Shown here one piece after another: positions 1 to 43,871 of a DNA stretch of 43,871 nucleotides. Both the position numbers and the translations under genes were made by a program. This stretch comes from a virus. The stretch lies in IMG/VR virus record IMGVR_UViG_3300020147_000015, positions 1 through 43,871 of that record; one strand, written 5' to 3'. The notes under the pieces are model-generated. The model was not told the DNA's origin, searched no databases, and worked only from the letters and a program-made list of their open reading frames with translations. Positions within the stretch are counted from its first letter, which is position 1; every line of letters begins with the position of its first letter.

Positions 1-31
1 CCTCGAACTGTTCCAATTGCTCTTTTGTCAT
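1..31 (-). CDS. Replication protein, N-terminal fragment (continues at 43871)
   Basis: An ATG at 31 opens MTKEQLEQFE and the frame then runs off the left edge. If base 1 is joined to base 43871, the codon GGT spans the joint and the frame continues into the 43564-43871 reading frame, giving a 112-residue protein. The start lies just past the stop of the DUF1064 gene, so it belongs to the same leftward early operon. The join is inferred; the reading-frame continuity is seen. Confidence 0.6.
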   Translation of the reverse strand, partial: MTKEQLEQFE

Positions 32-36
32 TGCCG

Positions 37-447
37 CTAAACCTCGATTATCTTGGTCATGGGGTAGTTTGCATGGACAAGCGCCCGCTTGAGCAGATAC
101 ACTTGCGTCCGAGTGGCTTTCGACTTCACGTCCTCGATCACGCGCTTGTTTTCAGCAGCGGAAAAATAGGCAAAATCCGCGGAATACGTGGCCTGTCTGC
201 CGTTGTCGTAGAGGATTGGCCGAGTGCCGCTCCAGAGCTTGAACTTAGGCTGGCGCTCCAGGTGGCTGATCTCTCCCGCATCCTGCAGGCTCTTGAGGTA
301 TAGCCAGCGCTCGGCTTCCCGCTTCGAATCGAAAGTTATCCCGTCCACGACGGTCTTCTGATTGCCGTACTTCGACCGCTTTGGCTTGGTCAGAAGCTTG
401 CGGCCCTCTTCTCTCGTCAGAACCGCTGTCAATTGATCGGCCTCCAC
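37..447 (-). CDS. DUF1064 PD-(D/E)XK nuclease-like protein
   Basis: 136 residues. After a basic N-terminus the segment KYGNQKTVVDGITFDSKREA (about residues 26-45) and the later block YSADF...VIEDVKSK match the DUF1064 family of phage proteins. That family has a PD-(D/E)XK nuclease core; the conserved E of SKREAER, D of YSADF and the E-x-K of IEDVKSK are the likely metal and catalytic residues. Proteins of this family sit in phage replication or recombination modules and may act as resolvase-like nucleases, which is inference here. The start overlaps the end of the upstream gene by 19 nt, and the replication gene follows directly. Confidence 0.8.
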   Translation of the reverse strand: MEADQLTAVLTREEGRKLLTKPKRSKYGNQKTVVDGITFDSKREAERWLYLKSLQDAGEISHLERQPKFKLWSGTRPILYDNGRQATYSADFAYFSAAENKRVIEDVKSKATRTQVYLLKRALVHANYPMTKIIEV

Positions 448-653
448 CTTGGCTTTAAGCCTGGAGGATCACATGGCGCGGGCTTCTCTTCCTCATATGC
501 TTCGATGCGCCCGAACCGCATCCGCATTTTGCCGTCTACCATTGCTGTGGAGAGCCATTGGCGCCCTAGCTTCCTCTGGTTCCTGACTAAGCGAGCCTTT
601 TCATCCGCATCTTTCGGGAACTCGAAATGAATATCCACCTCACGAAACGGCAT
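429..653 (-). CDS. Small early protein of unknown function
   Basis: 74 residues. The N-terminal half reads as a beta strand followed by a charged helix (KDADEKARLVRNQRK); the C-terminus is proline rich (PAPCDPPGLKPRWRP). I do not recognise a family. It overlaps both neighbours slightly (14 nt upstream, 19 nt downstream), as expected for a translationally coupled member of the leftward early operon. Confidence 0.65.
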   Translation of the reverse strand: MPFREVDIHFEFPKDADEKARLVRNQRKLGRQWLSTAMVDGKMRMRFGRIEAYEEEKPAPCDPPGLKPRWRPIN

Positions 654-843
654 GCTCGGCCTCCTTCTGTTCCGCCTCTCTTGCCTTGGATGCGGCTAGC
701 GACTTCTGGTAGTCCGAGCGTATGTCTTTCAGCATCTCCAGCTTGTCGCGCTGGACGGCGTTGGCGCGCTCGCCAATTCTGGCACGGAGACCTTCTATCT
801 CACCGCTAAGGAAACCCACCTTCTCGGGGACTCGGCTAGGCAT
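640..843 (-). CDS. Small predicted coiled-coil early protein
   Basis: 67 residues, almost entirely helical and charged. Residues about 10-60 have heptad-like spacing of leucine, isoleucine and alanine (LSGEIEGLRARIGERANAVQ), so a coiled coil is likely. No family recognised. The start codon overlaps the end of the 836-1201 gene by 8 nt. Confidence 0.65.
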   Translation of the reverse strand: MPSRVPEKVGFLSGEIEGLRARIGERANAVQRDKLEMLKDIRSDYQKSLAASKAREAEQKEAEHAVS

Positions 844-1201
844 TGGTCTTCACCGGAGAAGGCGGGCAAGCAGCCGGTTCGAAAAGTCTGCATGCCTTTG
901 CTGAATGTGGGATAAGCCTGTTGGCCTTGTTTAAGATTGGCCGATTACATTTGGCTTTCTTGATGCCGCTGGGATTTGTCTGGTGTTTTTTGCCGAAATA
1001 TCCGGGAGGTATAGACACCTCCTCGTAGTTTCCTTCCGGGGTCTTCCTGAATTTCTTTACGCACCAGAACCTGCATTCCCGGCAGGTCTTGCCATCGGGT
1101 CCTGTGCCAGCGATATGAGCTTGACCTAGATATGTCTCTGCGATCGGGCGATGAACTTCCCTAGAAGTTAAGTGATCGCTGAACAAAAGATGCTCTGCCA
1201 T
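836..1201 (-). CDS. Cysteine-rich, probable zinc-binding early protein
   Basis: 121 residues from the ATG at 1201, which is preceded by GAGG at a good distance; the longer upstream extension reads like noise. The central segment has CRECRFWC and later single cysteines (KCNRP, ACRLF), a pattern suited to one zinc site. Similar small proteins occur in rhizobial prophage early regions, to my knowledge without known function. It lies in the leftward early operon between a small membrane-associated protein and a coiled-coil protein. Confidence 0.65.
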   Translation of the reverse strand: MAEHLLFSDHLTSREVHRPIAETYLGQAHIAGTGPDGKTCRECRFWCVKKFRKTPEGNYEEVSIPPGYFGKKHQTNPSGIKKAKCNRPILNKANRLIPHSAKACRLFEPAACPPSPVKTNA

Positions 1202-1273
1202 TTTATCCTCGAATAAGAAGCTCGACCGAAGTCGAGAGTTGGGCCGCTGGGAGGTCATGCGGCCGGGGAAGGG

Positions 1274-1480
1274 TTAGGCGCCACGAGACGCGCGAGCCAA
1301 GCGACGACGCCTCGCCCGCTTGCTTTCCTTTGTGCTGTCCGTGATAGGACCGTGATCGTTCGGCGCAGGCGAGCCCCCGGTGTACGGATAGCTTCTCTCG
1401 CCTTCGTTCCGGTCGATGGTGATAACCAAGCTCGCTGCGGCCGCCGCAAGACTTGCACCCATGATATGAGCCAACCTCAT
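1274..1480 (-). CDS. Small protein with hydrophobic N-terminus and basic C-terminus
   Basis: 68 residues. The N-terminus (MRLAHIMGASLAAAAASLVI) could be a signal anchor, and the C-terminus is a cluster of arginines (RARRRRLARASRG). The start is preceded by GGAG and lies 12 nt after the upstream stop. An overlapping minus-strand frame (1255-1458) is less protein-like. Function unknown. Confidence 0.5.
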   Translation of the reverse strand: MRLAHIMGASLAAAAASLVITIDRNEGERSYPYTGGSPAPNDHGPITDSTKESKRARRRRLARASRGA

Positions 1481-1492
1481 TCGTCTAGCTCC

Positions 1493-1870
1493 CTAAGCTC
1501 GGGGGCTATTTTGAAAGCCAAGCGCCTGGAAGACCGCAGCAACCACCGTGCGAAGGATATGCGGATCTTCGCCCCCAAGGAGAGCGGTTGCTCGTTCAAT
1601 TGCTTCCTCATTCTTCCGCAGCTCCTGTCGTGCGTAGGTAAGACCGCTGACCGCCTCGATACGGAACAGCTCTTCTGGCTTGATGGAAATTCTGGAATCA
1701 GCGTACCAAGCATCCTTCGTGCGGCTGTAGGACCACCCCAGACGGCGCGAGGCATAGCGGATGCGAGCCAGCACACTACCGATGCTCGGAGGCGCTATTT
1801 CCTCCCGCAAAGCTCGCTGACAAAATTCAACCGTGCTCATTTCTGATTTCTCCGATGCCTTTTCGGACAT
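1493..1870 (-). CDS. Conserved rhizobial-phage early protein
   Basis: 125 residues from the ATG at 1870 (AGGAG upstream); an internal ATG at 1840 with GGAG is a credible alternative start. The segment ARIRYASRRLGWSYSRTKDA followed by WYADSRI resembles a protein recurring in rhizobial prophage early operons. The arrangement of helices and the SYSRTKDAWY stretch suggest DNA binding, but that is inference. A competing frame (1477-1776) on the same strand was set aside because it lacks family-like composition. Confidence 0.65.
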   Translation of the reverse strand: MSEKASEKSEMSTVEFCQRALREEIAPPSIGSVLARIRYASRRLGWSYSRTKDAWYADSRISIKPEELFRIEAVSGLTYARQELRKNEEAIERATALLGGEDPHILRTVVAAVFQALGFQNSPRA

Positions 1871-1918
1871 TTCCGAAAACTCCTGTGGTTATCTCTCACT
1901 CGTGAAAGGGAGCTGCCG

Positions 1919-2197
1919 ATGACCTACAGAAGCACTCACATTGATGACGACGGAGCCTTTATCCTTGCCGGGACTAGTGCCCCGTCGTCTGCCGCTTCCC
2001 CTGGGGAAACTGCGAAAATTCTAATCTTCCCTACCCAAACCGCCGCCAATTATGGGTTCTGGGGGGATGCGGGGGAGCCGATGGATCTGGACGATGATGT
2101 CTATCCGATCGGCTTCCTCGCGGTTAAACTCACTGCCTCATGGTCCCTGCCGAGGCTTCAGGTGTTGGTGGCTGCCGATCCTGCTTGGGAGGACTGA
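1919..2197 (+). CDS. Isolated plus-strand protein of unknown function
   Basis: 92 residues, acidic, with strand-rich segments (AKILIFPTQTAANYGFWG, PIGFLAVKLT, LPRLQVLVAAD). It is preceded by GGGAG six bases before the ATG. It stands alone on the plus strand inside the leftward operon, where the minus strand has no convincing gene between 1871 and 2258. It may be a separately transcribed accessory gene. No family recognised. Confidence 0.5.
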   Translation: MTYRSTHIDDDGAFILAGTSAPSSAASPGETAKILIFPTQTAANYGFWGDAGEPMDLDDDVYPIGFLAVKLTASWSLPRLQVLVAADPAWED

Positions 2198-2258
2198 GAG
2201 GACCGGCAGCCGTGACGCGCGAGTTAGAGGAGGCGTCCCCCGCAGCGCCAATGGGTGT

Positions 2259-2444
2259 TCAATCGATCTTGGTGAACAGGTCTCGCTCAAGAGCCCGCAT
2301 GGTGTGCCACGCAAGGATTGCTTCGGAGGACTCCTCGTCTTTCCAGTATTCCTTCTGTGCAAGAGCCTTGCCACGGTGGATCAGGACCGCGAGAACCACG
2401 ACCCCTGCAATCATCAATGCTGCTGGCAATAGGTATGCGGTCAT
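2259..2444 (-). CDS. Small single-pass membrane protein
   Basis: 61 residues with one clear transmembrane segment near the N-terminus (residues about 4-23, YLLPAALMIAGVVVLAVLIH), then a charged, helical cytoplasmic tail. Starts 4 nt after the stop of the lipoprotein gene upstream, suggesting co-translation. Function unknown; it could act with the lipoprotein in the envelope. Confidence 0.65.
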   Translation of the reverse strand: MTAYLLPAALMIAGVVVLAVLIHRGKALAQKEYWKDEESSEAILAWHTMRALERDLFTKID

Positions 2445-2448
2445 TTGC

Positions 2449-2865
2449 CTAATCCCTGTTGGTGGTTAACTCGTTCGCGCTGCCGCGAAAATCGATGTCA
2501 GGCAGGATCGTCTGAGGCTTGAAAATCACACGGTAGTGGTATGTGCTGACATCAACCGTCTCCAACTGCTCCGCGAAGAACGTCACGTTGTCGGAGAGGC
2601 CAAGGAAATGCTTCTTGAACGCTTTAGGTCCGGTCTTGCAGGTGATCGTCACCTCTCGGGCCTTGTCGTTGTTTCCGAGAGAGCAAAGGCCCTCCACGCT
2701 CAAGATGTAGTCGCCGGTAATACCGTTGTAGAAGACGACGCGGCGGTTGATCTCGAACATGTCGGCAGCCTTAGAAATGTTCTGCGAGGCAATGTCTGCG
2801 TCGGAACATGCACTGACGCCGATAGCCAGGGCGATCAAAGGAATGGATATGCGCAGTGCGCTCAT
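2449..2865 (-). CDS. Beta-sandwich lipoprotein
   Basis: 138 residues. A signal peptide (MSALRISIPLIALAIGVSAC) ends in a lipobox with the cysteine at residue 20, so a lipidated, periplasm-facing protein is expected. The mature part (SKAADMFEINRRVVFYNGIT, then LSVEGLCSLG, KKHFLGLSDNVTFF and YHYRVIFKP) matches the small 'beta-sandwich lipoprotein' family seen in prophages of alphaproteobacteria. Its start overlaps the stop of the 2862-3062 gene (ATGA). A lipoprotein expressed from an early operon could serve superinfection exclusion, which is inference. Confidence 0.75.
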   Translation of the reverse strand: MSALRISIPLIALAIGVSACSDADIASQNISKAADMFEINRRVVFYNGITGDYILSVEGLCSLGNNDKAREVTITCKTGPKAFKKHFLGLSDNVTFFAEQLETVDVSTYHYRVIFKPQTILPDIDFRGSANELTTNRD

Positions 2866-2891
2866 TGTTTCTCTGCCTCTGCTTGGGATTG
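2860..2891. repeat. 32-bp direct repeat, copy 1
   Basis: These 32 bases are identical to 3697-3728, and the following GTGC/GCGC differ by one base. On the minus strand the copy covers the last codons of the 2862-3062 gene (AEAEKQ-stop) and the start of the lipoprotein gene. Together the two copies bracket a three-gene block. Confidence 0.85.
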
Positions 2892-3062
2892 TGCGAAATG
2901 AGGGCGATAGCCGATGATCCAGTCCGACCCCTCACGCGACCAATCCAGCGTTCCGGCTGGCTCGTTTTCGAGGACGCGGCCCTTATTGGTGATGACGTCA
3001 ACCGACATCTGTTCATCGACAGGCGCGAACTTTGTCCCTTTGTGATAGAGCCACTCGCTCAT
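2862..3062 (-). CDS. Small early protein of unknown function
   Basis: 66 residues. The N-terminal MSEWLYHKGTKFAPVDEQM and later GTLDWSREGSDWIIGYRP resemble a widespread group of small phage proteins that begin MSEW and end in a D-I-I-x-Y-R motif; their function is not known to me. It overlaps the upstream winged-helix gene by 4 nt and the lipoprotein gene by 4 nt. Its last codons lie in the 32-bp direct repeat. Confidence 0.65.
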   Translation of the reverse strand: MSEWLYHKGTKFAPVDEQMSVDVITNKGRVLENEPAGTLDWSREGSDWIIGYRPHFAQSQAEAEKQ

Positions 3063-3352
3063 GCGGCATCCTCTGTCTGGTTGGTTTGCTCGAACGTGTT
3101 GAGGACTTCCCGACCTTGAGCCGTAAGACCGTATCCCGATCCGTAAAACTCGCCTTCCTCGTCCGTCAGGCCTTTGGCGAACTGCAGCAGACCTTTCCGC
3201 GCAAGGGAGCGCACCGTGCGGCGAATGAGATGGGACGGGAGCCCGCTTTTGTGACCAACCGCCTTGAAGCAGAGGAAGCCGAAGTCAGCCTCGGTATCGA
3301 TCCATGCGTTCAGAGCGGTCCGTTCGTTTTGGGAGAGGCGTACCTCGCTCAT
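3059..3352 (-). CDS. Winged-helix DNA-binding protein
   Basis: 97 residues from the ATG at 3352, preceded by GAGG with a 7-nt spacer. Residues about 30-60 (VGHKSGLPSHLIRRTVRSLA then RKGLLQF) form a typical MarR/winged-helix recognition unit, and YGSGYGLTAQGREVL is the wing and following helix. It is likely a small regulator or DNA-binding accessory. Overlaps its neighbours by 4 nt on each side. Confidence 0.65.
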   Translation of the reverse strand: MSEVRLSQNERTALNAWIDTEADFGFLCFKAVGHKSGLPSHLIRRTVRSLARKGLLQFAKGLTDEEGEFYGSGYGLTAQGREVLNTFEQTNQTEDAA

Positions 3353-3702
3353 CTGGTTGCCTCTATCTGGTTGGGTTTGGAGGAACGGCGAGCCACACAC
3401 GCAGCCTCAGTTGTCAGAATAGCGTCACGACCGACGCATTCGGCATCCCTGAAACGCTCGCTGTACCGCCAGTGCGACGATGGGTGGTGGCTCTCGTGGT
3501 AGGTCCAGCCGTCGCTTTTGAGGACGATTACGTCATCGCATTGGGTGACCGGATTTTGCCAAGCCTGACGAACAACGCCGAACCGAATAATCTTCACCTT
3601 CGATGGATCGCCGTTACACGAGCCCGAAGCCATATCTTCGAAAGATACACCGCAATGGATGCATGGATCGCCAAAGTGCGCCATTCGGATTGTCTCGCTC
3701 AT
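3349..3702 (-). CDS. Small cysteine/histidine-containing early protein
   Basis: 117 residues from the ATG at 3702. The start has a CIHCG pair (PCIHCGVSFEDM) and later CDDVIVLKSDGWTYHESHHP, a set of cysteines and histidines that could bind zinc. No family recognised. The start lies at the edge of the second copy of the 32-bp repeat, where the upstream sequence also carries a leftover AEAEKQ-stop tail of a gene like 2862-3062. The mRNA start region is therefore a recombination joint. Confidence 0.55.
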   Translation of the reverse strand: MSETIRMAHFGDPCIHCGVSFEDMASGSCNGDPSKVKIIRFGVVRQAWQNPVTQCDDVIVLKSDGWTYHESHHPSSHWRYSERFRDAECVGRDAILTTEAACVARRSSKPNQIEATR

Positions 3703-3728
3703 TGTTTCTCTGCCTCTGCTTGGGATTG
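3697..3728. repeat. 32-bp direct repeat, copy 2
   Basis: Identical to 2860-2891. On the minus strand it carries a short orphan frame ending AQSQAEAEKQ-stop, the same tail as the intact gene at 2862-3062, followed by the start codon of the 3349-3702 gene. This looks like the footprint of an insertion or duplication at a gene boundary. Confidence 0.85.
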
Positions 3729-3740
3729 CGCTGCCATCGT

Positions 3741-3956
3741 CTACACCCACCGCGAAAAGCTAATCTGGAACCAAGCCCACCGAGCCCACCAGATGGTTTC
3801 ACCGTTCGCTTTTGCTCTCTCAGTCAGGGATTTCCGGTGCGTGAAAGTCGGCTTTATCCAGAACCCAAAAGGGTTGAAGTCGATGCTGATTTTCGTTGCG
3901 CGAAGTGGGTAAGGGATAATCTTCCTCACGGCGTTTTCTCTTCTTGTTCTAGCCAT
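3741..3956 (-). CDS. Small basic early protein of unknown function
   Basis: 71 residues, basic and rich in aromatics (ISIDFNPFGFWIKPTF, WWARWAWFQISF). The start overlaps the end of the upstream gene by 31 nt and has no strong ribosome binding site, so translation may depend on coupling. No family recognised. Confidence 0.5.
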   Translation of the reverse strand: MARTRRENAVRKIIPYPLRATKISIDFNPFGFWIKPTFTHRKSLTERAKANGETIWWARWAWFQISFSRWV

Positions 3957-4183
3957 CTGATCACGTTCTCAAGCTTCTCAGATGGGGTTAGATGCCGTCC
4001 GCGACGGATAGCACGAGCCGCAATCTTCAATGCACACTTGACCCTCGCATGATTACTGAAAATCGGATCTTCCAGCATTTGCTCAACCAGCTTGGCGCAC
4101 TCTTCGCGAGCCGGACTTGGGCCGGTCCCGGCGTCGAAAGCCTCAATAGCTTCTCGTATTGCAGTAGCAGTTTGATCGCTCAT
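3926..4183 (-). CDS. Small helical early protein
   Basis: 85 residues, predicted almost wholly alpha-helical (REAIEAFDAG, AREECAKLVEQMLEDP, RVKCALKIAARAIRRG). No recognised family. Member of the leftward early operon; 48 nt separate it from the upstream DUF551-like gene. Confidence 0.6.
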   Translation of the reverse strand: MSDQTATAIREAIEAFDAGTGPSPAREECAKLVEQMLEDPIFSNHARVKCALKIAARAIRRGRHLTPSEKLENVIRWLEQEEKTP

Positions 4184-4231
4184 GATTGCGCCTCCTCCAC
4201 CTGCCGGGGTTTGGAATGGGTCATGGTTCCC

Positions 4232-4627
4232 TCACTTCCCATTGGTGTTTGCTGGTGGGGGAGGAAGAGGCAACCAGTGGGTGGGCTCGATGTCAGTTTG
4301 CTTGTAGTCGGTCCCGAAGTCGGTTTGAGATTCGATGACCTGAAGACCGTCCCAGCTTGCCATCCACTTCCCTCGCACGAATGCTACCGTCCACGGGCCA
4401 TAGATCGTTGGATTTTCCTGATAGCCGTAGTCGTTGGAGAACCCGGCCAAGATTTCCGTTCCATCCTTCGGCGCTGTGCTGATATCCTGCCACTGGTCAC
4501 GCTGGCGTTCAGCAAGGATGGCTTTGGCGATGGTGACATGAGCATCATCGCCAATACGAACCGAATGGCCGGCCGCAAGGAGAGCGTCAGCAGCCTTTCG
4601 CATGATGTCTTCCGGGATGTCACTCAT
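4232..4627 (-). CDS. DUF551-like protein
   Basis: 131 residues. The C-terminal part has the marks of the DUF551 family common in phages: WQDISTAPKDGTEILAGF near residue 46 and THWLPLPPPP at the end, with aromatic-rich strands between (YGPWTVAFVRGKWMASWDGL). The N-terminal 40 residues are helical. Function of the family is unknown. The start lies 9 nt after the stop of the upstream gene. Confidence 0.75.
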   Translation of the reverse strand: MSDIPEDIMRKAADALLAAGHSVRIGDDAHVTIAKAILAERQRDQWQDISTAPKDGTEILAGFSNDYGYQENPTIYGPWTVAFVRGKWMASWDGLQVIESQTDFGTDYKQTDIEPTHWLPLPPPPANTNGK

Positions 4628-4636
4628 TGGGCGTCC

Positions 4637-4969
4637 TCACTTCCCGTTTCCGTTGGAGGGAATCTCGTAGTCGGTGAACTCGACGGTATCTCCATCGATG
4701 ATGAACGACACTTCGACGCGGCCGGGACGGCCATCCCGATTGAGCTTAAAGCCGGTGACCTTAAACGGTCTGTCGCCAACGAATTGAATGTCCTGAACGA
4801 CAATGGAACGGCCTCCCCTTGTCGCTTTCTTGCCGATCCATCCCGTTTCATCTGCCAGCGCCTTTTGAAGGCGCCTATTCGCGTCGGCGTAGGCATGCTG
4901 AGCGGCTTTAAGCCTTCCCTCTGCTTGCTGGAGTTGGCGCTTGAGTTCGTCTATGGAATGTTCCGACAT
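4637..4969 (-). CDS. Coiled-coil plus beta-domain early protein
   Basis: 110 residues. Residues about 4-40 form a predicted coiled coil (LKRQLQQAEGRLKAAQHAYA); the rest is strand-rich (GRSIVVQDIQFVGDRPFKVT, GRVEVSFIIDGDTVEF). No family recognised. Its ATG overlaps the stop codon of the Cro-like gene by one base, so it is the second gene of the leftward operon. Confidence 0.65.
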   Translation of the reverse strand: MSEHSIDELKRQLQQAEGRLKAAQHAYADANRRLQKALADETGWIGKKATRGGRSIVVQDIQFVGDRPFKVTGFKLNRDGRPGRVEVSFIIDGDTVEFTDYEIPSNGNGK

Positions 4970-5175
4970 CAGACGCTCTCCGACTGGCGAGCCTTGGAAC
5001 GATGCTGGCGCATGAAGTCGCGCACCTGCTGCTCCGTGCTATTGAGGATTGGTCTACCCTCTCGGAGGCGCTCAACAAGCCGACCATTGCGCACCGCCAG
5101 GATGCCGAAACGATGCGGGCCAAGCTTGGCCTCGACCATGAATTGTTCAATCTCGGATAGGAGTTTAGTGCTCAT
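4969..5175 (-). CDS. Small HTH protein, Cro-like candidate
   Basis: 68 residues and the first gene behind the leftward promoter. The pattern FMVEAKLGPHRFGILAVRNG followed by RLVERLREGR and a final helix QQVRDFMRQH resembles short XRE-like regulators common in alphaproteobacterial phages. By position (next to the operators, divergent from the repressor) it is the best candidate for the Cro role. The predicted -10 element at 5182-5187 puts the transcript start at or next to the ATG, so the mRNA may be leaderless. Confidence 0.65.
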   Translation of the reverse strand: MSTKLLSEIEQFMVEAKLGPHRFGILAVRNGRLVERLREGRPILNSTEQQVRDFMRQHRSKARQSESV

Positions 5176-5181
5176 GTATGC

Positions 5182-5210
5182 AACATGGCACGCTTTCGCG
5201 TGTCAGTCAA
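5182..5210 (-). promoter_or_regulatory. Leftward early promoter (PL)
   Basis: Read on the minus strand: -35 TTGACT (complement of 5205-5210), a 17-base spacer, then -10 CATGTT (complement of 5182-5187). The spacer contains the 14-bp operator palindrome at 5189-5202, so a bound repressor would occlude RNA polymerase. The start point would fall near 5175, the A of the Cro-like gene's ATG. Confidence 0.6.
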
Positions 5211-5226
5211 TACACGCTATAACGTG
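5189..5226. promoter_or_regulatory. Left operator pair (OL)
   Basis: Two copies of the operator: CACGCTTTCGCGTG at 5189-5202 (perfect dyad CACGC-N4-GCGTG) and CACGCTATAACGTG at 5213-5226 (one half-site mismatch). A further half-site GCGTG lies at 5244-5248, just before the repressor ATG. The same dyad recurs at 6569-6613, about 1.4 kb away, which is how I recognise it as the repressor or Cro target. Confidence 0.7.
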
Positions 5227-5250
5227 CGCCAAAAATAATTTCGGCGTGCT

Positions 5251-5637
5251 ATGAATCGTGACATGAACGACATGAATAAAAAGACAGATGCGGCTTGGTT
5301 CGATCGTTTGCTCAATCTCATTGAGGCGTCGAAAATGGCCGGCAAGGACTACAAGGAGATCAGCCGAGAGGCTGGCCTTGGGCAAAATTACGTTCAGCAG
5401 ATGGTCAAGGACAGGAAGCAGCCGACTGTCGATAAGTTCTTGGCAATCATGAATGTGCTCGGAAAATCGAAGGTCGGGTATGTCCTAACCGGATCTGAGA
5501 TCAGCGAGGAGGACATGCAGCTTGTTGAAGCCGCTGCGGGTCTTCCACCATCTGCGAAACCTGCTGCTCTGGAGCTTTTCCGCAAGCTTTCAGTTTCTCC
5601 AGATATTCAAGTGCAAGTTCCTTCTTCTCAGGAGTGA
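5251..5637 (+). CDS. Phage repressor, XRE-type HTH
   Basis: 128 residues. The HTH spans about residues 31-60 (KDYKEISREAGLGQNYVQQM, then KDRKQPTVDKFLAIMNVLG), typical of the XRE/cI fold. There is no LexA/S24 peptidase domain after it, so autocleavage on DNA damage is not expected. The tail EEDMQLVEAAAGLPPSAKPA continues as helices and may dimerise. Starts at 5251, 5263 or 5272 are all possible. It is divergent from the Cro-like gene across two operators. Confidence 0.8.
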   Translation: MNRDMNDMNKKTDAAWFDRLLNLIEASKMAGKDYKEISREAGLGQNYVQQMVKDRKQPTVDKFLAIMNVLGKSKVGYVLTGSEISEEDMQLVEAAAGLPPSAKPAALELFRKLSVSPDIQVQVPSSQE

Positions 5638-5677
5638 ACGTCTGCCAATGCGCATACATCTCTGTGAAAATTTTCAT
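5501..5677 (-). CDS. Possible small protein antisense to the repressor end
   Basis: 58 residues from the ATG at 5677, behind a strong GGAGG ribosome binding site with a 6-nt spacer. The first half (MYAHWQTFTPEKKELALEYL) is protein-like. It overlaps the last 137 nt of the repressor gene on the opposite strand, and one of the two frames there must be constrained by the other. Real only if transcribed; a coincidental frame is the alternative. Confidence 0.3.
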   Translation of the reverse strand: MKIFTEMYAHWQTFTPEKKELALEYLEKLKACGKAPEQQVSQMVEDPQRLQQAACPPR

Positions 5678-5767
5678 ACGCCGCCTCCGCCATAGGAACA
5701 TTTTCTTATTGATAGACGATCAGCAGCGTTTATCAACCCGCCTAGGAACAGAATCCTTGGAAAATTT

Positions 5768-5893
5768 ATGGCTGCGTGCCCGCCCTACGATGGTTGCCCC
5801 GAAAGAACTTGTAAGCAACTGTTAATTTACACCCGCAAGAACAACCACCCTATGCGGGCAACATATTGCAACGAGTCGTTAACCGATTGTTAG
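5768..5893 (+). CDS. Possible 41-residue cysteine-rich protein
   Basis: An ATG at 5768 opens 41 codons with five cysteines (MAACPPYDGCPERTCKQ near the start, YCNESLTDC at the end), a pattern consistent with metal binding. Only a weak GGA lies upstream. It fills most of the gap between the repressor and the 5903 gene on the same strand. No family recognised. Confidence 0.3.
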   Translation: MAACPPYDGCPERTCKQLLIYTRKNNHPMRATYCNESLTDC

Positions 5894-5902
5894 GATTTGC
5901 AG

Positions 5903-6118
5903 ATGAGTGACGATGACAAGCTTTACGTCTACGACATAGCTGCCGTTGATGAGGTAATGATGAATGAGGCCAATCTAGCCGGATCGGTCGCCATCATTTT
6001 CACCCTTCCAACCGGGAAGCAATTCGGAATAAAGCTCGGGCAATCGCAGCTCGCAGAACTTGAAACGTGCCTTGAGCACATCCGCGCTTCGATGAAGGCT
6101 CAATTCCAGAAGCAATAG
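5903..6118 (+). CDS. Small protein downstream of the repressor
   Basis: 71 residues from the ATG at 5903. It begins MSDDDKLYVYDIAAVDEVMM, continues with a strand (SVAIIFTLPTGKQFGIKLG) and ends in a helix (LAELETCLEHIRASMKAQF). It looks like a compact alpha/beta protein and no family is recognised. It lies in the repressor transcription unit, upstream of the structured RNA and terminator at 6382-6530, so it may be expressed in the lysogen. Confidence 0.55.
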   Translation: MSDDDKLYVYDIAAVDEVMMNEANLAGSVAIIFTLPTGKQFGIKLGQSQLAELETCLEHIRASMKAQFQKQ

Positions 6119-6381
6119 CCTTTCGCAGTTCTTCCTTGTTTCGATACCACGTTATCCCTGAATTATCCTTCATTCTTATCTCCTCTAAGTGCCCTGACCG
6201 ATAGAGAGACCTGAACCCCGAACATAGGAGGACTAAGCCCCGTGCTCATAGAGCATCCGAGGTTAGCCCCTATGCCAAGGTGATCTGACCGACCGAGCCG
6301 ACCGTCACCCCTTCCGATTTGGTCGATAACCAGCGCCAAACCTTGACCGCACTTTTTCGTCGCCCCTGGTAGAGCCACGGC

Positions 6382-6530
6382 AGACGCCCCTTCGGTCTTT
6401 CGGAGTGGGGCTTGTCTTTGTCTGCGCCCGATGGTAAACAACAACTGCTTGCAAAAGCAGATCAGTCGCCATCGTCTTCAACCGCTCGACTGATTTTCAA
6501 ACCCTCGCCTCACCAGCGGGGGTTTTTTCT
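6382..6530 (+). ncRNA. Candidate structured small RNA with intrinsic terminator
   Basis: No gene fills 6119-6660. From 6382 the plus strand folds into successive hairpins: a long one at 6382-6417 (AGAC/GTCT, GCCC/GGGC and CTTCG/CGGAG around the loop GTCTTT); CTGCTT-GCAA-AAGCAG at 6445-6460; ATCAGTCG (6461-6468) with CGACTGAT (6487-6494); and the terminator hairpin. It could be a phage sRNA or the processed 3' end of the repressor transcript. A possible -35 (TTGACC near 6343) has no convincing -10, so the 5' end is unknown. Confidence 0.4.
6501..6528 (+). terminator. Intrinsic terminator of the repressor transcript
   Basis: Stem ACCCTCGC (6501-6508) with GCGGGGGT (6516-6523), 7-nt loop, then a run of T to 6528 and a further T-rich tail. 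It separates the repressor unit from the rightward promoter about 65 bases downstream. Confidence 0.8.
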
Positions 6531-6568
6531 TTTCTAAGCGATGATTCCCCGATCCGCAAGAAAATAAA

Positions 6569-6613
6569 AACGCTATCGCGTGTTTTTCTACTTGCATGAC
6601 ACGCAATAGCGTG
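6569..6613. promoter_or_regulatory. Right operator pair (OR)
   Basis: AACGCTATCGCGTG at 6569-6582 (one half-site mismatch) and CACGCAATAGCGTG at 6600-6613 (perfect half-sites). The same 14-bp dyad occurs at the left operators. The second copy lies inside the spacer of the rightward promoter. Confidence 0.7.
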
Positions 6614-6620
6614 CGATATT
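6592..6620 (+). promoter_or_regulatory. Rightward early promoter (PR)
   Basis: -35 TTGCAT at 6592-6597, 17-base spacer, -10 GATATT at 6615-6620. The operator at 6600-6613 lies in the spacer, exactly as in the leftward promoter, so one repressor should silence both early operons. Confidence 0.6.
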
Positions 6621-6686
6621 CACCCTCGTAGACAGCGAGACGAAGAAGCAACCGCCGATCTGGTCGCGGTGGAAGAGGAAACGGAA

Positions 6687-6869
6687 ATGACGAAGATCGA
6701 AATCAACGGAACTGAATATGAAGTTGGCTTTGACCATGCGGTAGGCCCGAACGCTGCACGTACTGGCGCAGTTCGTCATCTCGGCCTTCGTGGCCCCAAG
6801 GGCGCTTACTACAGCGCATACGTCATGCAGGACGGATCGTATTCCAAACTCGTTTCGGTAGGTGCGTGA
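6687..6869 (+). CDS. First gene of the rightward operon, unknown
   Basis: 60 residues from the ATG at 6687, behind AGAGGAAACGGAA. A GTG at 6669 would add six residues but leaves no ribosome binding site. The content (MTKIEINGTEYEVGF, RHLGLRGPKGAYYSAYVMQD) suggests a small beta protein. No family recognised. Its stop overlaps the next start by one base (TGATG). Confidence 0.6.
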   Translation: MTKIEINGTEYEVGFDHAVGPNAARTGAVRHLGLRGPKGAYYSAYVMQDGSYSKLVSVGA

Positions 6870-7072
6870 TGGACGCGGCAATCGAGACCGTCGCGAAGAT
6901 CATCTTCGAGGAGTGGGGCGGGCCATGGGTGGCCGCTCCAGAGTTCCGGAAAACACAAGCACGGCGCGAAGCTTTGACCATTTTGGATGGGATCCGCAAG
7001 TCGGAGGAAGCCAAGCGCGAAGTCATCGCATTTCTCAATTCAACAGACATGGGCGACCTATCCGCCGCCTGA
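6869..7072 (+). CDS. Small helical early protein
   Basis: 67 residues, helical (ETVAKIIFEEWGGPWVAAPE, RREALTILDGIRKSEEAKRE). Such short proteins with an FEEW-G motif occur in phage early operons without assigned roles. Coupled to the preceding gene by stop/start overlap. Confidence 0.55.
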   Translation: MDAAIETVAKIIFEEWGGPWVAAPEFRKTQARREALTILDGIRKSEEAKREVIAFLNSTDMGDLSAA

Positions 7073-7138
7073 TTTTCACAAGCCACCAAGCGACACACGA
7101 AGGCCTCCGCCATCTGGTCGCAGCAACAGAGAAGGATG

Positions 7139-7327
7139 ATGGGGATGGCAGAAATCGAAATCACGCCGATTGAACTGATGGCCCTCAAGAAGTTGGCCGT
7201 CATAAACGGCGCTCTGGCCAAGACGATTTCGGGCCAAGCGTCCGTCGAGCAAATGGCGCTGACCCGCGTCCTAATCGAGGTCGTGAACCGCGCCGACGTA
7301 GCGAACGCTACCCCTTCGAAAGCCTAA
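7139..7327 (+). CDS. Small early protein of unknown function
   Basis: 62 residues from the ATG at 7139; an ATG at 7145 is equally possible. Mostly helical (PIELMALKKLAVINGALAKT, VEQMALTRVLIEVVNRADV). No family recognised. About 65 nt without a gene precede it. Confidence 0.5.
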   Translation: MGMAEIEITPIELMALKKLAVINGALAKTISGQASVEQMALTRVLIEVVNRADVANATPSKA

Positions 7328-7364
7328 TTTCACCCTCTCCCCACCCCCTCGTAGGAGGAAGAAC

Positions 7365-7673
7365 ATGTCACACAGCAAGAAAATCGATGATGGCGGGTTG
7401 GCCTTCCCAGGTAAGCGCTGGCAACAGGTCGGAACAATAGCGGACCATGGCTATTCTGATGACGACACTCCCACTTTCGATGAAGTGGGCCATCCCGGAA
7501 TGAGCCTTCGCGACTATTTCGCCGGTCAGGCTTTGGCCGGAATATGTGCTGGCCTTTGCTCGGATATTTCCCGTGGTGACCGCGCTTACCATCGTGTCGG
7601 TTTCACGGACGCGGCCGAGGACGCCTACATCCTAGCCGACGCCATGATTGCCGCAAGAAAGGCAGGTGCGTAA
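7365..7673 (+). CDS. GMSLRDYFA-family phage protein, copy 1
   Basis: 102 residues with the block GGLAFPG near the start and GMSLRDYFAGQALAGICAGL in the middle, then an alanine-rich final helix (AYILADAMIAARKAGA). This GG-x-AFP...GMSLRDYFA pattern marks a common phage and prophage family of unknown function. A paralogue lies at 8089-8445. AGGAGG stands upstream of the start. Confidence 0.75.
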   Translation: MSHSKKIDDGGLAFPGKRWQQVGTIADHGYSDDDTPTFDEVGHPGMSLRDYFAGQALAGICAGLCSDISRGDRAYHRVGFTDAAEDAYILADAMIAARKAGA

Positions 7674-8092
7674 TGGAACGCAAATTCCCCATCCAGGCTA
7701 ACGAAACCCTCGTCGCCGTGGTCTGCAGTGCACGTATCAAGCGCCAGTATCTCCGGGAAAGCTCTTTCTTCGGAAAGGACATGCCGATCTCCGAGGTTCT
7801 TGACGAACTGGCAGACGACGAAATCGTGACCGTCCTTCGCGTCGATACAACGACGTGGAAATCTGAGGACATCACCGAATACTGCGCCCGTCAATACCTC
7901 TACGAACGCGACGGAAGCGGCCTAGGTGTCGAACTGGAGGACGAAGACAGCTTCCCGTCCTACGTCCGCAACAGCATCGCATGGTCGAACTGGAAAGACG
8001 ACCTCGAAAGCCAACTGCCGGTCGGCCCTTCCAAAGCCTATTCCTCGTTCCGCGTCCGTGGCGCGTCTCTCAATGAGGGGGCAGGACGATGA
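7673..8092 (+). CDS. Early protein of unknown function
   Basis: 139 residues; start and upstream stop overlap (taATG). Strand-rich with aromatic and acidic stretches (ETLVAVVCSARIKRQYLRES, DEIVTVLRVDTTTWK, CARQYLYERDGSG). No family recognised. It sits between the two GMSLRDYFA paralogues. Confidence 0.6.
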   Translation: MERKFPIQANETLVAVVCSARIKRQYLRESSFFGKDMPISEVLDELADDEIVTVLRVDTTTWKSEDITEYCARQYLYERDGSGLGVELEDEDSFPSYVRNSIAWSNWKDDLESQLPVGPSKAYSSFRVRGASLNEGAGR

Positions 8093-8445
8093 GCAGCTTC
8101 ACTCCGAGCCGAGACGGCGGACCTGCATTCCCGCGTTCAGCAGCAGAGCACAGCCAAGGAGGTCACTACGAGCAGGACGGCATGAGCCTTCGCGACTATT
8201 TCGCCGTCCATGCCGATCAGCCCGGATACGCTGAAATTGTTACCCACGCCGGCCTGACATACGGCAGCAATCAGGTTTGGAAAGACGCGCAAACGAGCAT
8301 CGGCACCTTCGATTCATGGTGGCGGGATCTACCTAATTCGGAACGGTTTCGACTAAGCGCAGAAGTTCGATACGCGATGGCCGACGCCATGCTCGCCGCC
8401 CGCGCCGAAGGCCGCTCCACCCCTTCCAATAGAGAAGGAGCGTGA
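8089..8445 (+). CDS. GMSLRDYFA-family phage protein, copy 2
   Basis: 118 residues. It repeats the layout of 7365-7673: RDGGPAFPRS at the start, DGMSLRDYFAVHADQPGYAE in the middle and an alanine-rich end (VRYAMADAMLAARAEG), with about 20 extra residues before the last helix. The two are paralogues, probably from a duplication or from two acquisitions. Function unknown. Confidence 0.75.
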   Translation: MSSFTPSRDGGPAFPRSAAEHSQGGHYEQDGMSLRDYFAVHADQPGYAEIVTHAGLTYGSNQVWKDAQTSIGTFDSWWRDLPNSERFRLSAEVRYAMADAMLAARAEGRSTPSNREGA

Positions 8446-8447
8446 AG

Positions 8448-8765
8448 ATGGACGGGAAAATCCCAGCAGACATCGAAAAGACCGCGGCATGGATCACGGC
8501 GCACAGGCTCGATCTCCGTAAGGAAGCCGGTATCCAGATCAGCCAGATGATTGCAGAGGCTTTGCGCGACGAGCGCTCACGCAGGGATGCGGAGCTGTCA
8601 CGACTGCGGGAAGCGCTGAAGGGTGTTCTAAACGAAGAAACGCAACCGGTTAACGTCGGGTACGATGAGAAGGGCAACTTCATCTATGCGGACGCCGTGA
8701 GGACCGACAGCGATTCTTTTGCTGCCGCCCGCACCGCCCTCAACGAAAGCCGGGAGGGGGAGTAG
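8448..8765 (+). CDS. Helical early protein
   Basis: 105 residues from the ATG at 8448, preceded by AAGGAG with a 7-nt spacer; a GTG at 8442 is less well placed. Long central helices (IQISQMIAEALRDERSRRDA, ELSRLREALKGVL) suggest a coiled coil. No function assigned. Confidence 0.6.
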   Translation: MDGKIPADIEKTAAWITAHRLDLRKEAGIQISQMIAEALRDERSRRDAELSRLREALKGVLNEETQPVNVGYDEKGNFIYADAVRTDSDSFAAARTALNESREGE

Positions 8766-9284
8766 ATGGAAGACCACGCAAGAAACTGCGAAGGCCGTAA
8801 CTACACATGCACATGTGGTTATGACGCGGCAAAGGACGCTGAACTGCAGCGCTTGAGGGGCGCGATGAAAGAAGCCTCTGACCTTCTGGCGGAGCGAGTC
8901 TATGGCTCCCCCGCAAGGTCACCGGCCCATAATGCCCGCGTCGTCATGGAAGCCGCCATCGCCGACGCTAAGGAAGAAACGTTGATAAAAGCGAAGGCGG
9001 AATGGACGCAGGATCTTATCGACAATGCTCCGCTCTCGCTTCGCCTCCTAGGCGAGAAGCTTTCAAGCAAGCTCACTGACGATGAATGGAACAACGTCGA
9101 GCCGATGCTGATATCAGTGTCGGCTTCCGTATCCGTATCCCAAGAACTCCTCGCCATAGCGAAGAGATGGTCCGCGCTCGGCGGCGGAGCGTGGCACGTC
9201 GATCGCTACGCTTGCGAGAAGATAGAACTTCTGAACGACACACAAATCGCCATTGCCAAAGCGGATGCATCAAATGCGTCCTGA
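8766..9284 (+). CDS. Early protein with N-terminal zinc-like motif and long helix
   Basis: 172 residues. The N-terminus RNCEGRNYTCTCGYDAAKDA contains three closely spaced cysteines and a histidine nearby, a possible zinc site. Then comes a long helical region (ELQRLRGAMKEASDLLAERV) and a C-terminal part with LLAIAKRWSALGGGAWHVDR, reminiscent of phage proteins with a LxALAxRW-x-LD/GG block. Function unknown. Confidence 0.6.
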   Translation: MEDHARNCEGRNYTCTCGYDAAKDAELQRLRGAMKEASDLLAERVYGSPARSPAHNARVVMEAAIADAKEETLIKAKAEWTQDLIDNAPLSLRLLGEKLSSKLTDDEWNNVEPMLISVSASVSVSQELLAIAKRWSALGGGAWHVDRYACEKIELLNDTQIAIAKADASNAS

Positions 9285-9525
9285 TTGCGTCCAGCACCAA
9301 TTTGGCTGCTCCTGCACCCAAACCCAATGCAAGTCCCATGCGGTTCACCTTGGGAGGTTTACGAAGCCTCGCCCCGCTCCATACGACACGACAACACCGC
9401 AGTATGCGCTGATCGGGCTGTTTGTCCTCCTCGCTGCTTGCTTCGTTTGGGTGTTCGTAGCGGCTCCTGCTTTCGAGCGGGTGAAGCTGAAAACGCAGGA
9501 GGATGTCTATGTCGTCTCAAAATGA
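9274..9525 (+). CDS. Cysteine-rich single-pass membrane protein
   Basis: 83 residues from the ATG at 9274, overlapping the upstream gene by 11 nt. The N-terminal part (MRPDCVQHQFGCSCTQTQC) has four cysteines; one transmembrane helix follows (YALIGLFVLLAACFVWVFVA, about residues 49-68). Function unknown. Confidence 0.55.
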   Translation: MRPDCVQHQFGCSCTQTQCKSHAVHLGRFTKPRPAPYDTTTPQYALIGLFVLLAACFVWVFVAAPAFERVKLKTQEDVYVVSK

Positions 9526-9823
9526 TTTCGACTGGTGGCTGAAATCCATCAGAGGCGAGAAGCCGCCAATCCATGAGAGCGAGCCTCAGTGCGGTTATTT
9601 CAAGGTTCGCGACCGTCGCGGCCTGAATAAGGACCTGGCTCCAATCAAGCGCCCCTTTGTCGCGGCTGCGATCTGGAAAGACGGTGACGAGTTCAAGGCG
9701 GAAGTCGCCGGCTCTCCCGTCCATATCGATCACGCTTGGCCGTACCTCGCGAAATATCCAATCACCTACGAAGATTATCAGTTTTGGCACTTGAACGAAA
9801 GATGGCCGGAGAAAGCAGCATGA
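9509..9823 (+). CDS. Small early protein upstream of bet
   Basis: 104 residues from the ATG at 9509. AGGAGG at 9497-9502 abuts an earlier ATG at 9503 but is 6 nt from 9509, which decides the start. Aromatic-rich alpha/beta sequence (DFDWWLKSIRGEKPPIHESE, HAWPYLAKYPITYEDYQFW). Overlaps bet by 4 nt, so the two are co-translated. No family recognised. Confidence 0.6.
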   Translation: MSSQNDFDWWLKSIRGEKPPIHESEPQCGYFKVRDRRGLNKDLAPIKRPFVAAAIWKDGDEFKAEVAGSPVHIDHAWPYLAKYPITYEDYQFWHLNERWPEKAA

Positions 9824-10668
9824 GCAACGTTGCCACATTACCCGTAGAGCGTCAGTCTCTTATCGCCTCGATGGCGAGCCAATACAACATGGACCCCAAG
9901 GCTTTCGCGGCCACGGTCAAATCCACCTGCATGCCGGCCAACGCCTCTAACGAGGAATTTGCGGCCTTCCTGATGGTGGCGAAGGATTATGGCCTTAACC
10001 CTATCACCCGCGAAATCTACGCTTTCCCGAAGAAGGGCGGCGGCGTTCAACCGATCGTCGGCGTTGATGGTTGGTTCAACCTAATCAACTCGCATCCGCA
10101 GTGCGACGGTATCGACTTCAAGGACGAGTTCGACGGCAAGGGAAACCTGACCGCCGTAACCTGCTCGATCTATCGCAAGGACCGCAACCGGCCAACTATG
10201 GTTACGGAATACATGGACGAGTGCAAGCGTCCGACCGAGCCTTGGCAGAAGTGGCCTAAGCGCATGCTGCGACACAAGGCTGCTATCCAGTGCGCCCGCT
10301 ATGCATTCGGCTTTGCCGGGATCATCGATCCTGACGAGGCAGAGCGTTCACCCGAGGTCATCACATCCCAGACGGTCGTCGCGCCGCCTCCTCCGTCTTC
10401 ACAGACTCCGAAGACCTATGACTTCGAGGACGCGATTGCGGTTGACGTGACCCGGGAAGAGCCGAGCGAATTTGATATCGGCAACTATCTCGAAGAACTG
10501 GAAACGTCGTTGTCGAGCGCGAAAACGCAAGAGGACGTTGAAACCATCTGGAACGATTACGACGTGCCGGCCACGCTGGAGACAGAAGGCCACGCCGACA
10601 TGATCGAGACTGCCTATTCGATCCGCGACCGCGCCCTTGCTGCGCTCTCACCTGTGGGGGCGGGCTGA
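9820..10668 (+). CDS. bet: Bet/RecT-family single-strand annealing recombinase
   Basis: 282 residues. The core (residues about 10-180) has family marks of phage Bet proteins: MPANASNEEFAAFLMVAKDY, GLNPITREIYAFPKKGGG, VQPIVGVDGWFNLIN and PKRMLRHKAAIQCARYAFGF. These proteins bind single-stranded DNA and anneal complementary strands during phage recombination. The C-terminal 90 residues are variable and acidic. No Exo/RecE-type 5'-3' exonuclease gene is visible beside it, which is unusual; the phage may use a host nuclease or have another partner. The ATG overlaps the previous stop. Confidence 0.88.
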   Translation: MSNVATLPVERQSLIASMASQYNMDPKAFAATVKSTCMPANASNEEFAAFLMVAKDYGLNPITREIYAFPKKGGGVQPIVGVDGWFNLINSHPQCDGIDFKDEFDGKGNLTAVTCSIYRKDRNRPTMVTEYMDECKRPTEPWQKWPKRMLRHKAAIQCARYAFGFAGIIDPDEAERSPEVITSQTVVAPPPPSSQTPKTYDFEDAIAVDVTREEPSEFDIGNYLEELETSLSSAKTQEDVETIWNDYDVPATLETEGHADMIETAYSIRDRALAALSPVGAG

Positions 10669-11087
10669 TGGCAAAGAACGAGATGCCTGCGATTTACATG
10701 CTCCGTCGCGGCGATAAGCTCATCGCGGAAATGCAGATGGACCGCGACCTGCTGGAACGTTTCTCTCCGCATGACCGCATCAAGGTAACTCTCCATACGG
10801 GGCGCTCTCCTTCCCGACTGCGCTGGTATTGGGCGTTCCTTGGCCGCGTCGTCAAGGCTACCGAGTGCGCGCCGTCGCCGGAAGCCCTCCATGACGTTGT
10901 AAAGCTTCACACGGGGCTTGTGACGCCGGTCATGGTCAAGGGCTTCACTGTCGCCGTCCCGAAGTCCGTCAGCTTCTCCAGCATGAGCGAGCAGGAGTTT
11001 GAGGCTTTCTGCGACAAGGCCGTGAAGTGGATCGCGGAGACATACGGCATTACCCCAGAGGACGCATTTTCGGAGGCTGCAGCATAA
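10668..11087 (+). CDS. DUF1367/NinB-like phage recombination protein
   Basis: 139 residues. The pattern LHTGRSPSRLRWYWAFLGRV, a central helix (HDVVKLHTGLVTPV) and then VPKSVSFSSMSEQEFEAFCD resembles DUF1367, which is related in position and size to NinB proteins that accompany phage annealing recombinases. It directly follows bet with a one-base overlap, so a role in recombination is a reasonable inference. Confidence 0.65.
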   Translation: MAKNEMPAIYMLRRGDKLIAEMQMDRDLLERFSPHDRIKVTLHTGRSPSRLRWYWAFLGRVVKATECAPSPEALHDVVKLHTGLVTPVMVKGFTVAVPKSVSFSSMSEQEFEAFCDKAVKWIAETYGITPEDAFSEAAA

Positions 11088-11290
11088 TGGACAGGACCAA
11101 GACATACCTCCAGCGCTACCCCCACGCCAGAACGCAGACCATCCTTCGCCTGCAGAACGAGGACCGGATGTTTGTCCGCCTCCGGGCAGAAACGGAGATG
11201 GCGAAAGCGCAGGCTGAGGTCAACCGCTTCCGCGACTCCATCGGATACGTGGGCTGGTTCCGTCTGCTGAAGAAGTGGATGGGCAAATGA
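11087..11290 (+). CDS. Small basic early protein
   Basis: 67 residues from the ATG at 11087, which shares its A with the preceding TAA. Basic and helical (RAETEMAKAQAEVNRFRDSI), ending FRLLKKWMGK. No family recognised; tightly coupled between the DUF1367-like gene and the HNH gene. Confidence 0.6.
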   Translation: MDRTKTYLQRYPHARTQTILRLQNEDRMFVRLRAETEMAKAQAEVNRFRDSIGYVGWFRLLKKWMGK

Positions 11291-11634
11291 GGTCAACTGA
11301 AGAATGGATCGGCAAGACCGATGACACGGCAATTCCGCCCCGTGTCCGTCTCCGCGTGTTCGAGAAGTACGGCGGCATATGCCAGCTTTCCAACCGCAAG
11401 ATCCTCGCCGGAGATCAGTGGGACTTAGACCACATCAAAGCTTTGTGGCGCGGGGGAGAACATCGGGAAAGCAACCTGCACCCCGTCCTTCGCGAAAGCC
11501 ACCGTGAGAAATCATCCGAAGAACAATCGATCCAAGCCAAATGCGACCGGATCAGGAAGAAACACCTAGGCATCTGGCCTTCTTCCAAAGCCAAAATTCG
11601 CAGCGCTGGATTCGGAAAGACAAGGGACGTTTGA
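11287..11634 (+). CDS. HNH endonuclease
   Basis: 115 residues. After an RLRVFEKYGGICQLSNRKI entry, the HNH block reads WDLDHIKALWRGGEHRESNL then HPVLRESHREKS: DH (first His), N of SNL and the final H of ESHREKS are the expected metal-binding and catalytic residues. The usual zinc-binding CxxC pairs are reduced to one cysteine. It is unlikely to be a late HNH that assists packaging, since it lies in the early operon with bet. ATG overlaps the preceding stop (ATGA). Confidence 0.8.
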   Translation: MRSTEEWIGKTDDTAIPPRVRLRVFEKYGGICQLSNRKILAGDQWDLDHIKALWRGGEHRESNLHPVLRESHREKSSEEQSIQAKCDRIRKKHLGIWPSSKAKIRSAGFGKTRDV

Positions 11635-11637
11635 GTC

Positions 11638-12084
11638 ATGACTACCGCTATTGCAGTGACGAAGGAAATGATCGAGGCGGTCTCTTGGTCTGCATCGCCG
11701 CAGGAAGGCATGCCTTGGGGCATGATCTTAGACGACAAGGCGATCGAGAATATCCTATCGATCGGGCTCGCGAATTCCGCCGCCCTCACCCCACATGGAG
11801 AAGAGGCAGCAGGCCCAGTGCCCGAGTCTCATAGCAAGGCGAGCGAGATCATTGCGGCTATCCGCCACCAGCTGGAAATCAACGTCCAAATTGCTGAACA
11901 GAACAGCCCCGAGGGTCCGATCGTAGACGGCAAGCGCGTGAAGGGTCTTACCCACTCACAGGATATTCTTGCTCAGCACATCCGCGACCATCTGAGCGAA
12001 CTAGAATTGGTCATCGCCTCAGAAGCTCCCTCGACGCGGGCGATATCCCCCATCCTCCACCCCAGAGCAGGAGGGAAGCGATGA
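11638..12084 (+). CDS. Early protein of unknown function
   Basis: 148 residues with helical segments (AVTKEMIEAVSWSASPQEG, SEIIAAIRHQLEINVQIAEQ, DILAQHIRDHLSELELVI). I do not recognise it. It overlaps the next gene by 4 nt and follows the HNH gene by 3 nt. Confidence 0.6.
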   Translation: MTTAIAVTKEMIEAVSWSASPQEGMPWGMILDDKAIENILSIGLANSAALTPHGEEAAGPVPESHSKASEIIAAIRHQLEINVQIAEQNSPEGPIVDGKRVKGLTHSQDILAQHIRDHLSELELVIASEAPSTRAISPILHPRAGGKR

Positions 12085-12347
12085 GTAGCGATATCGTGGA
12101 GCGGTTACGCGCGTATGCCAAGGATCAAGGCGGTTGGCATAACATTGACGAGACATGCGAAGAGGCCGCCGACCGCATCGAAACCCTCCAAGCGGAACTA
12201 GCGAAGGCGAGAGAGGCGCTGGAGGGCATCGTGAATGACGCCCGCCGTGTCGATCTTCACAACAACGGAGCGATGACAGATCTCGTCATCCCGTACTGGA
12301 TAGACCGCGCACGGTCGGTCCTCCAGCATAAGGAGCGGGAAGCATGA
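12081..12347 (+). CDS. Small phage protein, MSSDIVERLR type
   Basis: 88 residues. The start MSSDIVERLRAYAKDQGGWH and later EEAADRIETLQAELAKAREA are typical of a very common phage family of unknown function with a short N-terminal helix and a coiled coil. Overlaps both neighbours by 4 nt. Confidence 0.65.
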   Translation: MSSDIVERLRAYAKDQGGWHNIDETCEEAADRIETLQAELAKAREALEGIVNDARRVDLHNNGAMTDLVIPYWIDRARSVLQHKEREA

Positions 12348-12520
12348 CGGCGCCGGCTCTCGTCAAATCCGCGGACCTGAAGCGAATGGCCATGATCGCC
12401 AAGCGTGAAAACGTGACCGTCTGGGTTGAGATCGACGGCCGGCGCTTTGGGGTCTCCCCAGATATACAGGATATCAACAGGCAGAAAAAGGTTGATCTCC
12501 CCGATGATTTCGCCCTCTGA
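12344..12520 (+). CDS. 58-residue protein upstream of integrase
   Basis: MTAPALVKSADLKRMAMIAK followed by NVTVWVEIDGRRFGVSPDI. This small protein type is, as I recall, repeatedly found directly before integrase genes in rhizobial prophages; a DNA-binding or excisionase-like role would fit the position but cannot be shown. The ATG overlaps the preceding stop (ATGA), and its 3' end overlaps the chosen integrase start by 17 nt. Confidence 0.65.
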   Translation: MTAPALVKSADLKRMAMIAKRENVTVWVEIDGRRFGVSPDIQDINRQKKVDLPDDFAL

Positions 12521-13607
12521 TAAGGGAATGCCGAAGCCCCTTCCCAAGCACGTCACCAAGACTATCACCCGCTATGGGAAGGTGCTTCTGTATTTCCGTA
12601 TCGACAAAGGCGCTCGGGTGAGGCTCCCCGACGATCCAGACAGCCACGAATTCGATATGGCCTATGCGGCATGCCTTGCAGGGAAACCTAAGCCACGCTC
12701 CAAATCGCCCGCAGAAGCCAGTACAATGCGATGGCTGATCGAGCGGTATATGGAAAGCGGCGCGTGGGTGACACTCGCTGACGGGACCAGAAGGCAACGC
12801 TCCAACATCTTCAAGCATGTTGTCGAGCAAAACGGCGGCGTCGAGTTCGCCAATATCCTTCCCAAGCACATTAGGAACCGCATGGACAAGATGGCGGGTA
12901 CGCCCGTCCAGGCCAACAATTACCTAAAGGCCATGAGCGGGCTGTTCTCGTGGGCCGTCAAGAATGACCACCGGCGGGATAATCCCTGCGCGGGCGTTGA
13001 AAAGCTCCCGGTCAAGTCGGATGGCTTTGAGGCATGGACGATTGAGGACGCAGCCGCATTCCGGGCGAGATGGGATGAAGGAAGCATGCAGCGGCTTGCA
13101 TTCGAGCTACTGCTGCACGTTGGAAGTCGTCGGGGGGATTTGACCGATATGGGCCGGCAGCATTTGCGCGGCAATGTCCTGTCATTCAGGACGGGCAAGA
13201 CGGGTTCGGTCGTTACCGTCGAGTTGCCTCAGTCCGTCCTCGATTTGATCGGGAAGACGGAGACGAAGGGCGATGCCCTGCACTTCATCGTGACATCGCA
13301 CGGCAAGCCGTTCAGCAAGCCAGGGTTCGGGAATTGGTTTGGAGACGCGGCCCGTAAGGCGAACGTCTTTAAGAACGCCCACGGGGTGCGGAAACTGGCT
13401 GCCACGATCGCCGCCGACGAGGGCGCCACGGCTCACGAGCTTATGGCTCAATTTGGCTGGGCAAACCCGAAACAGGCGGAAGTCTACACCAGAGGGGCCG
13501 ATCGGGCGAAGCTTGGAATCAGATCTTCGAAGCGGGTTGCCGAACGGGTGAAGAACGAAACGCCCCCAAACTCGCCACCTGAAACCCCCAAACAGTCGAC
13601 AAAATAA
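12504..13607 (+). CDS. int: Tyrosine-family site-specific integrase
   Basis: 367 residues from the ATG at 12504 (AAAGG upstream); an ATG at 12528 is the alternative. N-terminal core-binding domain followed by a catalytic domain with Arg in VGSRRGDL (R209), HGVRKLAAT (H293, R296), W319 in the FGWANP box and the nucleophile Y328 in EVYTRGAD. This set is complete for a tyrosine recombinase that integrates the phage genome at an att site. An attP-like array lies at and just after its 3' end, so gene and site form one module. Confidence 0.92.
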   Translation: MISPSDKGMPKPLPKHVTKTITRYGKVLLYFRIDKGARVRLPDDPDSHEFDMAYAACLAGKPKPRSKSPAEASTMRWLIERYMESGAWVTLADGTRRQRSNIFKHVVEQNGGVEFANILPKHIRNRMDKMAGTPVQANNYLKAMSGLFSWAVKNDHRRDNPCAGVEKLPVKSDGFEAWTIEDAAAFRARWDEGSMQRLAFELLLHVGSRRGDLTDMGRQHLRGNVLSFRTGKTGSVVTVELPQSVLDLIGKTETKGDALHFIVTSHGKPFSKPGFGNWFGDAARKANVFKNAHGVRKLAATIAADEGATAHELMAQFGWANPKQAEVYTRGADRAKLGIRSSKRVAERVKNETPPNSPPETPKQSTK

Positions 13608-13735
13608 GGGCTTTATAGCTTGAATGGTGCCCCCGGCAGGAGTAAAATGAAATAAGTAATTCAGGTACTTGCGCCCCCAAACTCGATTTTCCGCCCCATT
13701 GAAATCATTGACGTCCTGACCGGATGCCCCCAAAC
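13562..13735. other. attP: Candidate attP with arm-type repeats
   Basis: Core: 13625-13643, TGGTGCCCCCGGCAGGAGT. Its complement is a textbook tRNA 3' end: T-stem strand CCTGC, acceptor strand CGGGGGC, discriminator A, CCA. Four direct copies of CCCCCAAAC flank it: 13563-13571 and 13585-13593 on the left (inside the int 3' end), and 13674-13682 and 13727-13735 on the right. Copies one and three share 14 bases. Core plus flanking arm sites is the layout expected of a tyrosine-integrase attP. The target tRNA-type gene in the host cannot be named from this. Confidence 0.65.
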
Positions 13736-13769
13736 ATTCCCTCTTCGGAGGGCCAATAGGAGAAGAGAG

Positions 13770-13940
13770 ATGAGCCCGAAAGGATACATGTGGATGGGGA
13801 TCTTCATCCTAACCTTCTGCATCGTCATGACGTTCGTCGGAGGATATTCGGCCCAAGCCGTTTTTCTTACGTTCGGAGCTGGGGCGATGTTTGGAAAGGG
13901 ATATGGTGTTTGGGAAGAGCGGGCCGCTAAGGACGTCTAG
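13770..13940 (+). CDS. Small two-helix membrane protein
   Basis: 56 residues, ATG behind AGGAGA. Two hydrophobic segments: WMGIFILTFCIVMTFVGGY and AVFLTFGAGAMFGKGYGVW, with a short charged end. It opens the plus-strand accessory group after the integrase. Function unknown. Confidence 0.6.
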   Translation: MSPKGYMWMGIFILTFCIVMTFVGGYSAQAVFLTFGAGAMFGKGYGVWEERAAKDV

Positions 13941-13961
13941 CCACTATAGGAAGGGAATGGG

Positions 13962-14138
13962 ATGAGGGACTTGAGCCTTAAAGCTGTAGTCAAGGGACAA
14001 TATGAGGAAGGGCTGAGGGACGCCATTAGAATCATCGAAGGTCGCTTGCCACTCTACACGGATATCGGCCAGATCAACGCGCTTCGAGAATGCATTTCAA
14101 GTATCAAAGGGGGCCTGGAGAGGATCAAGAATGAGTGA
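13962..14138 (+). CDS. 58-residue helical protein
   Basis: ATG at 13962 behind AAGGGAATGGG. MRDLSLKAVVKGQYEEGLRD, then DIGQINALRECISSIKGGLE: helical, no family recognised. It overlaps the next gene by 8 nt, so the two are probably co-translated. Confidence 0.55.
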   Translation: MRDLSLKAVVKGQYEEGLRDAIRIIEGRLPLYTDIGQINALRECISSIKGGLERIKNE

Positions 14139-14391
14139 AACACCGAAATCGGAATTCCCGATGACCGTTGAAGAGGTCATCCAACAGTTCGTCAAGCCCG
14201 AGTTTAAGGAGGTGGCATCTCTGGTCGCGAGCGTGGCTATTCTTGAAGAGCGCCAACGCAACACAGACCTCCTCCGCACCGCCACCGCCTTCATAGAAGA
14301 GCTGAAGGCCTTTGGCTATGGAGAGACGAGCGAGAAGGCTCTGCCTGGGGCGTTCGACGCATTTGTGGAAGCTGTGAATAAACTGAAATAG
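14131..14391 (+). CDS. Small helical protein before the Y RNA locus
   Basis: 86 residues. Helical segments MTVEEVIQQFVKPEFKEVAS and VASVAILEERQRNTDLLRTA. No family recognised. Ends 4 nt before an inverted repeat and 40 nt before the first Y RNA-like structure, so it may be unrelated to that system or provide read-through transcription into it. Confidence 0.6.
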   Translation: MSETPKSEFPMTVEEVIQQFVKPEFKEVASLVASVAILEERQRNTDLLRTATAFIEELKAFGYGETSEKALPGAFDAFVEAVNKLK

Positions 14392-14394
14392 ATT

Positions 14395-14424
14395 GTTGCA
14401 AATTGCAACGTGCCGTGCGATAGA
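14395..14424 (+). promoter_or_regulatory. Candidate promoter and dyad before the Y RNAs
   Basis: A perfect inverted repeat GTTGCAA-A-TTGCAAC lies at 14395-14409. Its left arm supplies a -35-like TTGCAA (14396-14401), followed after 17 bases by GATAGA (14419-14424), a weak -10. The implied start, about 14431, coincides with the 5' edge of the first Y RNA-like fold. The dyad could bind a regulator, possibly the HTH protein encoded after rsr; that link is inference. Confidence 0.4.
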
Positions 14425-14430
14425 TGATTT

Positions 14431-14504
14431 GCCAATCGTGGTGAAGGTGACGGCTACTTCTTTCTGGTAGAAACGACGCCGTTTCCGCTTGTTCCCGAAT
14501 GGTT
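14431..14504 (+). ncRNA. Y RNA-like RNA 1 (compact)
   Basis: About 74 nt. Outer stem: CCAATCG-T-G (14432-14440) pairs with C-C-CGAATGG (14494-14502), seven pairs in nine. Inner stem: ACGGC (14450-14454) with GCCGT (14478-14482), then a small hairpin loop (CTAC/GTAG). Between them lie 5' TGGTGAAGGTG and 3' CGCTTGTTCC, the region corresponding to the Ro-binding helix of Y RNAs; GAAGGU and CUUG also occur at the equivalent places in human Y RNAs. No tRNA-like part. It would bind Rsr as a ring-blocking or adaptor RNA. Confidence 0.65.
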
Positions 14505-14507
14505 CAT

Positions 14508-14653
14508 AACCGCAGGCGTGGCGTAGAGTTCGGTTACTTCGCTTTGGGAGCCAGAGGTCGCGGGTTCGAATCCCGTCATCCTGATACAGGATGTAGCTCA
14601 GTTGGATAGAGCGCTGATACGTTCCGAGTTCGCTTGTTCCCGCCTGCGGTTTT
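14508..14653 (+). ncRNA. yrlA: Y RNA-like RNA 2, YrlA type with tRNA mimic
   Basis: About 146 nt. The ends pair perfectly over 11 bp (14508-14518 with 14641-14651) and end in TTTT. The Ro-binding-type strands TGGCGTAGAG and CGCTTGTTCCCG match RNA 1. The distal part is a permuted tRNA: variable-loop AGGTC (14555-14559); T-arm GCGGG-TTCGAAT-CCCGT (14560-14576); acceptor-like 7-bp stem CATCCTG/CAGGATG closed by ATA (14577-14593); TA at positions 8-9; D-arm GCTC-AGTTGGATA-GAGC (14596-14612); and CTG/CAG at the anticodon-stem position (14614-14616 with 14552-14554). YrlA RNAs of bacterial Ro loci have this organisation. Confidence 0.78.
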
Positions 14654-14678
14654 GCCATTCGGCGCTATGGAGAAAATC

Positions 14679-15980
14679 ATGCGCCTGAATACCGCAATGA
14701 ACATCCCCCGCCAGTATACGCATGAAGGTGCGCCGGCCAAATTCATCTCGCCGGAAATGCAGCTTCGCCGCTCCGTCCTGTCCTGCCTCCTTTGGGAGAA
14801 GGAGTTCTACGAGGACGGCAAGGACATTGCTTCCCGGATCCTGGAAGCCGCCGTGACCGTTGATGCTGCAACGGTCTCCGCTCTGGCGGTAGAGGCTCGC
14901 AACATTCATGGCCTTCGCCATGTCCCGCTCCTGCTGCTCACTGACCTGATCCGCCGTGGTGGGGCTGGAGTTGCAGACACGATTGCGGACACTATCCGTC
15001 GCGCCGACGAAATGGCAGAACTCGTGTCGATCTATTGGAGGGGAGGCAAGAAGCCGCTTTCCAAGCAGATGAAGCTTGGGCTGGCAAAGGCGTTCGGGAA
15101 GTTCTCGGAATATCAGCTCGCCAAGTATGATCGCGAGGGACCGGTTCGGCTGCGCGATGTTCTCTTCCTTGCCCATCCGAAGCCGGCCGACGAGGAGCAG
15201 GCGGCGCTATTCAAGCGCGTGGCTGAGCGCCGGCTTGTGGCGCCAGATACGTGGGAGGTTTCTCTGTCGGGAGGTTCCGATAAGAAGGAAACGTTCGAGC
15301 GCCTTATTCGGGAAGGAAAGCTTGGCTACCTCGCCCTGCTTCGAAACCTTCGCAACATGATGGACGCCGGTTGCGACCGACAGCTTGTGTCCGATGCCAT
15401 CGTGGCGCGGAAAGGTGCTGAGCTTGTATTCCCGTTTCGTTATGTCGCTGCGGCCCGAGCTTGCCCGCAGTTGGAGCCGGTGATCGATCAGGCGCTCTGT
15501 GAGGCTGTCGCGTCTGGCCCTCGACTGTCCGGCGTAACTGCCGTTCTTGTCGATGTTTCCGGCTCGATGGACACCAAGTTATCTGGGAAGTCGGACCTGA
15601 CGCGCCTTGATGCCGCAGCCGCTCTCGGTTCAGTCGTGAACGGGGATATTCGGGTCTTCACTTTCTCGGAGCGCGTGGTGGAGGTGCCGCCTCGCCGGGG
15701 CATGGCTGGGGTCGATGCCGTTATCAGATCACAGCCCCATTCGGGAACCTATCTCGGAGCGGCAATCGATCTGATCAATCGGCAAGTGCCGCATGATCGG
15801 CTGATCGTCATCACGGATGAACAGTCCCATGACCGGGTGACGGACCCGATCGCAAAGAAGGCCTATATGATCAATGTTGCTTCTGCAAAGAACGGCATTG
15901 GCTATGGGAAGTGGGTCCACGTTGACGGGTTCAGCGAATCCGTTATCCGCTACATCCATGAGTCCGAGAATGAGCGGTGA
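14679..15980 (+). CDS. rsr: Ro60/Rsr protein (TROVE + von Willebrand A)
   Basis: 433 residues from the ATG at 14679 (GGAGA, 6-nt spacer); an ATG at 14667 would add four residues. The N-terminal two thirds are helical TROVE repeats (FYEDGKDIASRILEAAVTVD, EARNIHGLRHVPLLLLTDLI, KLGYLALLRNLRNMMDAG), forming the ring that binds Y RNA outside and misfolded RNA ends inside. The C-terminal vWA domain keeps a complete MIDAS: D292-x-S294-x-S296 (VDVSGSM), T357 and D380. It is about 100 residues shorter than well-studied Ro proteins. In bacteria Rsr works with exoribonucleases such as PNPase in RNA decay and rRNA maturation. Two Y RNA-like RNAs lie directly upstream, and an HTH gene overlaps its end. 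Confidence 0.93.
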   Translation: MRLNTAMNIPRQYTHEGAPAKFISPEMQLRRSVLSCLLWEKEFYEDGKDIASRILEAAVTVDAATVSALAVEARNIHGLRHVPLLLLTDLIRRGGAGVADTIADTIRRADEMAELVSIYWRGGKKPLSKQMKLGLAKAFGKFSEYQLAKYDREGPVRLRDVLFLAHPKPADEEQAALFKRVAERRLVAPDTWEVSLSGGSDKKETFERLIREGKLGYLALLRNLRNMMDAGCDRQLVSDAIVARKGAELVFPFRYVAAARACPQLEPVIDQALCEAVASGPRLSGVTAVLVDVSGSMDTKLSGKSDLTRLDAAAALGSVVNGDIRVFTFSERVVEVPPRRGMAGVDAVIRSQPHSGTYLGAAIDLINRQVPHDRLIVITDEQSHDRVTDPIAKKAYMINVASAKNGIGYGKWVHVDGFSESVIRYIHESENER

Positions 15981-16206
15981 TGAACTGAAAGAGGCCGGCA
16001 TAAGGCTTTTTGGCGAGCGCGGGTGGCAATCAGCGCTTGCTGCGCATTTGGGCGTGGATAGGACCCAGATCTGGCGCTATGTGTCGAATGATAAGGTTCC
16101 GGGACCTGTGGCTGCTGCGGTTTCATGCTGGCTGAAGTCTGGAGCGCCCGTCACTTCGGCGTCTGAAGCCACGCAATTGCCTTCAGAACATCCTCATAGA
16201 ATTTGA
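15970..16206 (+). CDS. Small HTH protein coupled to rsr
   Basis: 78 residues from the ATG at 15970, overlapping the rsr stop by 11 nt. The segment RLFGERGWQSALAAHLGVDR then TQIWRYVSNDKVPGPVAAAV is a helix-turn-helix of the kind found in small alphaproteobacterial regulators. Translational coupling to rsr suggests that it controls, or is controlled with, the Ro locus. Its 3' end runs 56 nt into the convergent minus-strand gene at 16151-16405. Confidence 0.7.
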   Translation: MSGDELKEAGIRLFGERGWQSALAAHLGVDRTQIWRYVSNDKVPGPVAAAVSCWLKSGAPVTSASEATQLPSEHPHRI

Positions 16207-16405
16207 CGCCGGCAGCGGTCGTGACAACGGCGCATATGATAAGCCACTTCATGAATCGGCCAACCGTCAGCGCTGAGCGCACCAGAACAAGGCCCTCCTC
16301 AAGAAGCTTGATATCGTTTTCATCCAATCGGGACAGGAATTTTTGCGTCTCCGAGGGGAGTTCATTGAAGCGGTTTGCTGGCAGATCGTGGGCATTATCA
16401 GTCAA
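16151..16405 (-). CDS. Small membrane protein, TTG start
   Basis: 84 residues. No ATG is available near the start; TTG at 16405 is behind AAGGAA with a suitable spacer. A charged helical N-terminus (ETQKFLSRLDENDIKLLEEG) is followed by one transmembrane segment (FMKWLIICAVVTTAAGVKFY) and a short tail (EDVLKAIAWLQTPK). It is near the lysis genes and may be an accessory lysis or membrane protein, but no family is recognised. Confidence 0.55.
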   Translation of the reverse strand: MTDNAHDLPANRFNELPSETQKFLSRLDENDIKLLEEGLVLVRSALTVGRFMKWLIICAVVTTAAGVKFYEDVLKAIAWLQTPK

Positions 16406-16538
16406 TTCCGGGTTCCTTTCGATGCGGTTTTAATGTTTGAGGAACCATTCAGGCTTAACGTATTGGCAGCCATGGCGATCCCTGGATGATCGATGTGGTC
16501 AGGCTCGGATATCCTGTTAGCGCAGGACTCCGGGCCGC
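16406..16538. other. Short gene-free interval in the lysis region
   Basis: I see no gene, strong hairpin or promoter in these 133 bases. They separate the Rz1-like gene from the small membrane protein on the same strand. Confidence 0.5.
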
Positions 16539-16748
16539 TTAGTTCCAGCAGTTTTGAGAAGCGCCGAAGCGGTTATGGCTCGCGATGCCGTTCGCAAGTT
16601 GGCGGTCGTTCTGGATGAGATACGCCGCTGTTGCCGGCATCGCCTGCAGCTTCCTCCAGCCGTCGCAAACACTCACGGTGTTCTTCGCTGTCTGGCATGA
16701 AGAAATCAGCACACATAGCAGTGGCATCAGAAGAAGAGACCTGCGCAT
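16539..16748 (-). CDS. Rz1-like outer-membrane spanin lipoprotein
   Basis: 69 residues. Signal peptide MRRSLLLMPLLCVLISSC with a lipobox (ISSC, cysteine at residue 18), followed by a short periplasmic part (CDGWRKLQAMPATAAYLIQN). Most of the gene lies inside the Rz-like gene in another frame, the classic arrangement of o-spanins. It would join the inner-membrane spanin to disrupt the outer membrane at lysis. Confidence 0.75.
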   Translation of the reverse strand: MRRSLLLMPLLCVLISSCQTAKNTVSVCDGWRKLQAMPATAAYLIQNDRQLANGIASHNRFGASQNCWN

Positions 16749-16920
16749 CTATGGCGCTCCTTTCTCGTAGGACTTCAACGGATTTCACCAGCGAGGCTGT
16801 AGCAGCCATCTGCTTGCCTTCGGATTGGCCGATCCACTTGGCGGGGAAGAACATGAGGCCCGCGCCAACGACTGCGGCGGCGGGCAGCTTGATCACGTCG
16901 GGGATGAGGGCGAGGATCAT
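16573..16920 (-). CDS. Rz-like inner-membrane spanin
   Basis: 115 residues from the ATG at 16920, which overlaps the endolysin stop (ATGA). One N-terminal transmembrane segment (VIKLPAAAVVGAGLMFFPAK), then a periplasmic helix (AATASLVKSVEVLRERSAI, EEHRECLRRLEEAAG). Size, topology, position after the endolysin and the nested Rz1-like gene identify it as the i-spanin. The longer upstream frame to 17007 overlaps the endolysin and is not needed. Confidence 0.7.
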   Translation of the reverse strand: MILALIPDVIKLPAAAVVGAGLMFFPAKWIGQSEGKQMAATASLVKSVEVLRERSAIDAQVSSSDATAMCADFFMPDSEEHRECLRRLEEAAGDAGNSGVSHPERPPTCERHREP

Positions 16921-17396
16921 CCGGTGATCCCCTGCCTGCAGATGCGCAGCTCGTCTGCCCTGCGATTGACGAGGCCCTTCACGACCCTGCCACCTGCACG
17001 GTTCCATGCCGGGATAGCTTCACAGGCACCTTTGATGTCGCCCGCGTTTGCTCGTCGCGCCACGGTCGAGCCACAGAAGGCACGAACTCCGATGTTGTAG
17101 GAAAGCGATAGGAAGGCCACGTAGGATTTTTCTGGAATGCTGTCGGGATTGGTAAGGCAGGCCCGCATGCCAGTTTCGAACTCGATCAGCGCGTCACCGA
17201 GCATCGCCTTGCATTCTTCGACGGTGTACCGATCGCCCATCTTCACGCCCCGGGTCTCTCCGAAGCACACAGTTGGGATTCCGACCACATCTTTATAGGC
17301 GACCGTCCGGAGCCCTTCCCATGCCCCCACGATGGCAACAGCGGCGGCAGCGAGCGCGCCGGACTTCTTAAGCCTGCTCTTCGTCGTCGGCTTCAT
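16917..17396 (-). CDS. GH24 lysozyme, probable SAR endolysin
   Basis: 159 residues. A weakly hydrophobic N-terminal helix (SGALAAAAVAIVGAWEGLR) runs into the catalytic glutamate: E27, D36 and T42 (WEGLRTVAYKD...GIPT) form the E-8aa-D-5aa-T triad of phage lysozymes (glycoside hydrolase family 24). The alanine/glycine-rich first helix is typical of signal-arrest-release endolysins, which reach the periplasm via Sec and are activated when they leave the membrane. It cleaves the peptidoglycan glycan chain. Overlaps holin by 29 nt and Rz by 4 nt. Confidence 0.9.
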   Translation of the reverse strand: MKPTTKSRLKKSGALAAAAVAIVGAWEGLRTVAYKDVVGIPTVCFGETRGVKMGDRYTVEECKAMLGDALIEFETGMRACLTNPDSIPEKSYVAFLSLSYNIGVRAFCGSTVARRANAGDIKGACEAIPAWNRAGGRVVKGLVNRRADELRICRQGITG

Positions 17397-17610
17397 TGAC
17401 GTTTCCTTGTGCTATGAGACGGGCGACGAAAGCCGCCGCAGTGGTGAGGCCAGACAGAGCGGCGAAGATGCCTTGCGGCCAATCCAACCGCTCTTCGATG
17501 TCAGGAAGGGAAAAGATGACCTCGAGCCCCGAGAGGATACCGGCGAGGATCATCAGCCTGATGCTCCAGGCGCGCTTAAGCACCCGCCGCCAATTGCTGA
17601 CGAGGTTCAT
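17368..17610 (-). CDS. Putative holin
   Basis: 80 residues. LKRAWSIRLMILAGILSGLE carries the first hydrophobic segment and WPQGIFAALSGLTTAAAFVA the second; the end (EADDEEQA) is charged. This matches small holins that start with a NWRRVLKRAWS-like helix in phages of alphaproteobacteria. It is the first gene of the lysis cassette and overlaps the endolysin. Confidence 0.75.
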   Translation of the reverse strand: MNLVSNWRRVLKRAWSIRLMILAGILSGLEVIFSLPDIEERLDWPQGIFAALSGLTTAAAFVARLIAQGNVNEADDEEQA

Positions 17611-17703
17611 GGTGTTCTCCGATGGTAAGAATTGAGGGCTTTTCGCCCAGAGATCGCCCGTCTATAGTCGAGCCTTCGTTGGAAAACGGCGGAGGCCAAG
17701 CGA

Positions 17704-17889
17704 ATGCCGACTCAAATCATGACCCCTGAACAGTTGGGATGGACCGTAGTCAGCGAGACTGTCGAACAAGTCACCTATCGCGACACAAACGGGTTATTGC
17801 ACCCTATGCCTCGGGGAATTGATACGGTCACAGTTTTCGATGATCACGACATGGAGCCAGTAGAAGAGGCCTTGTCTTGCGAGAGGTAA
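17704..17889 (+). CDS. Small protein opening the plus-strand surface cassette
   Basis: 61 residues behind GGAGG. TPEQLGWTVVSETVEQVTYR then GIDTVTVFDDHDMEPVEEAL: small, acidic, probably beta-rich. No family recognised. It is divergent from the holin gene, so a promoter should lie in 17611-17703, where TATAGT (17663-17668) is the best -10-like sequence. Confidence 0.5.
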   Translation: MPTQIMTPEQLGWTVVSETVEQVTYRDTNGLLHPMPRGIDTVTVFDDHDMEPVEEALSCER

Positions 17890-17912
17890 GAGATACCTCC
17901 GGCCAAGTCAGC

Positions 17913-18686
17913 ATGATGGTGGCATTGCAAAGAATGATGAATGTCATGCATGCCGTTATTCTTCGCGACATTCGGAGCCGGTATTTGAACCATGCGCTCG
18001 GCTCTTTGATCCCGCCACTGATGCCGATCGCTCACGTCCTGATCCTGCTCTCGATCTATAATTTCGTAGGTCGGTCCGCCATATTCGGGGAGGACCGTTT
18101 TCTATTCTACGCGAGCGGCCTCGTGCCGGCCCTGACATTTATGTACATTTCTCGATACATGGCAGCCTCCATCTTGGCGAACAAAGGCATGCTAGCTTTC
18201 CCGGCCGTCCACCTTCTGGATATCGTCTTGGCAAGATGCTTTCTCGAATTCATAGGGATAATTCTCTCCATCGCCGTGATGTTCACCATCCTGGTATCGA
18301 TCGGCTCCGATCCAGTACCGCAGCACCCGGACCAAGCTCTTCTAGCGCTCCTGTCGATATCAATGCTTGCCCTTGGCGTTGGAATAATCGTCAGCGTGAT
18401 ATCTGCGATTTACCCCTTCTTTGCGATGATCTTTTCTCTCTCCATGATCATCGTCTACCTTAGTTCTGACGGGCCTATCTATCTGCACGTCTTCCCAGAA
18501 CAGGTGATTTATGCGGCCTCATTCAACCCTGTTTTTCATGCGGTTGAATGGATGAGGAGCGCCTATTATGTCGGCTATCCAACCCAATGGCTTGACAAGA
18601 CGTACCTTGTCATGTGGGGGATGATCTCTGTGCCAACGGGACTCCTGATGGAGAGAAGCCTGCGCCGATACGTTCTTGCTCGTTAA
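17913..18686 (+). CDS. ABC-2 type permease, Wzm/KpsM polysaccharide-export family
   Basis: 257 residues from the ATG at 17913; a TTG at 17877 is the alternative. It has the KpsM/Wzm layout: an amphipathic start (HAVILRDIRSRYLNHALGSL) and then six hydrophobic segments (IPPLMPIAHVLILLSIYNFV, GIILSIAVMFTILVSI, MLALGVGIIVSVISAIYPFF, FSLSMIIVYLSSDGPIYL and others), ending in FNPVFHAVEWMRSAYYVGY, a typical ABC-2 signature region. Such permeases export capsular or O-polysaccharide with an ATPase (KpsT/Wzt), which is absent here, so it would need the host's ATPase. It is followed by a glycosyltransferase-like gene. Confidence 0.8.
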   Translation: MMVALQRMMNVMHAVILRDIRSRYLNHALGSLIPPLMPIAHVLILLSIYNFVGRSAIFGEDRFLFYASGLVPALTFMYISRYMAASILANKGMLAFPAVHLLDIVLARCFLEFIGIILSIAVMFTILVSIGSDPVPQHPDQALLALLSISMLALGVGIIVSVISAIYPFFAMIFSLSMIIVYLSSDGPIYLHVFPEQVIYAASFNPVFHAVEWMRSAYYVGYPTQWLDKTYLVMWGMISVPTGLLMERSLRRYVLAR

Positions 18687-18696
18687 TGGAGGACTG

Positions 18697-19575
18697 ATGT
18701 CCGAAGTTCTCTACCTCAATTCCATGATGTCCGGTCTTAACAATCAGAGAATGGGCGTAGTGGGGTTGATCGTTCATGCTGCGAAAGTCGGAAAGAAGGC
18801 GGCGATCCCGTCCTATGCTGTCGATTTCGCTCCGATGGAAGGTCGAACGCCGGCAGACTATGGCCGGCTTCCGTTCGGAGAGGTGTTTGATATCGATCTT
18901 TTGGCATCCAGCGAGGCCGGAGACCACATATCCTATTCCACGCCTACAGAGGGTATCGGGCTAGATACCTGTTTTGCGATCGGGAAAACCGTTCTTGGCG
19001 AAGCATTTCAGCACAATTCCGCCCATCACCAACTAGCCCGCAACACGCTGTTATCGCTTCAGCCGACAAAAGAAACCCGCCGCCTGGCTGATGATATCGT
19101 TGAATGGCTACCAAAGAAGACATTCGCCCTTCAACTCCGCATCGAGAGAGATTGGCATATCTACCTAGAGAAAAAGTTCGGCACTACCGAGATGGACACC
19201 CCGGAGCAATTCTTTACGGTTGACCCTGGAAAGATTGCTCGGAAGGTCTCCGCCACAAACCTTGATGCTGAAGCCCTTTGGCTTTGCTGCGATGAAGCCG
19301 ACCTTGTTTTGCCCATCGACGCAGTGCGTGAGGAGTTCCGCAAGATCGGCTTGAAGTTATTCTTTAAGTCCGACCTGCCAAGGTATTTTTCTTTCCCCGA
19401 AGCTCGCCTGAAGAGGGCATTTCTTGAGCAGGCTATTTGCCAAAGGCTACCAGGGTTCATCGGGTTGAGCCTGTCGACGTTCACGCAGACACTTTGGCTT
19501 GAGAATAAATGGACCGAAAAAGGAAGCGCCCATTACGTTTATAACTCACCGGGCGCAGACCTTCTCAGGCGTTAG
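18697..19575 (+). CDS. O-fucosyltransferase-like glycosyltransferase
   Basis: 292 residues, ATG behind GGAGG and 10 nt after the permease stop. LYLNSMMSGLNNQRMGVVGL resembles the G-x-NNQ entry motif of GDP-fucose O-fucosyltransferases. FALQLRIERDWHIYL matches their central H/Q-L-R-x-E-x-D motif that binds the donor, and PGFIGLSLSTFTQTLWLEN the conserved C-terminal S-x-F/S-x region. Likely a cytoplasmic enzyme that modifies a surface polysaccharide or glycan carrier; donor and acceptor are unknown. Its stop overlaps the tail-spike stop by 4 nt on the opposite strand. Confidence 0.6.
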   Translation: MSEVLYLNSMMSGLNNQRMGVVGLIVHAAKVGKKAAIPSYAVDFAPMEGRTPADYGRLPFGEVFDIDLLASSEAGDHISYSTPTEGIGLDTCFAIGKTVLGEAFQHNSAHHQLARNTLLSLQPTKETRRLADDIVEWLPKKTFALQLRIERDWHIYLEKKFGTTEMDTPEQFFTVDPGKIARKVSATNLDAEALWLCCDEADLVLPIDAVREEFRKIGLKLFFKSDLPRYFSFPEARLKRAFLEQAICQRLPGFIGLSLSTFTQTLWLENKWTEKGSAHYVYNSPGADLLRR

Positions 19576-21839
19576 AAGGTTCTCCATAGCTCGAACCACA
19601 CCGACCCTCGCCGCATAAGACATAGACCCTGGTTGGCCAGTAGATTGACGTTCACTGCCCCTTTTAGGAAGAGGTTATCGGTCCCAGACCCGTGGTTAAG
19701 GGTAATCGTATTTCCAGCAGACCCCCACAGAATTACAACACCGTCTCTTTCCCCACCAGTTATAGTGATTAGAGAATCGGATGTTCCCGTCTGAGGCGTC
19801 AAAAGGGCGCCGCTAGAATACAGAACGTCAGCATTAATGCTGTCGCTAGCGATGGCGACGGCATTGATAGGGCCAACACTTTGCCCCGTCGCGCCATAAC
19901 CTCCTCGAATGGTGACATTGGCGGTGTTCGTTGGCGAAGAGAGTAGGGGAATAGGTACTTTCGTAGAATTCAAACCCCTGACGTTAGTTATTTCCAACTT
20001 GTCAGTCGCTATATTTGTTCTCCTGACAAGGAATGTCAGATTGTTATTAGGGTCATCTACGAAAATATCACGGACTCTCGGATTTTTTTGGGTAGACGCG
20101 TTACCCAATACAACCGCATGCGTACCGCTTACCGGAGATTTTGCGACATCTCGCATATATACGTCAGAATATTCACCGTCCCCGGCAACGCTGCTGCTCC
20201 AAACGATACCAGGGTCGTTTGTCTCTTCAAGAGTCAGTCCCTTAGCTACTGTACCTTGCGATTGATCCCAAATGCCCGCGCCAGCGCAGGCTATAGCAGT
20301 AAACCCATCGATACGGACATTGCGGGCGTACAGGTCATCGGTGAGGTTTCCGACAATGTAAAGACCGTGGCCTTGGGTACCCCCGCTTTGCCTGATGTTG
20401 CGGGCGGAGCAATTTTGAATTCGAGCGCCATGTGAACGCAACTGGAAGCCGGCCGCAACTCCTCCCCAAACGTGGCAGTTTGAGAATTTAACCTCTCGAC
20501 CCGCGCCGTGAGTGTCAAACCCCGCCGCCTTCATCTGCCTCGCAATGCTATTGGTTATTAGTGTCCCCATTGGGTGACCGCCATTAAACATTGTCGCATC
20601 TGTGCTGTCGGCCGCACCCGTCGTATAAGCGTGGCGATTTCGGAGCGCATGAAGCCCGTTGATGATTGTTCCTACGTTCAATCCTGCCTCGGCTACACCG
20701 TAGCTGTAAGCATCAGTCATGTCGTAATTGTCTGAGAACCCGTCACGGACAAGAAGATTTGTGATGGAAGCGTCAATGCAACAATGGAGGCTTATGCTAG
20801 CGCTGATTGTCTTTTTCGTTCCAATGCTGACGAACCTAGGAGAATCGCAGAACCAAGATACGAACGCCTCATCAACAGAATACGGGGGTCTCTGCGGAGA
20901 GGTTGGCGTTCCGTCCGTCCAGTCAACAATAAGATTTTCGTAGCCGACGCCCTCAATCAGATCGACGTCATACACCTTCGCCGTATTTGCGGTCGCATAG
21001 GCAAAATAAAGCGGTGCCGACAGTGTAATAACGCCTGTCCCCGTATTCACGGCTTCTACATGAATGAATTCCGCATCTCGGGCGACCTGGCCACTGGATA
21101 TGTTGCTGGAGCGAATTATCTTGGTCTGACCTGCAGCAAAATTGGCAGCATCCCCGCTCGAAACGGTTATGCTCGTCGCGCCAGCAGCGGCATTGGCCGT
21201 CAGGGCGTACCCCTCTGTCGAGACATCAGGTGCATTGCCGAGCGTCTGGAACATGCGCCCGGAACCGTTCTTGTAAAGGAACGTTGCGCCGTGCTCCCCT
21301 CGAATGTAAAGCCCTGGGTTGTCTAGAACCTCGCCGCTATCCAATTCGAAATTGCCAGCCGGGAACTGCACAAAGCCAATATCACGCGCTACCGCGTCCG
21401 CTGTTGCGTCATCAAAAGCCGCTTTAAATCCAGTGCTGCCGTTCTTGATAGCGTCTCGGGAGGCTGAAGACGTGGCGTAGTCGAGAATGCTCACATGGTC
21501 ACGAACACGCCCATAGATGCGCGGAGAGTTGATAGAAGAGCCGAAAACGTCGTCGCCGGTCGTTTTCTGGAAGGCTCCTGTTATTCTGCTATCATCGCCA
21601 GCAGCTATCGTGCCGGCAGACGTTCCTATACGAGAATCCACGTGCTGCTTTGTCGTCAGCGGCGTCATAGCCGCGTCAGAGTCTGTGCCGGCGATTGCCT
21701 GTACTTCCGTCGCGGCTGGTCGTCCAGCATAGACGATATCCTTAATCGTTGCCTTTTCAGTGGCGCTCAAGTCCATCGGCAGAAGCTTGGTCTGCGTAGG
21801 CGTTCCCGTAGGTAGTTGAGAGATGCGGATATCAGCCAT
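19572..21839 (-). CDS. Tail spike with beta-helix domain
   Basis: 755 residues. The N-terminal 100 residues (ADIRISQLPTGTPTQTKLLP) are a virion-anchoring part. DHVSILDYATSSASRDAIKN then VQFPAGNFELDSGEVLDNPG is the typical start of a right-handed parallel beta-helix of the pectate-lyase type. Repeated turns follow (NGLHALRNRH, FSNCHVWGGVAAGFQLRSHG, VRIDGFTAIACAGAGIWDQS), then a C-terminal beta domain. Such spikes bind and often cleave host polysaccharide; catalytic residues cannot be assigned. Confidence 0.8.
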   Translation of the reverse strand: MADIRISQLPTGTPTQTKLLPMDLSATEKATIKDIVYAGRPAATEVQAIAGTDSDAAMTPLTTKQHVDSRIGTSAGTIAAGDDSRITGAFQKTTGDDVFGSSINSPRIYGRVRDHVSILDYATSSASRDAIKNGSTGFKAAFDDATADAVARDIGFVQFPAGNFELDSGEVLDNPGLYIRGEHGATFLYKNGSGRMFQTLGNAPDVSTEGYALTANAAAGATSITVSSGDAANFAAGQTKIIRSSNISSGQVARDAEFIHVEAVNTGTGVITLSAPLYFAYATANTAKVYDVDLIEGVGYENLIVDWTDGTPTSPQRPPYSVDEAFVSWFCDSPRFVSIGTKKTISASISLHCCIDASITNLLVRDGFSDNYDMTDAYSYGVAEAGLNVGTIINGLHALRNRHAYTTGAADSTDATMFNGGHPMGTLITNSIARQMKAAGFDTHGAGREVKFSNCHVWGGVAAGFQLRSHGARIQNCSARNIRQSGGTQGHGLYIVGNLTDDLYARNVRIDGFTAIACAGAGIWDQSQGTVAKGLTLEETNDPGIVWSSSVAGDGEYSDVYMRDVAKSPVSGTHAVVLGNASTQKNPRVRDIFVDDPNNNLTFLVRRTNIATDKLEITNVRGLNSTKVPIPLLSSPTNTANVTIRGGYGATGQSVGPINAVAIASDSINADVLYSSGALLTPQTGTSDSLITITGGERDGVVILWGSAGNTITLNHGSGTDNLFLKGAVNVNLLANQGLCLMRRGSVWFELWRTF

Positions 21840-21848
21840 GGGAAATCC

Positions 21849-22703
21849 TTAGAGCTTGATGCAGTAGAGCAGCACGGAAGAGCGCGGCCTTGTCTCCAGG
21901 GCATCGCCGGTTGCTGCGGTCGTGAAGGTGTGGGTGTGGGCGCCAGAAGAGGCTATGCTGGTGGTATCGTTGCCGATGGGGGTAGCGGCGCCACCCGTGA
22001 TATTGCTTCCGCCAGTGCCACCAGAGATCGTGGACGTATGGGTGTGGGCGCCAGAGCTGGATGTCGTACCAGTATGGGTGTGGCTTTTGAGGGCGTCAGC
22101 CTGAGTAGCGCCGACCGTCAGAGTCGCGTCAAATCCAAGCCCGTCATCCGCGCCACGATGGAAGCGGGAGCGGCTGTCGAAGAGTGGCATTCGCTTGTTT
22201 GCCGCGAAATCTGCCGCCGCTGATGCCCCGCGCGTCGTCGCAACGCCTGAGCTGTTTTGAATAGGAAGGATGGTGTTGTTGAACTCATTCCAATGGAGCG
22301 TAAACAGAGCTTCGGTGTCGGCATTGGCCCGCGTGGTCGCGCCCGACGCCGCGTTTCCGATCGTTCCGCCGTTTTCTTTCACCCACCCGGCAGGAGCGGT
22401 AGTTCTCCGAAACCCAGCAACGGTTCCCGTCTGCACTGTGGAAAGAGCGGCGAGCATCGTTTGTATTTGAGCAAGCGTGACTGGATCGCCATCATTACTC
22501 GCCTCCGGAAGGCCAACGATCCTGAACGAGTTCATGTTCAGCGGCCCGTTCATCGGGGCTACGCCTGAGCGCAAAAGGACTTGGCTAAGTCCCGAAGCGA
22601 TGTCCTCAAGGGGCGGGTTGTGCTGGCTTGCCAGAATGGTTTGGCCAGTTGTGGCCCGATATCCATTCACAAGGCCGAAATTACCTGAACCGTCGTAGGG
22701 CAT
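21849..22703 (-). CDS. Tail fibre / collar-like protein with HTH-tip repeats
   Basis: 284 residues. N-terminal region GYRATTGQTILASQHNPPLE, then GFRRTTAPAGWVKENGGTIG (a tail-collar-type entry), and a C-terminal tip with repeated His-Thr-His motifs (SHTHTGTTSSSGAHTHTSTI, GAHTHTFTTA). HxH motifs bind iron in trimeric phage fibre tips. It is probably a receptor-binding fibre partner of the spike; the genes are 9 nt apart. Confidence 0.75.
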   Translation of the reverse strand: MPYDGSGNFGLVNGYRATTGQTILASQHNPPLEDIASGLSQVLLRSGVAPMNGPLNMNSFRIVGLPEASNDGDPVTLAQIQTMLAALSTVQTGTVAGFRRTTAPAGWVKENGGTIGNAASGATTRANADTEALFTLHWNEFNNTILPIQNSSGVATTRGASAAADFAANKRMPLFDSRSRFHRGADDGLGFDATLTVGATQADALKSHTHTGTTSSSGAHTHTSTISGGTGGSNITGGAATPIGNDTTSIASSGAHTHTFTTAATGDALETRPRSSVLLYCIKL

Positions 22704-22792
22704 GTTTCCCTCATAGAAATGAGAAAAGGTCCGGCGATTGCCGAGCCAATTGAGGTGATGTATGAGTGTGGGTGGCGGCCTATGGAGACCTG

Positions 22793-23056
22793 ATGAATCG
22801 ACCTGTTACCTTCGCAATGGTCTGCTCTTATGCAGGCATCGCACTGATCTTCATCCTGCCGAGGTACGCCGGACAGCAATGGGACTGGAGAGACTACACA
22901 GCCCTGACGGCCTTCATTCTTTTACTGGGATGGCTCTTCTCATCGCGCGGGAGTGCCGGCCTCGTGAGCGCCGATAGCCATGAGGATGCGCGCAATTCTC
23001 TGGCGTTCCGTCTGGGCAAGTCGCTGAACCGCGTTCGGAGCCGCTTCCGCCGCTGA
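22793..23056 (+). CDS. Small two-helix membrane protein, convergent to late gene
   Basis: 87 residues from the ATG at 22793, behind GGAG with a 5-nt spacer. Two hydrophobic segments (MVCSYAGIALIFILPRYAG and YTALTAFILLLGWLFSSRG), basic end (SLNRVRSRFRR). It runs 117 nt into the 3' end of the ejection-protein gene on the opposite strand. Hydrophobic pattern plus ribosome binding site support it; no family recognised. Confidence 0.5.
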   Translation: MNRPVTFAMVCSYAGIALIFILPRYAGQQWDWRDYTALTAFILLLGWLFSSRGSAGLVSADSHEDARNSLAFRLGKSLNRVRSRFRR

Positions 23057-24439
23057 ACGGTTTCCGCCAGCCAGGATGATATCCACAAGCTTCTGGACGT
23101 TCTGTTGAGTGCCGCGATCGGCAATCGCCTTTGCGCCCATACCCCCGAGAGATAGAGCCCCTACGGCTGGGTTCACCATAGCGCCCCCTACCCCAAGCGC
23201 GGCCATCAGTCCGTTACCGGAGGGGGAAAGCTTGCCAGCGAGCCGGAGGGCGTTTTGCGTTGGGGTTCCGCGAACAACGGTTTCGAGGGCCGCGCGTTCG
23301 TCCGCTGTGAAGCCCCTTGGATTCTCCAGAAGCCGGCGAAGGTTCTGGCGCGTGGCATTGTCCACATTCCCACCAGAGCCGGTCGAAGAGGCTCGCAGAT
23401 CAGCGCGATTGACAGCATCCTCGACGCGGGTAGCCTTTGCCTGACGAGACCATAGCTCCCGAGCTTCCTTGAGTGCCGAGGACGCGGCTTTGCTGTCCCC
23501 TGCCAGGATATCATCCGCGCCGGGATTGGTGGCGATGTCATCGATCTTCTCGATGATCCGAGATATCGCCATGTTGTTCGATCGGTTACCCGGCAAAAAG
23601 CCGTTGCTGGCGACCTTCCGAAGCGTATCGAGGCCGGTAAGTGTGAGGTTTTGCCCCTCAAGAGCATTGAGGCGATTGACGATAGCCGCCGCTCCCGGCT
23701 GAAGTGCCGGATCGAAGCCGATATCCGTCAAATCCCGAACAACGTTCGAACGGAGTTTGTCAACGGCCTGGGGAGTGAAGATGACGCCTGCTTGCTCGGC
23801 TCTCTGGTATGCGGAGCGAGCGGCCTGCGAAACGTCATCAAGTGCCGGTATCTGGGGCTGTCGGTTGAATAGCCCGGCAACCTTGCCAACTCCGGAAGCG
23901 AGAGCTTCACCAGCCACGTTGCCAGCCGCGCCGCCAAGAGCACCAAGTATAGCGCCTTGTTGAACGTCCTGGTCATTCCCGGTTGCGGTGAGAGCGCCAT
24001 ATCCAGCGCCTTCGGCAGCCATAAGGCCCGAGCGCGCAGCAAGACCCGGAGCGCCGGTCATGGCCCCCGTTCCGAACCGGCCGGCCAGCGTAGCCCCTTG
24101 TCGAGCCAGACCAACCGGGGTTGCGATTGCGCCGACGAGTTCAGCAGCGGTTCCGGCTGAGCCAGCCCGCTCGCGCGCATCTTCCGTCAACGCTCGTTCG
24201 GCTTCCGTCCCCTCACCGCCCATATATCCCGCAAGCTTGTCCGCATAGCCAAATGTCGCGCCGTTGGCGAGAAGGCGAACCACGTCATCCGCCGCTTGCC
24301 CTGCCTGTTGATACCAAGGGGCTTCCGGTTGAGCTTGGGAAGCCTCCTGCGTCATCTGTTGACGGCGGGCAAGTTCAGCCATTGCCTTCCGGCGAAGAAG
24401 TTCCTGCTGTGCCTTCTGCTTCAGAGCATCAGTTGCCAT
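22940..24439 (-). CDS. Putative DNA-ejection (internal virion) protein
   Basis: 499 residues. The N-terminus is a charged helix (KQKAQQELLRRKAMAELARR). A long Ala/Gly-rich region follows with membrane-active character (GLMAAEGAGYGALTATGND, GAILGALGGAAGNVAGEALA), then helical segments and a hydrophobic C-terminal stretch (GLMAALGVGGAMVNPAVGAL). Position after the transglycosylase gene and this composition fit podovirus ejection proteins that leave the virion with the DNA. Its start overlaps the upstream stop by 11 nt. Confidence 0.6.
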   Translation of the reverse strand: MATDALKQKAQQELLRRKAMAELARRQQMTQEASQAQPEAPWYQQAGQAADDVVRLLANGATFGYADKLAGYMGGEGTEAERALTEDARERAGSAGTAAELVGAIATPVGLARQGATLAGRFGTGAMTGAPGLAARSGLMAAEGAGYGALTATGNDQDVQQGAILGALGGAAGNVAGEALASGVGKVAGLFNRQPQIPALDDVSQAARSAYQRAEQAGVIFTPQAVDKLRSNVVRDLTDIGFDPALQPGAAAIVNRLNALEGQNLTLTGLDTLRKVASNGFLPGNRSNNMAISRIIEKIDDIATNPGADDILAGDSKAASSALKEARELWSRQAKATRVEDAVNRADLRASSTGSGGNVDNATRQNLRRLLENPRGFTADERAALETVVRGTPTQNALRLAGKLSPSGNGLMAALGVGGAMVNPAVGALSLGGMGAKAIADRGTQQNVQKLVDIILAGGNRSAAEAAPNAVQRLAQTERQRIARILMAIGAHEAGTPAR

Positions 24440-26246
24440 TGATATACCTCTGAAGCTCCTCGTCGCTCATCGTGGAAAAGTCCGGCTCGGCCTCTTCCTG
24501 CTGATCGGCTCGGTTCTGAAGAACGCGCTCCGCGACACCTAAGCCAGAACGAATGGCCTGGAGCGCTTCGATGCGAGCCGCGCGCTTCTGAGCAAGGGTT
24601 TCGGGGCTGTCGCCAGGGCGAGGAAGAAATATCTTGCCGTATTCGTTCATTTCGCTGGTGGTGACCGCCGCGCCAGTGTCCTTTCGCAGGATGGAAGCGA
24701 GGAAGTTACGACCGGCTTGGTCCGCCTGCTGGAACTCGTTGGAAACGAGCATATTCCCAACAATCGGAACCTGTGCAAGACCGGCGTCCGTTGCGCTCGT
24801 CAAGGCATTTTCCATGTTGTTGAGGTCTTGAAGCGCCGAGGCTCCGCGCTGGTAGTAGACCAGATCCTTCGATTGCTGTTCCGTGAGCTTGGGAATGGAT
24901 TGGACGGGATTGCCGCCTTCCGGAGCTGCGAGAGGGACCCACTGGCGCTTTTCGCCATCCCACTGGACCGCGACTTCCGACCCGTCGGGCTGCTTGATCG
25001 TCCGCGTCGTGGGAGCGTCCATAGATAGACCACCCTTGCGGATGACTTGCGGGCCGGCCAACGGGTTATTTCGATCGACGGCGATAACCTCACCTGTAGA
25101 GCGGTCCTGTACGATCTGGTAATCTGGTTGCGGGTTTCGTGCGCGCTCAAGCTCTAATTGCCCAAGCTGGAGTTGCTGTTGATAGCGGGGGTCCTGTTGC
25201 CGAAGCTGCATCTCGCGCAAAGACTGCTGTTCGCCCATCTGTTGCTGCATGAGGGCCTGTGCAACCGCTCTTGTCTGAGGAGTAGCGCGAGGATCGGTCA
25301 GGGCGCGGAGAATGGCCGGGTTAATGCCGGGTGCCTGCTGTTGTGGCGAAGCCGTGAGTGCTTGCGCTACCTGCTGCTGCGGAACGGCTGCAACGGCTGG
25401 AGCCGGGGCCACTTCGACGGGAGCCGGAAGCGGAGGGGCAAGCTCGGTCTGAGCATTCGGAGCCGACACCATTGGATCGACATAGCCGGAGGGAGAAACG
25501 GCTTCGATAGCGGCCTGCGGAGTGGCTGCAGCGACTTCCGGCCCAAGCGCATTGAGGAACTTCTTGCTATATGTCCCAACATCCGTCCCGAGAACGTCTT
25601 TGCGGTCAAGCTTCCCAACGCCACCGGGACCGGCAAACCATGCCTGTGCAGCCCCTTCTGGCCCGAACTGCTCAACATAGGAGCCGAATTTCTTGTCGAA
25701 TATGGCATCTTGAAGCTGAGGGTTCGCAAGGAACTCTTCCGGGGTAACCGCGCGGCCAAGGGCTTCCTGAGACCATGGGCCGATATTGGCCTCCATGATC
25801 TGGTAGCGGCCGAGAGCCCGACCAAGCCTCGGATTTGTGGGGCCTACTGCGGCATAGTCGCCACTCCCTGCGCTCTCAATAGAGGCAATGGCATTCCGAT
25901 AAGCGTCCGTTCCACCAACTGCCGGAGACGTGGCGGCAAGCTCCTCGCCTGCCCCGGTGGTCGTCGGCATCGCGGCCGAAGCAACCGGCGAGGACCCACC
26001 GAGAAGGCTGTTGAGGATCTCGGAATTATAGGTTGCGTTCTCTCCTTCGGCCCGATCGGCGTTCCGATAGTCAAGGCCGGCAAGCAGGCCCTGCGCAACG
26101 CGGTTAAGCCCTTGCGACCAGTGGCCGACCGGCGAATAATCCATGGCGCCCTTTGCCAGCGCGTCGGCCATCTCGCGTTCTTTGGCGATCTGGTCGGGCG
26201 TGAGCTTTGCCCCAGCGCGGCCCCAGATGAAAGGTTCTGCAGCCAT
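24429..26246 (-). CDS. Virion transglycosylase / ejection protein
   Basis: 605 residues. Residues about 114-215 form a lysozyme-like domain: YRNAIASIESAGSGDYAAVG with probable catalytic E124, then GRALGRYQIMEANIGPWSQE (GRYQIM is the usual second motif) and AAQAWFAGPGG. The rest is long and rich in Ala, Gln and Pro with coiled coils (LREMQLRQQDPRYQQQLQLG). Likely an internal virion protein that opens the peptidoglycan during DNA entry. It directly follows the S74-containing gene. Confidence 0.72.
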   Translation of the reverse strand: MAAEPFIWGRAGAKLTPDQIAKEREMADALAKGAMDYSPVGHWSQGLNRVAQGLLAGLDYRNADRAEGENATYNSEILNSLLGGSSPVASAAMPTTTGAGEELAATSPAVGGTDAYRNAIASIESAGSGDYAAVGPTNPRLGRALGRYQIMEANIGPWSQEALGRAVTPEEFLANPQLQDAIFDKKFGSYVEQFGPEGAAQAWFAGPGGVGKLDRKDVLGTDVGTYSKKFLNALGPEVAAATPQAAIEAVSPSGYVDPMVSAPNAQTELAPPLPAPVEVAPAPAVAAVPQQQVAQALTASPQQQAPGINPAILRALTDPRATPQTRAVAQALMQQQMGEQQSLREMQLRQQDPRYQQQLQLGQLELERARNPQPDYQIVQDRSTGEVIAVDRNNPLAGPQVIRKGGLSMDAPTTRTIKQPDGSEVAVQWDGEKRQWVPLAAPEGGNPVQSIPKLTEQQSKDLVYYQRGASALQDLNNMENALTSATDAGLAQVPIVGNMLVSNEFQQADQAGRNFLASILRKDTGAAVTTSEMNEYGKIFLPRPGDSPETLAQKRAARIEALQAIRSGLGVAERVLQNRADQQEEAEPDFSTMSDEELQRYINGN

Positions 26247-27230
26247 TTATGCAGTCTCCGTTGCCAGGCGGTAATCGACCATCTTGAACCCGTTCCCGGC
26301 TTCCGCCACGGCATGAGGCGCGAACGCTTCCACCTCGTCTGCCATCAGGCCTATTTCGGTCACGGGCGAGTTGCCGAACCGGTAGGAATAGACCGGCAAC
26401 CCATTGTCGAGAGTTCCAACACGCTTGATGTCGGTCTTGAGGCGACGATCAGAATACTTCATGGCGCCCATGCCCAAGGTTCCCGCGAGACCGAACAAAC
26501 CGCCGAGCGCATTTTGAGAGTTCTGGAGCTGGGCCTGATAGTTGCTCTGGACAAGCCCGCTGTAATCGACCCCACCAACGCCAGTTTGCGGAGTCTGTTG
26601 GAATTGCGGCTGGCTGATCTGCGAGCCCGAGAGAAGCCCGGAGATTTCATTGAGGGGCTGGTTTCGTTCGGTGAGCGCTTCTTGATATGCCTGTTGGCGC
26701 CCGGTGAGCATCAACTGATTATAGGCGTCGTTCTTTGTCTCTCCGAGCTTGCCCATCTGCTGATCGAATGCCGGAGTACCAGGGCGAATACCGGAGGCAA
26801 TGAGCGTAGAGCGTAGCTGCTCCTGCTCTTGAGCAAACCGAGGATCGAGACGCTTCGAACCAAGGTCATAGGCCCATTGTTCCGCGTCTTCGTTGTCGTA
26901 TTCGAACGGCTTGGCGAGGTAGTCCTTGAGGAAGCCTGACTGCTGGTTTGCAAGGCCGGCAAGGTTCGTCTGTGCGCCCTGCGTCTGGTCAAAGATGGCC
27001 TGCTGTTCTGGCGTTAGTTTGGTCGTCGCCGTATAAGATGGCGTCTCGATCCAGTTGCCCTGACTGTCCTTGAACCGATTGACGCCAGTTTGGTTATAGG
27101 TCAGCGTCCCGGTTGGCCCAACCTGATTGATCATGTTGAGCTGCTGCTGCGTGATAGCGGTATCGCGATTCATGCCGCCCTGTGCCTGGGCAGTTTCCAT
27201 CGGATCTGGCGGCTTCGGCGTTGAGACCAA
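26247..27230 (-). CDS. Virion protein with C-terminal peptidase S74 chaperone domain
   Basis: 327 residues from a TTG at 27230 with AAGGA upstream. The N-terminal three quarters are Gln/Asn-rich helices (TPEQQAIFDQTQGAQTNLAG, RSTLIASGIRPGTPAFDQQM). The last 68 residues are an intramolecular-chaperone domain of the endosialidase type: SDRRLKTDIKRVG (S260 and K265 are the expected autocleavage pair), PVYSYRF, IGLMADEV and the final VDYRLA. These domains trimerise and then cut themselves off beta-structured fibres, so their presence on a helical internal-type protein is odd. Confidence 0.75.
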   Translation of the reverse strand: MVSTPKPPDPMETAQAQGGMNRDTAITQQQLNMINQVGPTGTLTYNQTGVNRFKDSQGNWIETPSYTATTKLTPEQQAIFDQTQGAQTNLAGLANQQSGFLKDYLAKPFEYDNEDAEQWAYDLGSKRLDPRFAQEQEQLRSTLIASGIRPGTPAFDQQMGKLGETKNDAYNQLMLTGRQQAYQEALTERNQPLNEISGLLSGSQISQPQFQQTPQTGVGGVDYSGLVQSNYQAQLQNSQNALGGLFGLAGTLGMGAMKYSDRRLKTDIKRVGTLDNGLPVYSYRFGNSPVTEIGLMADEVEAFAPHAVAEAGNGFKMVDYRLATETA

Positions 27231-27275
27231 TTCTATATTCCTTTCAATGGCTTATGCCGACTCCGGCATATCTGT

Positions 27276-27659
27276 TTACCATTTGAATTTGAACTCGTCG
27301 GCCAGGACCCCGACCACGAATGCATCCCGGCCCTTGCCGAAGTGGGACCGCATCAGTCCCTCGATCTGGGCTCCGAGCCGTTCGGCTAGGCGAACAACGT
27401 GCGGCTGCTCTGTAATGATAGTTGCGCGTTCGCATCCCAGTTGATCGAACACATAGCGGCCCACCTCTCGAAGGAATGACCTGGGGAAGTGATGCCCTGC
27501 CACGCTAACGTGAACATCTTCACCTTCGAACATGTTGAACAGGACGCCCGAGACGATCTCGCCATCCTTTTCCAGCCCCATGACGGTGAACGGAGGAAAG
27601 AACGGCTTGCCCACCTTCTCGCTGATGAAGAGAGCCACCCGATCGTCCGTAACGATCAC
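27276..27659 (-). CDS. GNAT acetyltransferase-like protein
   Basis: 127 residues from a GTG at 27659 that overlaps the upstream stop (GTGA). The end of the strand VMGLEKDGEIVSGVLFNMFE and the block RYVFDQLGCERATIITEQPH then VVRLAERLGAQIEGLMR follow the GNAT fold. The usual R/Q-x-x-G-x-G/A acetyl-CoA loop is poorly kept (VAGHHFPRSFLREVG). Such genes are frequent among podovirus tail genes; the substrate is unknown. Confidence 0.65.
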   Translation of the reverse strand: MIVTDDRVALFISEKVGKPFFPPFTVMGLEKDGEIVSGVLFNMFEGEDVHVSVAGHHFPRSFLREVGRYVFDQLGCERATIITEQPHVVRLAERLGAQIEGLMRSHFGKGRDAFVVGVLADEFKFKW

Positions 27660-29545
27660 GTAAACACCTCGCCTACCTCATAGGTGATTTCCAAGGACAC
27701 AAGTTCCGTATCAAGAGGAATAACCGAGCCAGATGTGATCTGTTGAGCGGGTGCCATGGCATAGGCGCGGGCCCCGGCTGATGTCCTGGTATGCTGAATT
27801 GAAACCTCTTGAGCGCCGCCCCAGACACTTGTTCCCCAGATGCCGACGCCCCATTCCGATCCTCCCGGTAGGTCAGAGGCTGCCGGAGGAGCCGGAAGGG
27901 ACACGATGTAGTCTTCCATCACAGACAGTTGCACATTGACCTGATGCGGACCGCGTGTCGTCGCCCGGATAAGCTTGGCGGTCTTGATCGAGGACGGCGC
28001 GCCCATGTCGTTGAACAGCGGGACATAGGTTGCGGTGAATGTCTCTCCCTGGTCCTGTCCGGTGACATAGGCTTCAATAACCTTGCCATCCTGAGACCCG
28101 AAGAAGAGCCGGCCATTGAAGATTTCCAGGCAAGTCCCACTCCAGTTCGTGAACTTCGCCCATGCTCCTGTCCGGGCGTTGACCACATACATTTCCGGGG
28201 GCTGCTCGTTGACGGTCGGGAGTGCCACAACCACCATCTGGCGCTCAGGCCATACAATGCAGTCCCATTCGGCCGTCCTGAGCGTCACAGCCTCATTCCA
28301 TGCCGTCTCGATCGCATAGGAGACGGCCTTTGCCGAGAGGACAGAGGCGTCCGTCTGGAGAGCCTGTGAGACCGGCACAAGGCCGATATCGGTTGCCGTC
28401 ACCACGTCACCACCGGCCCTGAAGAATGCCTTTGGACCGCGAGGCTTGCCCATCTGGTAGCGGCCGACTTTAACCCAATCTGCCGCCGTCGCCGGGTTCG
28501 TGCCGTCATAGACAGCAATTTCGCCCTCATCCGTGACGAATATGCAGTTATCCTTGAGGCCAATACCGGTATCGAGAGACCACGTGGACCCGAACATCAG
28601 CTTGCCGCCAAGGCTGAACTCGCCACCCATGGGAAGCTTGGTTGCCGCCCCACCGATCGCATCAACCGGCAGATACCAAGCGTTCAGGCTGTCCTTTTCG
28701 AGGAAGAAAAGGCGGTTCTTGTATGCCCAGACATAGGAAAAGTTGCTGGTTGAAATCCCTGTGATGCCAACGAAAAGCTGAACGTCAGCGCCATCAGCAA
28801 CGGCGGCGCCACCTGCTCCGTCTGTCAGGGCCTCTCCGCTCTGGAATGGACCTCCGGTAACATCCCCGAGGATCAGGTGCCCGGTGGCGATGTCTCCCAC
28901 GACCTTGACTATGGTGGCCGTCGCGCCTGACGTTCCGCCCGTGACCGTCTGGCCTGCCGTGAATGCTACGGTTCCGGTGGAGTAGTTCAACCGGTTCACG
29001 TCCTGATCGGTGATCTGATACCAATCCGTACCATCATAGACCTGCATCGGGTCGGAACCGTTCACGATGATGAGGAAGTTGCCACCCGTCGCCGCGAACT
29101 GCTCATCGATCCAATTGCCGCTCGTGGTTCCCTCAATGACTTCAAGACCGGCCGTTGAGAGCTGCCCGAGGTAATCACCCGTATCGGTGATGATGTCGTC
29201 TGAGCTTTCCGTCGAGAGCGTGTAGTTGATCGCGCTGGAAATGGTCGTGATGTCGTAGACGGTCGTATCCGTCGCGCCGAAGAATTTCTTGTTGTTCCCG
29301 AAATTGTAGGTAAACAGGGCTGTTACCGGAAGATCACCGCCGCCCAACGTCGCATAGATTTCCGAGCCACGCCGAACAAAGCCGCCTTCTGCCGTAGGAA
29401 AGATGTTTTCCACCACGACGCCGCCGGCAAGCCCAGGAGGAGGCGCCGCAATGTTCTGGTTCGAAAGCCAGCCGGCAGTGGGGGCCGGAAAGGACCGGAC
29501 TTCAGCAGTGCGGCGCCGAGGGCGGCTCTGGGGGCGATAATACAT
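27656..29545 (-). CDS. Packaged-DNA stabilisation / tail hub protein (P22 gp10-like)
   Basis: 629 residues, almost entirely beta. Start VRSFPAPTAGWLSNQNIA and IFPTAEGGFVRRGSEIYATL; repeated WYQITDQDVN, YVWAYKNRLFFLEKDSLNAW, YVVNARTGAWAKFTNWSGTC and IFNGRLFFGSQDGKVIEAYV motifs recall the propeller-like repeats of P22 gp10-type plugs, which close the portal and bind tail parts. Length is larger than P22 gp10. Lies directly after the head-tail adaptor gene. Confidence 0.68.
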   Translation of the reverse strand: MYYRPQSRPRRRTAEVRSFPAPTAGWLSNQNIAAPPPGLAGGVVVENIFPTAEGGFVRRGSEIYATLGGGDLPVTALFTYNFGNNKKFFGATDTTVYDITTISSAINYTLSTESSDDIITDTGDYLGQLSTAGLEVIEGTTSGNWIDEQFAATGGNFLIIVNGSDPMQVYDGTDWYQITDQDVNRLNYSTGTVAFTAGQTVTGGTSGATATIVKVVGDIATGHLILGDVTGGPFQSGEALTDGAGGAAVADGADVQLFVGITGISTSNFSYVWAYKNRLFFLEKDSLNAWYLPVDAIGGAATKLPMGGEFSLGGKLMFGSTWSLDTGIGLKDNCIFVTDEGEIAVYDGTNPATAADWVKVGRYQMGKPRGPKAFFRAGGDVVTATDIGLVPVSQALQTDASVLSAKAVSYAIETAWNEAVTLRTAEWDCIVWPERQMVVVALPTVNEQPPEMYVVNARTGAWAKFTNWSGTCLEIFNGRLFFGSQDGKVIEAYVTGQDQGETFTATYVPLFNDMGAPSSIKTAKLIRATTRGPHQVNVQLSVMEDYIVSLPAPPAASDLPGGSEWGVGIWGTSVWGGAQEVSIQHTRTSAGARAYAMAPAQQITSGSVIPLDTELVSLEITYEVGEVFT

Positions 29546-29548
29546 CGA

Positions 29549-30253
29549 TCAGCTACCGAGAGGCCAGGGATATGCGAGCTTCGTGCTGAAGCGGTCGCGC
29601 CAGTAATTACCAACGGTGATGATGCGCGCGCCCTTGTCTCTGCCGCTCACCTCATCGAACGCCTTCTGGAAATCAGATTGGGCATTCGTCGCGTCCATGC
29701 CCTCCATTTCGCGCCATTTCCAAATGAGGCCAAGCGTCAGAAGCCGCTCATCGAGAACGAATGTATCGTCGTCCTTCGTGAAAAACTGCTTGGTCGTTCC
29801 GTCTGCAGCGGTAACAATATTCCGGCTGATGTAGACGAATTTCGCTTCCGCCCCGTCATATGGCGCCGGCACAAATCGGAATTCACCTCCAAGGATGGTC
29901 CAGGCGCCCGGAACGATAAGCTGCCAGTCGTAGATCTCGTACTGGAGCCAGTCGCTCGGGTTGATGATGCGCTTGTAGCCCCATGCCCAATTCAGGGCAT
30001 CGTAGAGGTTGGTATCGACCAACATGCGGTCGTAGTCGGATGGCAACGGGAATTCTTTCGTCGTCCCGTCACCCGTGATCAGATAGACCTTGATAAGCGC
30101 CTGCCAGTCCTGAGACTTGGCAATATCCCGCGCAACTTCGTTGGACAGATCCTGCAACTGCAGGGAAAACGTATCCGTCGCTGAAAAGATCGTCGTGGGT
30201 TTCTTGCCAATGAGCCGTATGGCCGCACTTTGGCAGGCGCTTAGGAGGGTCAT
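29549..30253 (-). CDS. Head-tail adaptor (P22 gp4-like / tail tube A type)
   Basis: 234 residues. It starts MTLLSACQSAAIRLIGKKPT and TFSLQLQDLSNEVARDIAK, the helix pattern of head-to-tail adaptors. GDGTTKEFPLPSDYDRMLVD and then DWQLIVPGAWTILGGEFRFV follow. These proteins form the ring below the portal in short-tailed phages. Overlaps the upstream gene by one base. Confidence 0.68.
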   Translation of the reverse strand: MTLLSACQSAAIRLIGKKPTTIFSATDTFSLQLQDLSNEVARDIAKSQDWQALIKVYLITGDGTTKEFPLPSDYDRMLVDTNLYDALNWAWGYKRIINPSDWLQYEIYDWQLIVPGAWTILGGEFRFVPAPYDGAEAKFVYISRNIVTAADGTTKQFFTKDDDTFVLDERLLTLGLIWKWREMEGMDATNAQSDFQKAFDEVSGRDKGARIITVGNYWRDRFSTKLAYPWPLGS

Positions 30254-30972
30254 CAGGCGGCTTCCTTGCTCAGGTCTTCAGCCATCAGCACAAGGGTCGC
30301 ATGGCTTGGATTGCCGCGCGGCTTGCTGCCGGTCTTCTCCGCGATGAACTCCTTCAGCAGTTCGTCTTCCCATGCGTCGAAGGCGCTGGCTGCCGGGGGT
30401 GTCGACGCCCCCTCGACACCCCTCTTCCCAATGCTGGCGACCTGCTGGCGAAGGAGGTCCATTTCATGGCGAAGCTGTTCGTTCTCCGATGCGAGCCGAA
30501 CAACGTCAGCACCACCGCGAGCGGCTTCGAGGAAAGCCGCAGCAGCTTCCTGCAACTGGCGGCCATTCATGCCGAGGTTCTTCAGCGGGATGCCTTCGAG
30601 GCCGGCGAGCTGTTCGACGGTGTAGACTTCGAGCGCGCGAAGCATCCGGCGCTGGGCTTCCGTCAGGAACGGCGCTTCCGCAAGCGGCATGCCACGAACA
30701 ACCGGGGCCTGACCTGCCTTGAAGCGCTTGTATTCGTCTGGATAGCGCATCGCATAGGTGACGATCTGGCCGCGCTCTTTCTTCCATTCGGCGTGAGCAG
30801 GACGAACCAGGGTGCGGTTGCGGTCGGCCGGGAAGCGGATCTTGACCATTTCAACATCCATGAATTGGGGAACGCCGGCCTTCTTGGAGGCTGACGGATC
30901 TTCCTTTGCGTCTGCGTAGAACTCGACAATCGGGCGATCGTCCTTTTTCTGGGGTGCGTAGGGATTGTACAT
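30253..30972 (-). CDS. Virion-associated protein of unknown function
   Basis: 239 residues. N-terminal part MVKIRFPADRNRTLVRPAHA and ETTYAMRYP-like strands; middle TVEQLAGLEGIPLKNLGMN looks like a small helix-hairpin-helix-type motif; then a coiled coil (RLASENEQLRHEMDLLRQQV). A related layout occurs in phage proteins next to the capsid gene, without firm function. A terminator-like hairpin lies just upstream of it. Confidence 0.55.
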   Translation of the reverse strand: MYNPYAPQKKDDRPIVEFYADAKEDPSASKKAGVPQFMDVEMVKIRFPADRNRTLVRPAHAEWKKERGQIVTYAMRYPDEYKRFKAGQAPVVRGMPLAEAPFLTEAQRRMLRALEVYTVEQLAGLEGIPLKNLGMNGRQLQEAAAAFLEAARGGADVVRLASENEQLRHEMDLLRQQVASIGKRGVEGASTPPAASAFDAWEDELLKEFIAEKTGSKPRGNPSHATLVLMAEDLSKEAA

Positions 30973-31000
30973 CTGCGTGTCCTGTCTGAGAGGTTGGGAA

Positions 31001-31028
31001 AGGGAAAAGGGCGCCCCGAAGAGCGCCC
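31001..31028 (-). terminator. Terminator-like hairpin after the decoration gene
   Basis: On the minus strand GGGCGC (31028-31023) pairs with GCGCCC (31014-31009), followed by TTTTCCCT. It could act as a partial terminator that lowers expression of genes downstream of capsid and decoration protein. Confidence 0.6.
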
Positions 31029-31035
31029 CTCAATG

Positions 31036-31344
31036 TCAGAGCGCGACCTTGCGCGCGTGGAAGTAATCGCCCGCGACGACACCCCCGGTCAGATCGGCCG
31101 GGACCGTGTAGGCCGTACCGCCAGCGGTCGCGACCCATGTTCCGTCCGTGAACTGGCAGGCAGCGCCAGCGGCAAGCGTGGCGTTGGACTGCAGGAGGAC
31201 GTAATCGTGACCATCGGAGCCCTTGACGGTGCTGCCGAGGTCGTAGGTCGGGGATGCGGTCGCGCCGCGATTGCTGTCCCAGTAGAAGGGCTGGCCCTTC
31301 TGTTCGAGACCGGGACCGAGCGAGGGAGTGATGCGATAAACCAT
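31036..31344 (-). CDS. Capsid decoration-type protein
   Basis: 102 residues, beta-rich (VYRITPSLGPGLEQKGQPFY, DGHDYVLLQSNATLAAGAAC, TVPADLTGGVVAGDYFHARK). Size, composition and place directly after the major capsid gene suggest a head decoration or stabilising protein. No firm family assignment. Confidence 0.55.
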   Translation of the reverse strand: MVYRITPSLGPGLEQKGQPFYWDSNRGATASPTYDLGSTVKGSDGHDYVLLQSNATLAAGAACQFTDGTWVATAGGTAYTVPADLTGGVVAGDYFHARKVAL

Positions 31345-31356
31345 GTCGGTTTCTCC

Positions 31357-32373
31357 TTATGCCGCCGGGTTGGAGTCGTAGAGACGAACGTGGAAGTTCG
31401 GGTTCGTCATGGTCAGCTCGCCCATCCAACCGACGAACTGCGCGATGGCGTCTTGGTTGATAGGCTTCTGGCCGTCGCCTTCGAACAGCGTGTCGAAGTT
31501 CCGATCCGGGTTGTACCGCATGCGGAAGCTTTCGGTTTCGATGAAGAAGGTCGTGTTGTCGGGCATCTGCGAGCCCTTGCCACCGCCCCAGACGATTTCA
31601 GCACGACCACCGGGGCCGATATACTGAAGGGTGCGGAAGCCGAGGCGGCCGACACCGTTTTCGTTGGTGATGCGCTGGATCGACATGGTTGCCTGGTTGT
31701 AGGCTTCCCAGTGCTGCTTGGAGGCGAAGATGAGATCCGGGGCTCGCTGACCACGGGTATGTTCGCCCATGACCCGATCGTAGATGGCTTTCGCCGTGGT
31801 CGAGTCGAACTGAGTGCCGATGTCCGGGAAGTCGGTCTGGATGTCGTAGGAGCCGGTCTTCCAGATGTCGTGCTGGTTACGGTCGATACCGCCATACACG
31901 TTCGTCGGGGTTTCCGGGATTGCGACATCGAGGCCGCCGATTTCCTTGCCGTTGAAGCCCGAGCCGTCCGAGAACAGCGAGACTTCAAGGCCCTGCGTCA
32001 GGCCAAGCTCGGCTGCGCGGATGTATTCCCGCATGACCGGCAGAACCTGGTTCGGACCTTCGTTGTTGAGGATTTCTTCCATCGTGAGGCTGATCGGAAC
32101 GGCTGCCATCTTCGGGGTGAAGTAGGCATCGTTGAACAACTCGCGAGGTGGGTTGGCGAGGAAGTCATATCCAGCGTACCATTGTATTTCTGGCAGGTCT
32201 ATGAGGAGCGTCTGGCGGATACGCGGGCCGGAGTAGGTTTCCCACAGCCCGCGACGGCGCAGGGCGTCGAACAGCGGGATTGCGTCGGAAACGATGTCTT
32301 GCCATCCGCTGGAACGCTCTTCGAGCGCCATGGACAGCACCTGCTGATAGTTGATATTCGGATTTACAGGCAT
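31357..32373 (-). CDS. Major capsid protein
   Basis: 338 residues. MPVNPNINYQQVLSMALEER, then LLIDLPEIQWYAGYDFLANP and ELFNDAYFTPKMAAVPISL, match a group of podovirus HK97-fold capsid proteins. The segment QRAPDLIFASKQHWEAYNQA followed by IQRITNENGVGRLGFRTLQY is the typical C-terminal A-domain text ('the peptide used to locate an element'). It follows a scaffold gene and precedes a decoration-type gene. Confidence 0.85.
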   Translation of the reverse strand: MPVNPNINYQQVLSMALEERSSGWQDIVSDAIPLFDALRRRGLWETYSGPRIRQTLLIDLPEIQWYAGYDFLANPPRELFNDAYFTPKMAAVPISLTMEEILNNEGPNQVLPVMREYIRAAELGLTQGLEVSLFSDGSGFNGKEIGGLDVAIPETPTNVYGGIDRNQHDIWKTGSYDIQTDFPDIGTQFDSTTAKAIYDRVMGEHTRGQRAPDLIFASKQHWEAYNQATMSIQRITNENGVGRLGFRTLQYIGPGGRAEIVWGGGKGSQMPDNTTFFIETESFRMRYNPDRNFDTLFEGDGQKPINQDAIAQFVGWMGELTMTNPNFHVRLYDSNPAA

Positions 32374-32387
32374 AGCCTTCTCCTAAA

Positions 32388-33620
32388 TCAGGAAGCCTTG
32401 CGGAGTGCCTTTTGCAGGGCTTCATCGATTGATGGGGTCGGTCCCTTCTTCACTGGCGCGAGATCGGCTGCGGAAGGCGGGGAACCGCTGATGGATTTCT
32501 GGCCTGCCGGTTTGAGCGGTCGGGCGTCATTGCCGGTATGAGCGGCTGGTTGCTGCTGAGTTTGTGCCGGTATGAGCGGCGCTGGCTCGGAGGACGGGTT
32601 GAGCCGTTCGGCCAACTCGTATGCCTCCTGAAGTGACGAGGCGCGCTTCGTCTGAAGGAAGAAGGCGATATCGTCGGAAAGCTCTTCGAAGCGTGGGTGG
32701 TCCTTCTGGAACTCACTCACCTGCTGAATAACGGTGTTTTCCTGCTGCTTCTGAATAGTGGTGGTGACGCCGGAAAGCTGCTGCTCTAGCTGAGCGATCT
32801 TGCTTTCGAGGGCCGCGACCTGCGAACTCTGCTGCATTGCCCGCTCTTCGGGCTTCTGGTTCATGACGTGAGAGGCGATTTCAAGCAGCGTGAAGGGAGA
32901 GCCGTCCGGCTTGCGGGGGCCTGATTGCTGCAGCGCCAGTTCGAGGCCGCGAACAGGATCGCGCTGCAATTCAAGGCCGATATTGTTCAGGCGATCGAGC
33001 GTTGCGCGCAGATCGTGCCCATGCTTGCGGGCCTCATCGTCATACTGGCGGAACGTGTCGTACCGCTCATGAGACGCCTTGTATTTCTCGATGCCCTTTT
33101 CGAACTCCTTCTCCATCCGATGCACTTCGGCGCGGACGGATTCGGGAGCGTTGGCCCATTCCTGCTTTGCGCCGTCATGGAAGCGCGCCGGAGGATCAGC
33201 GAAGTTGACGGGCTTCTGCGGGGCCGGCTGCTGGCCCTGTGCGGGCTGCTGTGCCTGAGCCTGCGGGTCGGCTGCCTTGGGCTGGAACTTCCCGTCAGGG
33301 CCTCGCTCCGTCTTGGGCTCGGGCTTGGCTTCCGCCTTGGCCTCTACCTTCGGTGCTTCTGCCTTCTCCTTGGCTGCAACCGCTTCCTTGGCGTCGTTTG
33401 CCTTTGCCTGGGCCTTGGTGAGCGCGTTCTTCAGCGCGTCATCGATCGAGGGCTTGCCCGCTGGCTTGCCTTCTGCCTTCGCGGCTTCTGGCTTGGGAGC
33501 AACGGGCTCCTGTGCGGGGCGACCGCTCACGGGATCGGGAACGTGAACCTGATCTGTGTTGATCTGGACAAAGGACTCGGCAGGCGCAGGCGCGCCGCCG
33601 TCAACGACGGCTTCGGACAT
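32388..33620 (-). CDS. Scaffolding protein
   Basis: 410 residues. The N-terminal 150 residues are low complexity, rich in Ala, Lys, Glu, Pro and Gln. The middle is helical (EVHRMEKEFEKGIEKYKASH, ERYDTFRQYDDEARKHGHDL) with a coiled coil (ALESKIAQLEQQLSGVTTTI). The end is basic. A 14-residue motif PSIDDALKNALTKA (57-70) recurs as PSIDEALQKALRKA at the C-terminus (396-409). Composition, coiled coil and position between portal and capsid identify it as the scaffold that guides procapsid assembly. Confidence 0.8.
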   Translation of the reverse strand: MSEAVVDGGAPAPAESFVQINTDQVHVPDPVSGRPAQEPVAPKPEAAKAEGKPAGKPSIDDALKNALTKAQAKANDAKEAVAAKEKAEAPKVEAKAEAKPEPKTERGPDGKFQPKAADPQAQAQQPAQGQQPAPQKPVNFADPPARFHDGAKQEWANAPESVRAEVHRMEKEFEKGIEKYKASHERYDTFRQYDDEARKHGHDLRATLDRLNNIGLELQRDPVRGLELALQQSGPRKPDGSPFTLLEIASHVMNQKPEERAMQQSSQVAALESKIAQLEQQLSGVTTTIQKQQENTVIQQVSEFQKDHPRFEELSDDIAFFLQTKRASSLQEAYELAERLNPSSEPAPLIPAQTQQQPAAHTGNDARPLKPAGQKSISGSPPSAADLAPVKKGPTPSIDEALQKALRKAS

Positions 33621-33646
33621 GGTGGTTTCCTTCTGAGGGATCGGGT

Positions 33647-34006
33647 TTAGGAGGTGACGCGCTCGCCGCGCTCATAACGAGCAACGGCCTTGTGCAGGGC
33701 GGCGTCTATCCCTGCGGTTTCGATCTTGGGCTGGGGCGGCGTGTAAGGCTTGGTGGCCTCGTTGCCTACCTCGATGTAGCTTTCACCTTGCGGATTGCCC
33801 GAAGGCTTGTAGGTCGCCCTGAGAGCGGCCTTGCTGCTGTAGTACCGGCCATCGGCCATGCTTTGGACCGGCTCAATGCTGTCTGTGATGACGTTCGGAA
33901 CCGGGAGGTCGTCAGAGCGCGCCGAAGATCGGATCGAGACGCATTTCGGCGGCCAGCTTTCCACGTCATGCCAGACCATGCAGATGCGGCAGAGGCGTTG
34001 ACGCAT
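33647..34006 (-). CDS. Small zinc-finger-like virion-module protein
   Basis: 119 residues. The start RLCRICMVWHDVESWPPKC carries Cys-x2-Cys, His and a further Cys, suited to one zinc ion. The middle (SMADGRYYSSKAALRATYKP) is a motif I associate with a conserved phage protein located near scaffold genes. The end IDAALHKAVARYERG resembles the SID-x-AL motif of the scaffold. It may contact scaffold or capsid. Confidence 0.6.
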   Translation of the reverse strand: MRQRLCRICMVWHDVESWPPKCVSIRSSARSDDLPVPNVITDSIEPVQSMADGRYYSSKAALRATYKPSGNPQGESYIEVGNEATKPYTPPQPKIETAGIDAALHKAVARYERGERVTS

Positions 34007-34008
34007 GG

Positions 34009-34233
34009 TTAAGCCTTCAGCGCCGCAACGATATCTGCTGCAGTTGACGAACCTGTGAGGGCCGCAATTGCCGGCTTTGCCTTCACGGCGGCCTCAACGC
34101 CTGCCTGAGTGCCGGTCACGTCGGCCCATGCGACAGTGCCGCCCGTGGCTTCGGAAATCGCGTCTTGAACGACCTTCGCCAGTTCAGGCGACATGCCCTG
34201 CGTAATCATCTTCTGTGCAACGGTGTATGCCAT
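34009..34233 (-). CDS. Small head-fibre-like protein
   Basis: 74 residues: VAQKMITQGMSPELAKVVQD, a central TGTQAGVEAAVKAKP and the end TAADIVAALKA. Ala-rich with a repeated I-A-A-L pattern, resembling the small base domain of phage head fibres. Lies 19 nt after the large fibre-like gene 34252-35733. Confidence 0.45.
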   Translation of the reverse strand: MAYTVAQKMITQGMSPELAKVVQDAISEATGGTVAWADVTGTQAGVEAAVKAKPAIAALTGSSTAADIVAALKA

Positions 34234-34251
34234 GTCAGTCTCCTTTGAGGG

Positions 34252-35733
34252 TTAGAGCAGGCGTTCGATCACAACGCGAACGTCGTATTGCATGGTCGTC
34301 GCGCCGGTTGAGGCATAGTTGCTGGTCAGGTAGCCGATGTTGCTACCCTGCTGCGCCTGGATGACGACAGAGCCGCCAGAGTGCGCACCGATCTGATTGA
34401 TTGCTGCGCTGAGTGAAGCGTTATCCGCAACAGCGGCGCCCGTTGTTGCTTCCGTGTAGCTGACGCTCACTCCCGGAAGAGTTGCCGATGTCGTGGCCGC
34501 TCGCGTCATGACGACATAGGTGGAGACACGATAGGTCCCGCTTGCCGTGACGGCATATGCGGCCGGAGCATTGACATTTGCAGACTGTGCCAATTTGGCA
34601 TCTGAGCCGACCACCCCAATCAGTGTCGCGCCGGCCGCCGTAATGGCTCCAGTCGCCGAGAATGCGCCCGTATGCGTCCAAGCGCCCGAACCGCTGGTGG
34701 TCGCGATGCCGGTGACGCCGCTCCCCTGCCCGCCGTTTACCGAAAAGAAATCGAGGAATGCGTTTCTCGCGTCGTTCGCGAAACGCATCTTCATCCCCTC
34801 ATTGATGAAGAGAATATCCATCGTCCTGTCATTAGCGCCGCGCGCCTGATCATAGAACGACGCTATGGACCAGCTAGACGCGCCGCCAATCGTCACGCCG
34901 CTGTTGGTCGGGCCCGGAAGGTTCGAATTGACCGAGGAACCGAGCGTGCCGGCGACATTGACATTGCTGTTGAATGTCGCAGCGCCAGTAACAGACATCG
35001 CCGAGCCAACCTTTACGAGGCCCGAACCTTTGGCATTGATCTGGAGAGAGACGTTGGCATCGGTAACGCCAAGGGCTTCTATTTTCGGGTCTGAGCTGTT
35101 CGGCGCACCGGACATTTGGACGCTGTTCGATCCAATTCCTGCCGTTACCGTTGTGTTACCCGCAACGGACGCCGAGCTTGAGATTGCTCCGCTAGCCGTA
35201 ATAGCCGCCGTCGTCATTGCTTGGCTGAACGTATGTGCACCCGTCCACGTCGGTGCAATCGTCTGATCGATCGCAGGAGCGGCATCAGAGCGCATGAACG
35301 TGGCAGCCGTGCCGTTCTTCGCCGTCAGACCTGCCGTGACGCTCGGATTGGCGGGAGCTGGGCCATGTCCTGCCACGCGGTCCCAAGCAGCGCCGTCATA
35401 GATCAACCAATCGCCGACGCCATAAGCAACGCTACCGCCTCCGAGATCCTGCGTGCCTGCAACATCAACAATGTGCAGGTCGCCTTGCGTCCCTACGCCA
35501 TTGGCAAGCGTCGGCGTGTTCGTGCTGGCGTTCCAATTGCCCTGATAGGTGACATCGCCAACCGGCATCTGGGCCGTGGAGATCTTGCCCGAGGCATCCA
35601 GACCGGCGACGCCGTTCGGCTGGTCAATCGTGGACTTCTCGACATAAGCGCCGAAATCAATCGTCTGCCCGTTCTGGGTAACGACCGTTACCGGGACGCC
35701 GTTCTTGTCGACAACGGTTACAGGAGTTGCCAT
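34252..35733 (-). CDS. Fibre-like structural protein (head fibre or appendage)
   Basis: 493 residues. Start ATPVTVVDKNGVPVTVVTQN, then TYQGNWNASTNTPTLANGVG and LGGGSVAYGVGDWLIYDGAA, a module found in many phage fibres. A long run of Gly/Ala/Ser/Thr-rich short beta repeats follows (AITASGAISSSASVAGNTTV) and a beta C-terminus. Its position between portal and scaffold rather than among tail genes favours a head fibre. Confidence 0.6.
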   Translation of the reverse strand: MATPVTVVDKNGVPVTVVTQNGQTIDFGAYVEKSTIDQPNGVAGLDASGKISTAQMPVGDVTYQGNWNASTNTPTLANGVGTQGDLHIVDVAGTQDLGGGSVAYGVGDWLIYDGAAWDRVAGHGPAPANPSVTAGLTAKNGTAATFMRSDAAPAIDQTIAPTWTGAHTFSQAMTTAAITASGAISSSASVAGNTTVTAGIGSNSVQMSGAPNSSDPKIEALGVTDANVSLQINAKGSGLVKVGSAMSVTGAATFNSNVNVAGTLGSSVNSNLPGPTNSGVTIGGASSWSIASFYDQARGANDRTMDILFINEGMKMRFANDARNAFLDFFSVNGGQGSGVTGIATTSGSGAWTHTGAFSATGAITAAGATLIGVVGSDAKLAQSANVNAPAAYAVTASGTYRVSTYVVMTRAATTSATLPGVSVSYTEATTGAAVADNASLSAAINQIGAHSGGSVVIQAQQGSNIGYLTSNYASTGATTMQYDVRVVIERLL

Positions 35734-35736
35734 GTC

Positions 35737-38067
35737 TTATCCTTCCCGGCCCGATTGCGCCGCCTGCTGTGCGGTCAATGCGCTCTTCTGCGCGAATGCC
35801 CGCTCTGACTGGACTGCCTGCTGCTGGGCTTGCTGTGCCTTGATTTCGGCATCCATCTGTGCCGTCTGGGCCTTGATCGCCAATTGCGCTTGCTGGGCCT
35901 CGATCTCCATCTGGAGCTTCTGGATCTCCATCTGGAACTTGCGCTCTTCCCGCTCGCCCTTCTGCTGTTCGAGGGCCATCTTCTGTTCGGATTCGCGCTG
36001 GCGGATCTGGGCGTCGAGCATCTGGCCTTCCCGCTCTGCGACGAGCTTGGCTTCCTCGATCTGCGCCTTCATCTGAAGCTCACGCTCGGCGCGGGCGTCT
36101 TCCGCCTGCTGCTTCTGCTGCTCCATCTGCATGCGCATCTGCTCCATGGCCTGTTCGGCCTTGAGCTTTTCGGCTTCCGGGTTGGGCTGCGGCTGCGATG
36201 CCTGAGCGGCCATGGCTTCGACGGCTTCGTCAATCTTGCCCTCAAGCTCACGACCGGCGCGGAAGGGGGCCAACGCGAACTTGATGATGTCACCGATCAG
36301 GGGCGCGGCCTGCGGCATCATCTGGGCCACCGGCAAGAACTGCTGCAACGTGCCGCCGAGAGCCTGGACGAACTCAGTGCGCGCCTGCTTCTCCATCTGC
36401 TCGTCGGGCTGGATGGTCGAGTCCGTTTCGATATCAAGCACAAACGGGCGAATCTTCTGATCCCGCAGGAGGTCCATCACATCTTCGAGCGTGACGGTCT
36501 CCGCGATCTTGTCGAGTTGCGGCTGGTACTTCTGGATGACGGCCTGTTGGGCCTGCTGAAGCTGTTGCTCGGCAGCCTGTGGGTTCTGCTTAGCCTGTTC
36601 GGCCATTTCAGGGTTTTGCATGGCCTGTTGGGCCTGCTGCCCTACCTGCTCAAGCTCTGCCCTTGCCTGCTTTTCGATCTCGGCAATCTGCTCGCGGATG
36701 TCAGCCTTCGTCGGAATCTCCATCTGGCTCATTTCCAGAAGGGTTTCCGGCTCGAAGTTCTCGGCCATGATTTCGGCCACGATCCGCACGAGATCACGCG
36801 CCACGCGGACAAGCTCGGACTGCTTCTCACGGACGCGAACCGAGCCGTTCTGCTGCTTGAGCTGCTGAGCGCCGAGCGTTTCGTTCGGGTCGGTCTCGCC
36901 GCGCTGCACGTCGGAGATGCCGGAGATCTGGTAAACGTCGTCGATGATCTGACGACGCATTTCGATGAGGCCCTGAATGGTCGTGGCGATCTGCTCGATC
37001 GGCCACATGTAAACGGGGTCTCCGTTCTGGCCGAAGGTGCCCATGCTGCTGATCGGGATCATCGTCTGACGGTCATCAACCAGCGTAAGGGCCTTTTCAA
37101 TTGCGTCCCCAATCTCGCCACCGGCCTGATAGAAGCCCTTTGCCTTAACGGCATCGGCCAGCGCGTGAATGCGGTTGGTGAGCTTGTCGATCTCCACGAG
37201 CTGGTCGTCATATTTCATGACATCCGGCACTGGCAGGAGCGAGCGCGGCTCTACCGTGGCATAGGCTGGCTTAGGGCACGGGAAGAAGCCTTCGAGCTTC
37301 AAATGCGGCTCGTCGGACTCCAGAAGCTCGGTTACGCCCTCAGTCACCCAGACGACGCGGTTCTCGCTCTTGGACCAGATTTCCCACACCGGGGCTTTCT
37401 GACGAGGGCTGACACCAGCGCGCGGACGGTCCTTCTTGTCGATGAGGTATTCGGCTTTGTCGGCTTTATCTTTGCCGAAGCGCTTCTCCATCTCCTTGTG
37501 CGTCATCCATGCACGACGAGCGACCCAGCCAACCTCTGTCCAGTTGCGGGCGGGGTCATGGAGGAAGTCTTCGCGGTCAAGGAAATCGATGCAAAGCTTC
37601 TCGTAATCAGTCTTGCTGTCTGCCTTCGTGACGTATCGAACCCACGCGACACCACGGCCCACGATAGCCAGGTCATCGCGGACCAGCTTCATGATGCTGT
37701 CGATGTCGGCGCGGTCAAATGCCGTGACCGTGGCGCGCTCCAGAAATTCCGACGCAGTGCGCGGGATCGGCCGACGATCCTTGAACTTCGGCACGACAAC
37801 CGGGACAGGAGGCCGCGCATAGATGGACGGCTTCAGAACCTCGATATTGGCCCAGAAGATCGCATATTCACGGTCGCCATAGGCCGGCACCTGAGACGAA
37901 CGACGCTCAAGACTGGCATACAGGCGCTCGATCTTGTCGGCCTTGTCCTGCCAGTCGCGGAACTTCTTTGTCGCGTCATCGATCAGCGCGAGCCATGCGC
38001 CAGAGCTTTCGGGCTCTACGCTTGGATCGTATGTCTGGTCGTCCGCTGTCGCGATGGCTTCAGGCAT
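35737..38067 (-). CDS. Portal protein, P22-like
   Basis: 776 residues from the ATG at 38067, which shares its A with the terminase stop. N-terminal WLALIDDATKKFRDWQDKAD, then YAIFWANIEVLKPSIYARPP and an aspartate-rich clip/stem region. LIEMRRQIIDDVYQISGISD and ETLGAQQLKQQNGSVRVREK are typical portal motifs. From about residue 480 it is Gln/Glu/Ala-rich and helical, probably the long barrel seen in P22 portals. It forms the dodecameric DNA gate and packaging sensor. Confidence 0.9.
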   Translation of the reverse strand: MPEAIATADDQTYDPSVEPESSGAWLALIDDATKKFRDWQDKADKIERLYASLERRSSQVPAYGDREYAIFWANIEVLKPSIYARPPVPVVVPKFKDRRPIPRTASEFLERATVTAFDRADIDSIMKLVRDDLAIVGRGVAWVRYVTKADSKTDYEKLCIDFLDREDFLHDPARNWTEVGWVARRAWMTHKEMEKRFGKDKADKAEYLIDKKDRPRAGVSPRQKAPVWEIWSKSENRVVWVTEGVTELLESDEPHLKLEGFFPCPKPAYATVEPRSLLPVPDVMKYDDQLVEIDKLTNRIHALADAVKAKGFYQAGGEIGDAIEKALTLVDDRQTMIPISSMGTFGQNGDPVYMWPIEQIATTIQGLIEMRRQIIDDVYQISGISDVQRGETDPNETLGAQQLKQQNGSVRVREKQSELVRVARDLVRIVAEIMAENFEPETLLEMSQMEIPTKADIREQIAEIEKQARAELEQVGQQAQQAMQNPEMAEQAKQNPQAAEQQLQQAQQAVIQKYQPQLDKIAETVTLEDVMDLLRDQKIRPFVLDIETDSTIQPDEQMEKQARTEFVQALGGTLQQFLPVAQMMPQAAPLIGDIIKFALAPFRAGRELEGKIDEAVEAMAAQASQPQPNPEAEKLKAEQAMEQMRMQMEQQKQQAEDARAERELQMKAQIEEAKLVAEREGQMLDAQIRQRESEQKMALEQQKGEREERKFQMEIQKLQMEIEAQQAQLAIKAQTAQMDAEIKAQQAQQQAVQSERAFAQKSALTAQQAAQSGREG

Positions 38068-39434
38068 CAAATCTTACCTCTCGACCGTGCCATGACAGGC
38101 GGGGGAGCGAAGTAGCCGGGAGGCGGCGCTTCGTCTTTCACCTCGACAGGCTCGGGAACAGTGCGCCAGGATAGCGCCAGATAGCGGAAGGCATCGGCCA
38201 AGTGAGATGACCAGTCGTGCACTTCGCTCGCCTTGAATGTCTTCTTGTCGTCGTCCCATTCGCGCCGGTATTGCTCCAGAGCGGATAGGCCCTGCGCTTC
38301 CGTGCGAGGATGGAACACACACCGCGCCAATGTCTGACGGGCTGCGTTGATGCCGTCCATCTTGGTTGCGTTGACGCAAAGCTGAGGATTGAGCCCCAGC
38401 ATTTTCATCGTTTCAACGCGAGTGCGGCCGGAGCCCCATTCCTTGATCTTGGCATCGTGCGGAACAAAATCTATTCCGCTGCGCCAGCCGTATTCCTCGT
38501 TCCGCTTATGGACGATATCGGCATAGTGATCGACGCCGACGCCAGATTGCGAATAGCAGTCGAGAATAAACACCTGACCGCCGACAACCTGGAACCACCA
38601 GATCGAGGTATCGTCCTTGACGCCGATATCCCATGCCCGATGGACAGGCTTGCCGGGAATGGCCTCAAGCTCTTCGTCTATCCGGCCTTCCTTGCGGACC
38701 GCCACCATCTCACGGGCATAGAAGGCGCCGAGGATCGCAGCGTTGAAGCTGCACTCGTATTCCTGCTCAAACTGAGCGCGTCCAATGTCTTCGCCGTAGA
38801 GGGCGATGTATTCCTTCAGGCTCTCGTCTAGCTGCTCTTCCGAAAGAGCCTTCGTGTCGTAAATGCTCAGAACCTGGGAGAACCAGCGAGGATTACCCTC
38901 CGCCATGTCCACCATGGACTTTGCGTGGTTGCGACCGCGAGGCGTCGTGATGAAGGCCGCCCAGCCGTCGTTTTCCTCAAGCATCGGCCGGATGTAGGCC
39001 CAGGCGCTCGGGTTAGCCAAAGCCCATTCAGAGCCGACGAAACCAGCCACGCCAGCACCGACAAGGCTGTTATACCGATCGGAGCCGATCGCCTGCCATG
39101 TCGAGCCGTTGATGAAGCGAATGAACATCTCCTGCTCATTCGTGCTTTCGCGCAGCTCGTGAGGGAAAGCCTCGTCTATCCTTCGCTTGCCGGTATGTGG
39201 ATTGACGGCTGCCCAGATAGCCTTTCGAGCCTGGGCATATTCGGGTAGGCAATGCCAGTATGAGCCAACGCGCTCGAATGCCGCGACTGCCGTCCTATGC
39301 AGCAGCACGTCATCCTTGCCGGCGCGTCTATGCCAGATGCCGATAGCTCGCTTTCCGCCGTTCTCCAGATAGTCCCACAGTGGGCGCTGATATGGTCTCG
39401 GCCGCCAGTTGTTCGGCAGGACGATCTGAGGCAC
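38067..39434 (-). CDS. terL: Terminase large subunit
   Basis: 455 residues from a GTG at 39434, next to the small-subunit stop. ATPase part: HRRAGKDD (35-42) is the Walker A region, VAGFVGSEWALANPSAW contains the Walker B-type glutamate, and AAFITTPRGRNHAKSM is the coupling motif. Nuclease part: RAWDIGVKDDTSIWWFQV, DFVPHDAKIKEWGSGR and HDWSSHLADAFRYLAL supply the acidic metal-binding residues. It translocates and cuts DNA into the procapsid. Confidence 0.95.
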   Translation of the reverse strand: MPQIVLPNNWRPRPYQRPLWDYLENGGKRAIGIWHRRAGKDDVLLHRTAVAAFERVGSYWHCLPEYAQARKAIWAAVNPHTGKRRIDEAFPHELRESTNEQEMFIRFINGSTWQAIGSDRYNSLVGAGVAGFVGSEWALANPSAWAYIRPMLEENDGWAAFITTPRGRNHAKSMVDMAEGNPRWFSQVLSIYDTKALSEEQLDESLKEYIALYGEDIGRAQFEQEYECSFNAAILGAFYAREMVAVRKEGRIDEELEAIPGKPVHRAWDIGVKDDTSIWWFQVVGGQVFILDCYSQSGVGVDHYADIVHKRNEEYGWRSGIDFVPHDAKIKEWGSGRTRVETMKMLGLNPQLCVNATKMDGINAARQTLARCVFHPRTEAQGLSALEQYRREWDDDKKTFKASEVHDWSSHLADAFRYLALSWRTVPEPVEVKDEAPPPGYFAPPPVMARSRGKI

Positions 39435-39436
39435 GG

Positions 39437-39709
39437 CTATTTTTCGCTGAAGCGGTTGATAACCACCTGCACAGGGCCGCCATCCTCGCCCGTCACCTGC
39501 ATTGGAAGCACCTTGCCGAGCAAACCCATGAACGGGCCAGGGTTCTGAATGGCCTGCGTTTCGAGATACGCGACAAGCCCTCCATTGCCATCCTCGTCCA
39601 CCTTGTTGCCTGCCAGTTCGGCTGCCTTGAGGATCGCATCCTTCAAAAGCGCGGTGTGCTTGTTTGGCGTTCCCTTCTGACGCCCGCCTGTCTTCTGCCC
39701 GAGTGCCAT
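39437..39709 (-). CDS. Terminase small subunit-like protein
   Basis: 90 residues. It begins GQKTGGRQKGTPNKHTALLK, the GGR-x-KGT-x-N basic start of small terminase-type DNA-binding proteins, then a helix (DAILKAAELAGNKVDEDGNG) and LEPTQ-like ALPMQVTGEDG text. It is much shorter than many small terminases but sits directly before terL. It probably recognises the packaging site. Confidence 0.7.
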   Translation of the reverse strand: MALGQKTGGRQKGTPNKHTALLKDAILKAAELAGNKVDEDGNGGLVAYLETQAIQNPGPFMGLLGKVLPMQVTGEDGGPVQVVINRFSEK

Positions 39710-39719
39710 CTATTTCTCT

Positions 39720-39917
39720 CTAGTTTAGATCCACCCCGATCAGCGGGAGCGCCTTCATCAGCAGAGCCAGGAGCGCAATCGCGATGATCACCCATTCCAG
39801 TATGGCCTTGAAGTCGGCAGGGATGAACGGCGCTCTACGTACCAGCAAAATGAGAACACCAGCGATAAGGCCGATGACCAATGCTGCGATGACGAATGCT
39901 ATGAGACCTTCGATCAT
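39720..39917 (-). CDS. Two-helix membrane protein (Thivi_2564-like)
   Basis: 65 residues from the ATG at 39917, behind GGAG with a 7-nt spacer. Two hydrophobic helices (LIAFVIAALVIGLIAGVLIL and AILEWVIIAIALLALLMKAL) linked by RRAPFIPADFK. This two-helix pattern with IP-x-D/E-x-K between resembles the Thivi_2564 family of small phage membrane proteins. A holin-like or membrane-tethering role is possible; the main holin candidate is at 17368-17610. Confidence 0.6.
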   Translation of the reverse strand: MIEGLIAFVIAALVIGLIAGVLILLVRRAPFIPADFKAILEWVIIAIALLALLMKALPLIGVDLN

Positions 39918-39990
39918 TCCGCGTCTCCTTAGAATATCATTTCTACTGGCCGGCGAGGCCTTGTCATTCCGCGATAGGAATTTTCTAAGA

Positions 39991-40200
39991 TTACGAGCCG
40001 TTTGAAATAAGAAGGTCAACCTGCTCGTCGGTAATGTCTTCATCCAAGAGAAGGTGAAGTCCATCATCGTCAAACTTTGAGAGAAGGTTGAATGGCCCCG
40101 GCGCTTCTGCGGGCCTGATCGTAACCTGCCCACCCATTTTGCGGACGAGAACGGCCAACGCTTCGACCATCAGTTCAGGGTTGTCGGTAAGGTGGCTCAT
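39991..40200 (-). CDS. Small protein upstream of terminase
   Basis: 69 residues from the ATG at 40200, chosen because AGGAG stands 6 nt before it; the frame is open further upstream but runs through a strong hairpin. Helical start (PELMVEALAVLVRKMGGQVT), then FNLLSKFDDDGLHLLLDEDI and TDEQVDLLI. No family recognised. First gene of the late operon as drawn. Confidence 0.55.
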   Translation of the reverse strand: MSHLTDNPELMVEALAVLVRKMGGQVTIRPAEAPGPFNLLSKFDDDGLHLLLDEDITDEQVDLLISNGS

Positions 40201-40214
40201 GCCCATCTCCTGAA

Positions 40215-40251
40215 AAGCGAAACCCGCCCTCGGTGATAATCCGAAGACGGG
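40215..40251 (-). terminator. Hairpin before the late operon (attenuator candidate)
   Basis: Minus-strand stem CCCG-TCTTCGG (40251-40241) with CCGAG-GGCGGG (40233-40223), loop of about 7 nt, followed by TTTCGCTTTT. It lies directly before the 40200 start, so it could terminate or attenuate transcription entering the late operon and be the target of an antiterminator. Confidence 0.5.
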
Positions 40252-40870
40252 CTGTATGCGGAGGCTTACTCCGGGGTCGCTATAGATAGGCCCAAGGAGC
40301 TTGACGATAACTCCCTGGGATCGCAGAGGCCCCGGGCCGACCGGCGTTTCCATCGTCATGGCCGGCGGATTGCGAGGCTTGCTTTGCTGCCCTTTCGGGT
40401 CTTGAGAACGAACAGCGTTAGCTGCCGTTGGAGTGGTGTCGGGAAGCCTCGACTTGCACGAGGTACGGAGTATTGCCGGCCGGTCTAAGCTCACTTCCCG
40501 ATCTCGATGTACGCAGCCGAAAGGCTGGGGTCACTATGGGTACGGGAAGTGGGGTGGACAACTCTAGGCGTAGCGCTCTTGCCCTTCACCGAGTGATCAG
40601 CTCGGCAACTCTTCCCGATCTCTATACATGCCTGCCTACAGGCGAATGGGCTTTGGAATGCTCTGGTCCGAAGGCTCGTTCGCTAATCATCGGTACCGTG
40701 CGCACTTCCCGACTTTCGCTCAATCTATACGCTGCCTGCGCTCGGACCTACACGCGCTCTATTTTTCTACGCCGAAGCGGGCGACCTATGTTGAAGTGGC
40801 TGATATCAGTTGCCTCGCGACCGGCTGTCTATCTAATGCCAATCCCTTGGAACCACTTCAAACTCGAATC
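40252..40870. other. Gene-free structured region with CTTCCCGA repeats
   Basis: No convincing gene on either strand. Repeats: CTTCCCGATCTC at 40494 and 40611, and CACTTCCCG at 40492 and 40703; its exact complement CGGGAAGTG at 40543 closes a 9-bp stem around a GNRA hairpin CAGCC-GAAA-GGCTG (40514-40527). GGGGTC-R-CTAT-R-G-R-TA occurs at 40273 and 40527. Further stems: CCGAG/CTCGG (40589-40605), GCCTG/CAGGC (40630-40643) and TTGAAGTGG/CCACTTCAA (about 40792 and 40854). It lies between the early-operon terminator and the late genes, so packaging site, late promoter region or an RNA are all possible. Confidence 0.45.
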
Positions 40871-40908
40871 AAAAAGCCCGAACACGGATTTTGAGACGCA
40901 TTCGGGCT
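40871..40908 (-). terminator. Terminator of the leftward early operon
   Basis: Minus-strand stem AGCCCGAA (40908-40901) with TTCGGGCT (40882-40875), followed by TTTTT (40875-40871). It ends transcription that began at the leftward promoter and crossed the 1/43871 junction. Confidence 0.8.
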
Positions 40909-40949
40909 ATAACAGTTGAGGACGAAATTAGGTGATTTGCTCCTCACCG

Positions 40950-41519
40950 TCAAGCGTCTCGTGTCAATCCATAGTGCCGAATCAATACGTTACCCACAAG
41001 CCGAAGATCCCCTATCATGTGCCCGTGAAACTCGTTGCGAAAGCCAATGTAGTCGATCGCGGCATAGAGGTTCCCGTTGCAGTAGTTCTGCGCGTCACGA
41101 ATGGCCCGTCTGGCGTCTTTGTATTTCCGCTCGACGGAAAGACGCCATTCAATATCCGCTTCCTCGTCGCCGACTCTCGATCCTGCTCCCGGAACCTTCA
41201 GACTGTCCGGGGCCTGGATTGCTTTCATATAGCTTTGGTGGCTGCATATGAAGCGGTCCAGCGCCTCGTATTGGTCATGGGATATCTCGCCCGAGAGCTT
41301 CAGCCTGCCGATGACGGAATTCGCTTCCGGCTGGCTAGCGTCCTCGCTGGAGAGCGCGAAAAGCCTCATGCGCGTTTCCTTTGCCACCTTGTAGGCTGGG
41401 TCATCCTGATTGGCAGCTCGCGATATGCGGCCACTATCTGTCCTGTTTACATCTTCTCGTGGGGGCCTTCCACGAGAAGCCCGCTTTGCTCTCAGTTTCG
41501 CCGCTTTCGTCGCCGCCAT
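40950..41519 (-). CDS. Basic early protein, last gene of the leftward operon
   Basis: 189 residues. Very basic start (KAAKLRAKRASRGRPPRED followed by NRTDSGRISRA), a GRPR-x-D/E-x-x-RT-x-SG-x-ISR pattern I associate with a recurrent rhizobial prophage protein. The rest is helical (VIGRLKLSGEISHDQYEALD, ERKYKDARRAIRDAQNYCN). DNA or RNA binding is likely. As the last early gene before the late region it could be the late-gene activator or antiterminator; that is inference from position only. Confidence 0.6.
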   Translation of the reverse strand: MAATKAAKLRAKRASRGRPPREDVNRTDSGRISRAANQDDPAYKVAKETRMRLFALSSEDASQPEANSVIGRLKLSGEISHDQYEALDRFICSHQSYMKAIQAPDSLKVPGAGSRVGDEEADIEWRLSVERKYKDARRAIRDAQNYCNGNLYAAIDYIGFRNEFHGHMIGDLRLVGNVLIRHYGLTRDA

Positions 41520-41524
41520 GTTGC

Positions 41525-41731
41525 TTATGCCCCGTTATCTCTGATGTTCTTCAAGTGATCTGCCGATATGCCGGTCATGTGTTCTATCTCAGCGAGGGCA
41601 AGCTCAATCCCGCGCTCGATAATCACAGTCACCGTAGGCTTGTAGGGCATCGCATTTCTCACCGTCTCCATTTTCTCCCTAACCTCGGGAGAGAGTCTTA
41701 CAGTGATCGTCTCACTCTTTGCCGCCGCCAT
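41525..41731 (-). CDS. Ribbon-helix-helix regulator
   Basis: 68 residues. SETITVRLSPEVREKMETVR is the beta strand plus first helix, and YKPTVTVIIERGIELALAEI the second helix, of a CopG/Arc-type RHH DNA-binding protein. ATG preceded by GAGG. It would bind DNA as a dimer, perhaps regulating the early or late switch. Confidence 0.75.
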   Translation of the reverse strand: MAAAKSETITVRLSPEVREKMETVRNAMPYKPTVTVIIERGIELALAEIEHMTGISADHLKNIRDNGA

Positions 41732-41744
41732 GCCTGTTACCTCG

Positions 41745-41882
41745 TCAATCCGGGATTTGTTCGATCAGGGAAGAAACTCGCTTCAGAAGATCATCGACCT
41801 TCCTCAAAACGATGCAGATGCAGACCGAGAACGCGACGAAAACTACACCGGTCAATGCTATGGTGACTTGAGCGTCCGTCAC
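41745..41882 (-). CDS. 45-residue membrane protein, GTG start
   Basis: GTG at 41882 overlaps the upstream stop (GTGA). One transmembrane helix (VTIALTGVVFVAFSVCICIV) followed by an amphipathic helix (RKVDDLLKRVSSLIEQIPD). Upstream AGGCGGA can serve as ribosome binding site. Function unknown. Confidence 0.5.
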   Translation of the reverse strand: MTDAQVTIALTGVVFVAFSVCICIVLRKVDDLLKRVSSLIEQIPD

Positions 41883-42067
41883 TCCGCCTCTCCTTCCGTG
41901 GGAACGTCGCGCCATTCATTTCTCTGGCGGCCAGGGGCTGCGCCCTGATAGGTGACAATGAGCCACAAGCTTTGCAGCTTTCCATCTTTGGACCATCTTA
42001 GTTGCGCCGTAGGTTGCGCGGCTTCCACTTCATTGACGGGGAAGCTTCCGTATTGCGGTTCAAGCAT
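41879..42067 (-). CDS. Small early protein of unknown function
   Basis: 62 residues from the ATG at 42067, overlapping the upstream stop by 8 nt. Beta-rich (AQLRWSKDGKLQSLWLIVTY) with an acidic end (RDVPTEGEAE). No family recognised. Confidence 0.55.
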   Translation of the reverse strand: MLEPQYGSFPVNEVEAAQPTAQLRWSKDGKLQSLWLIVTYQGAAPGRQRNEWRDVPTEGEAE

Positions 42068-42368
42068 TCTTCTCTTCCTCTGTGTTGGCTTGGGAGAAGG
42101 GAGAGGGAGCGGCGGCGATGGCTGCGTCAAAACCTGCGCCGATCATAGGTGCTTGGGTCCCGTCCCACTCGCCTACGAACATTGCCTCGAAGGCAGCCTG
42201 CATCATCTCGTGCGTCGGCTCCCTCGGCACCATCACCATGCCGCTTGCTTCGAGATAGGCGGATATACAGGCGCCCATTGACGCTGCCATCTGTCTCTTG
42301 GAGCCGACGTTCCAGTCGTCTTCTACAATGCGTAGCGCAGCCTCTATGCCCTTCTCATGCGCGTTCAT
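42060..42368 (-). CDS. Early protein of unknown function
   Basis: 102 residues from the ATG at 42368, which overlaps the upstream stop (ATGA). Helical (HEKGIEAALRIVEDDWNVGS) with VPREPTHEMMQAAFEAMF and AGFDAAIAAAP, a text common in phage 'PTxEMxxA' proteins of unknown role. Confidence 0.62.
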   Translation of the reverse strand: MNAHEKGIEAALRIVEDDWNVGSKRQMAASMGACISAYLEASGMVMVPREPTHEMMQAAFEAMFVGEWDGTQAPMIGAGFDAAIAAAPSPFSQANTEEEKNA

Positions 42369-42763
42369 CTGGCCTCTCCCTTGGCCTGGAGAGCACTTAG
42401 AATGGCTTGGCATGTAGCGATTGCGCCATTCTTGCAATTGGCTCTGGACATGTAGGTCTTCTTCTCAAAGCGGTCCTTGATGGACGAAAACCATTCGCCC
42501 CCATAGTTCTCAATGAAGAGGTCGTGTCTTGGTAAGACCAGCTCATAGAGCTTTACGGCAGCATCAATCGAAGATGTTGCCCTCAGCGCCGAAACCTGTT
42601 GACCATCCGGCCAACGATACATCATGCAACCGACGCCTTCAGGCGCGTCTTTCAATTGCATGAATTCGTGTTCTGGAAACAGAGCCGCAGCAATAAGCTC
42701 ATCAAGATCTCGATCCGGCCCACTCGCCATTTCCAACCGCTCAATAACGTATGCGATGCTCAT
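42365..42763 (-). CDS. Phage ABA-sandwich-like protein
   Basis: 132 residues. The first 28 (YVIERLEMASGPDRDLDELI) are the typical start of phage ABA-sandwich domain proteins. Then RATSSIDAAVKLYELVLPRH (D-A-A-V-x-L-x-x-x-V/L-LP) and GGEWFSSIKDRFEKKTY, then RANCKNGAIATCQAILSAL, complete the known layout. Their function is not established. Overlaps neighbours by 4 nt. Confidence 0.72.
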   Translation of the reverse strand: MSIAYVIERLEMASGPDRDLDELIAAALFPEHEFMQLKDAPEGVGCMMYRWPDGQQVSALRATSSIDAAVKLYELVLPRHDLFIENYGGEWFSSIKDRFEKKTYMSRANCKNGAIATCQAILSALQAKGEAR

Positions 42764-43245
42764 CTGGCCTCTCCAGCGAGTTCATTTGACCTTTTCCGGT
42801 CGATGCTACGGACGGCGCTTAGGCAGCTAGTGTGGTCGTACCCACCAAATAGCCGGCCAAGCTCTGGATAGCTGATCGAGGGCTTCACGAGGCGTTTGAT
42901 CTCCCACATGATGAGATGGCGAACATTCACAATCTCTCGTTTGCGGCTGCGCTTCATGGTGTGGTCGAAGTCATAGCCAAGCTCTGCCGATCGACGGATG
43001 ATGTAGGCCTTGAGCGGGCTGGACCGCGCCAATAGCTCGATGCGCCAGTCGTTCAGGTGTGCATCGAAGTGGATGTACTCCCGCTTCCACAATGGCTGCA
43101 GATGGAGAAACTTCGGGACGAACGCAGGTTGCTCGATCTTCGGCGCTGTAGGGATGACCTTGACGGGCTTTCCATACAGCCGCTTCCGCACCTCCGCGTA
43201 ATGCAGTCTCTGGGCTTCTAGGGTACTCAAACTGGAGGCGTTCAT
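42760..43245 (-). CDS. DnaA domain IV-like protein
   Basis: 161 residues. The C-terminal half reads VRHLIMWEIKRLVKPSISYP then ELGRLFGGYDHTSCLSAVRS. This matches the DNA-binding domain IV of DnaA, including the G-x-x-x-x-GG-x-DH-T-S/T signature that contacts DnaA boxes. The AAA+ domain is absent. Such proteins occur in prophages of alphaproteobacteria; it may bind the phage or host origin to direct or restrain replication. It follows the replication protein and the 43242 gene in the same operon. Confidence 0.78.
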   Translation of the reverse strand: MNASSLSTLEAQRLHYAEVRKRLYGKPVKVIPTAPKIEQPAFVPKFLHLQPLWKREYIHFDAHLNDWRIELLARSSPLKAYIIRRSAELGYDFDHTMKRSRKREIVNVRHLIMWEIKRLVKPSISYPELGRLFGGYDHTSCLSAVRSIDRKRSNELAGEAR

Positions 43246-43643
43246 ATGCTGTAACCCATCTTTCTAAGCTTGCTCTTGGCACCTTCGCTGCCTTTCATGG
43301 CGAGGCGGAGGAGATCCATCTTTTCCTTGCTGACCTTTGGGGCCTCGGGCTTCGGAGGCGGCGGCTCTATCCTTGGCCGGCGCTGTGCTGCCATCATGTT
43401 CGCCTCATCCCTGCAACGTTCTGCAAATTCTGCGCAGGAAGGGGCGAAACGGTTGTCGTCTCGCTTTACCTTGCCTTGGAGGTAGGCACGGGCTGCATTC
43501 TCGATTGCCTCGATCGGAAGACCATCAACAGCCATCCGGTAGGCGTGAAACTGTGCCCCTGGATCAATGGCGCTGGAGGTAGGGAATCCCGAAAGGAGAG
43601 CGGCTATCGTTGTTGCTTCTCTCGATGAAGTCTCTCGCGACAT
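43242..43643 (-). CDS. Replication-module protein of unknown function
   Basis: 133 residues. TTIAALLSGFPTSSAIDPGA, then AVDGLPIEAIENAARAYLQG and RFAPSCAEFAERCRDEANMM, resemble a common small protein that follows phage replication proteins and could be a helicase-loader-type partner; that is inference. Start at 43643 overlaps the upstream replication gene by 80 nt but keeps the conserved N-terminus. Confidence 0.6.
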   Translation of the reverse strand: MSRETSSREATTIAALLSGFPTSSAIDPGAQFHAYRMAVDGLPIEAIENAARAYLQGKVKRDDNRFAPSCAEFAERCRDEANMMAAQRRPRIEPPPPKPEAPKVSKEKMDLLRLAMKGSEGAKSKLRKMGYSI

Positions 43644-43871
43644 CGGTTATCGTCCTACGTTGATTGTTGTTGGCGACCGGCTGTGGTTCATCGCTCCATC
43701 GCTCCTGATTTAGCCATGTGCTGGGATGCGGCCGGAACTCCATGGGCCGGCTTTCGAGATATTCGAGCTGCCTGGCGAGGCCGGTCATGATCTCGTCGGG
43801 AGGCGCAATCTTGATCGCCTTCTCGTAAGCCTTGCGGGCCGCGCCTTTGCCGACACGACGGGGGAATGTAC
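43564..43871 (-). CDS. Replication protein, C-terminal part (starts at base 31)
   Basis: The frame is open to the window end and carries FPRRVGKGAARKAYEKA-type text (GKGAARKAYEKAIKIAPPDE) and MEFRPHPSTWLNQERWSDE, the recognisable C-terminal region of phage replication-initiation proteins. Joined with bases 31-1 it gives 112 residues beginning MTKEQLEQFEGTFPRR. It lacks the large N-terminal DNA-binding domain of O-type proteins, so the gene is a short version of that family. Confidence 0.7.
   Translation of the reverse strand, partial: TFPRRVGKGAARKAYEKAIKIAPPDEIMTGLARQLEYLESRPMEFRPHPSTWLNQERWSDEPQPVANNNQRRTITDVARDFIERSNNDSRSPFGIPYLQRH

What the first reader, a model, noticed from the sequence alone, without database searches (positions are those of the whole stretch)
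14431..15980. Phage-borne Ro ribonucleoprotein: Rsr gene with two Y RNA-like RNAs
Seen: a 433-residue TROVE + vWA protein with intact MIDAS residues (D292, S294, S296, T357, D380), directly preceded by two folded RNAs with a shared helix. Known: bacterial Ro (Rsr) genes often lie next to Y RNA genes, and Ro-Y RNA complexes work with PNPase and other exonucleases in RNA decay and stress survival. Ro-like genes have been noted in some phages, including mycobacteriophages, so phage carriage alone is not new. I do not recall a described complete Ro + compact Y RNA + YrlA locus in a temperate podovirus of this kind. It may protect phage RNA, redirect host RNA turnover after infection, or give the lysogen stress resistance.
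Basis: partly seen in the sequence, partly recalled or inferred. Interest (0 to 1): 0.95.

Follow-up and report, generated by a model that had tools for sequence, protein, structure and literature searches.

The report
Phage Ro protein with tRNA-mimic Y RNAs
This temperate phage carries a small gene cassette for a bacterial version of the human Ro60 protein plus two partner RNAs; one partner is shaped like a rearranged transfer RNA that, in many relatives, even carries an anticodon loop, which may let it bait or dock enzymes that act on tRNAs.

Summary
A 433-aa TROVE+vWA (Ro60/Rsr) protein (14679-15980) is preceded by a compact Y RNA (about 14431-14504) and a YrlA-type Y RNA (about 14508-14651). 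A covariance model built from compact Y RNAs alone also recovers the stem of the window YrlA. All 17 stem pairs of the compact family show compensatory changes. Phage Ro proteins are not new: a phage Ro60 is in the PDB, PHROG 850 exists, and Y RNAs are reported in mycobacteriophages. (1) The locus is part of a cassette ending in an overlapping YdaS-like HTH gene, often with a conserved palindrome before the first Y RNA; the HTH follows rsr in 30 other loci (9 phage, 21 bacterial). (2) The YrlA is a circularly permuted tRNA; relatives often carry an anticodon arm (U33, R37, G36-G37 coupling) with many different anticodons, whereas the descriptions I could read mention only D, T and acceptor arms. 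(3) Some deposited phage "tRNAs" beside TROVE genes are these mimics. In the window itself the anticodon arm is imperfect and not the minimum-energy fold. Function is inferred: a Ro RNP whose tRNA mimic docks, or decoys, tRNA-acting enzymes.

The parts
14395..14409 (.). Palindrome GTTGCAAATTGCAAC upstream of the first Y RNA, probable operator
   Evidence: Only match in the window with up to 2 mismatches. The same or a related TGCA palindrome lies at the same place in L002, L003, L006, L008, L009, L010, L036, L048, L050, L061. Operator role is inference.
14431..14504 (+). Compact Y RNA: basal helix, GG/CC plus GAAG/CUUGUU Ro-type core, 9-bp upper helix, UACUUC
   Evidence: R1 72.7 bits at 14433-14503; covariation at 17/17 pairs in 29 sequences.
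14508..14651 (+). YrlA-type Y RNA with the Ro-type stem and a circularly permuted tRNA module
   Evidence: RF02553 54.7 bits, E 9.6e-12; stem found by R1 at 14513-14648, E 2.7e-10.
14538..14554 (+). Anticodon-arm position of the mimic: uucgc-UUUGGGA-gccag, loop identical to a real tRNA-Pro(UGG) loop
   Evidence: Un-permuted module is called a tRNA by ARAGORN in 134 of 140 joins, most often Pro(tgg); loop equals a real tRNA-Pro loop. Caveat: C.C mismatch, and an alternative hairpin is 4.6 kcal/mol better.
14560..14576 (+). T arm of the mimic
   Evidence: GCGGG-TTCGAAT-CCCGT.
14577..14593 (+). Acceptor stem CATCCTG/CAGGATG closed by the 3-nt loop AUA (no free CCA end)
   Evidence: 7 of 7 pairs.
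14594..14612 (+). D arm TAGCTCAGTTGGATAGAGC
14679..15980 (+). rsr: Ro60/Rsr TROVE + vWA protein, 433 aa
15970..16206 (+). Small YdaS-like HTH protein overlapping the end of rsr, probable autoregulator
   Evidence: Pfam YdaS 5.7e-5, below the curated cut-off; found immediately downstream of rsr in 9 viral and 21 bacterial loci.
12426..13607 (+). Integrase upstream of the cassette (context: temperate phage)
   Evidence: phrog_1 1.6e-37

Best explanation
This is a self-contained, mobile Ro ribonucleoprotein cassette in a temperate phage: probable operator/promoter, compact Y RNA, YrlA-type Y RNA, Rsr protein, HTH regulator. Rsr most likely holds both RNAs by their shared stem. The permuted tRNA body of YrlA presents a tRNA-like surface that docks a tRNA-handling partner (PNPase as in the known bacterial Ro RNP, or a tRNA-modifying or tRNA-cleaving enzyme). 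The ring is thereby steered to, or shields, structured RNA in the lysogen or the infected cell. The HTH protein probably represses the Y RNA promoter. Shown here: the parts, their fold, covariation, homology, and co-occurrence of rsr with the HTH. Inferred: RNA-protein binding, the partner enzyme, the repression, and any benefit to the phage.
For: Fold and sequence of Rsr with MIDAS residues kept. Covarying compact Y RNA family. A compact-only model detects the YrlA stem, so both RNAs share one core. Permuted tRNA module. The order Y RNA(s)-rsr recurs in unrelated phages and bacteria, and rsr plus the HTH are the only window genes found in the flanks of the other loci. Palindrome upstream of the first Y RNA in HTH-type loci, in some just after a TTGACA box. 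The known Rsr-YrlA-PNPase machine and YrlA as substrate of tRNA-modifying enzymes are reviewed in PMC8394870.
Against: No expression or binding data. The host is unknown, so no partner enzyme could be examined. The promoter scan found no sigma-70-like site in the window at the expected place. The minimum-energy fold of the whole leader pairs the 3' basal strand of the compact RNA with a repeat after YrlA instead of with its own 5' strand. Several HTH-type loci lack a recognisable palindrome.
Confidence: 0.66

Rival explanations
1. Decoy model: YrlA modules with exchangeable anticodon loops sequester anticodon nucleases or other tRNA-targeting toxins during infection or in the lysogen; Rsr stabilises the decoys.
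For: In 106 permuted modules, 44 have an anticodon arm with U33 and at least 4 of 5 pairs, against a shuffle mean of 2.6 and maximum of 8. U33 in 74, R37 in 92, A38 in 79, peaking at the tRNA register; G36-G37 coupling p = 7e-10. Anticodon-stem covariation 0.436 vs 0.231+-0.022. 21 of 56 loops equal a real tRNA loop of two genomes (column-shuffle mean 9.0, max 17). Anticodon identity is not predicted by the tRNA body (6 of 41 vs 4.3 expected) and differs among the closest relatives (Pro, Ser, Thr). Competitive inhibition of an anticodon nuclease by YrlA was proposed in PMC7790460; phage tRNAs counter such nucleases (PMC10264068, PMC11555353).
Against: Similar modules occur in many bacterial chromosomes, so the role need not be anti-defence. 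Salmonella YrlA was not cleaved by the nuclease studied (PMC7790460). In the window the anticodon arm has a C.C mismatch and is not the best fold. Counts are not corrected for phylogeny.
Confidence: 0.25
2. Plain RNA-decay role: Rsr and Y RNAs specialise host PNPase for structured RNA, as in D. radiodurans; the tRNA shape only serves PNPase docking and the anticodon arm is a relic.
For: Closest characterised system (PMC8394870, PMC7790460); same architecture.
Against: A relic would not be expected to keep U33, R37 and the 36-37 coupling across phyla; PNPase interaction untested.
Confidence: 0.35
3. Permuted tRNA genes: the YrlA modules are processed into real tRNAs, as permuted tRNA genes of algae and archaea are.
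For: Un-permuted modules are scored as tRNAs by ARAGORN.
Against: The acceptor stem is mostly closed by a short, often GNRA-like, loop with no room for a CCA end; the Ro-type stem is conserved instead.
Confidence: 0.03
4. The RNA signals are leader structures that only regulate rsr translation.
For: They lie directly 5' of rsr; the last complementary segment (CCATTCGG, 14655-14662) ends shortly before the Shine-Dalgarno-like GGAG.
Against: Relatives carry one to several tandem copies, in some phages downstream of the TROVE gene (L032, L034, L022), with Y RNA covariation.
Confidence: 0.06

Closest known systems
Bacterial Ro60/Rsr with Y RNA and PNPase (RYPER, D. radiodurans)
   Same: TROVE ring plus vWA fold (2NVO match); adjacent Y RNAs with a conserved stem
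   Different: 433 aa, shorter than the 496 residues of the 2NVO chain; HTH partner gene; PNPase link not shown
YrlA (Rfam RF02553; Salmonella rsr-yrlBA-rtcBA operon)
   Same: Ro-type stem plus permuted T arm, acceptor and D arm
   Different: Scores below the Rfam gathering score (54.7 vs 69); the family often has an anticodon arm absent from the RF02553 consensus; no rtcBA found in the phage; UACUUC core
Ro60 of Thermus phage phiLo (PDB 9L5Y, 9KOP)
   Same: Phage Ro60, best structural match
   Different: About 26% identity; its Y RNAs not examined here
TROVE proteins of Xanthomonas phages (Olaya, 10KY502B), Caulobacter phage CcrColossus, Brevundimonas phages
   Same: 57-63% identical, with arrays of Y RNAs upstream
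   Different: No copy of the window-type HTH found downstream; several YrlA with other anticodons; partly annotated as tRNA genes
Listeria phage CKA15 Rsr and putative Y RNAs (PMC12282133)
   Same: Phage Rsr with abundant nearby RNAs proposed as Y RNAs
   Different: There proposed from HHpred and transcription data, without a Y RNA model

Membership tests
Ro60/Rsr (TROVE) proteins | TROVE domain | tested here: met
   Pfam TROVE 1.7e-12; phrog_850 3e-52
Ro60/Rsr (TROVE) proteins | C-terminal vWA domain with MIDAS residues | tested here: met
   VWA_2 2e-6; D292, S294, S296, D380 invariant, T357 nearly so
Ro60/Rsr (TROVE) proteins | Overall Ro60 fold | tested here: met
   Foldseek to 9L5Y, 1YVP, 2NVO
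Ro60/Rsr (TROVE) proteins | Binds Y RNA | not testable with these tools
   needs a binding assay
Y RNA | Conserved Ro-binding-type stem with covariation, next to rsr | tested here: met
YrlA (RF02553) | Model score over the curated gathering cut-off | tested here: not met
   54.7 of 69 bits; also 0 of 22 genomes with relatives exceed it
YrlA (RF02553) | Permuted tRNA-like T, acceptor and D arms on a Y stem | tested here: met
YrlA (RF02553) | No separate anticodon arm in the consensus structure | tested here: inconclusive
   Anticodon-type arm present in many relatives; in the window imperfect; some proteobacterial YrlA have one too
rsr-rtcBA RNA repair operon | rtcB/rtcA adjacent | tested here: not met
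   None found among the 30 window ORFs scanned with PHROGs or the 10 scanned with Pfam
RYPER | YrlA or Y RNA tethers Rsr to PNPase | not testable with these tools
   host unknown; needs biochemistry

The most novel reading that the evidence does not exclude
Phage and bacterial Ro RNPs display interchangeable, anticodon-bearing permuted tRNA mimics. The anticodon loop changes on a roughly constant body, so the RNP acts as a programmable bait or docking device for tRNA-specific enzymes, such as anticodon nucleases of anti-phage defence.
Probability: 0.25. Interest if true: 0.88.

Novelty: new variant of a known kind. Interest (0 to 1): 0.62.

Why it matters
The role of bacterial Y RNAs, and why phages carry Ro, is open. 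If YrlA modules carry real anticodon loops with diverse identities, the tRNA mimicry is more complete than the reviews I could read describe, and the proposal that YrlA competes with anticodon nucleases becomes directly testable with small cassettes from phages. It also warns that some phage 'tRNA genes' beside TROVE genes are Y RNAs, which bears on counts of phage tRNAs.

Tried and rejected
Rfam gathering scan: no hit, since this YrlA group scores under the cut-off. Ordinary tRNA gene: ARAGORN finds none in the window; in relatives some native-order calls overlap permuted mimics. Whole-tRNA capture as the source of anticodon diversity: the body does not predict the anticodon (6 of 41 vs 4.3), although L003 and L004 have Pro-like bodies with a Pro loop; the reference set was small (31 tRNAs). 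The idea that full anticodon arms are phage-specific was dropped: they occur in bacterial chromosomes too. A resemblance of CGGUUACUUC to the anti-16S 3' end was dropped as probably chance, since the G-C part covaries as a helix. The primary YrlA papers (Chen 2014, Wang 2018, Sim 2018 and 2020) are not held, so whether an anticodon arm was ever described could not be checked.

Full report
Observation. The open reading frame 14679-15980 encodes a 433-aa protein with Pfam TROVE (1.7e-12) and vWA (2e-6) matches, PHROG 850 over nearly its whole length (3.3e-52), and phmmer matches to the PDB TROVE proteins 9L5Y and 9KOP (4e-27). The start codon at 14679 is supported by the MRLN start shared with relatives. 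MIDAS residues D292, S294, S296 and D380 are invariant, and T357 nearly so, in 35 relatives. An AlphaFold2 model (pLDDT 84.7) matches phage phiLo Ro60, vertebrate Ro60 and D. radiodurans Rsr.

The RNAs. Rfam at gathering score finds nothing. In a permissive search the YrlA model matches 14530-14646 with 54.7 bits, E 9.6e-12. Comparing the upstream regions of relatives showed a compact Y RNA family. An alignment of 29 compact RNAs has 88.2% of cells paired, compensatory changes at all 17 pairs, and a covariation score of 0.732 against 0.211+-0.021 in shuffles and at most 0.214 when slid. The covariance model R1 built from these compact RNAs only finds the window compact RNA (72.7 bits) and, with the tRNA part as an insertion, the window YrlA at 14513-14648 (49.4 bits, E 2.7e-10); it gives 64 matches in all over 31 sources, all on the + strand of the oriented loci. 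So the two RNAs do share one stem. The core (GGUGAAG / CGCUUGUUCC followed by GGUUACUUC) also resembles the vertebrate Y RNA core as I remember it; that comparison was not tested.

The YrlA is a circularly permuted tRNA. Its order is anticodon-arm position, variable loop, T arm, acceptor 3' strand, 3-nt loop, acceptor 5' strand, D arm, return to the Y stem. That YrlA superposes on tRNA with a circular permutation is known (PMC11472068), and YrlA is described as mimicking the D, T and acceptor arms (PMC8394870). Joining the halves in tRNA order lets ARAGORN call a tRNA in 134 of 140 joins for the window, most often Pro(tgg); the other, chance candidates in the window give 0 of 140. Across 106 permuted modules chosen only by T arm, acceptor and D arm, 44 have U33 and at least four of five anticodon-stem pairs at the exact class I register, against a shuffle mean of 2.6 and maximum of 8. 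U33 (74), R37 (92) and A38 (79) peak at that register, and G36 goes with G37 (13:1 versus 2:40, p = 7e-10), as expected of real tRNA loops. Stem covariation is 0.436 against 0.231+-0.022. Of 56 loops, 21 equal a real tRNA loop from two genomes; column shuffles give a mean of 9 and a maximum of 17. More than 20 anticodons occur. Within the window's near relatives the loop is Pro (window, L003, L004), Ser (L002, L003, L005, L006) or Thr (L004, L008). The tRNA body does not predict the anticodon (6 of 41 versus 4.3 expected), so the loop appears to change on a generic body. These counts are not corrected for relatedness, and only a part of the modules have the arm. For the window itself the arm is uucgc-UUUGGGA-gccag with a C.C mismatch; an alternative hairpin CUUUGG-GAG-CCAGAG is favoured by 4.6 kcal/mol. 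The anticodon claim therefore holds for the family and only tentatively for this RNA. The arm is not phage-specific.

Cassette. Of the window genes compared, only rsr and the next ORF, 15970-16206 (YdaS-like HTH, Pfam 5.7e-5, below cut-off), have relatives in the fetched flanks of other loci. The HTH sits right behind rsr in 9 viral and 21 bacterial loci. The palindrome GTTGCAAATTGCAAC (14395-14409) is the only such site in the window; the same or a similar palindrome precedes the first Y RNA in about ten HTH-type loci, in L009, L010, L048 and L050 just after a TTGACA box. I infer that the HTH protein controls the cassette. Relatives sit both in phages and in chromosomes (near gyrB in L041 and Memo/TctC genes in L055). 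The window carries an integrase, Bet/RecT, NinB/Orf, a portal protein and an amidase, consistent with a temperate tailed phage; short-tailed morphology is plausible but was not proved.

How it most likely works. Rsr holds both RNAs by the shared stem, and the tRNA-like surface of YrlA docks a tRNA-handling protein. In the known system that partner is PNPase (PMC8394870, PMC7790460). Decoying of anticodon nucleases was proposed for YrlA in PMC7790460 and would suit a phage, since phage tRNAs are reported counters to such defences (PMC10264068, PMC11555353). Binding, partner and benefit are inference.

Known or new. Ro and Y RNAs in phages are known (mycobacteriophages, as cited in PMC12282133; jumbo phages, PMC7824862; PDB 9L5Y). 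New as far as I could check: the HTH-palindrome cassette, and the widespread anticodon-bearing variant of YrlA that Rfam's cut-off misses (21 of 22 genomes match, none over the cut-off). The primary YrlA papers could not be read here, so priority is uncertain.

Noticed in passing
L034 4412-4495 and 4506-4583 (Bacteroides phage crAss001, downstream of TROVE gp96): Compact Y RNA candidates downstream of the crAssphage TROVE gene (36.5 bits and a weaker 17.2 bits).
   Followed up: partly
L027 5822-5889 (annotated tRNA-Thr), L029 4766-4840 (annotated tRNA-Ser): Deposited phage 'tRNA' genes next to TROVE coincide with YrlA mimics; ARAGORN's native-order calls overlap 15 permuted modules, of which at least one (L062) may be an ordinary tRNA.
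   Followed up: partly
window 14495-14503 and 14655-14662: CCGAATGG at the 3' end of the compact Y RNA is perfectly complementary to CCATTCGG after YrlA (also in L002), so the compact RNA's own basal stem and a longer YrlA stem exclude each other. Processing or switching is unexplained.
   Followed up: partly
L098 2360-2761: Five compact Y RNAs in tandem within about 400 nt of a gammaproteobacterial contig.
   Followed up: no
YrlA modules: Loops with U36-A37 (ANN codons, t6A-type tRNAs) make 33 of 56 and G36-G37 (m1G-type) 13 of 56; the excess of these two modification classes is unexplained.
   Followed up: no
L030 4683, L031 4821, L053 3716: Some YrlA have Leu/Ser-type D arms (TGGCGGA...) and apparently a long variable arm, that is class II tRNA mimics.
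   Followed up: no
window 17877-18683 (+), 18676-19572 (+), 27279-27659 (-): ABC-2 transporter-like (Pfam 1.3e-5, just under cut-off), weak O-FucT-like (0.0093) and an acyltransferase (phrog_4470), possible surface-modifying morons.
   Followed up: no

What the first reader, a model, noticed from the sequence alone, without database searches (positions are those of the whole stretch)
14431..14653. Two paralogous RNAs keep the Ro-binding strands but swap the outer stem
The 3' strands CCGTTTCCGCTTGTTCCCG (14479-14497) and CCGAGTTCGCTTGTTCCCG (14624-14642) agree at 16 of 19 positions. The 5' strands (14439-14453 and 14519-14533) agree at 9 of 15. The outer stems are unrelated in sequence, yet each pairs with itself (7 of 9 and 11 of 11 pairs). 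Conserved protein-contact sequence with compensating helices is what selection on RNA structure looks like. GAAGGU and CUUG also match the equivalent strands of human Y RNAs as I remember them.
Basis: seen in the sequence. Interest (0 to 1): 0.85.

Follow-up and report, generated by a model that had tools for sequence, protein, structure and literature searches.

The report
Paired phage Y RNAs beside Ro60
A bacterial virus carries, just in front of its copy of the Ro60 RNA-binding protein, two small RNAs that share the Ro-binding grip, one of them built around an inside-out transfer RNA, and relatives show that such RNAs often still display a transfer-RNA anticodon loop.

Summary
Window 14428-14652 holds two tandem Y RNAs, 27 nt upstream of a Ro60/TROVE gene (14679-15980). 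Models built only from bacterial relatives find them at E=2.6e-11 (Y1) and 1.1e-27 (Y2). The arrangement matches the known YrlB/YrlA pair of Salmonella, so the pair itself is a new member of a known kind. A family-level result I did not find in the papers I could read: 88 of 205 long-loop Y RNAs keep a 5-bp/7-nt anticodon arm (U33 in 85, A34 in 2, 32 triplets), the tRNA being broken at nt 26/27, whereas classic YrlA breaks it in the anticodon loop. In the window itself that arm is ambiguous. Function is inferred: Ro tether plus tRNA-like docking module, possibly an anticodon decoy. The primary Y RNA papers were not held.

The parts
14395..14409 (.). perfect palindrome GTTGCAAATTGCAAC just upstream of Y1; candidate operator/promoter element (inferred)
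   Evidence: only match to GTTGCAANTTGCAAC in the window at up to 3 mismatches, though 81 of 100 shuffles also held at least one such match; the form GTTGCA-N(1-5)-TGCAAC lies upstream of the array in 7 of 10 near relatives listed, window included
14428..14506 (+). Y1: short Y RNA (YrlB-like), 18-nt loop
   Evidence: model R1, built from 16 bacterial Y RNAs without the window: 50.6 bits, E=2.6e-11, best of 10 matches; covariation in 47 relatives
14430..14438 (+). Y1 outer stem, 5' strand (pairs 7 of 9 with 14496-14504)
   Evidence: helix covaries across relatives
14439..14460 (+). Y1 5' Ro-binding strand: internal loop 14439-14445, inner helix 14446-14453, UACUUC
14479..14495 (+). Y1 3' Ro-binding strand: inner helix 14479-14486, internal loop GCUUGUUCC
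14496..14504 (+). Y1 outer stem, 3' strand
14507..14652 (+). Y2: Y RNA with permuted tRNA-like domain (YrlA-like)
   Evidence: Rfam YrlA RF02553 54.7 bits, E=2.9e-11, 14530-14646; model R2 built from 21 bacterial Y RNAs: 113.2 bits, E=1.1e-27
14508..14518 (+). Y2 outer stem, 5' strand (11 of 11 pairs with 14641-14651)
14519..14540 (+). Y2 5' Ro-binding strand: internal loop 14519-14525, inner helix 14526-14533, UUACUUC
14538..14554 (+). possible anticodon arm of Y2: stem 14538-14542/14550-14554, loop UUUGGGA 14543-14549, anticodon UGG (Pro) 14545-14547
   Evidence: 4 of 5 pairs; ARAGORN tRNA-Pro(tgg) after rotation; the same 3' strand can also pair 4 of 5 with 14614-14618
14560..14576 (+). T arm of the tRNA-like domain
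14577..14593 (+). acceptor stem of the tRNA-like domain, 3' strand 14577-14583 before 5' strand 14587-14593, closed by AUA
   Evidence: 7 of 7 pairs with changes on both sides in 50 relatives
14596..14612 (+). D arm of the tRNA-like domain
14624..14640 (+). Y2 3' Ro-binding strand: inner helix 14624-14631, internal loop GCUUGUUCC
14641..14651 (+). Y2 outer stem, 3' strand (in a run ending GGTTTT)
14679..15980 (+). Ro60 homologue (TROVE ring plus VWA domain)
   Evidence: Pfam TROVE 47.7 bits (cut-off 23), VWA_2 28.8 bits (cut-off 27); AlphaFold model pLDDT 86.4, its 13 Foldseek matches at E<=0.001 are all Ro/TROVE structures

Best explanation
Y1 and Y2 are a tandem pair of bacterial-type Y RNAs made by a temperate tailed phage for its own Ro60 protein. 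In each, a variable outer stem (needed only to pair) clamps the 5' and 3' ends, and a conserved internal loop plus an 8-bp inner helix is the Ro60 contact (inferred from conservation). The loop is the variable business end: short in Y1, and in Y2 a tRNA opened and closed again in circularly permuted order with its acceptor end capped. The Ro-Y2 particle would present this tRNA look-alike to proteins that recognise tRNA (an exonuclease such as PNPase, tRNA-modifying enzymes, or tRNA nucleases), tethering them to the Ro ring or occupying them during infection. Shown here: RNA structure, homology, the permuted tRNA fold, the Ro gene. Inferred: Ro binding, partner proteins, benefit to the phage.
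For: Covariation of outer, inner, T, acceptor and D helices. Independent bacterial models find both RNAs. Rfam YrlA match to Y2. ARAGORN, given the 205 long loops rotated and trimmed, tRNA, against 0 of 205 in each of three shuffles; untrimmed rotation gave 113 of 205 and the loops unrotated 0 of 205. Y RNAs lie upstream of Ro in 152 of 161 loci with at least 600 upstream bases, two or more in 129, three or more in 65; 397 cores upstream, 8 downstream. Ro60 fold. Known precedents seen in passages: Salmonella rsr-yrlBA (PMC7790460, PMC9879122); D. radiodurans Rsr tethered by Y RNA to PNPase; YrlA as substrate of DusA and TruB (PMC8394870); strongly transcribed non-coding regions within 2 kb of an Rsr-like gene in Listeria phage CKA15 (PMC12282133).
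Against: No expression or binding data for this phage. Y2 falls below Rfam's YrlA cut-off (54.7 against 69). The lowest-energy fold of Y2 keeps the T, acceptor and D arms but not the anticodon arm of either topology; its z-score depends on the ends taken (-2.29 and -0.28), and Y1's are -1.55 and -1.34. No tRNA-recognising partner is identified. The loci are the best-scoring Ro relatives, not a random sample, and are related to one another; the descriptor seeds came from them.
Confidence: 0.8

Rival explanations
1. RYPER-like tether: the tRNA-like loop docks PNPase (host-encoded), so that the Ro ring feeds it structured RNA and the phage redirects RNA decay or recycling.
For: Established for D. 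radiodurans Rsr/Y RNA (passages); Salmonella Rsr and YrlA bind PNPase (passage). The authors of the Listeria phage CKA15 paper propose the same for their phage (passage).
Against: PNPase binding was not testable here. It gives no reason why many relatives keep intact anticodon loops of 32 different triplets or why one array carries several tRNA look-alikes.
Confidence: 0.4
2. Anticodon decoy: Y RNAs show tRNA-like anticodon loops to host anticodon nucleases or other anticodon-reading enzymes and inhibit or absorb them, protecting the tRNA pool during infection.
For: 88 of 97 modules with the T loop at the type-B distance keep a 5-bp/7-nt arm; U33 85, R37 84, A38 77 of 88; A34 only 2 of 88; 32 triplets; 1 of 88 is a stop anticodon. 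In 7 of 7 arrays with two such RNAs the anticodons differ (two random ones would match 7% of the time, so this is weak). CcrColossus and CcrPW carry a Y RNA 96.5% identical outside the loop but with CUG in one and UAG in the other. Hughes et al. suggest YrlA as a competitive inhibitor of a tRNA nuclease (passage); phages are known to counter tRNA-cutting defences with tRNAs (abstracts of PMC10264068 and PMC11555353).
Against: No nuclease is named. The anticodon changes no faster than the free linker (52-55% against 37-55%), and a whole-RNA alignment gave only 17 of 62 anticodon positions differing, so diversifying selection is not shown; tRNA-like composition may be mere descent. Salmonella YrlA was not cut by the nuclease. 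The trait is also common in the bacterial loci (41 of 112 long loops). The window's own arm is ambiguous.
Confidence: 0.2
3. Leader of the Ro mRNA: the two structures act in cis, Ro binding its own 5' leader to regulate itself.
For: Same strand, 27 nt before the Ro start; nearest core ends a median 53.5 nt before Ro in 158 loci.
Against: Arrays of up to 7, 8 cores downstream of Ro, and a tRNA-like domain are more than a leader needs; known Y RNAs act as separate RNAs. Both roles could coexist.
Confidence: 0.1
4. Phage attachment site or decayed ordinary tRNA gene: the tRNA 3' half is the integrase's attP, or a broken tRNA.
For: A phage integrase (Phage_integrase family) lies at 12426-13607, and Rfam's tRNA model gives a weak native-order match at 14517-14584 (21.4 bits, cut-off 29).
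Against: ARAGORN finds no tRNA in the window; both acceptor strands are present in permuted order and covary; jumbo phages CcrColossus and CcrPW carry several such modules; the modules were found with Ro in 152 of 161 loci.
Confidence: 0.02
5. Permuted tRNA gene: the domain is cut out, joined and used as a working tRNA.
For: Once rotated, many modules are complete tRNAs for ARAGORN; permuted tRNA genes exist in other organisms (recalled).
Against: Acceptor ends are closed by short loops such as GAAA, GCAA or UUCG with no CCA noticed (read by eye), and the fixed UUC of the Ro strand forms one side of the anticodon stem (67 of 93).
Confidence: 0.03

Closest known systems
YrlA and YrlB, the Y RNAs of the Salmonella rsr-yrlBA-rtcBA operon (Rfam RF02553 for YrlA)
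   Same: Tandem short and tRNA-like Y RNAs beside a Ro60 homologue (that YrlB is the short one is recalled); Ro-binding stem; permuted D, T and acceptor arms.
   Different: Phage-borne and placed before Ro; below the Rfam cut-off. Rfam's model has no anticodon hairpin (the tRNA is opened in the anticodon loop), whereas 88 of 205 long-loop relatives have an intact anticodon arm, broken at nt 26/27.
Y RNAs of D. radiodurans (Ro-PNPase tether)
   Same: Y RNA partner of a bacterial Ro60; Ro protein of the same fold (2nvo).
   Different: No match to any other Y RNA family was listed in the Rfam scan at E<=5.
Phage Ro60 proteins (Thermus phage phiLo, crAss-like phages, Caulobacter phage CcrColossus)
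   Same: TROVE proteins in phages: 89 records of 50,697 match the window's Ro; phiLo Ro60 is solved (9l5y).
   Different: The phage records I opened name no Y RNA, and several annotate Y RNAs as tRNAs.
Vertebrate Y RNAs (RF00019)
   Same: Ro-binding stem with similar GAAGGU and CUUG strands (recalled, not tested by alignment).
   Different: Not listed in the Rfam scan at E<=5; no tRNA-like domain (recalled).

Membership tests
YrlA (RF02553) | covariance-model score at or above the curated cut-off | tested here: not met
   54.7 bits against 69, though E=2.9e-11 over the full 1-114 model
YrlA (RF02553) | T, acceptor and D arms in circularly permuted order inside a Y RNA stem | tested here: met
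   (helices 4-6 paired in 100, 92.6 and 98.5% of cells)
YrlA (RF02553) | tRNA opened in the anticodon loop, no anticodon hairpin | tested here: inconclusive
   window Y2 pairs 4 of 5 either way and its MFE uses neither; 88 of 205 relatives have the hairpin, 41 fit the open type against 22 expected from swapped halves
YrlA (RF02553) | modified by tRNA enzymes (DusA, TruB) | not testable with these tools
   needs RNA; known for Salmonella (passage)
bacterial Y RNA in general | encoded beside a Ro60 gene | tested here: met
   Ro starts 27 nt after Y2; 152 of 161 relatives alike
bacterial Y RNA in general | conserved Ro-binding stem with covarying helices | tested here: met
bacterial Y RNA in general | binds Ro60 | not testable with these tools
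   no binding data
vertebrate Y_RNA (RF00019) | match to the Rfam model | tested here: not met
   not among matches at E<=5
Ro60 protein family | TROVE ring domain | tested here: met
   Pfam 47.7 bits against 23; Foldseek to Ro60 structures 9kop, 9l5y, 2nvo, 1yvp at E<=2e-11
Ro60 protein family | VWA domain with metal-site motif DxSxS | tested here: met
   VWA_2 28.8 bits against 27; DVSGS in the translation with D292, S294 and S296 invariant in 20 relatives; the motif's name is recalled
ordinary tRNA gene | tRNA in normal order | tested here: not met
   ARAGORN 0 in the window; called tRNA-Pro(tgg) only after rotation
RYPER (Ro-Y RNA-PNPase) | tethers PNPase | not testable with these tools
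   no interaction data

The most novel reading that the evidence does not exclude
Y RNAs of phages and their bacterial hosts are a modular display system: a Ro60-held frame into which whole tRNAs are inserted inside-out (at least two, probably three, break points), commonly keeping a functional-looking anticodon loop that is exchanged while the frame stays. Arrays of such RNAs with different anticodons would act as decoys or baits for enzymes that read anticodons, such as the anticodon nucleases used in anti-phage defence.
Probability: 0.2. Interest if true: 0.88.

Novelty: new variant of a known kind. Interest (0 to 1): 0.6.

Why it matters
Bacterial Y RNAs are known from few experimentally studied cases, and what their tRNA-like part does is open. 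If many of them present a real anticodon loop, that part becomes a testable bait for anticodon-specific enzymes, and natural pairs that differ mainly in the anticodon (CcrColossus CUG, CcrPW UAG) exist to test it. The annotation consequence is immediate: standard tools call some of these RNAs tRNAs (27 of 203 ARAGORN calls in these loci overlap a Y RNA), so phage tRNA counts can include Y RNAs. The window's permuted module aligns across junctions of adjacent tRNA genes, which suggests how permuted tRNAs can arise.

Tried and rejected
Rejected: attachment site, ordinary or decayed tRNA, and a working permuted tRNA gene (see rivals). Also rejected: a protein-coding reading of the minus strand, ORF 14125-14658. 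The matching stretch upstream of Ro has 1 to 9 stops in every reverse frame of five relatives, and the conservation is of base pairs.

Results that went against me: the first count of anticodon change between close pairs (39 of 72 against 330 of 2646 flanking positions) looked like hypervariability, but an alignment that included the loop gave 17 of 62, next to acceptor 53 of 241 and linker 33 of 162. With three pair selections that leave out the loop it was 24 of 45, 23 of 42 and 17 of 33, with the four-base linker at 22 of 60, 31 of 56 and 18 of 44. I therefore do not claim diversifying selection. The anticodon-arm test against swapped 3' strands is less clear-cut than the others because the UUC strand is fixed: 88 of 97 arms with at least 4 pairs against a mean of 63.5 and a maximum of 73. 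27 of 85 type-B RNAs could also pair the classic way (11 expected, maximum 20). The type-A count, 41 of 81, has a swapped expectation of 22 (maximum 29). The D-loop type rests on 4 cases.

Rows dropped: 7 loci with identical Y RNA sets; Rfam at permissive threshold was run on only 9 of the 25 first loci (YrlA matches in 7 of 9, all below cut-off) because one search was too large, and at gathering threshold on 6 loci (no YrlA match); alignment A3 used 50 of 51 selected type-B RNAs (L027:1603-1747 left out), A4 used 47 of 100 short ones. Collections returned only the best 80 of 405 viral and 80 of 250 genome relatives.

Led nowhere: promoter and terminator scan; plasmid search apart from the S. 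oralis tRNA cluster.

Full report
Observation. The strands, coordinates and match counts in the finding are correct. The window is a 43,871-base virus record of a tailed phage, by its integrase temperate, with a Bet-like annealing protein, portal, major head protein and lysozyme. The Ro60 gene runs 14679-15980: Pfam TROVE and VWA_2 pass their cut-offs, and an AlphaFold model (pLDDT 86.4) has 13 matches at E<=0.001 in the PDB, all Ro/TROVE structures, led by 9kop (TROVE domain) and 9l5y (Thermus phage phiLo Ro60), with 2nvo and 1yvp among them.

What the two RNAs are. Y2 (14507-14652) matches Rfam YrlA end to end at 54.7 bits, E=2.9e-11, below the cut-off of 69, and therefore does not appear in a standard scan. 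Y1 (14428-14506) matches no Rfam family at E<=5. I collected Ro relatives: 25 viral contigs with the window's protein, the best 80 viral and 80 genome loci with an alignment of 12 Ro proteins, and named phages. A descriptor seeded from these loci, iterated, gave 433 cores on the Ro strand and 0 on the other in 183 sequences, 403 distinct. Of 161 loci with at least 600 bases before Ro, 152 have at least one Y RNA there, 129 two or more, 65 three or more; the largest count is 7, in L166, and CcrColossus has 6 at the stricter cut (8 in the first scan). Models built only from bacterial loci (16 short and 21 tRNA-like RNAs) find Y1 and Y2 as best hits in the whole window, at E=2.6e-11 and 1.1e-27.

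Structure. For 50 tRNA-like RNAs with an anticodon arm, the structure outer stem, inner helix, anticodon arm, T arm, acceptor, D arm is paired in 90.7% of cells against 65.4% in shuffles and 36-46% with partners slid by 1-3 columns; 35 of 40 pairs have changes on both sides, 11 of 11 in the outer stem and 7 of 7 in the acceptor. RNAalifold on its own predicts 36 pairs, including two G-C pairs after a bulged U at the base of the outer stem. These 50 were chosen for the anticodon arm, so that helix is not independently tested there. For 47 short RNAs, 83.0% against 58.1%, 17 of 17 pairs with changes on both sides.

The permuted tRNA. In Y2 the order is anticodon region, variable loop, T arm, acceptor 3' strand, a 3-nt cap, acceptor 5' strand, D arm: a tRNA with its ends joined and opened elsewhere. 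Of 205 Y RNAs with loops of 60 to 130 nt, ARAGORN tRNAs when the loop is rotated and trimmed; shuffled loops 0 of 205 three times; loops as they stand 0 of 205. Y2 is called tRNA-Pro(UGG) most often among its calls.

Break points. Rfam's YrlA opens the tRNA in the anticodon loop (my reading of its structure line). In the relatives, 88 of 205 are opened between nt 26 and 27 and keep an anticodon arm, one strand of which is usually the UUC of the conserved UUACUUC; 41 fit the classic type (22 expected by swapping halves), 4 are opened in the D loop, 40 are unassigned and 32 lack the T-loop motif. In the 88 arms U33 is kept in 85, a purine at 37 in 84, A38 in 77; the triplet takes 32 forms, with A34 in 2 of 88 and one stop anticodon. 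Ordinary tRNAs in the same loci have A34 in 5 of 175, so the loops look like real tRNA loops and not like drifting sequence; U36 is more frequent in Y RNAs (52 of 88 against 57 of 175). By a looser rule 93 qualify; ARAGORN gives the same anticodon for 84 of 93, of 14 isotypes. In the window the arm is uncertain: 4 of 5 pairs either way, nearly equal energies, and the lowest-energy fold uses another hairpin. Near relatives carry other anticodons at the same place: GCU in L002 and L005, UGU in L004 and L008, CCG in L104.

Origin (inference). A blastn hit places Y2's module across the junction of two adjacent tRNA-Pro(UGG) genes of Streptomyces phage Wakanda (79.2% over 76 bases), and another across a tRNA-Pro/tRNA-Met junction of a Streptococcus oralis record (78.0%). 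A permuted tRNA is what one would get by framing such a junction.

Mechanism. Shown: two structured, conserved Y RNAs coupled to a Ro60 gene, one with a permuted tRNA. Inferred: Ro binds the inner stem and internal loop, the outer stem protects the ends, and the loop recruits a partner. Precedents are RYPER in D. radiodurans and the Rsr-YrlA-PNPase association in Salmonella (passages), and strongly transcribed RNAs near an Rsr-like gene in Listeria phage CKA15 (passage). The decoy idea builds on a suggestion by Hughes et al. for YrlA (passage) and on phage tRNAs that evade anticodon nucleases (abstracts). Evidence for it here is composition and turnover of anticodons only, and turnover is no higher than in the free linker.

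What is known. From memory, the abstract of Chen et al. 2014 reports Y RNAs near Ro60 in over 250 bacterial and phage species, at least one per species with a tRNA-like domain; PMC7765460 and PMC12282133 (passages) confirm that phage Y RNAs had been reported. So the pair itself is a new member of a known kind. PMC8394870 describes the YrlA domain as resembling the D, T and acceptor arms (passage). All ten searches of the paper library gave no listing whose title or abstract start spoke of anticodon arms or nt 26/27 break points in Y RNAs; the four primary papers were not held, so prior description cannot be excluded.

Noticed in passing
L027:1831-1898 (Xanthomonas phage 10KY502B), L029:2266-2340 (Brevundimonas phage Kikimora), L037:2272-2346 (Gurke), L030:1646-1713 (CcrColossus): Public records annotate Y RNAs as tRNA-Thr, tRNA-Ser, tRNA-Ser and tRNA-Gln. 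In these loci 27 of 203 native ARAGORN calls overlap a Y RNA core, and Rfam's own tRNA model passes its cut-off on two Y RNAs (L027:1831-1898, L128:1589-1659).
   Followed up: partly
window 14395-14409; L002:183, L003:2547, L006:2722, L008:1867, L041:2718, L104:3209: A palindrome GTTGCA-N-TGCAAC precedes the Y RNA array in 7 of 10 near relatives listed; possible operator of a phage regulator.
   Followed up: partly
L029:5841-6186; L020:6430-7005: Matches to the permuted tmRNA family RF04321 near the Ro locus of a Brevundimonas phage (57.7 bits, cut-off 47) and, below cut-off, in a viral contig that also has an ordinary tmRNA match.
   Followed up: no
L127:412, L157:3333, L173:3150, L183:3155: Y RNAs whose tRNA appears to be opened in the D loop, a third break point.
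   Followed up: partly
L146:800, L141:2001: Short Y RNAs whose loop is just an anticodon-arm-like hairpin (UUCGA-CUGUUAA-UCGAC; UCGA-CUGCUAC-UCGA), seen by eye.
   Followed up: no
L030:2136 and L031:2137 (CcrColossus, CcrPW): Permuted look-alike with a long variable arm, as in class II tRNAs such as tRNA-Leu (read by eye).
   Followed up: no
L184 (NZ_CP069428.1:3782-5062): A 16.8-kb linear record labelled Streptococcus oralis plasmid holds 14 tRNA genes in 1.28 kb with no listed genes there; it may be a chromosomal fragment.
   Followed up: no
window 15874-16206: ORF after Ro with a weak YdaS-like match (22.1 bits, cut-off 30), followed by a lysozyme gene on the other strand (16917-17396).
   Followed up: no

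What the first reader, a model, noticed from the sequence alone, without database searches (positions are those of the whole stretch)
14552..14616. Circularly permuted tRNA mimic inside the second Y RNA
The order is variable loop AGGTC, T-arm with TTCGAAT loop, a perfect 7-bp acceptor-like stem closed by an ATA triloop, TA at positions 8-9, D-arm with GG in its loop, then the anticodon-stem position. All elbow elements (G18/G19-like and T54-T55-C56-like) are present, but the 3' half precedes the 5' half and there is no free CCA end. This is the YrlA architecture. An RNA of this shape could attract tRNA-modifying enzymes or tRNA-processing factors to the Ro particle.
Basis: partly seen in the sequence, partly recalled or inferred. 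Interest (0 to 1): 0.85.

Follow-up and report, generated by a model that had tools for sequence, protein, structure and literature searches.

The report
Phage Y RNA hiding a rotated tRNA
A bacterial virus carries, just before its gene for a Ro60-like RNA-binding protein, a small RNA containing a whole transfer-RNA shape, anticodon loop included, with its halves in swapped order and its amino-acid end sealed shut, so it probably acts as a tRNA look-alike that cannot be charged.

Summary
Window 14552-14616 holds, in order, variable loop, T-arm, a perfect 7-bp acceptor-like hairpin (ATA loop), TA and D-arm. It is the effector module of a Y RNA (14508-14651) that follows a minimal Y RNA (14432-14502) and ends 28 nt before a Ro60/Rsr gene (14679-15980) in a temperate phage contig. 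Rfam YrlA matches it (54.7 bits, below the 69-bit cut-off), and circular permutation of YrlA relative to tRNA is already published. So the core is a known kind. An anticodon arm (14541-14554, nominally Pro UGG) is closed by three bases after the D-arm (14614-14616), so the break lies inside the 5' strand of the anticodon stem, where the Y stem is inserted. This rests on 96 related modules: covariation across the break, U33 in 49/51 loops, a covarying Levitt pair, and 59/59 preselected modules called tRNA by ARAGORN after rotation. Acceptor ends are sealed mostly by GNRA/UNCG tetraloops, which argues against a hidden tRNA gene. Five GenBank phage 'tRNAs' beside rsr genes are mis-called Y RNAs. 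Function (docking surface, or decoy for tRNA-acting host enzymes) is inferred.

The parts
14395..14430 (+). putative promoter of the Y RNA-rsr unit: palindrome GTTGCAAATTGCAAC (14395-14409) overlapping a -35-like TTGCAA (14396-14401), 17-nt spacer, -10-like GATAGA (14419-14424)
   Evidence: sequence; a similar GTTGCAA...TGCAAC motif lies at about the same distance before the first Y RNA in L002, L003, L004, L006, L008, L026. Not found by the consensus scanner; inference
14432..14502 (+). Y1: minimal Y RNA; outer stem CCAATCG/CGAATGG, TGGTGAAG, inner stem GTGACGGC/GCCGTTTC, loop TACTTC...GAAACGAC, CGCTTGTTCC
   Evidence: minimal Y RNAs with this core found in about 58 of 101 related rsr loci
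14508..14651 (+). Y2: Y RNA with tRNA-mimic module; outer stem S1 14508-14518/14641-14651, boxes TGGCGTA 14519-14525 and GCTTGTTCC 14632-14640, inner stem S2 14526-14533/14624-14631
   Evidence: Rfam RF02553 14530-14646; S2 has changes on both sides in 8 of 8 pairs
14541..14554 (+). anticodon arm, 3' part: G30 C31, loop TTTGGGA 14543-14549 (nominal anticodon UGG, Pro), G39 C40 C41 A42 G43
   Evidence: closest real tRNAs are phage tRNA-Pro
14555..14559 (+). variable loop AGGTC (C48 matches G15, Levitt pair)
   Evidence: Levitt pair covariation
14560..14576 (+). T-arm, loop TTCGAAT (U54 U55 C56 G57 A58)
14577..14593 (+). acceptor-like stem, 7 bp, sealed by ATA triloop
14594..14612 (+). TA (8-9) and D-arm GCTC-AGTTGGATA-GAGC with G18 G19
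14613..14616 (+). G26 and C27 T28 G29, which close the anticodon stem by pairing with C41 A42 G43 (14552-14554)
   Evidence: 27-28/42-43 paired in 28/28 aligned sequences, with changes on both sides; 63/81 in a fixed register against a shuffle maximum of 33
14679..15980 (+). rsr: Ro60-like protein, TROVE + vWA, 433 aa, ATG 14679, RBS-like GGAG just upstream
   Evidence: PF05731 and PF13519, phrog_850, profile matches to PDB Ro60 and D. radiodurans Rsr chains

Best explanation
The feature is the effector module of a YrlA-type Y RNA (Y2) encoded with a minimal Y RNA (Y1) and rsr in a temperate phage. Shown by sequence and comparison: the module is a complete tRNA-like fold (anticodon, variable, T, acceptor and D elements) read in circularly permuted order. 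The Y stem is inserted in the 5' strand of the anticodon stem and the two acceptor ends are joined by a tight cap. Inferred: the Y stem is bound by the phage Rsr ring, and the tRNA-like module projects from it as a docking surface that cannot be charged, for proteins that recognise tRNA elbows and anticodon loops (tRNA-modifying enzymes, PNPase or other RNA-processing factors). It would tether them to Rsr or occupy them as a decoy during infection. Identity and architecture about 0.9; tethering or docking in some form about 0.55; a specific partner cannot be named.
For: RF02553 match. rsr 28 nt downstream. Mimic modules beside rsr in about 70 of 101 related loci and in Mycobacterium, Streptomyces and Deinococcus loci. 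All seven chromosomal genomes with RF02553 matches at E<=1e-9 have a TROVE-protein gene beside them. Named structure: 97% of cells paired, 24 of 28 pairs with changes on both sides, 0/500 shuffles as good, partner-slid controls 30-46% paired. Levitt pair 71 G-C plus 10 A-U of 96, shuffle maximum 76 in 20,000. Fixed-register 27-28/42-43 paired in 63/81, shuffle maximum 33; U33 49/51, purine 37 48/51, A38 46/51. Rotated, 59/59 preselected modules are called tRNA by ARAGORN with the predicted anticodon; mismatched halves 36%. Tetraloop caps 34 GNRA + 11 UNCG of 59, chance 4.7%.
Against: No transcript, Rsr-binding or partner data. The match is below Rfam's gathering score. Folding energy alone does not predict the anticodon pairing in the window: C27-G29/C41-G43 has probability 0.00 and a competing local hairpin about 0.5. 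That competitor (CUUUGG/CCAGAG) is not conserved in relatives with the same loop (L003 and L004, sequences). The 59 modules were preselected for at least 4 anticodon-stem pairs, U33 and purine 37, so 59/59 is partly by construction; one search is the test without that selection. 28 of 96 modules stay unclassified. The window's own cap is a triloop, not a tetraloop.
Confidence: 0.72

Rival explanations
1. A permuted tRNA gene: the RNA is cut out, ligated and opened at the acceptor loop to give a working tRNA, as in Cyanidioschyzon merolae.
For: Complete tRNA with anticodon arm; all 59 rotated modules look like tRNAs; permuted tRNA genes exist in that red alga (PMC3400036). A few related modules keep CCA in the acceptor loop (L007, L035, L036, L038).
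Against: Acceptor ends are joined by 3-4 nt in 71/96 modules, and 45 of 59 tetraloops are GNRA or UNCG, leaving no room for discriminator, CCA and leader. Nominal Ser and Leu anticodons mostly sit in short-variable-loop bodies. The anticodon-masked body does not match the nominal isotype (10/59 in the top three). The Y stems covary and sit beside rsr. Bacteria lack the archaeal/eukaryotic splicing endonuclease (general knowledge).
Confidence: 0.04
2. A remnant of a tandem tRNA pair or a decayed tRNA, with no function.
For: The same order occurs across the junction of tandem tRNA-Pro genes, and the mimic matches the tRNA-Pro|tRNA-Pro junction of Streptomyces phage Wakanda at 79% over 76 nt. This is a credible origin.
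Against: Covariation in six helices and in a tertiary pair, sealed caps, enclosure in a Y stem and linkage to rsr in most loci show maintained structure.
Confidence: 0.02
3. An ordinary (open) YrlA in which 14552-14554/14614-14616 is just the short stem leading into the Y domain and the upstream TTTGGGA is an unstructured linker.
For: Open-type modules exist in the same arrays (12 classed open, e.g. in L017, L051, L069, L092); the RF02553 consensus has no anticodon loop; energy models do not form the arm in the window.
Against: Upstream 29-31/39-41 pairs covary (41 of 81 all paired, shuffle maximum 20), U33, purine 37 and A38 are nearly invariant and A34 is almost absent (1/51).
Confidence: 0.12
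4. A decoy or sponge against host anticodon nucleases or other tRNA-attacking defences (a special case of the docking model).
For: Complete anticodon loops with varied anticodons, different ones side by side in arrays (nine loci with two). Salmonella YrlA has been proposed as a competitive inhibitor of an anticodon nuclease (PMC7790460), and phage-encoded tRNAs can overcome tRNA-cleaving defence (PMC11455837).
Against: No partner or assay; the anticodons are spread over many isotypes, which gives no hint of one nuclease; complete-type modules also occur in chromosomal rsr loci, so the role need not be anti-defence.
Confidence: 0.15

Closest known systems
YrlA (Rfam RF02553; Salmonella YrlA, PDB 6CU1), reported as circularly permuted relative to tRNA (PMC11472068)
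   Same: permuted order T-arm, sealed acceptor-like hairpin, D-arm; Y stem; encoded beside an rsr gene
   Different: carries a complete anticodon arm with a 7-nt loop, where the RF02553 consensus and a review's description (D, T and acceptor arms only; PMC8394870) show none; scores below the gathering cut-off; different boxes in the Y stem (UACUUC, CUUGUUCC)
Minimal bacterial Y RNAs such as the Deinococcus radiodurans Y RNA that tethers Rsr to PNPase
   Same: Y1 (14432-14502) has only a Y stem and a short loop; an Rsr-family gene is adjacent
   Different: Y1 lacks a tRNA module; binding to Rsr or PNPase is untested
Circularly permuted tRNA genes of Cyanidioschyzon merolae
   Same: 3' half precedes 5' half; complete tRNA when rotated
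   Different: acceptor ends sealed by a 3-4 nt cap, embedded in a Y RNA, no room for CCA
tmRNA and viral tRNA-like structures
   Same: tRNA mimicry by a non-tRNA
   Different: tmRNA has a free, chargeable CCA end; this one has none and is permuted

Membership tests
YrlA (RF02553) | covariance-model score at or above the gathering cut-off (69 bits) | tested here: not met
   54.7 bits, E 2.3e-11, full length 1-114; none of 30 related records reached the cut-off either; therefore described as a YrlA-type variant, not an Rfam-grade member
YrlA (RF02553) | T-arm, acceptor-like hairpin and D-arm in permuted order | tested here: met
YrlA (RF02553) | closed by a Y stem with an internal loop | tested here: met
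   S1 11 bp, S2 8 bp, conserved boxes
YrlA (RF02553) | encoded next to a Ro60/rsr gene | tested here: met
YrlA (RF02553) | modified by DusA and TruB; bound by Rsr | not testable with these tools
   U54 U55 C56 R57 A58 present; biochemistry needed
tRNA | free 5' and 3' acceptor ends, CCA end | tested here: not met
   ends joined by ATA; ARAGORN negative in native order
tRNA | all four arms and core tertiary pairs | tested here: met
   only after rotation
permuted tRNA gene (C. merolae type) | intervening sequence that can be removed to expose the acceptor ends | tested here: not met
   3-nt cap; relatives mostly carry GNRA/UNCG tetraloops
Ro60/Rsr protein | TROVE domain plus vWA domain | tested here: met
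   PF05731 47.6 bits, PF13519 28.7 bits; profile match to 9l5y (TROVE protein), 9nen and 1yvp (Ro60) and 2nvo (Rsr)

The most novel reading that the evidence does not exclude
Phage (and some chromosomal) Ro60 operons encode arrays of Y RNAs whose modules are complete, sealed, uncharged tRNA copies with different anticodons. They work as tethered decoys or bait for host enzymes that read or cut anticodon loops, so Ro60 RNPs would be a tRNA-directed counter-defence or tRNA-repair platform.
Probability: 0.2. Interest if true: 0.85.

Novelty: new variant of a known kind. Interest (0 to 1): 0.55.

Why it matters
The permutation itself is already known for YrlA. The new point is that many of these RNAs carry an entire tRNA, anticodon loop included, and that related phages carry different anticodons, sometimes two in one array. 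That turns a loose suggestion (YrlA as competitor of an anticodon nuclease) into a direct test: change the loop and see what binds or is protected. It also shows that some annotated phage tRNAs beside Ro60 genes are not tRNAs, which matters for counts of phage tRNA repertoires.

Tried and rejected
1) Isotype concordance: with the anticodon loop masked, the nominal isotype was among the top three real tRNAs in only 10 of 59, so mimicry of specific isoacceptors is not supported in general (exception: Glu modules of L032/L033). 2) Folding energy as proof of the anticodon arm failed. 3) A loose structural descriptor was not significant alone (8 hits in 20 shuffles). 4) A second permutation isomer was sought in all loci; only L007 shows it, and it could be a near-ordinary tRNA (5/7 ordinary acceptor pairs). 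5) Primary YrlA papers (PMC4201824, PMC6281776, PMC6047535, PMC10870794) are not held, so I cannot exclude that anticodon-bearing YrlAs were described there. 7) RNAalifold predicts T, acceptor, D and S2 but not the anticodon pairs; those were tested by naming the structure.

Full report
What is there. The window is a 43.9-kb virus record with integrase, Bet/RecT-like annealing protein, portal, head and tail genes, so a temperate phage. Two Y RNAs lie between small ORFs and an rsr gene: Y1 14432-14502 and Y2 14508-14651. The start codon of rsr that fits the RBS and the relatives is ATG 14679. Pfam TROVE and vWA, phrog_850 and profile matches to solved Ro60/Rsr chains support the protein.

The reported feature. 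T-arm, acceptor hairpin and D-arm are in the minimum-energy fold. A strict descriptor hits once in the window and 0 times in 1000 shuffles. Rfam YrlA covers 14530-14646 at 54.7 bits, under the 69-bit cut-off; no related record reached it either. ARAGORN sees no tRNA.

Family. Searches with the Rsr protein gave 24 viral, 6 genomic and then 80 viral loci and 89 phage records. Their Y RNAs share a core: S1, GTGGYGWAG, S2, UUACUUC, module, S2', CGCUUGUUCC, S1'. Automated parsing found 96 unique tRNA-mimic modules; about 70 of 101 loci have one, 58 have a minimal Y RNA, 41 both, 22 two or more mimics. A few parsed modules are doubtful, so these counts are approximate.

The anticodon arm. Upstream of the variable loop most modules carry 2-3 bases, a 7-nt loop and five bases. 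The inner pairs of the anticodon stem form with the upstream bases and the outer two or three with the bases following the D-arm. In the window: C27 T28 G29 (14614-14616) plus G30 C31 (14541-14542), loop UUUGGGA (14543-14549), then G39 C40 C41 A42 G43 (14550-14554): five perfect pairs. In a fixed register without optimisation, 27-28/42-43 are both paired in 63 of 81 modules (shuffle mean 21.3, maximum 33 of 5000) and 29-31/39-41 in 41 (mean 9.5, maximum 20). Loops with at least four pairs have U33 in 49/51, purine 37 in 48/51, A38 in 46/51 and A34 in 1/51. On a 28-sequence alignment, the across-break pairs hold in 28/28 with changes on both sides. Rotated into tRNA order, 59/59 modules preselected for at least four pairs, U33 and purine 37 are called tRNA with the same anticodon; mismatched halves 36%; native order 14/59. 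Energy models do not favour this arm in the window, so the claim is comparative.

Tertiary fold. Position 15-48 is G-C in 71 and A-U in 10 of 96 (shuffle maximum 76 in 20,000). T-loop TTC and D-loop GG were search criteria, so their presence is not independent evidence. The sequences are related, so shuffle counts overstate significance somewhat; the spread over phages of different hosts and the slid-partner control reduce that concern.

Sealed ends. 59 caps are tetraloops, 34 GNRA and 11 UNCG (chance 4.7%). This argues against release of a tRNA 3' end. A few relatives keep CCA inside larger caps, a possible trace of tandem tRNA ancestry. The window mimic matches the tRNA-Pro|tRNA-Pro junction of phage Wakanda over 76 nt at 79%, and a single tRNA-Pro of phage S-SCSM1 in two pieces.

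Open and complete types. Twelve modules are of the open type, where the anticodon stem leads directly into the Y domain; four phages have both types by this parser. Complete types also occur in a Mycobacterium prophage and a Streptomyces phage and in chromosomal rsr-linked RF02553 loci, so the variant is not restricted to this phage clade. The RF02553 consensus has no anticodon loop and a review names only D, T and acceptor arms. The primary papers could not be read.

Mis-annotation. GenBank tRNA features that overlap these mimics, lack CCA and have a permuted hairpin or D-arm downstream: 10KY502B tRNA-Thr, Kikimora tRNA-Ser, CcrColossus tRNA-Gln, Alone3 tRNA-Ser(gct), prophiGD43A-5 tRNA-Thr. 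True phage tRNA-Leu controls have CCA and 7/7 ordinary acceptor pairs.

Mechanism. Known: D. radiodurans Rsr is tethered by a Y RNA to PNPase (PMC7790460) and YrlA is modified by DusA and TruB (PMC8394870); YrlA has been suggested as a competitor of an anticodon nuclease (PMC7790460). Inference for this phage: Rsr binds the Y stem and the sealed tRNA presents an elbow and anticodon loop to host tRNA-binding proteins. Which protein, and whether the outcome is tethering or decoy, is open. The anticodon differs between relatives and the tRNA body does not follow it, so a precise isoacceptor target is not supported.

Comparison with known systems. Circular permutation of YrlA relative to tRNA is published (PMC11472068). 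The finding as first stated is therefore a new member of a known kind; with the complete anticodon arm it is a variant.

Noticed in passing
L032 2879-2946, L034 2772-2846, L035 2146-2213, L144 1863-1936, L150 2817-2895: GenBank tRNA features next to rsr are mis-called Y RNA mimics (no CCA; sealed acceptor hairpin or D-arm downstream).
   Followed up: yes
L007 2741-2870: A Y RNA module with a different cut: acceptor strand plus CCA in a hairpin (TTCCGGC-A-CCA-AT-GCCGGAA), then D-arm, full anticodon arm (UAC), variable loop, T-arm; break between T-arm and acceptor. Only one case found.
   Followed up: partly
L036 2787, L038 2743, L035 2652: Permuted mimics with a long variable arm and Leu-type D-arm, i.e. 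class II tRNA look-alikes.
   Followed up: partly
L013 1652-1757, L027 1467-1577, L034 2624-2757, L016 2910-3023: Y RNAs with a T-arm flanked by plain hairpins and no D-arm: partial mimics.
   Followed up: no
window 14519-14540: The Y core GGCGTAGAGTTCGGTTACTTC can be read as a D-arm (TAG, 4-bp stem, GG loop), which may explain why tRNA finders call ordinary tRNAs over these RNAs.
   Followed up: no
L142 4365-4945 and L150 1705-2138: BrnT-type toxin/antitoxin genes lie next to rsr in both a Deinococcus plasmid and a Mycobacterium prophage.
   Followed up: no
window 15970-16206: Small HTH-like ORF overlapping the 3' end of rsr (phrog_12501 HTH match), a candidate regulator of the palindrome before Y1.
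   Followed up: no
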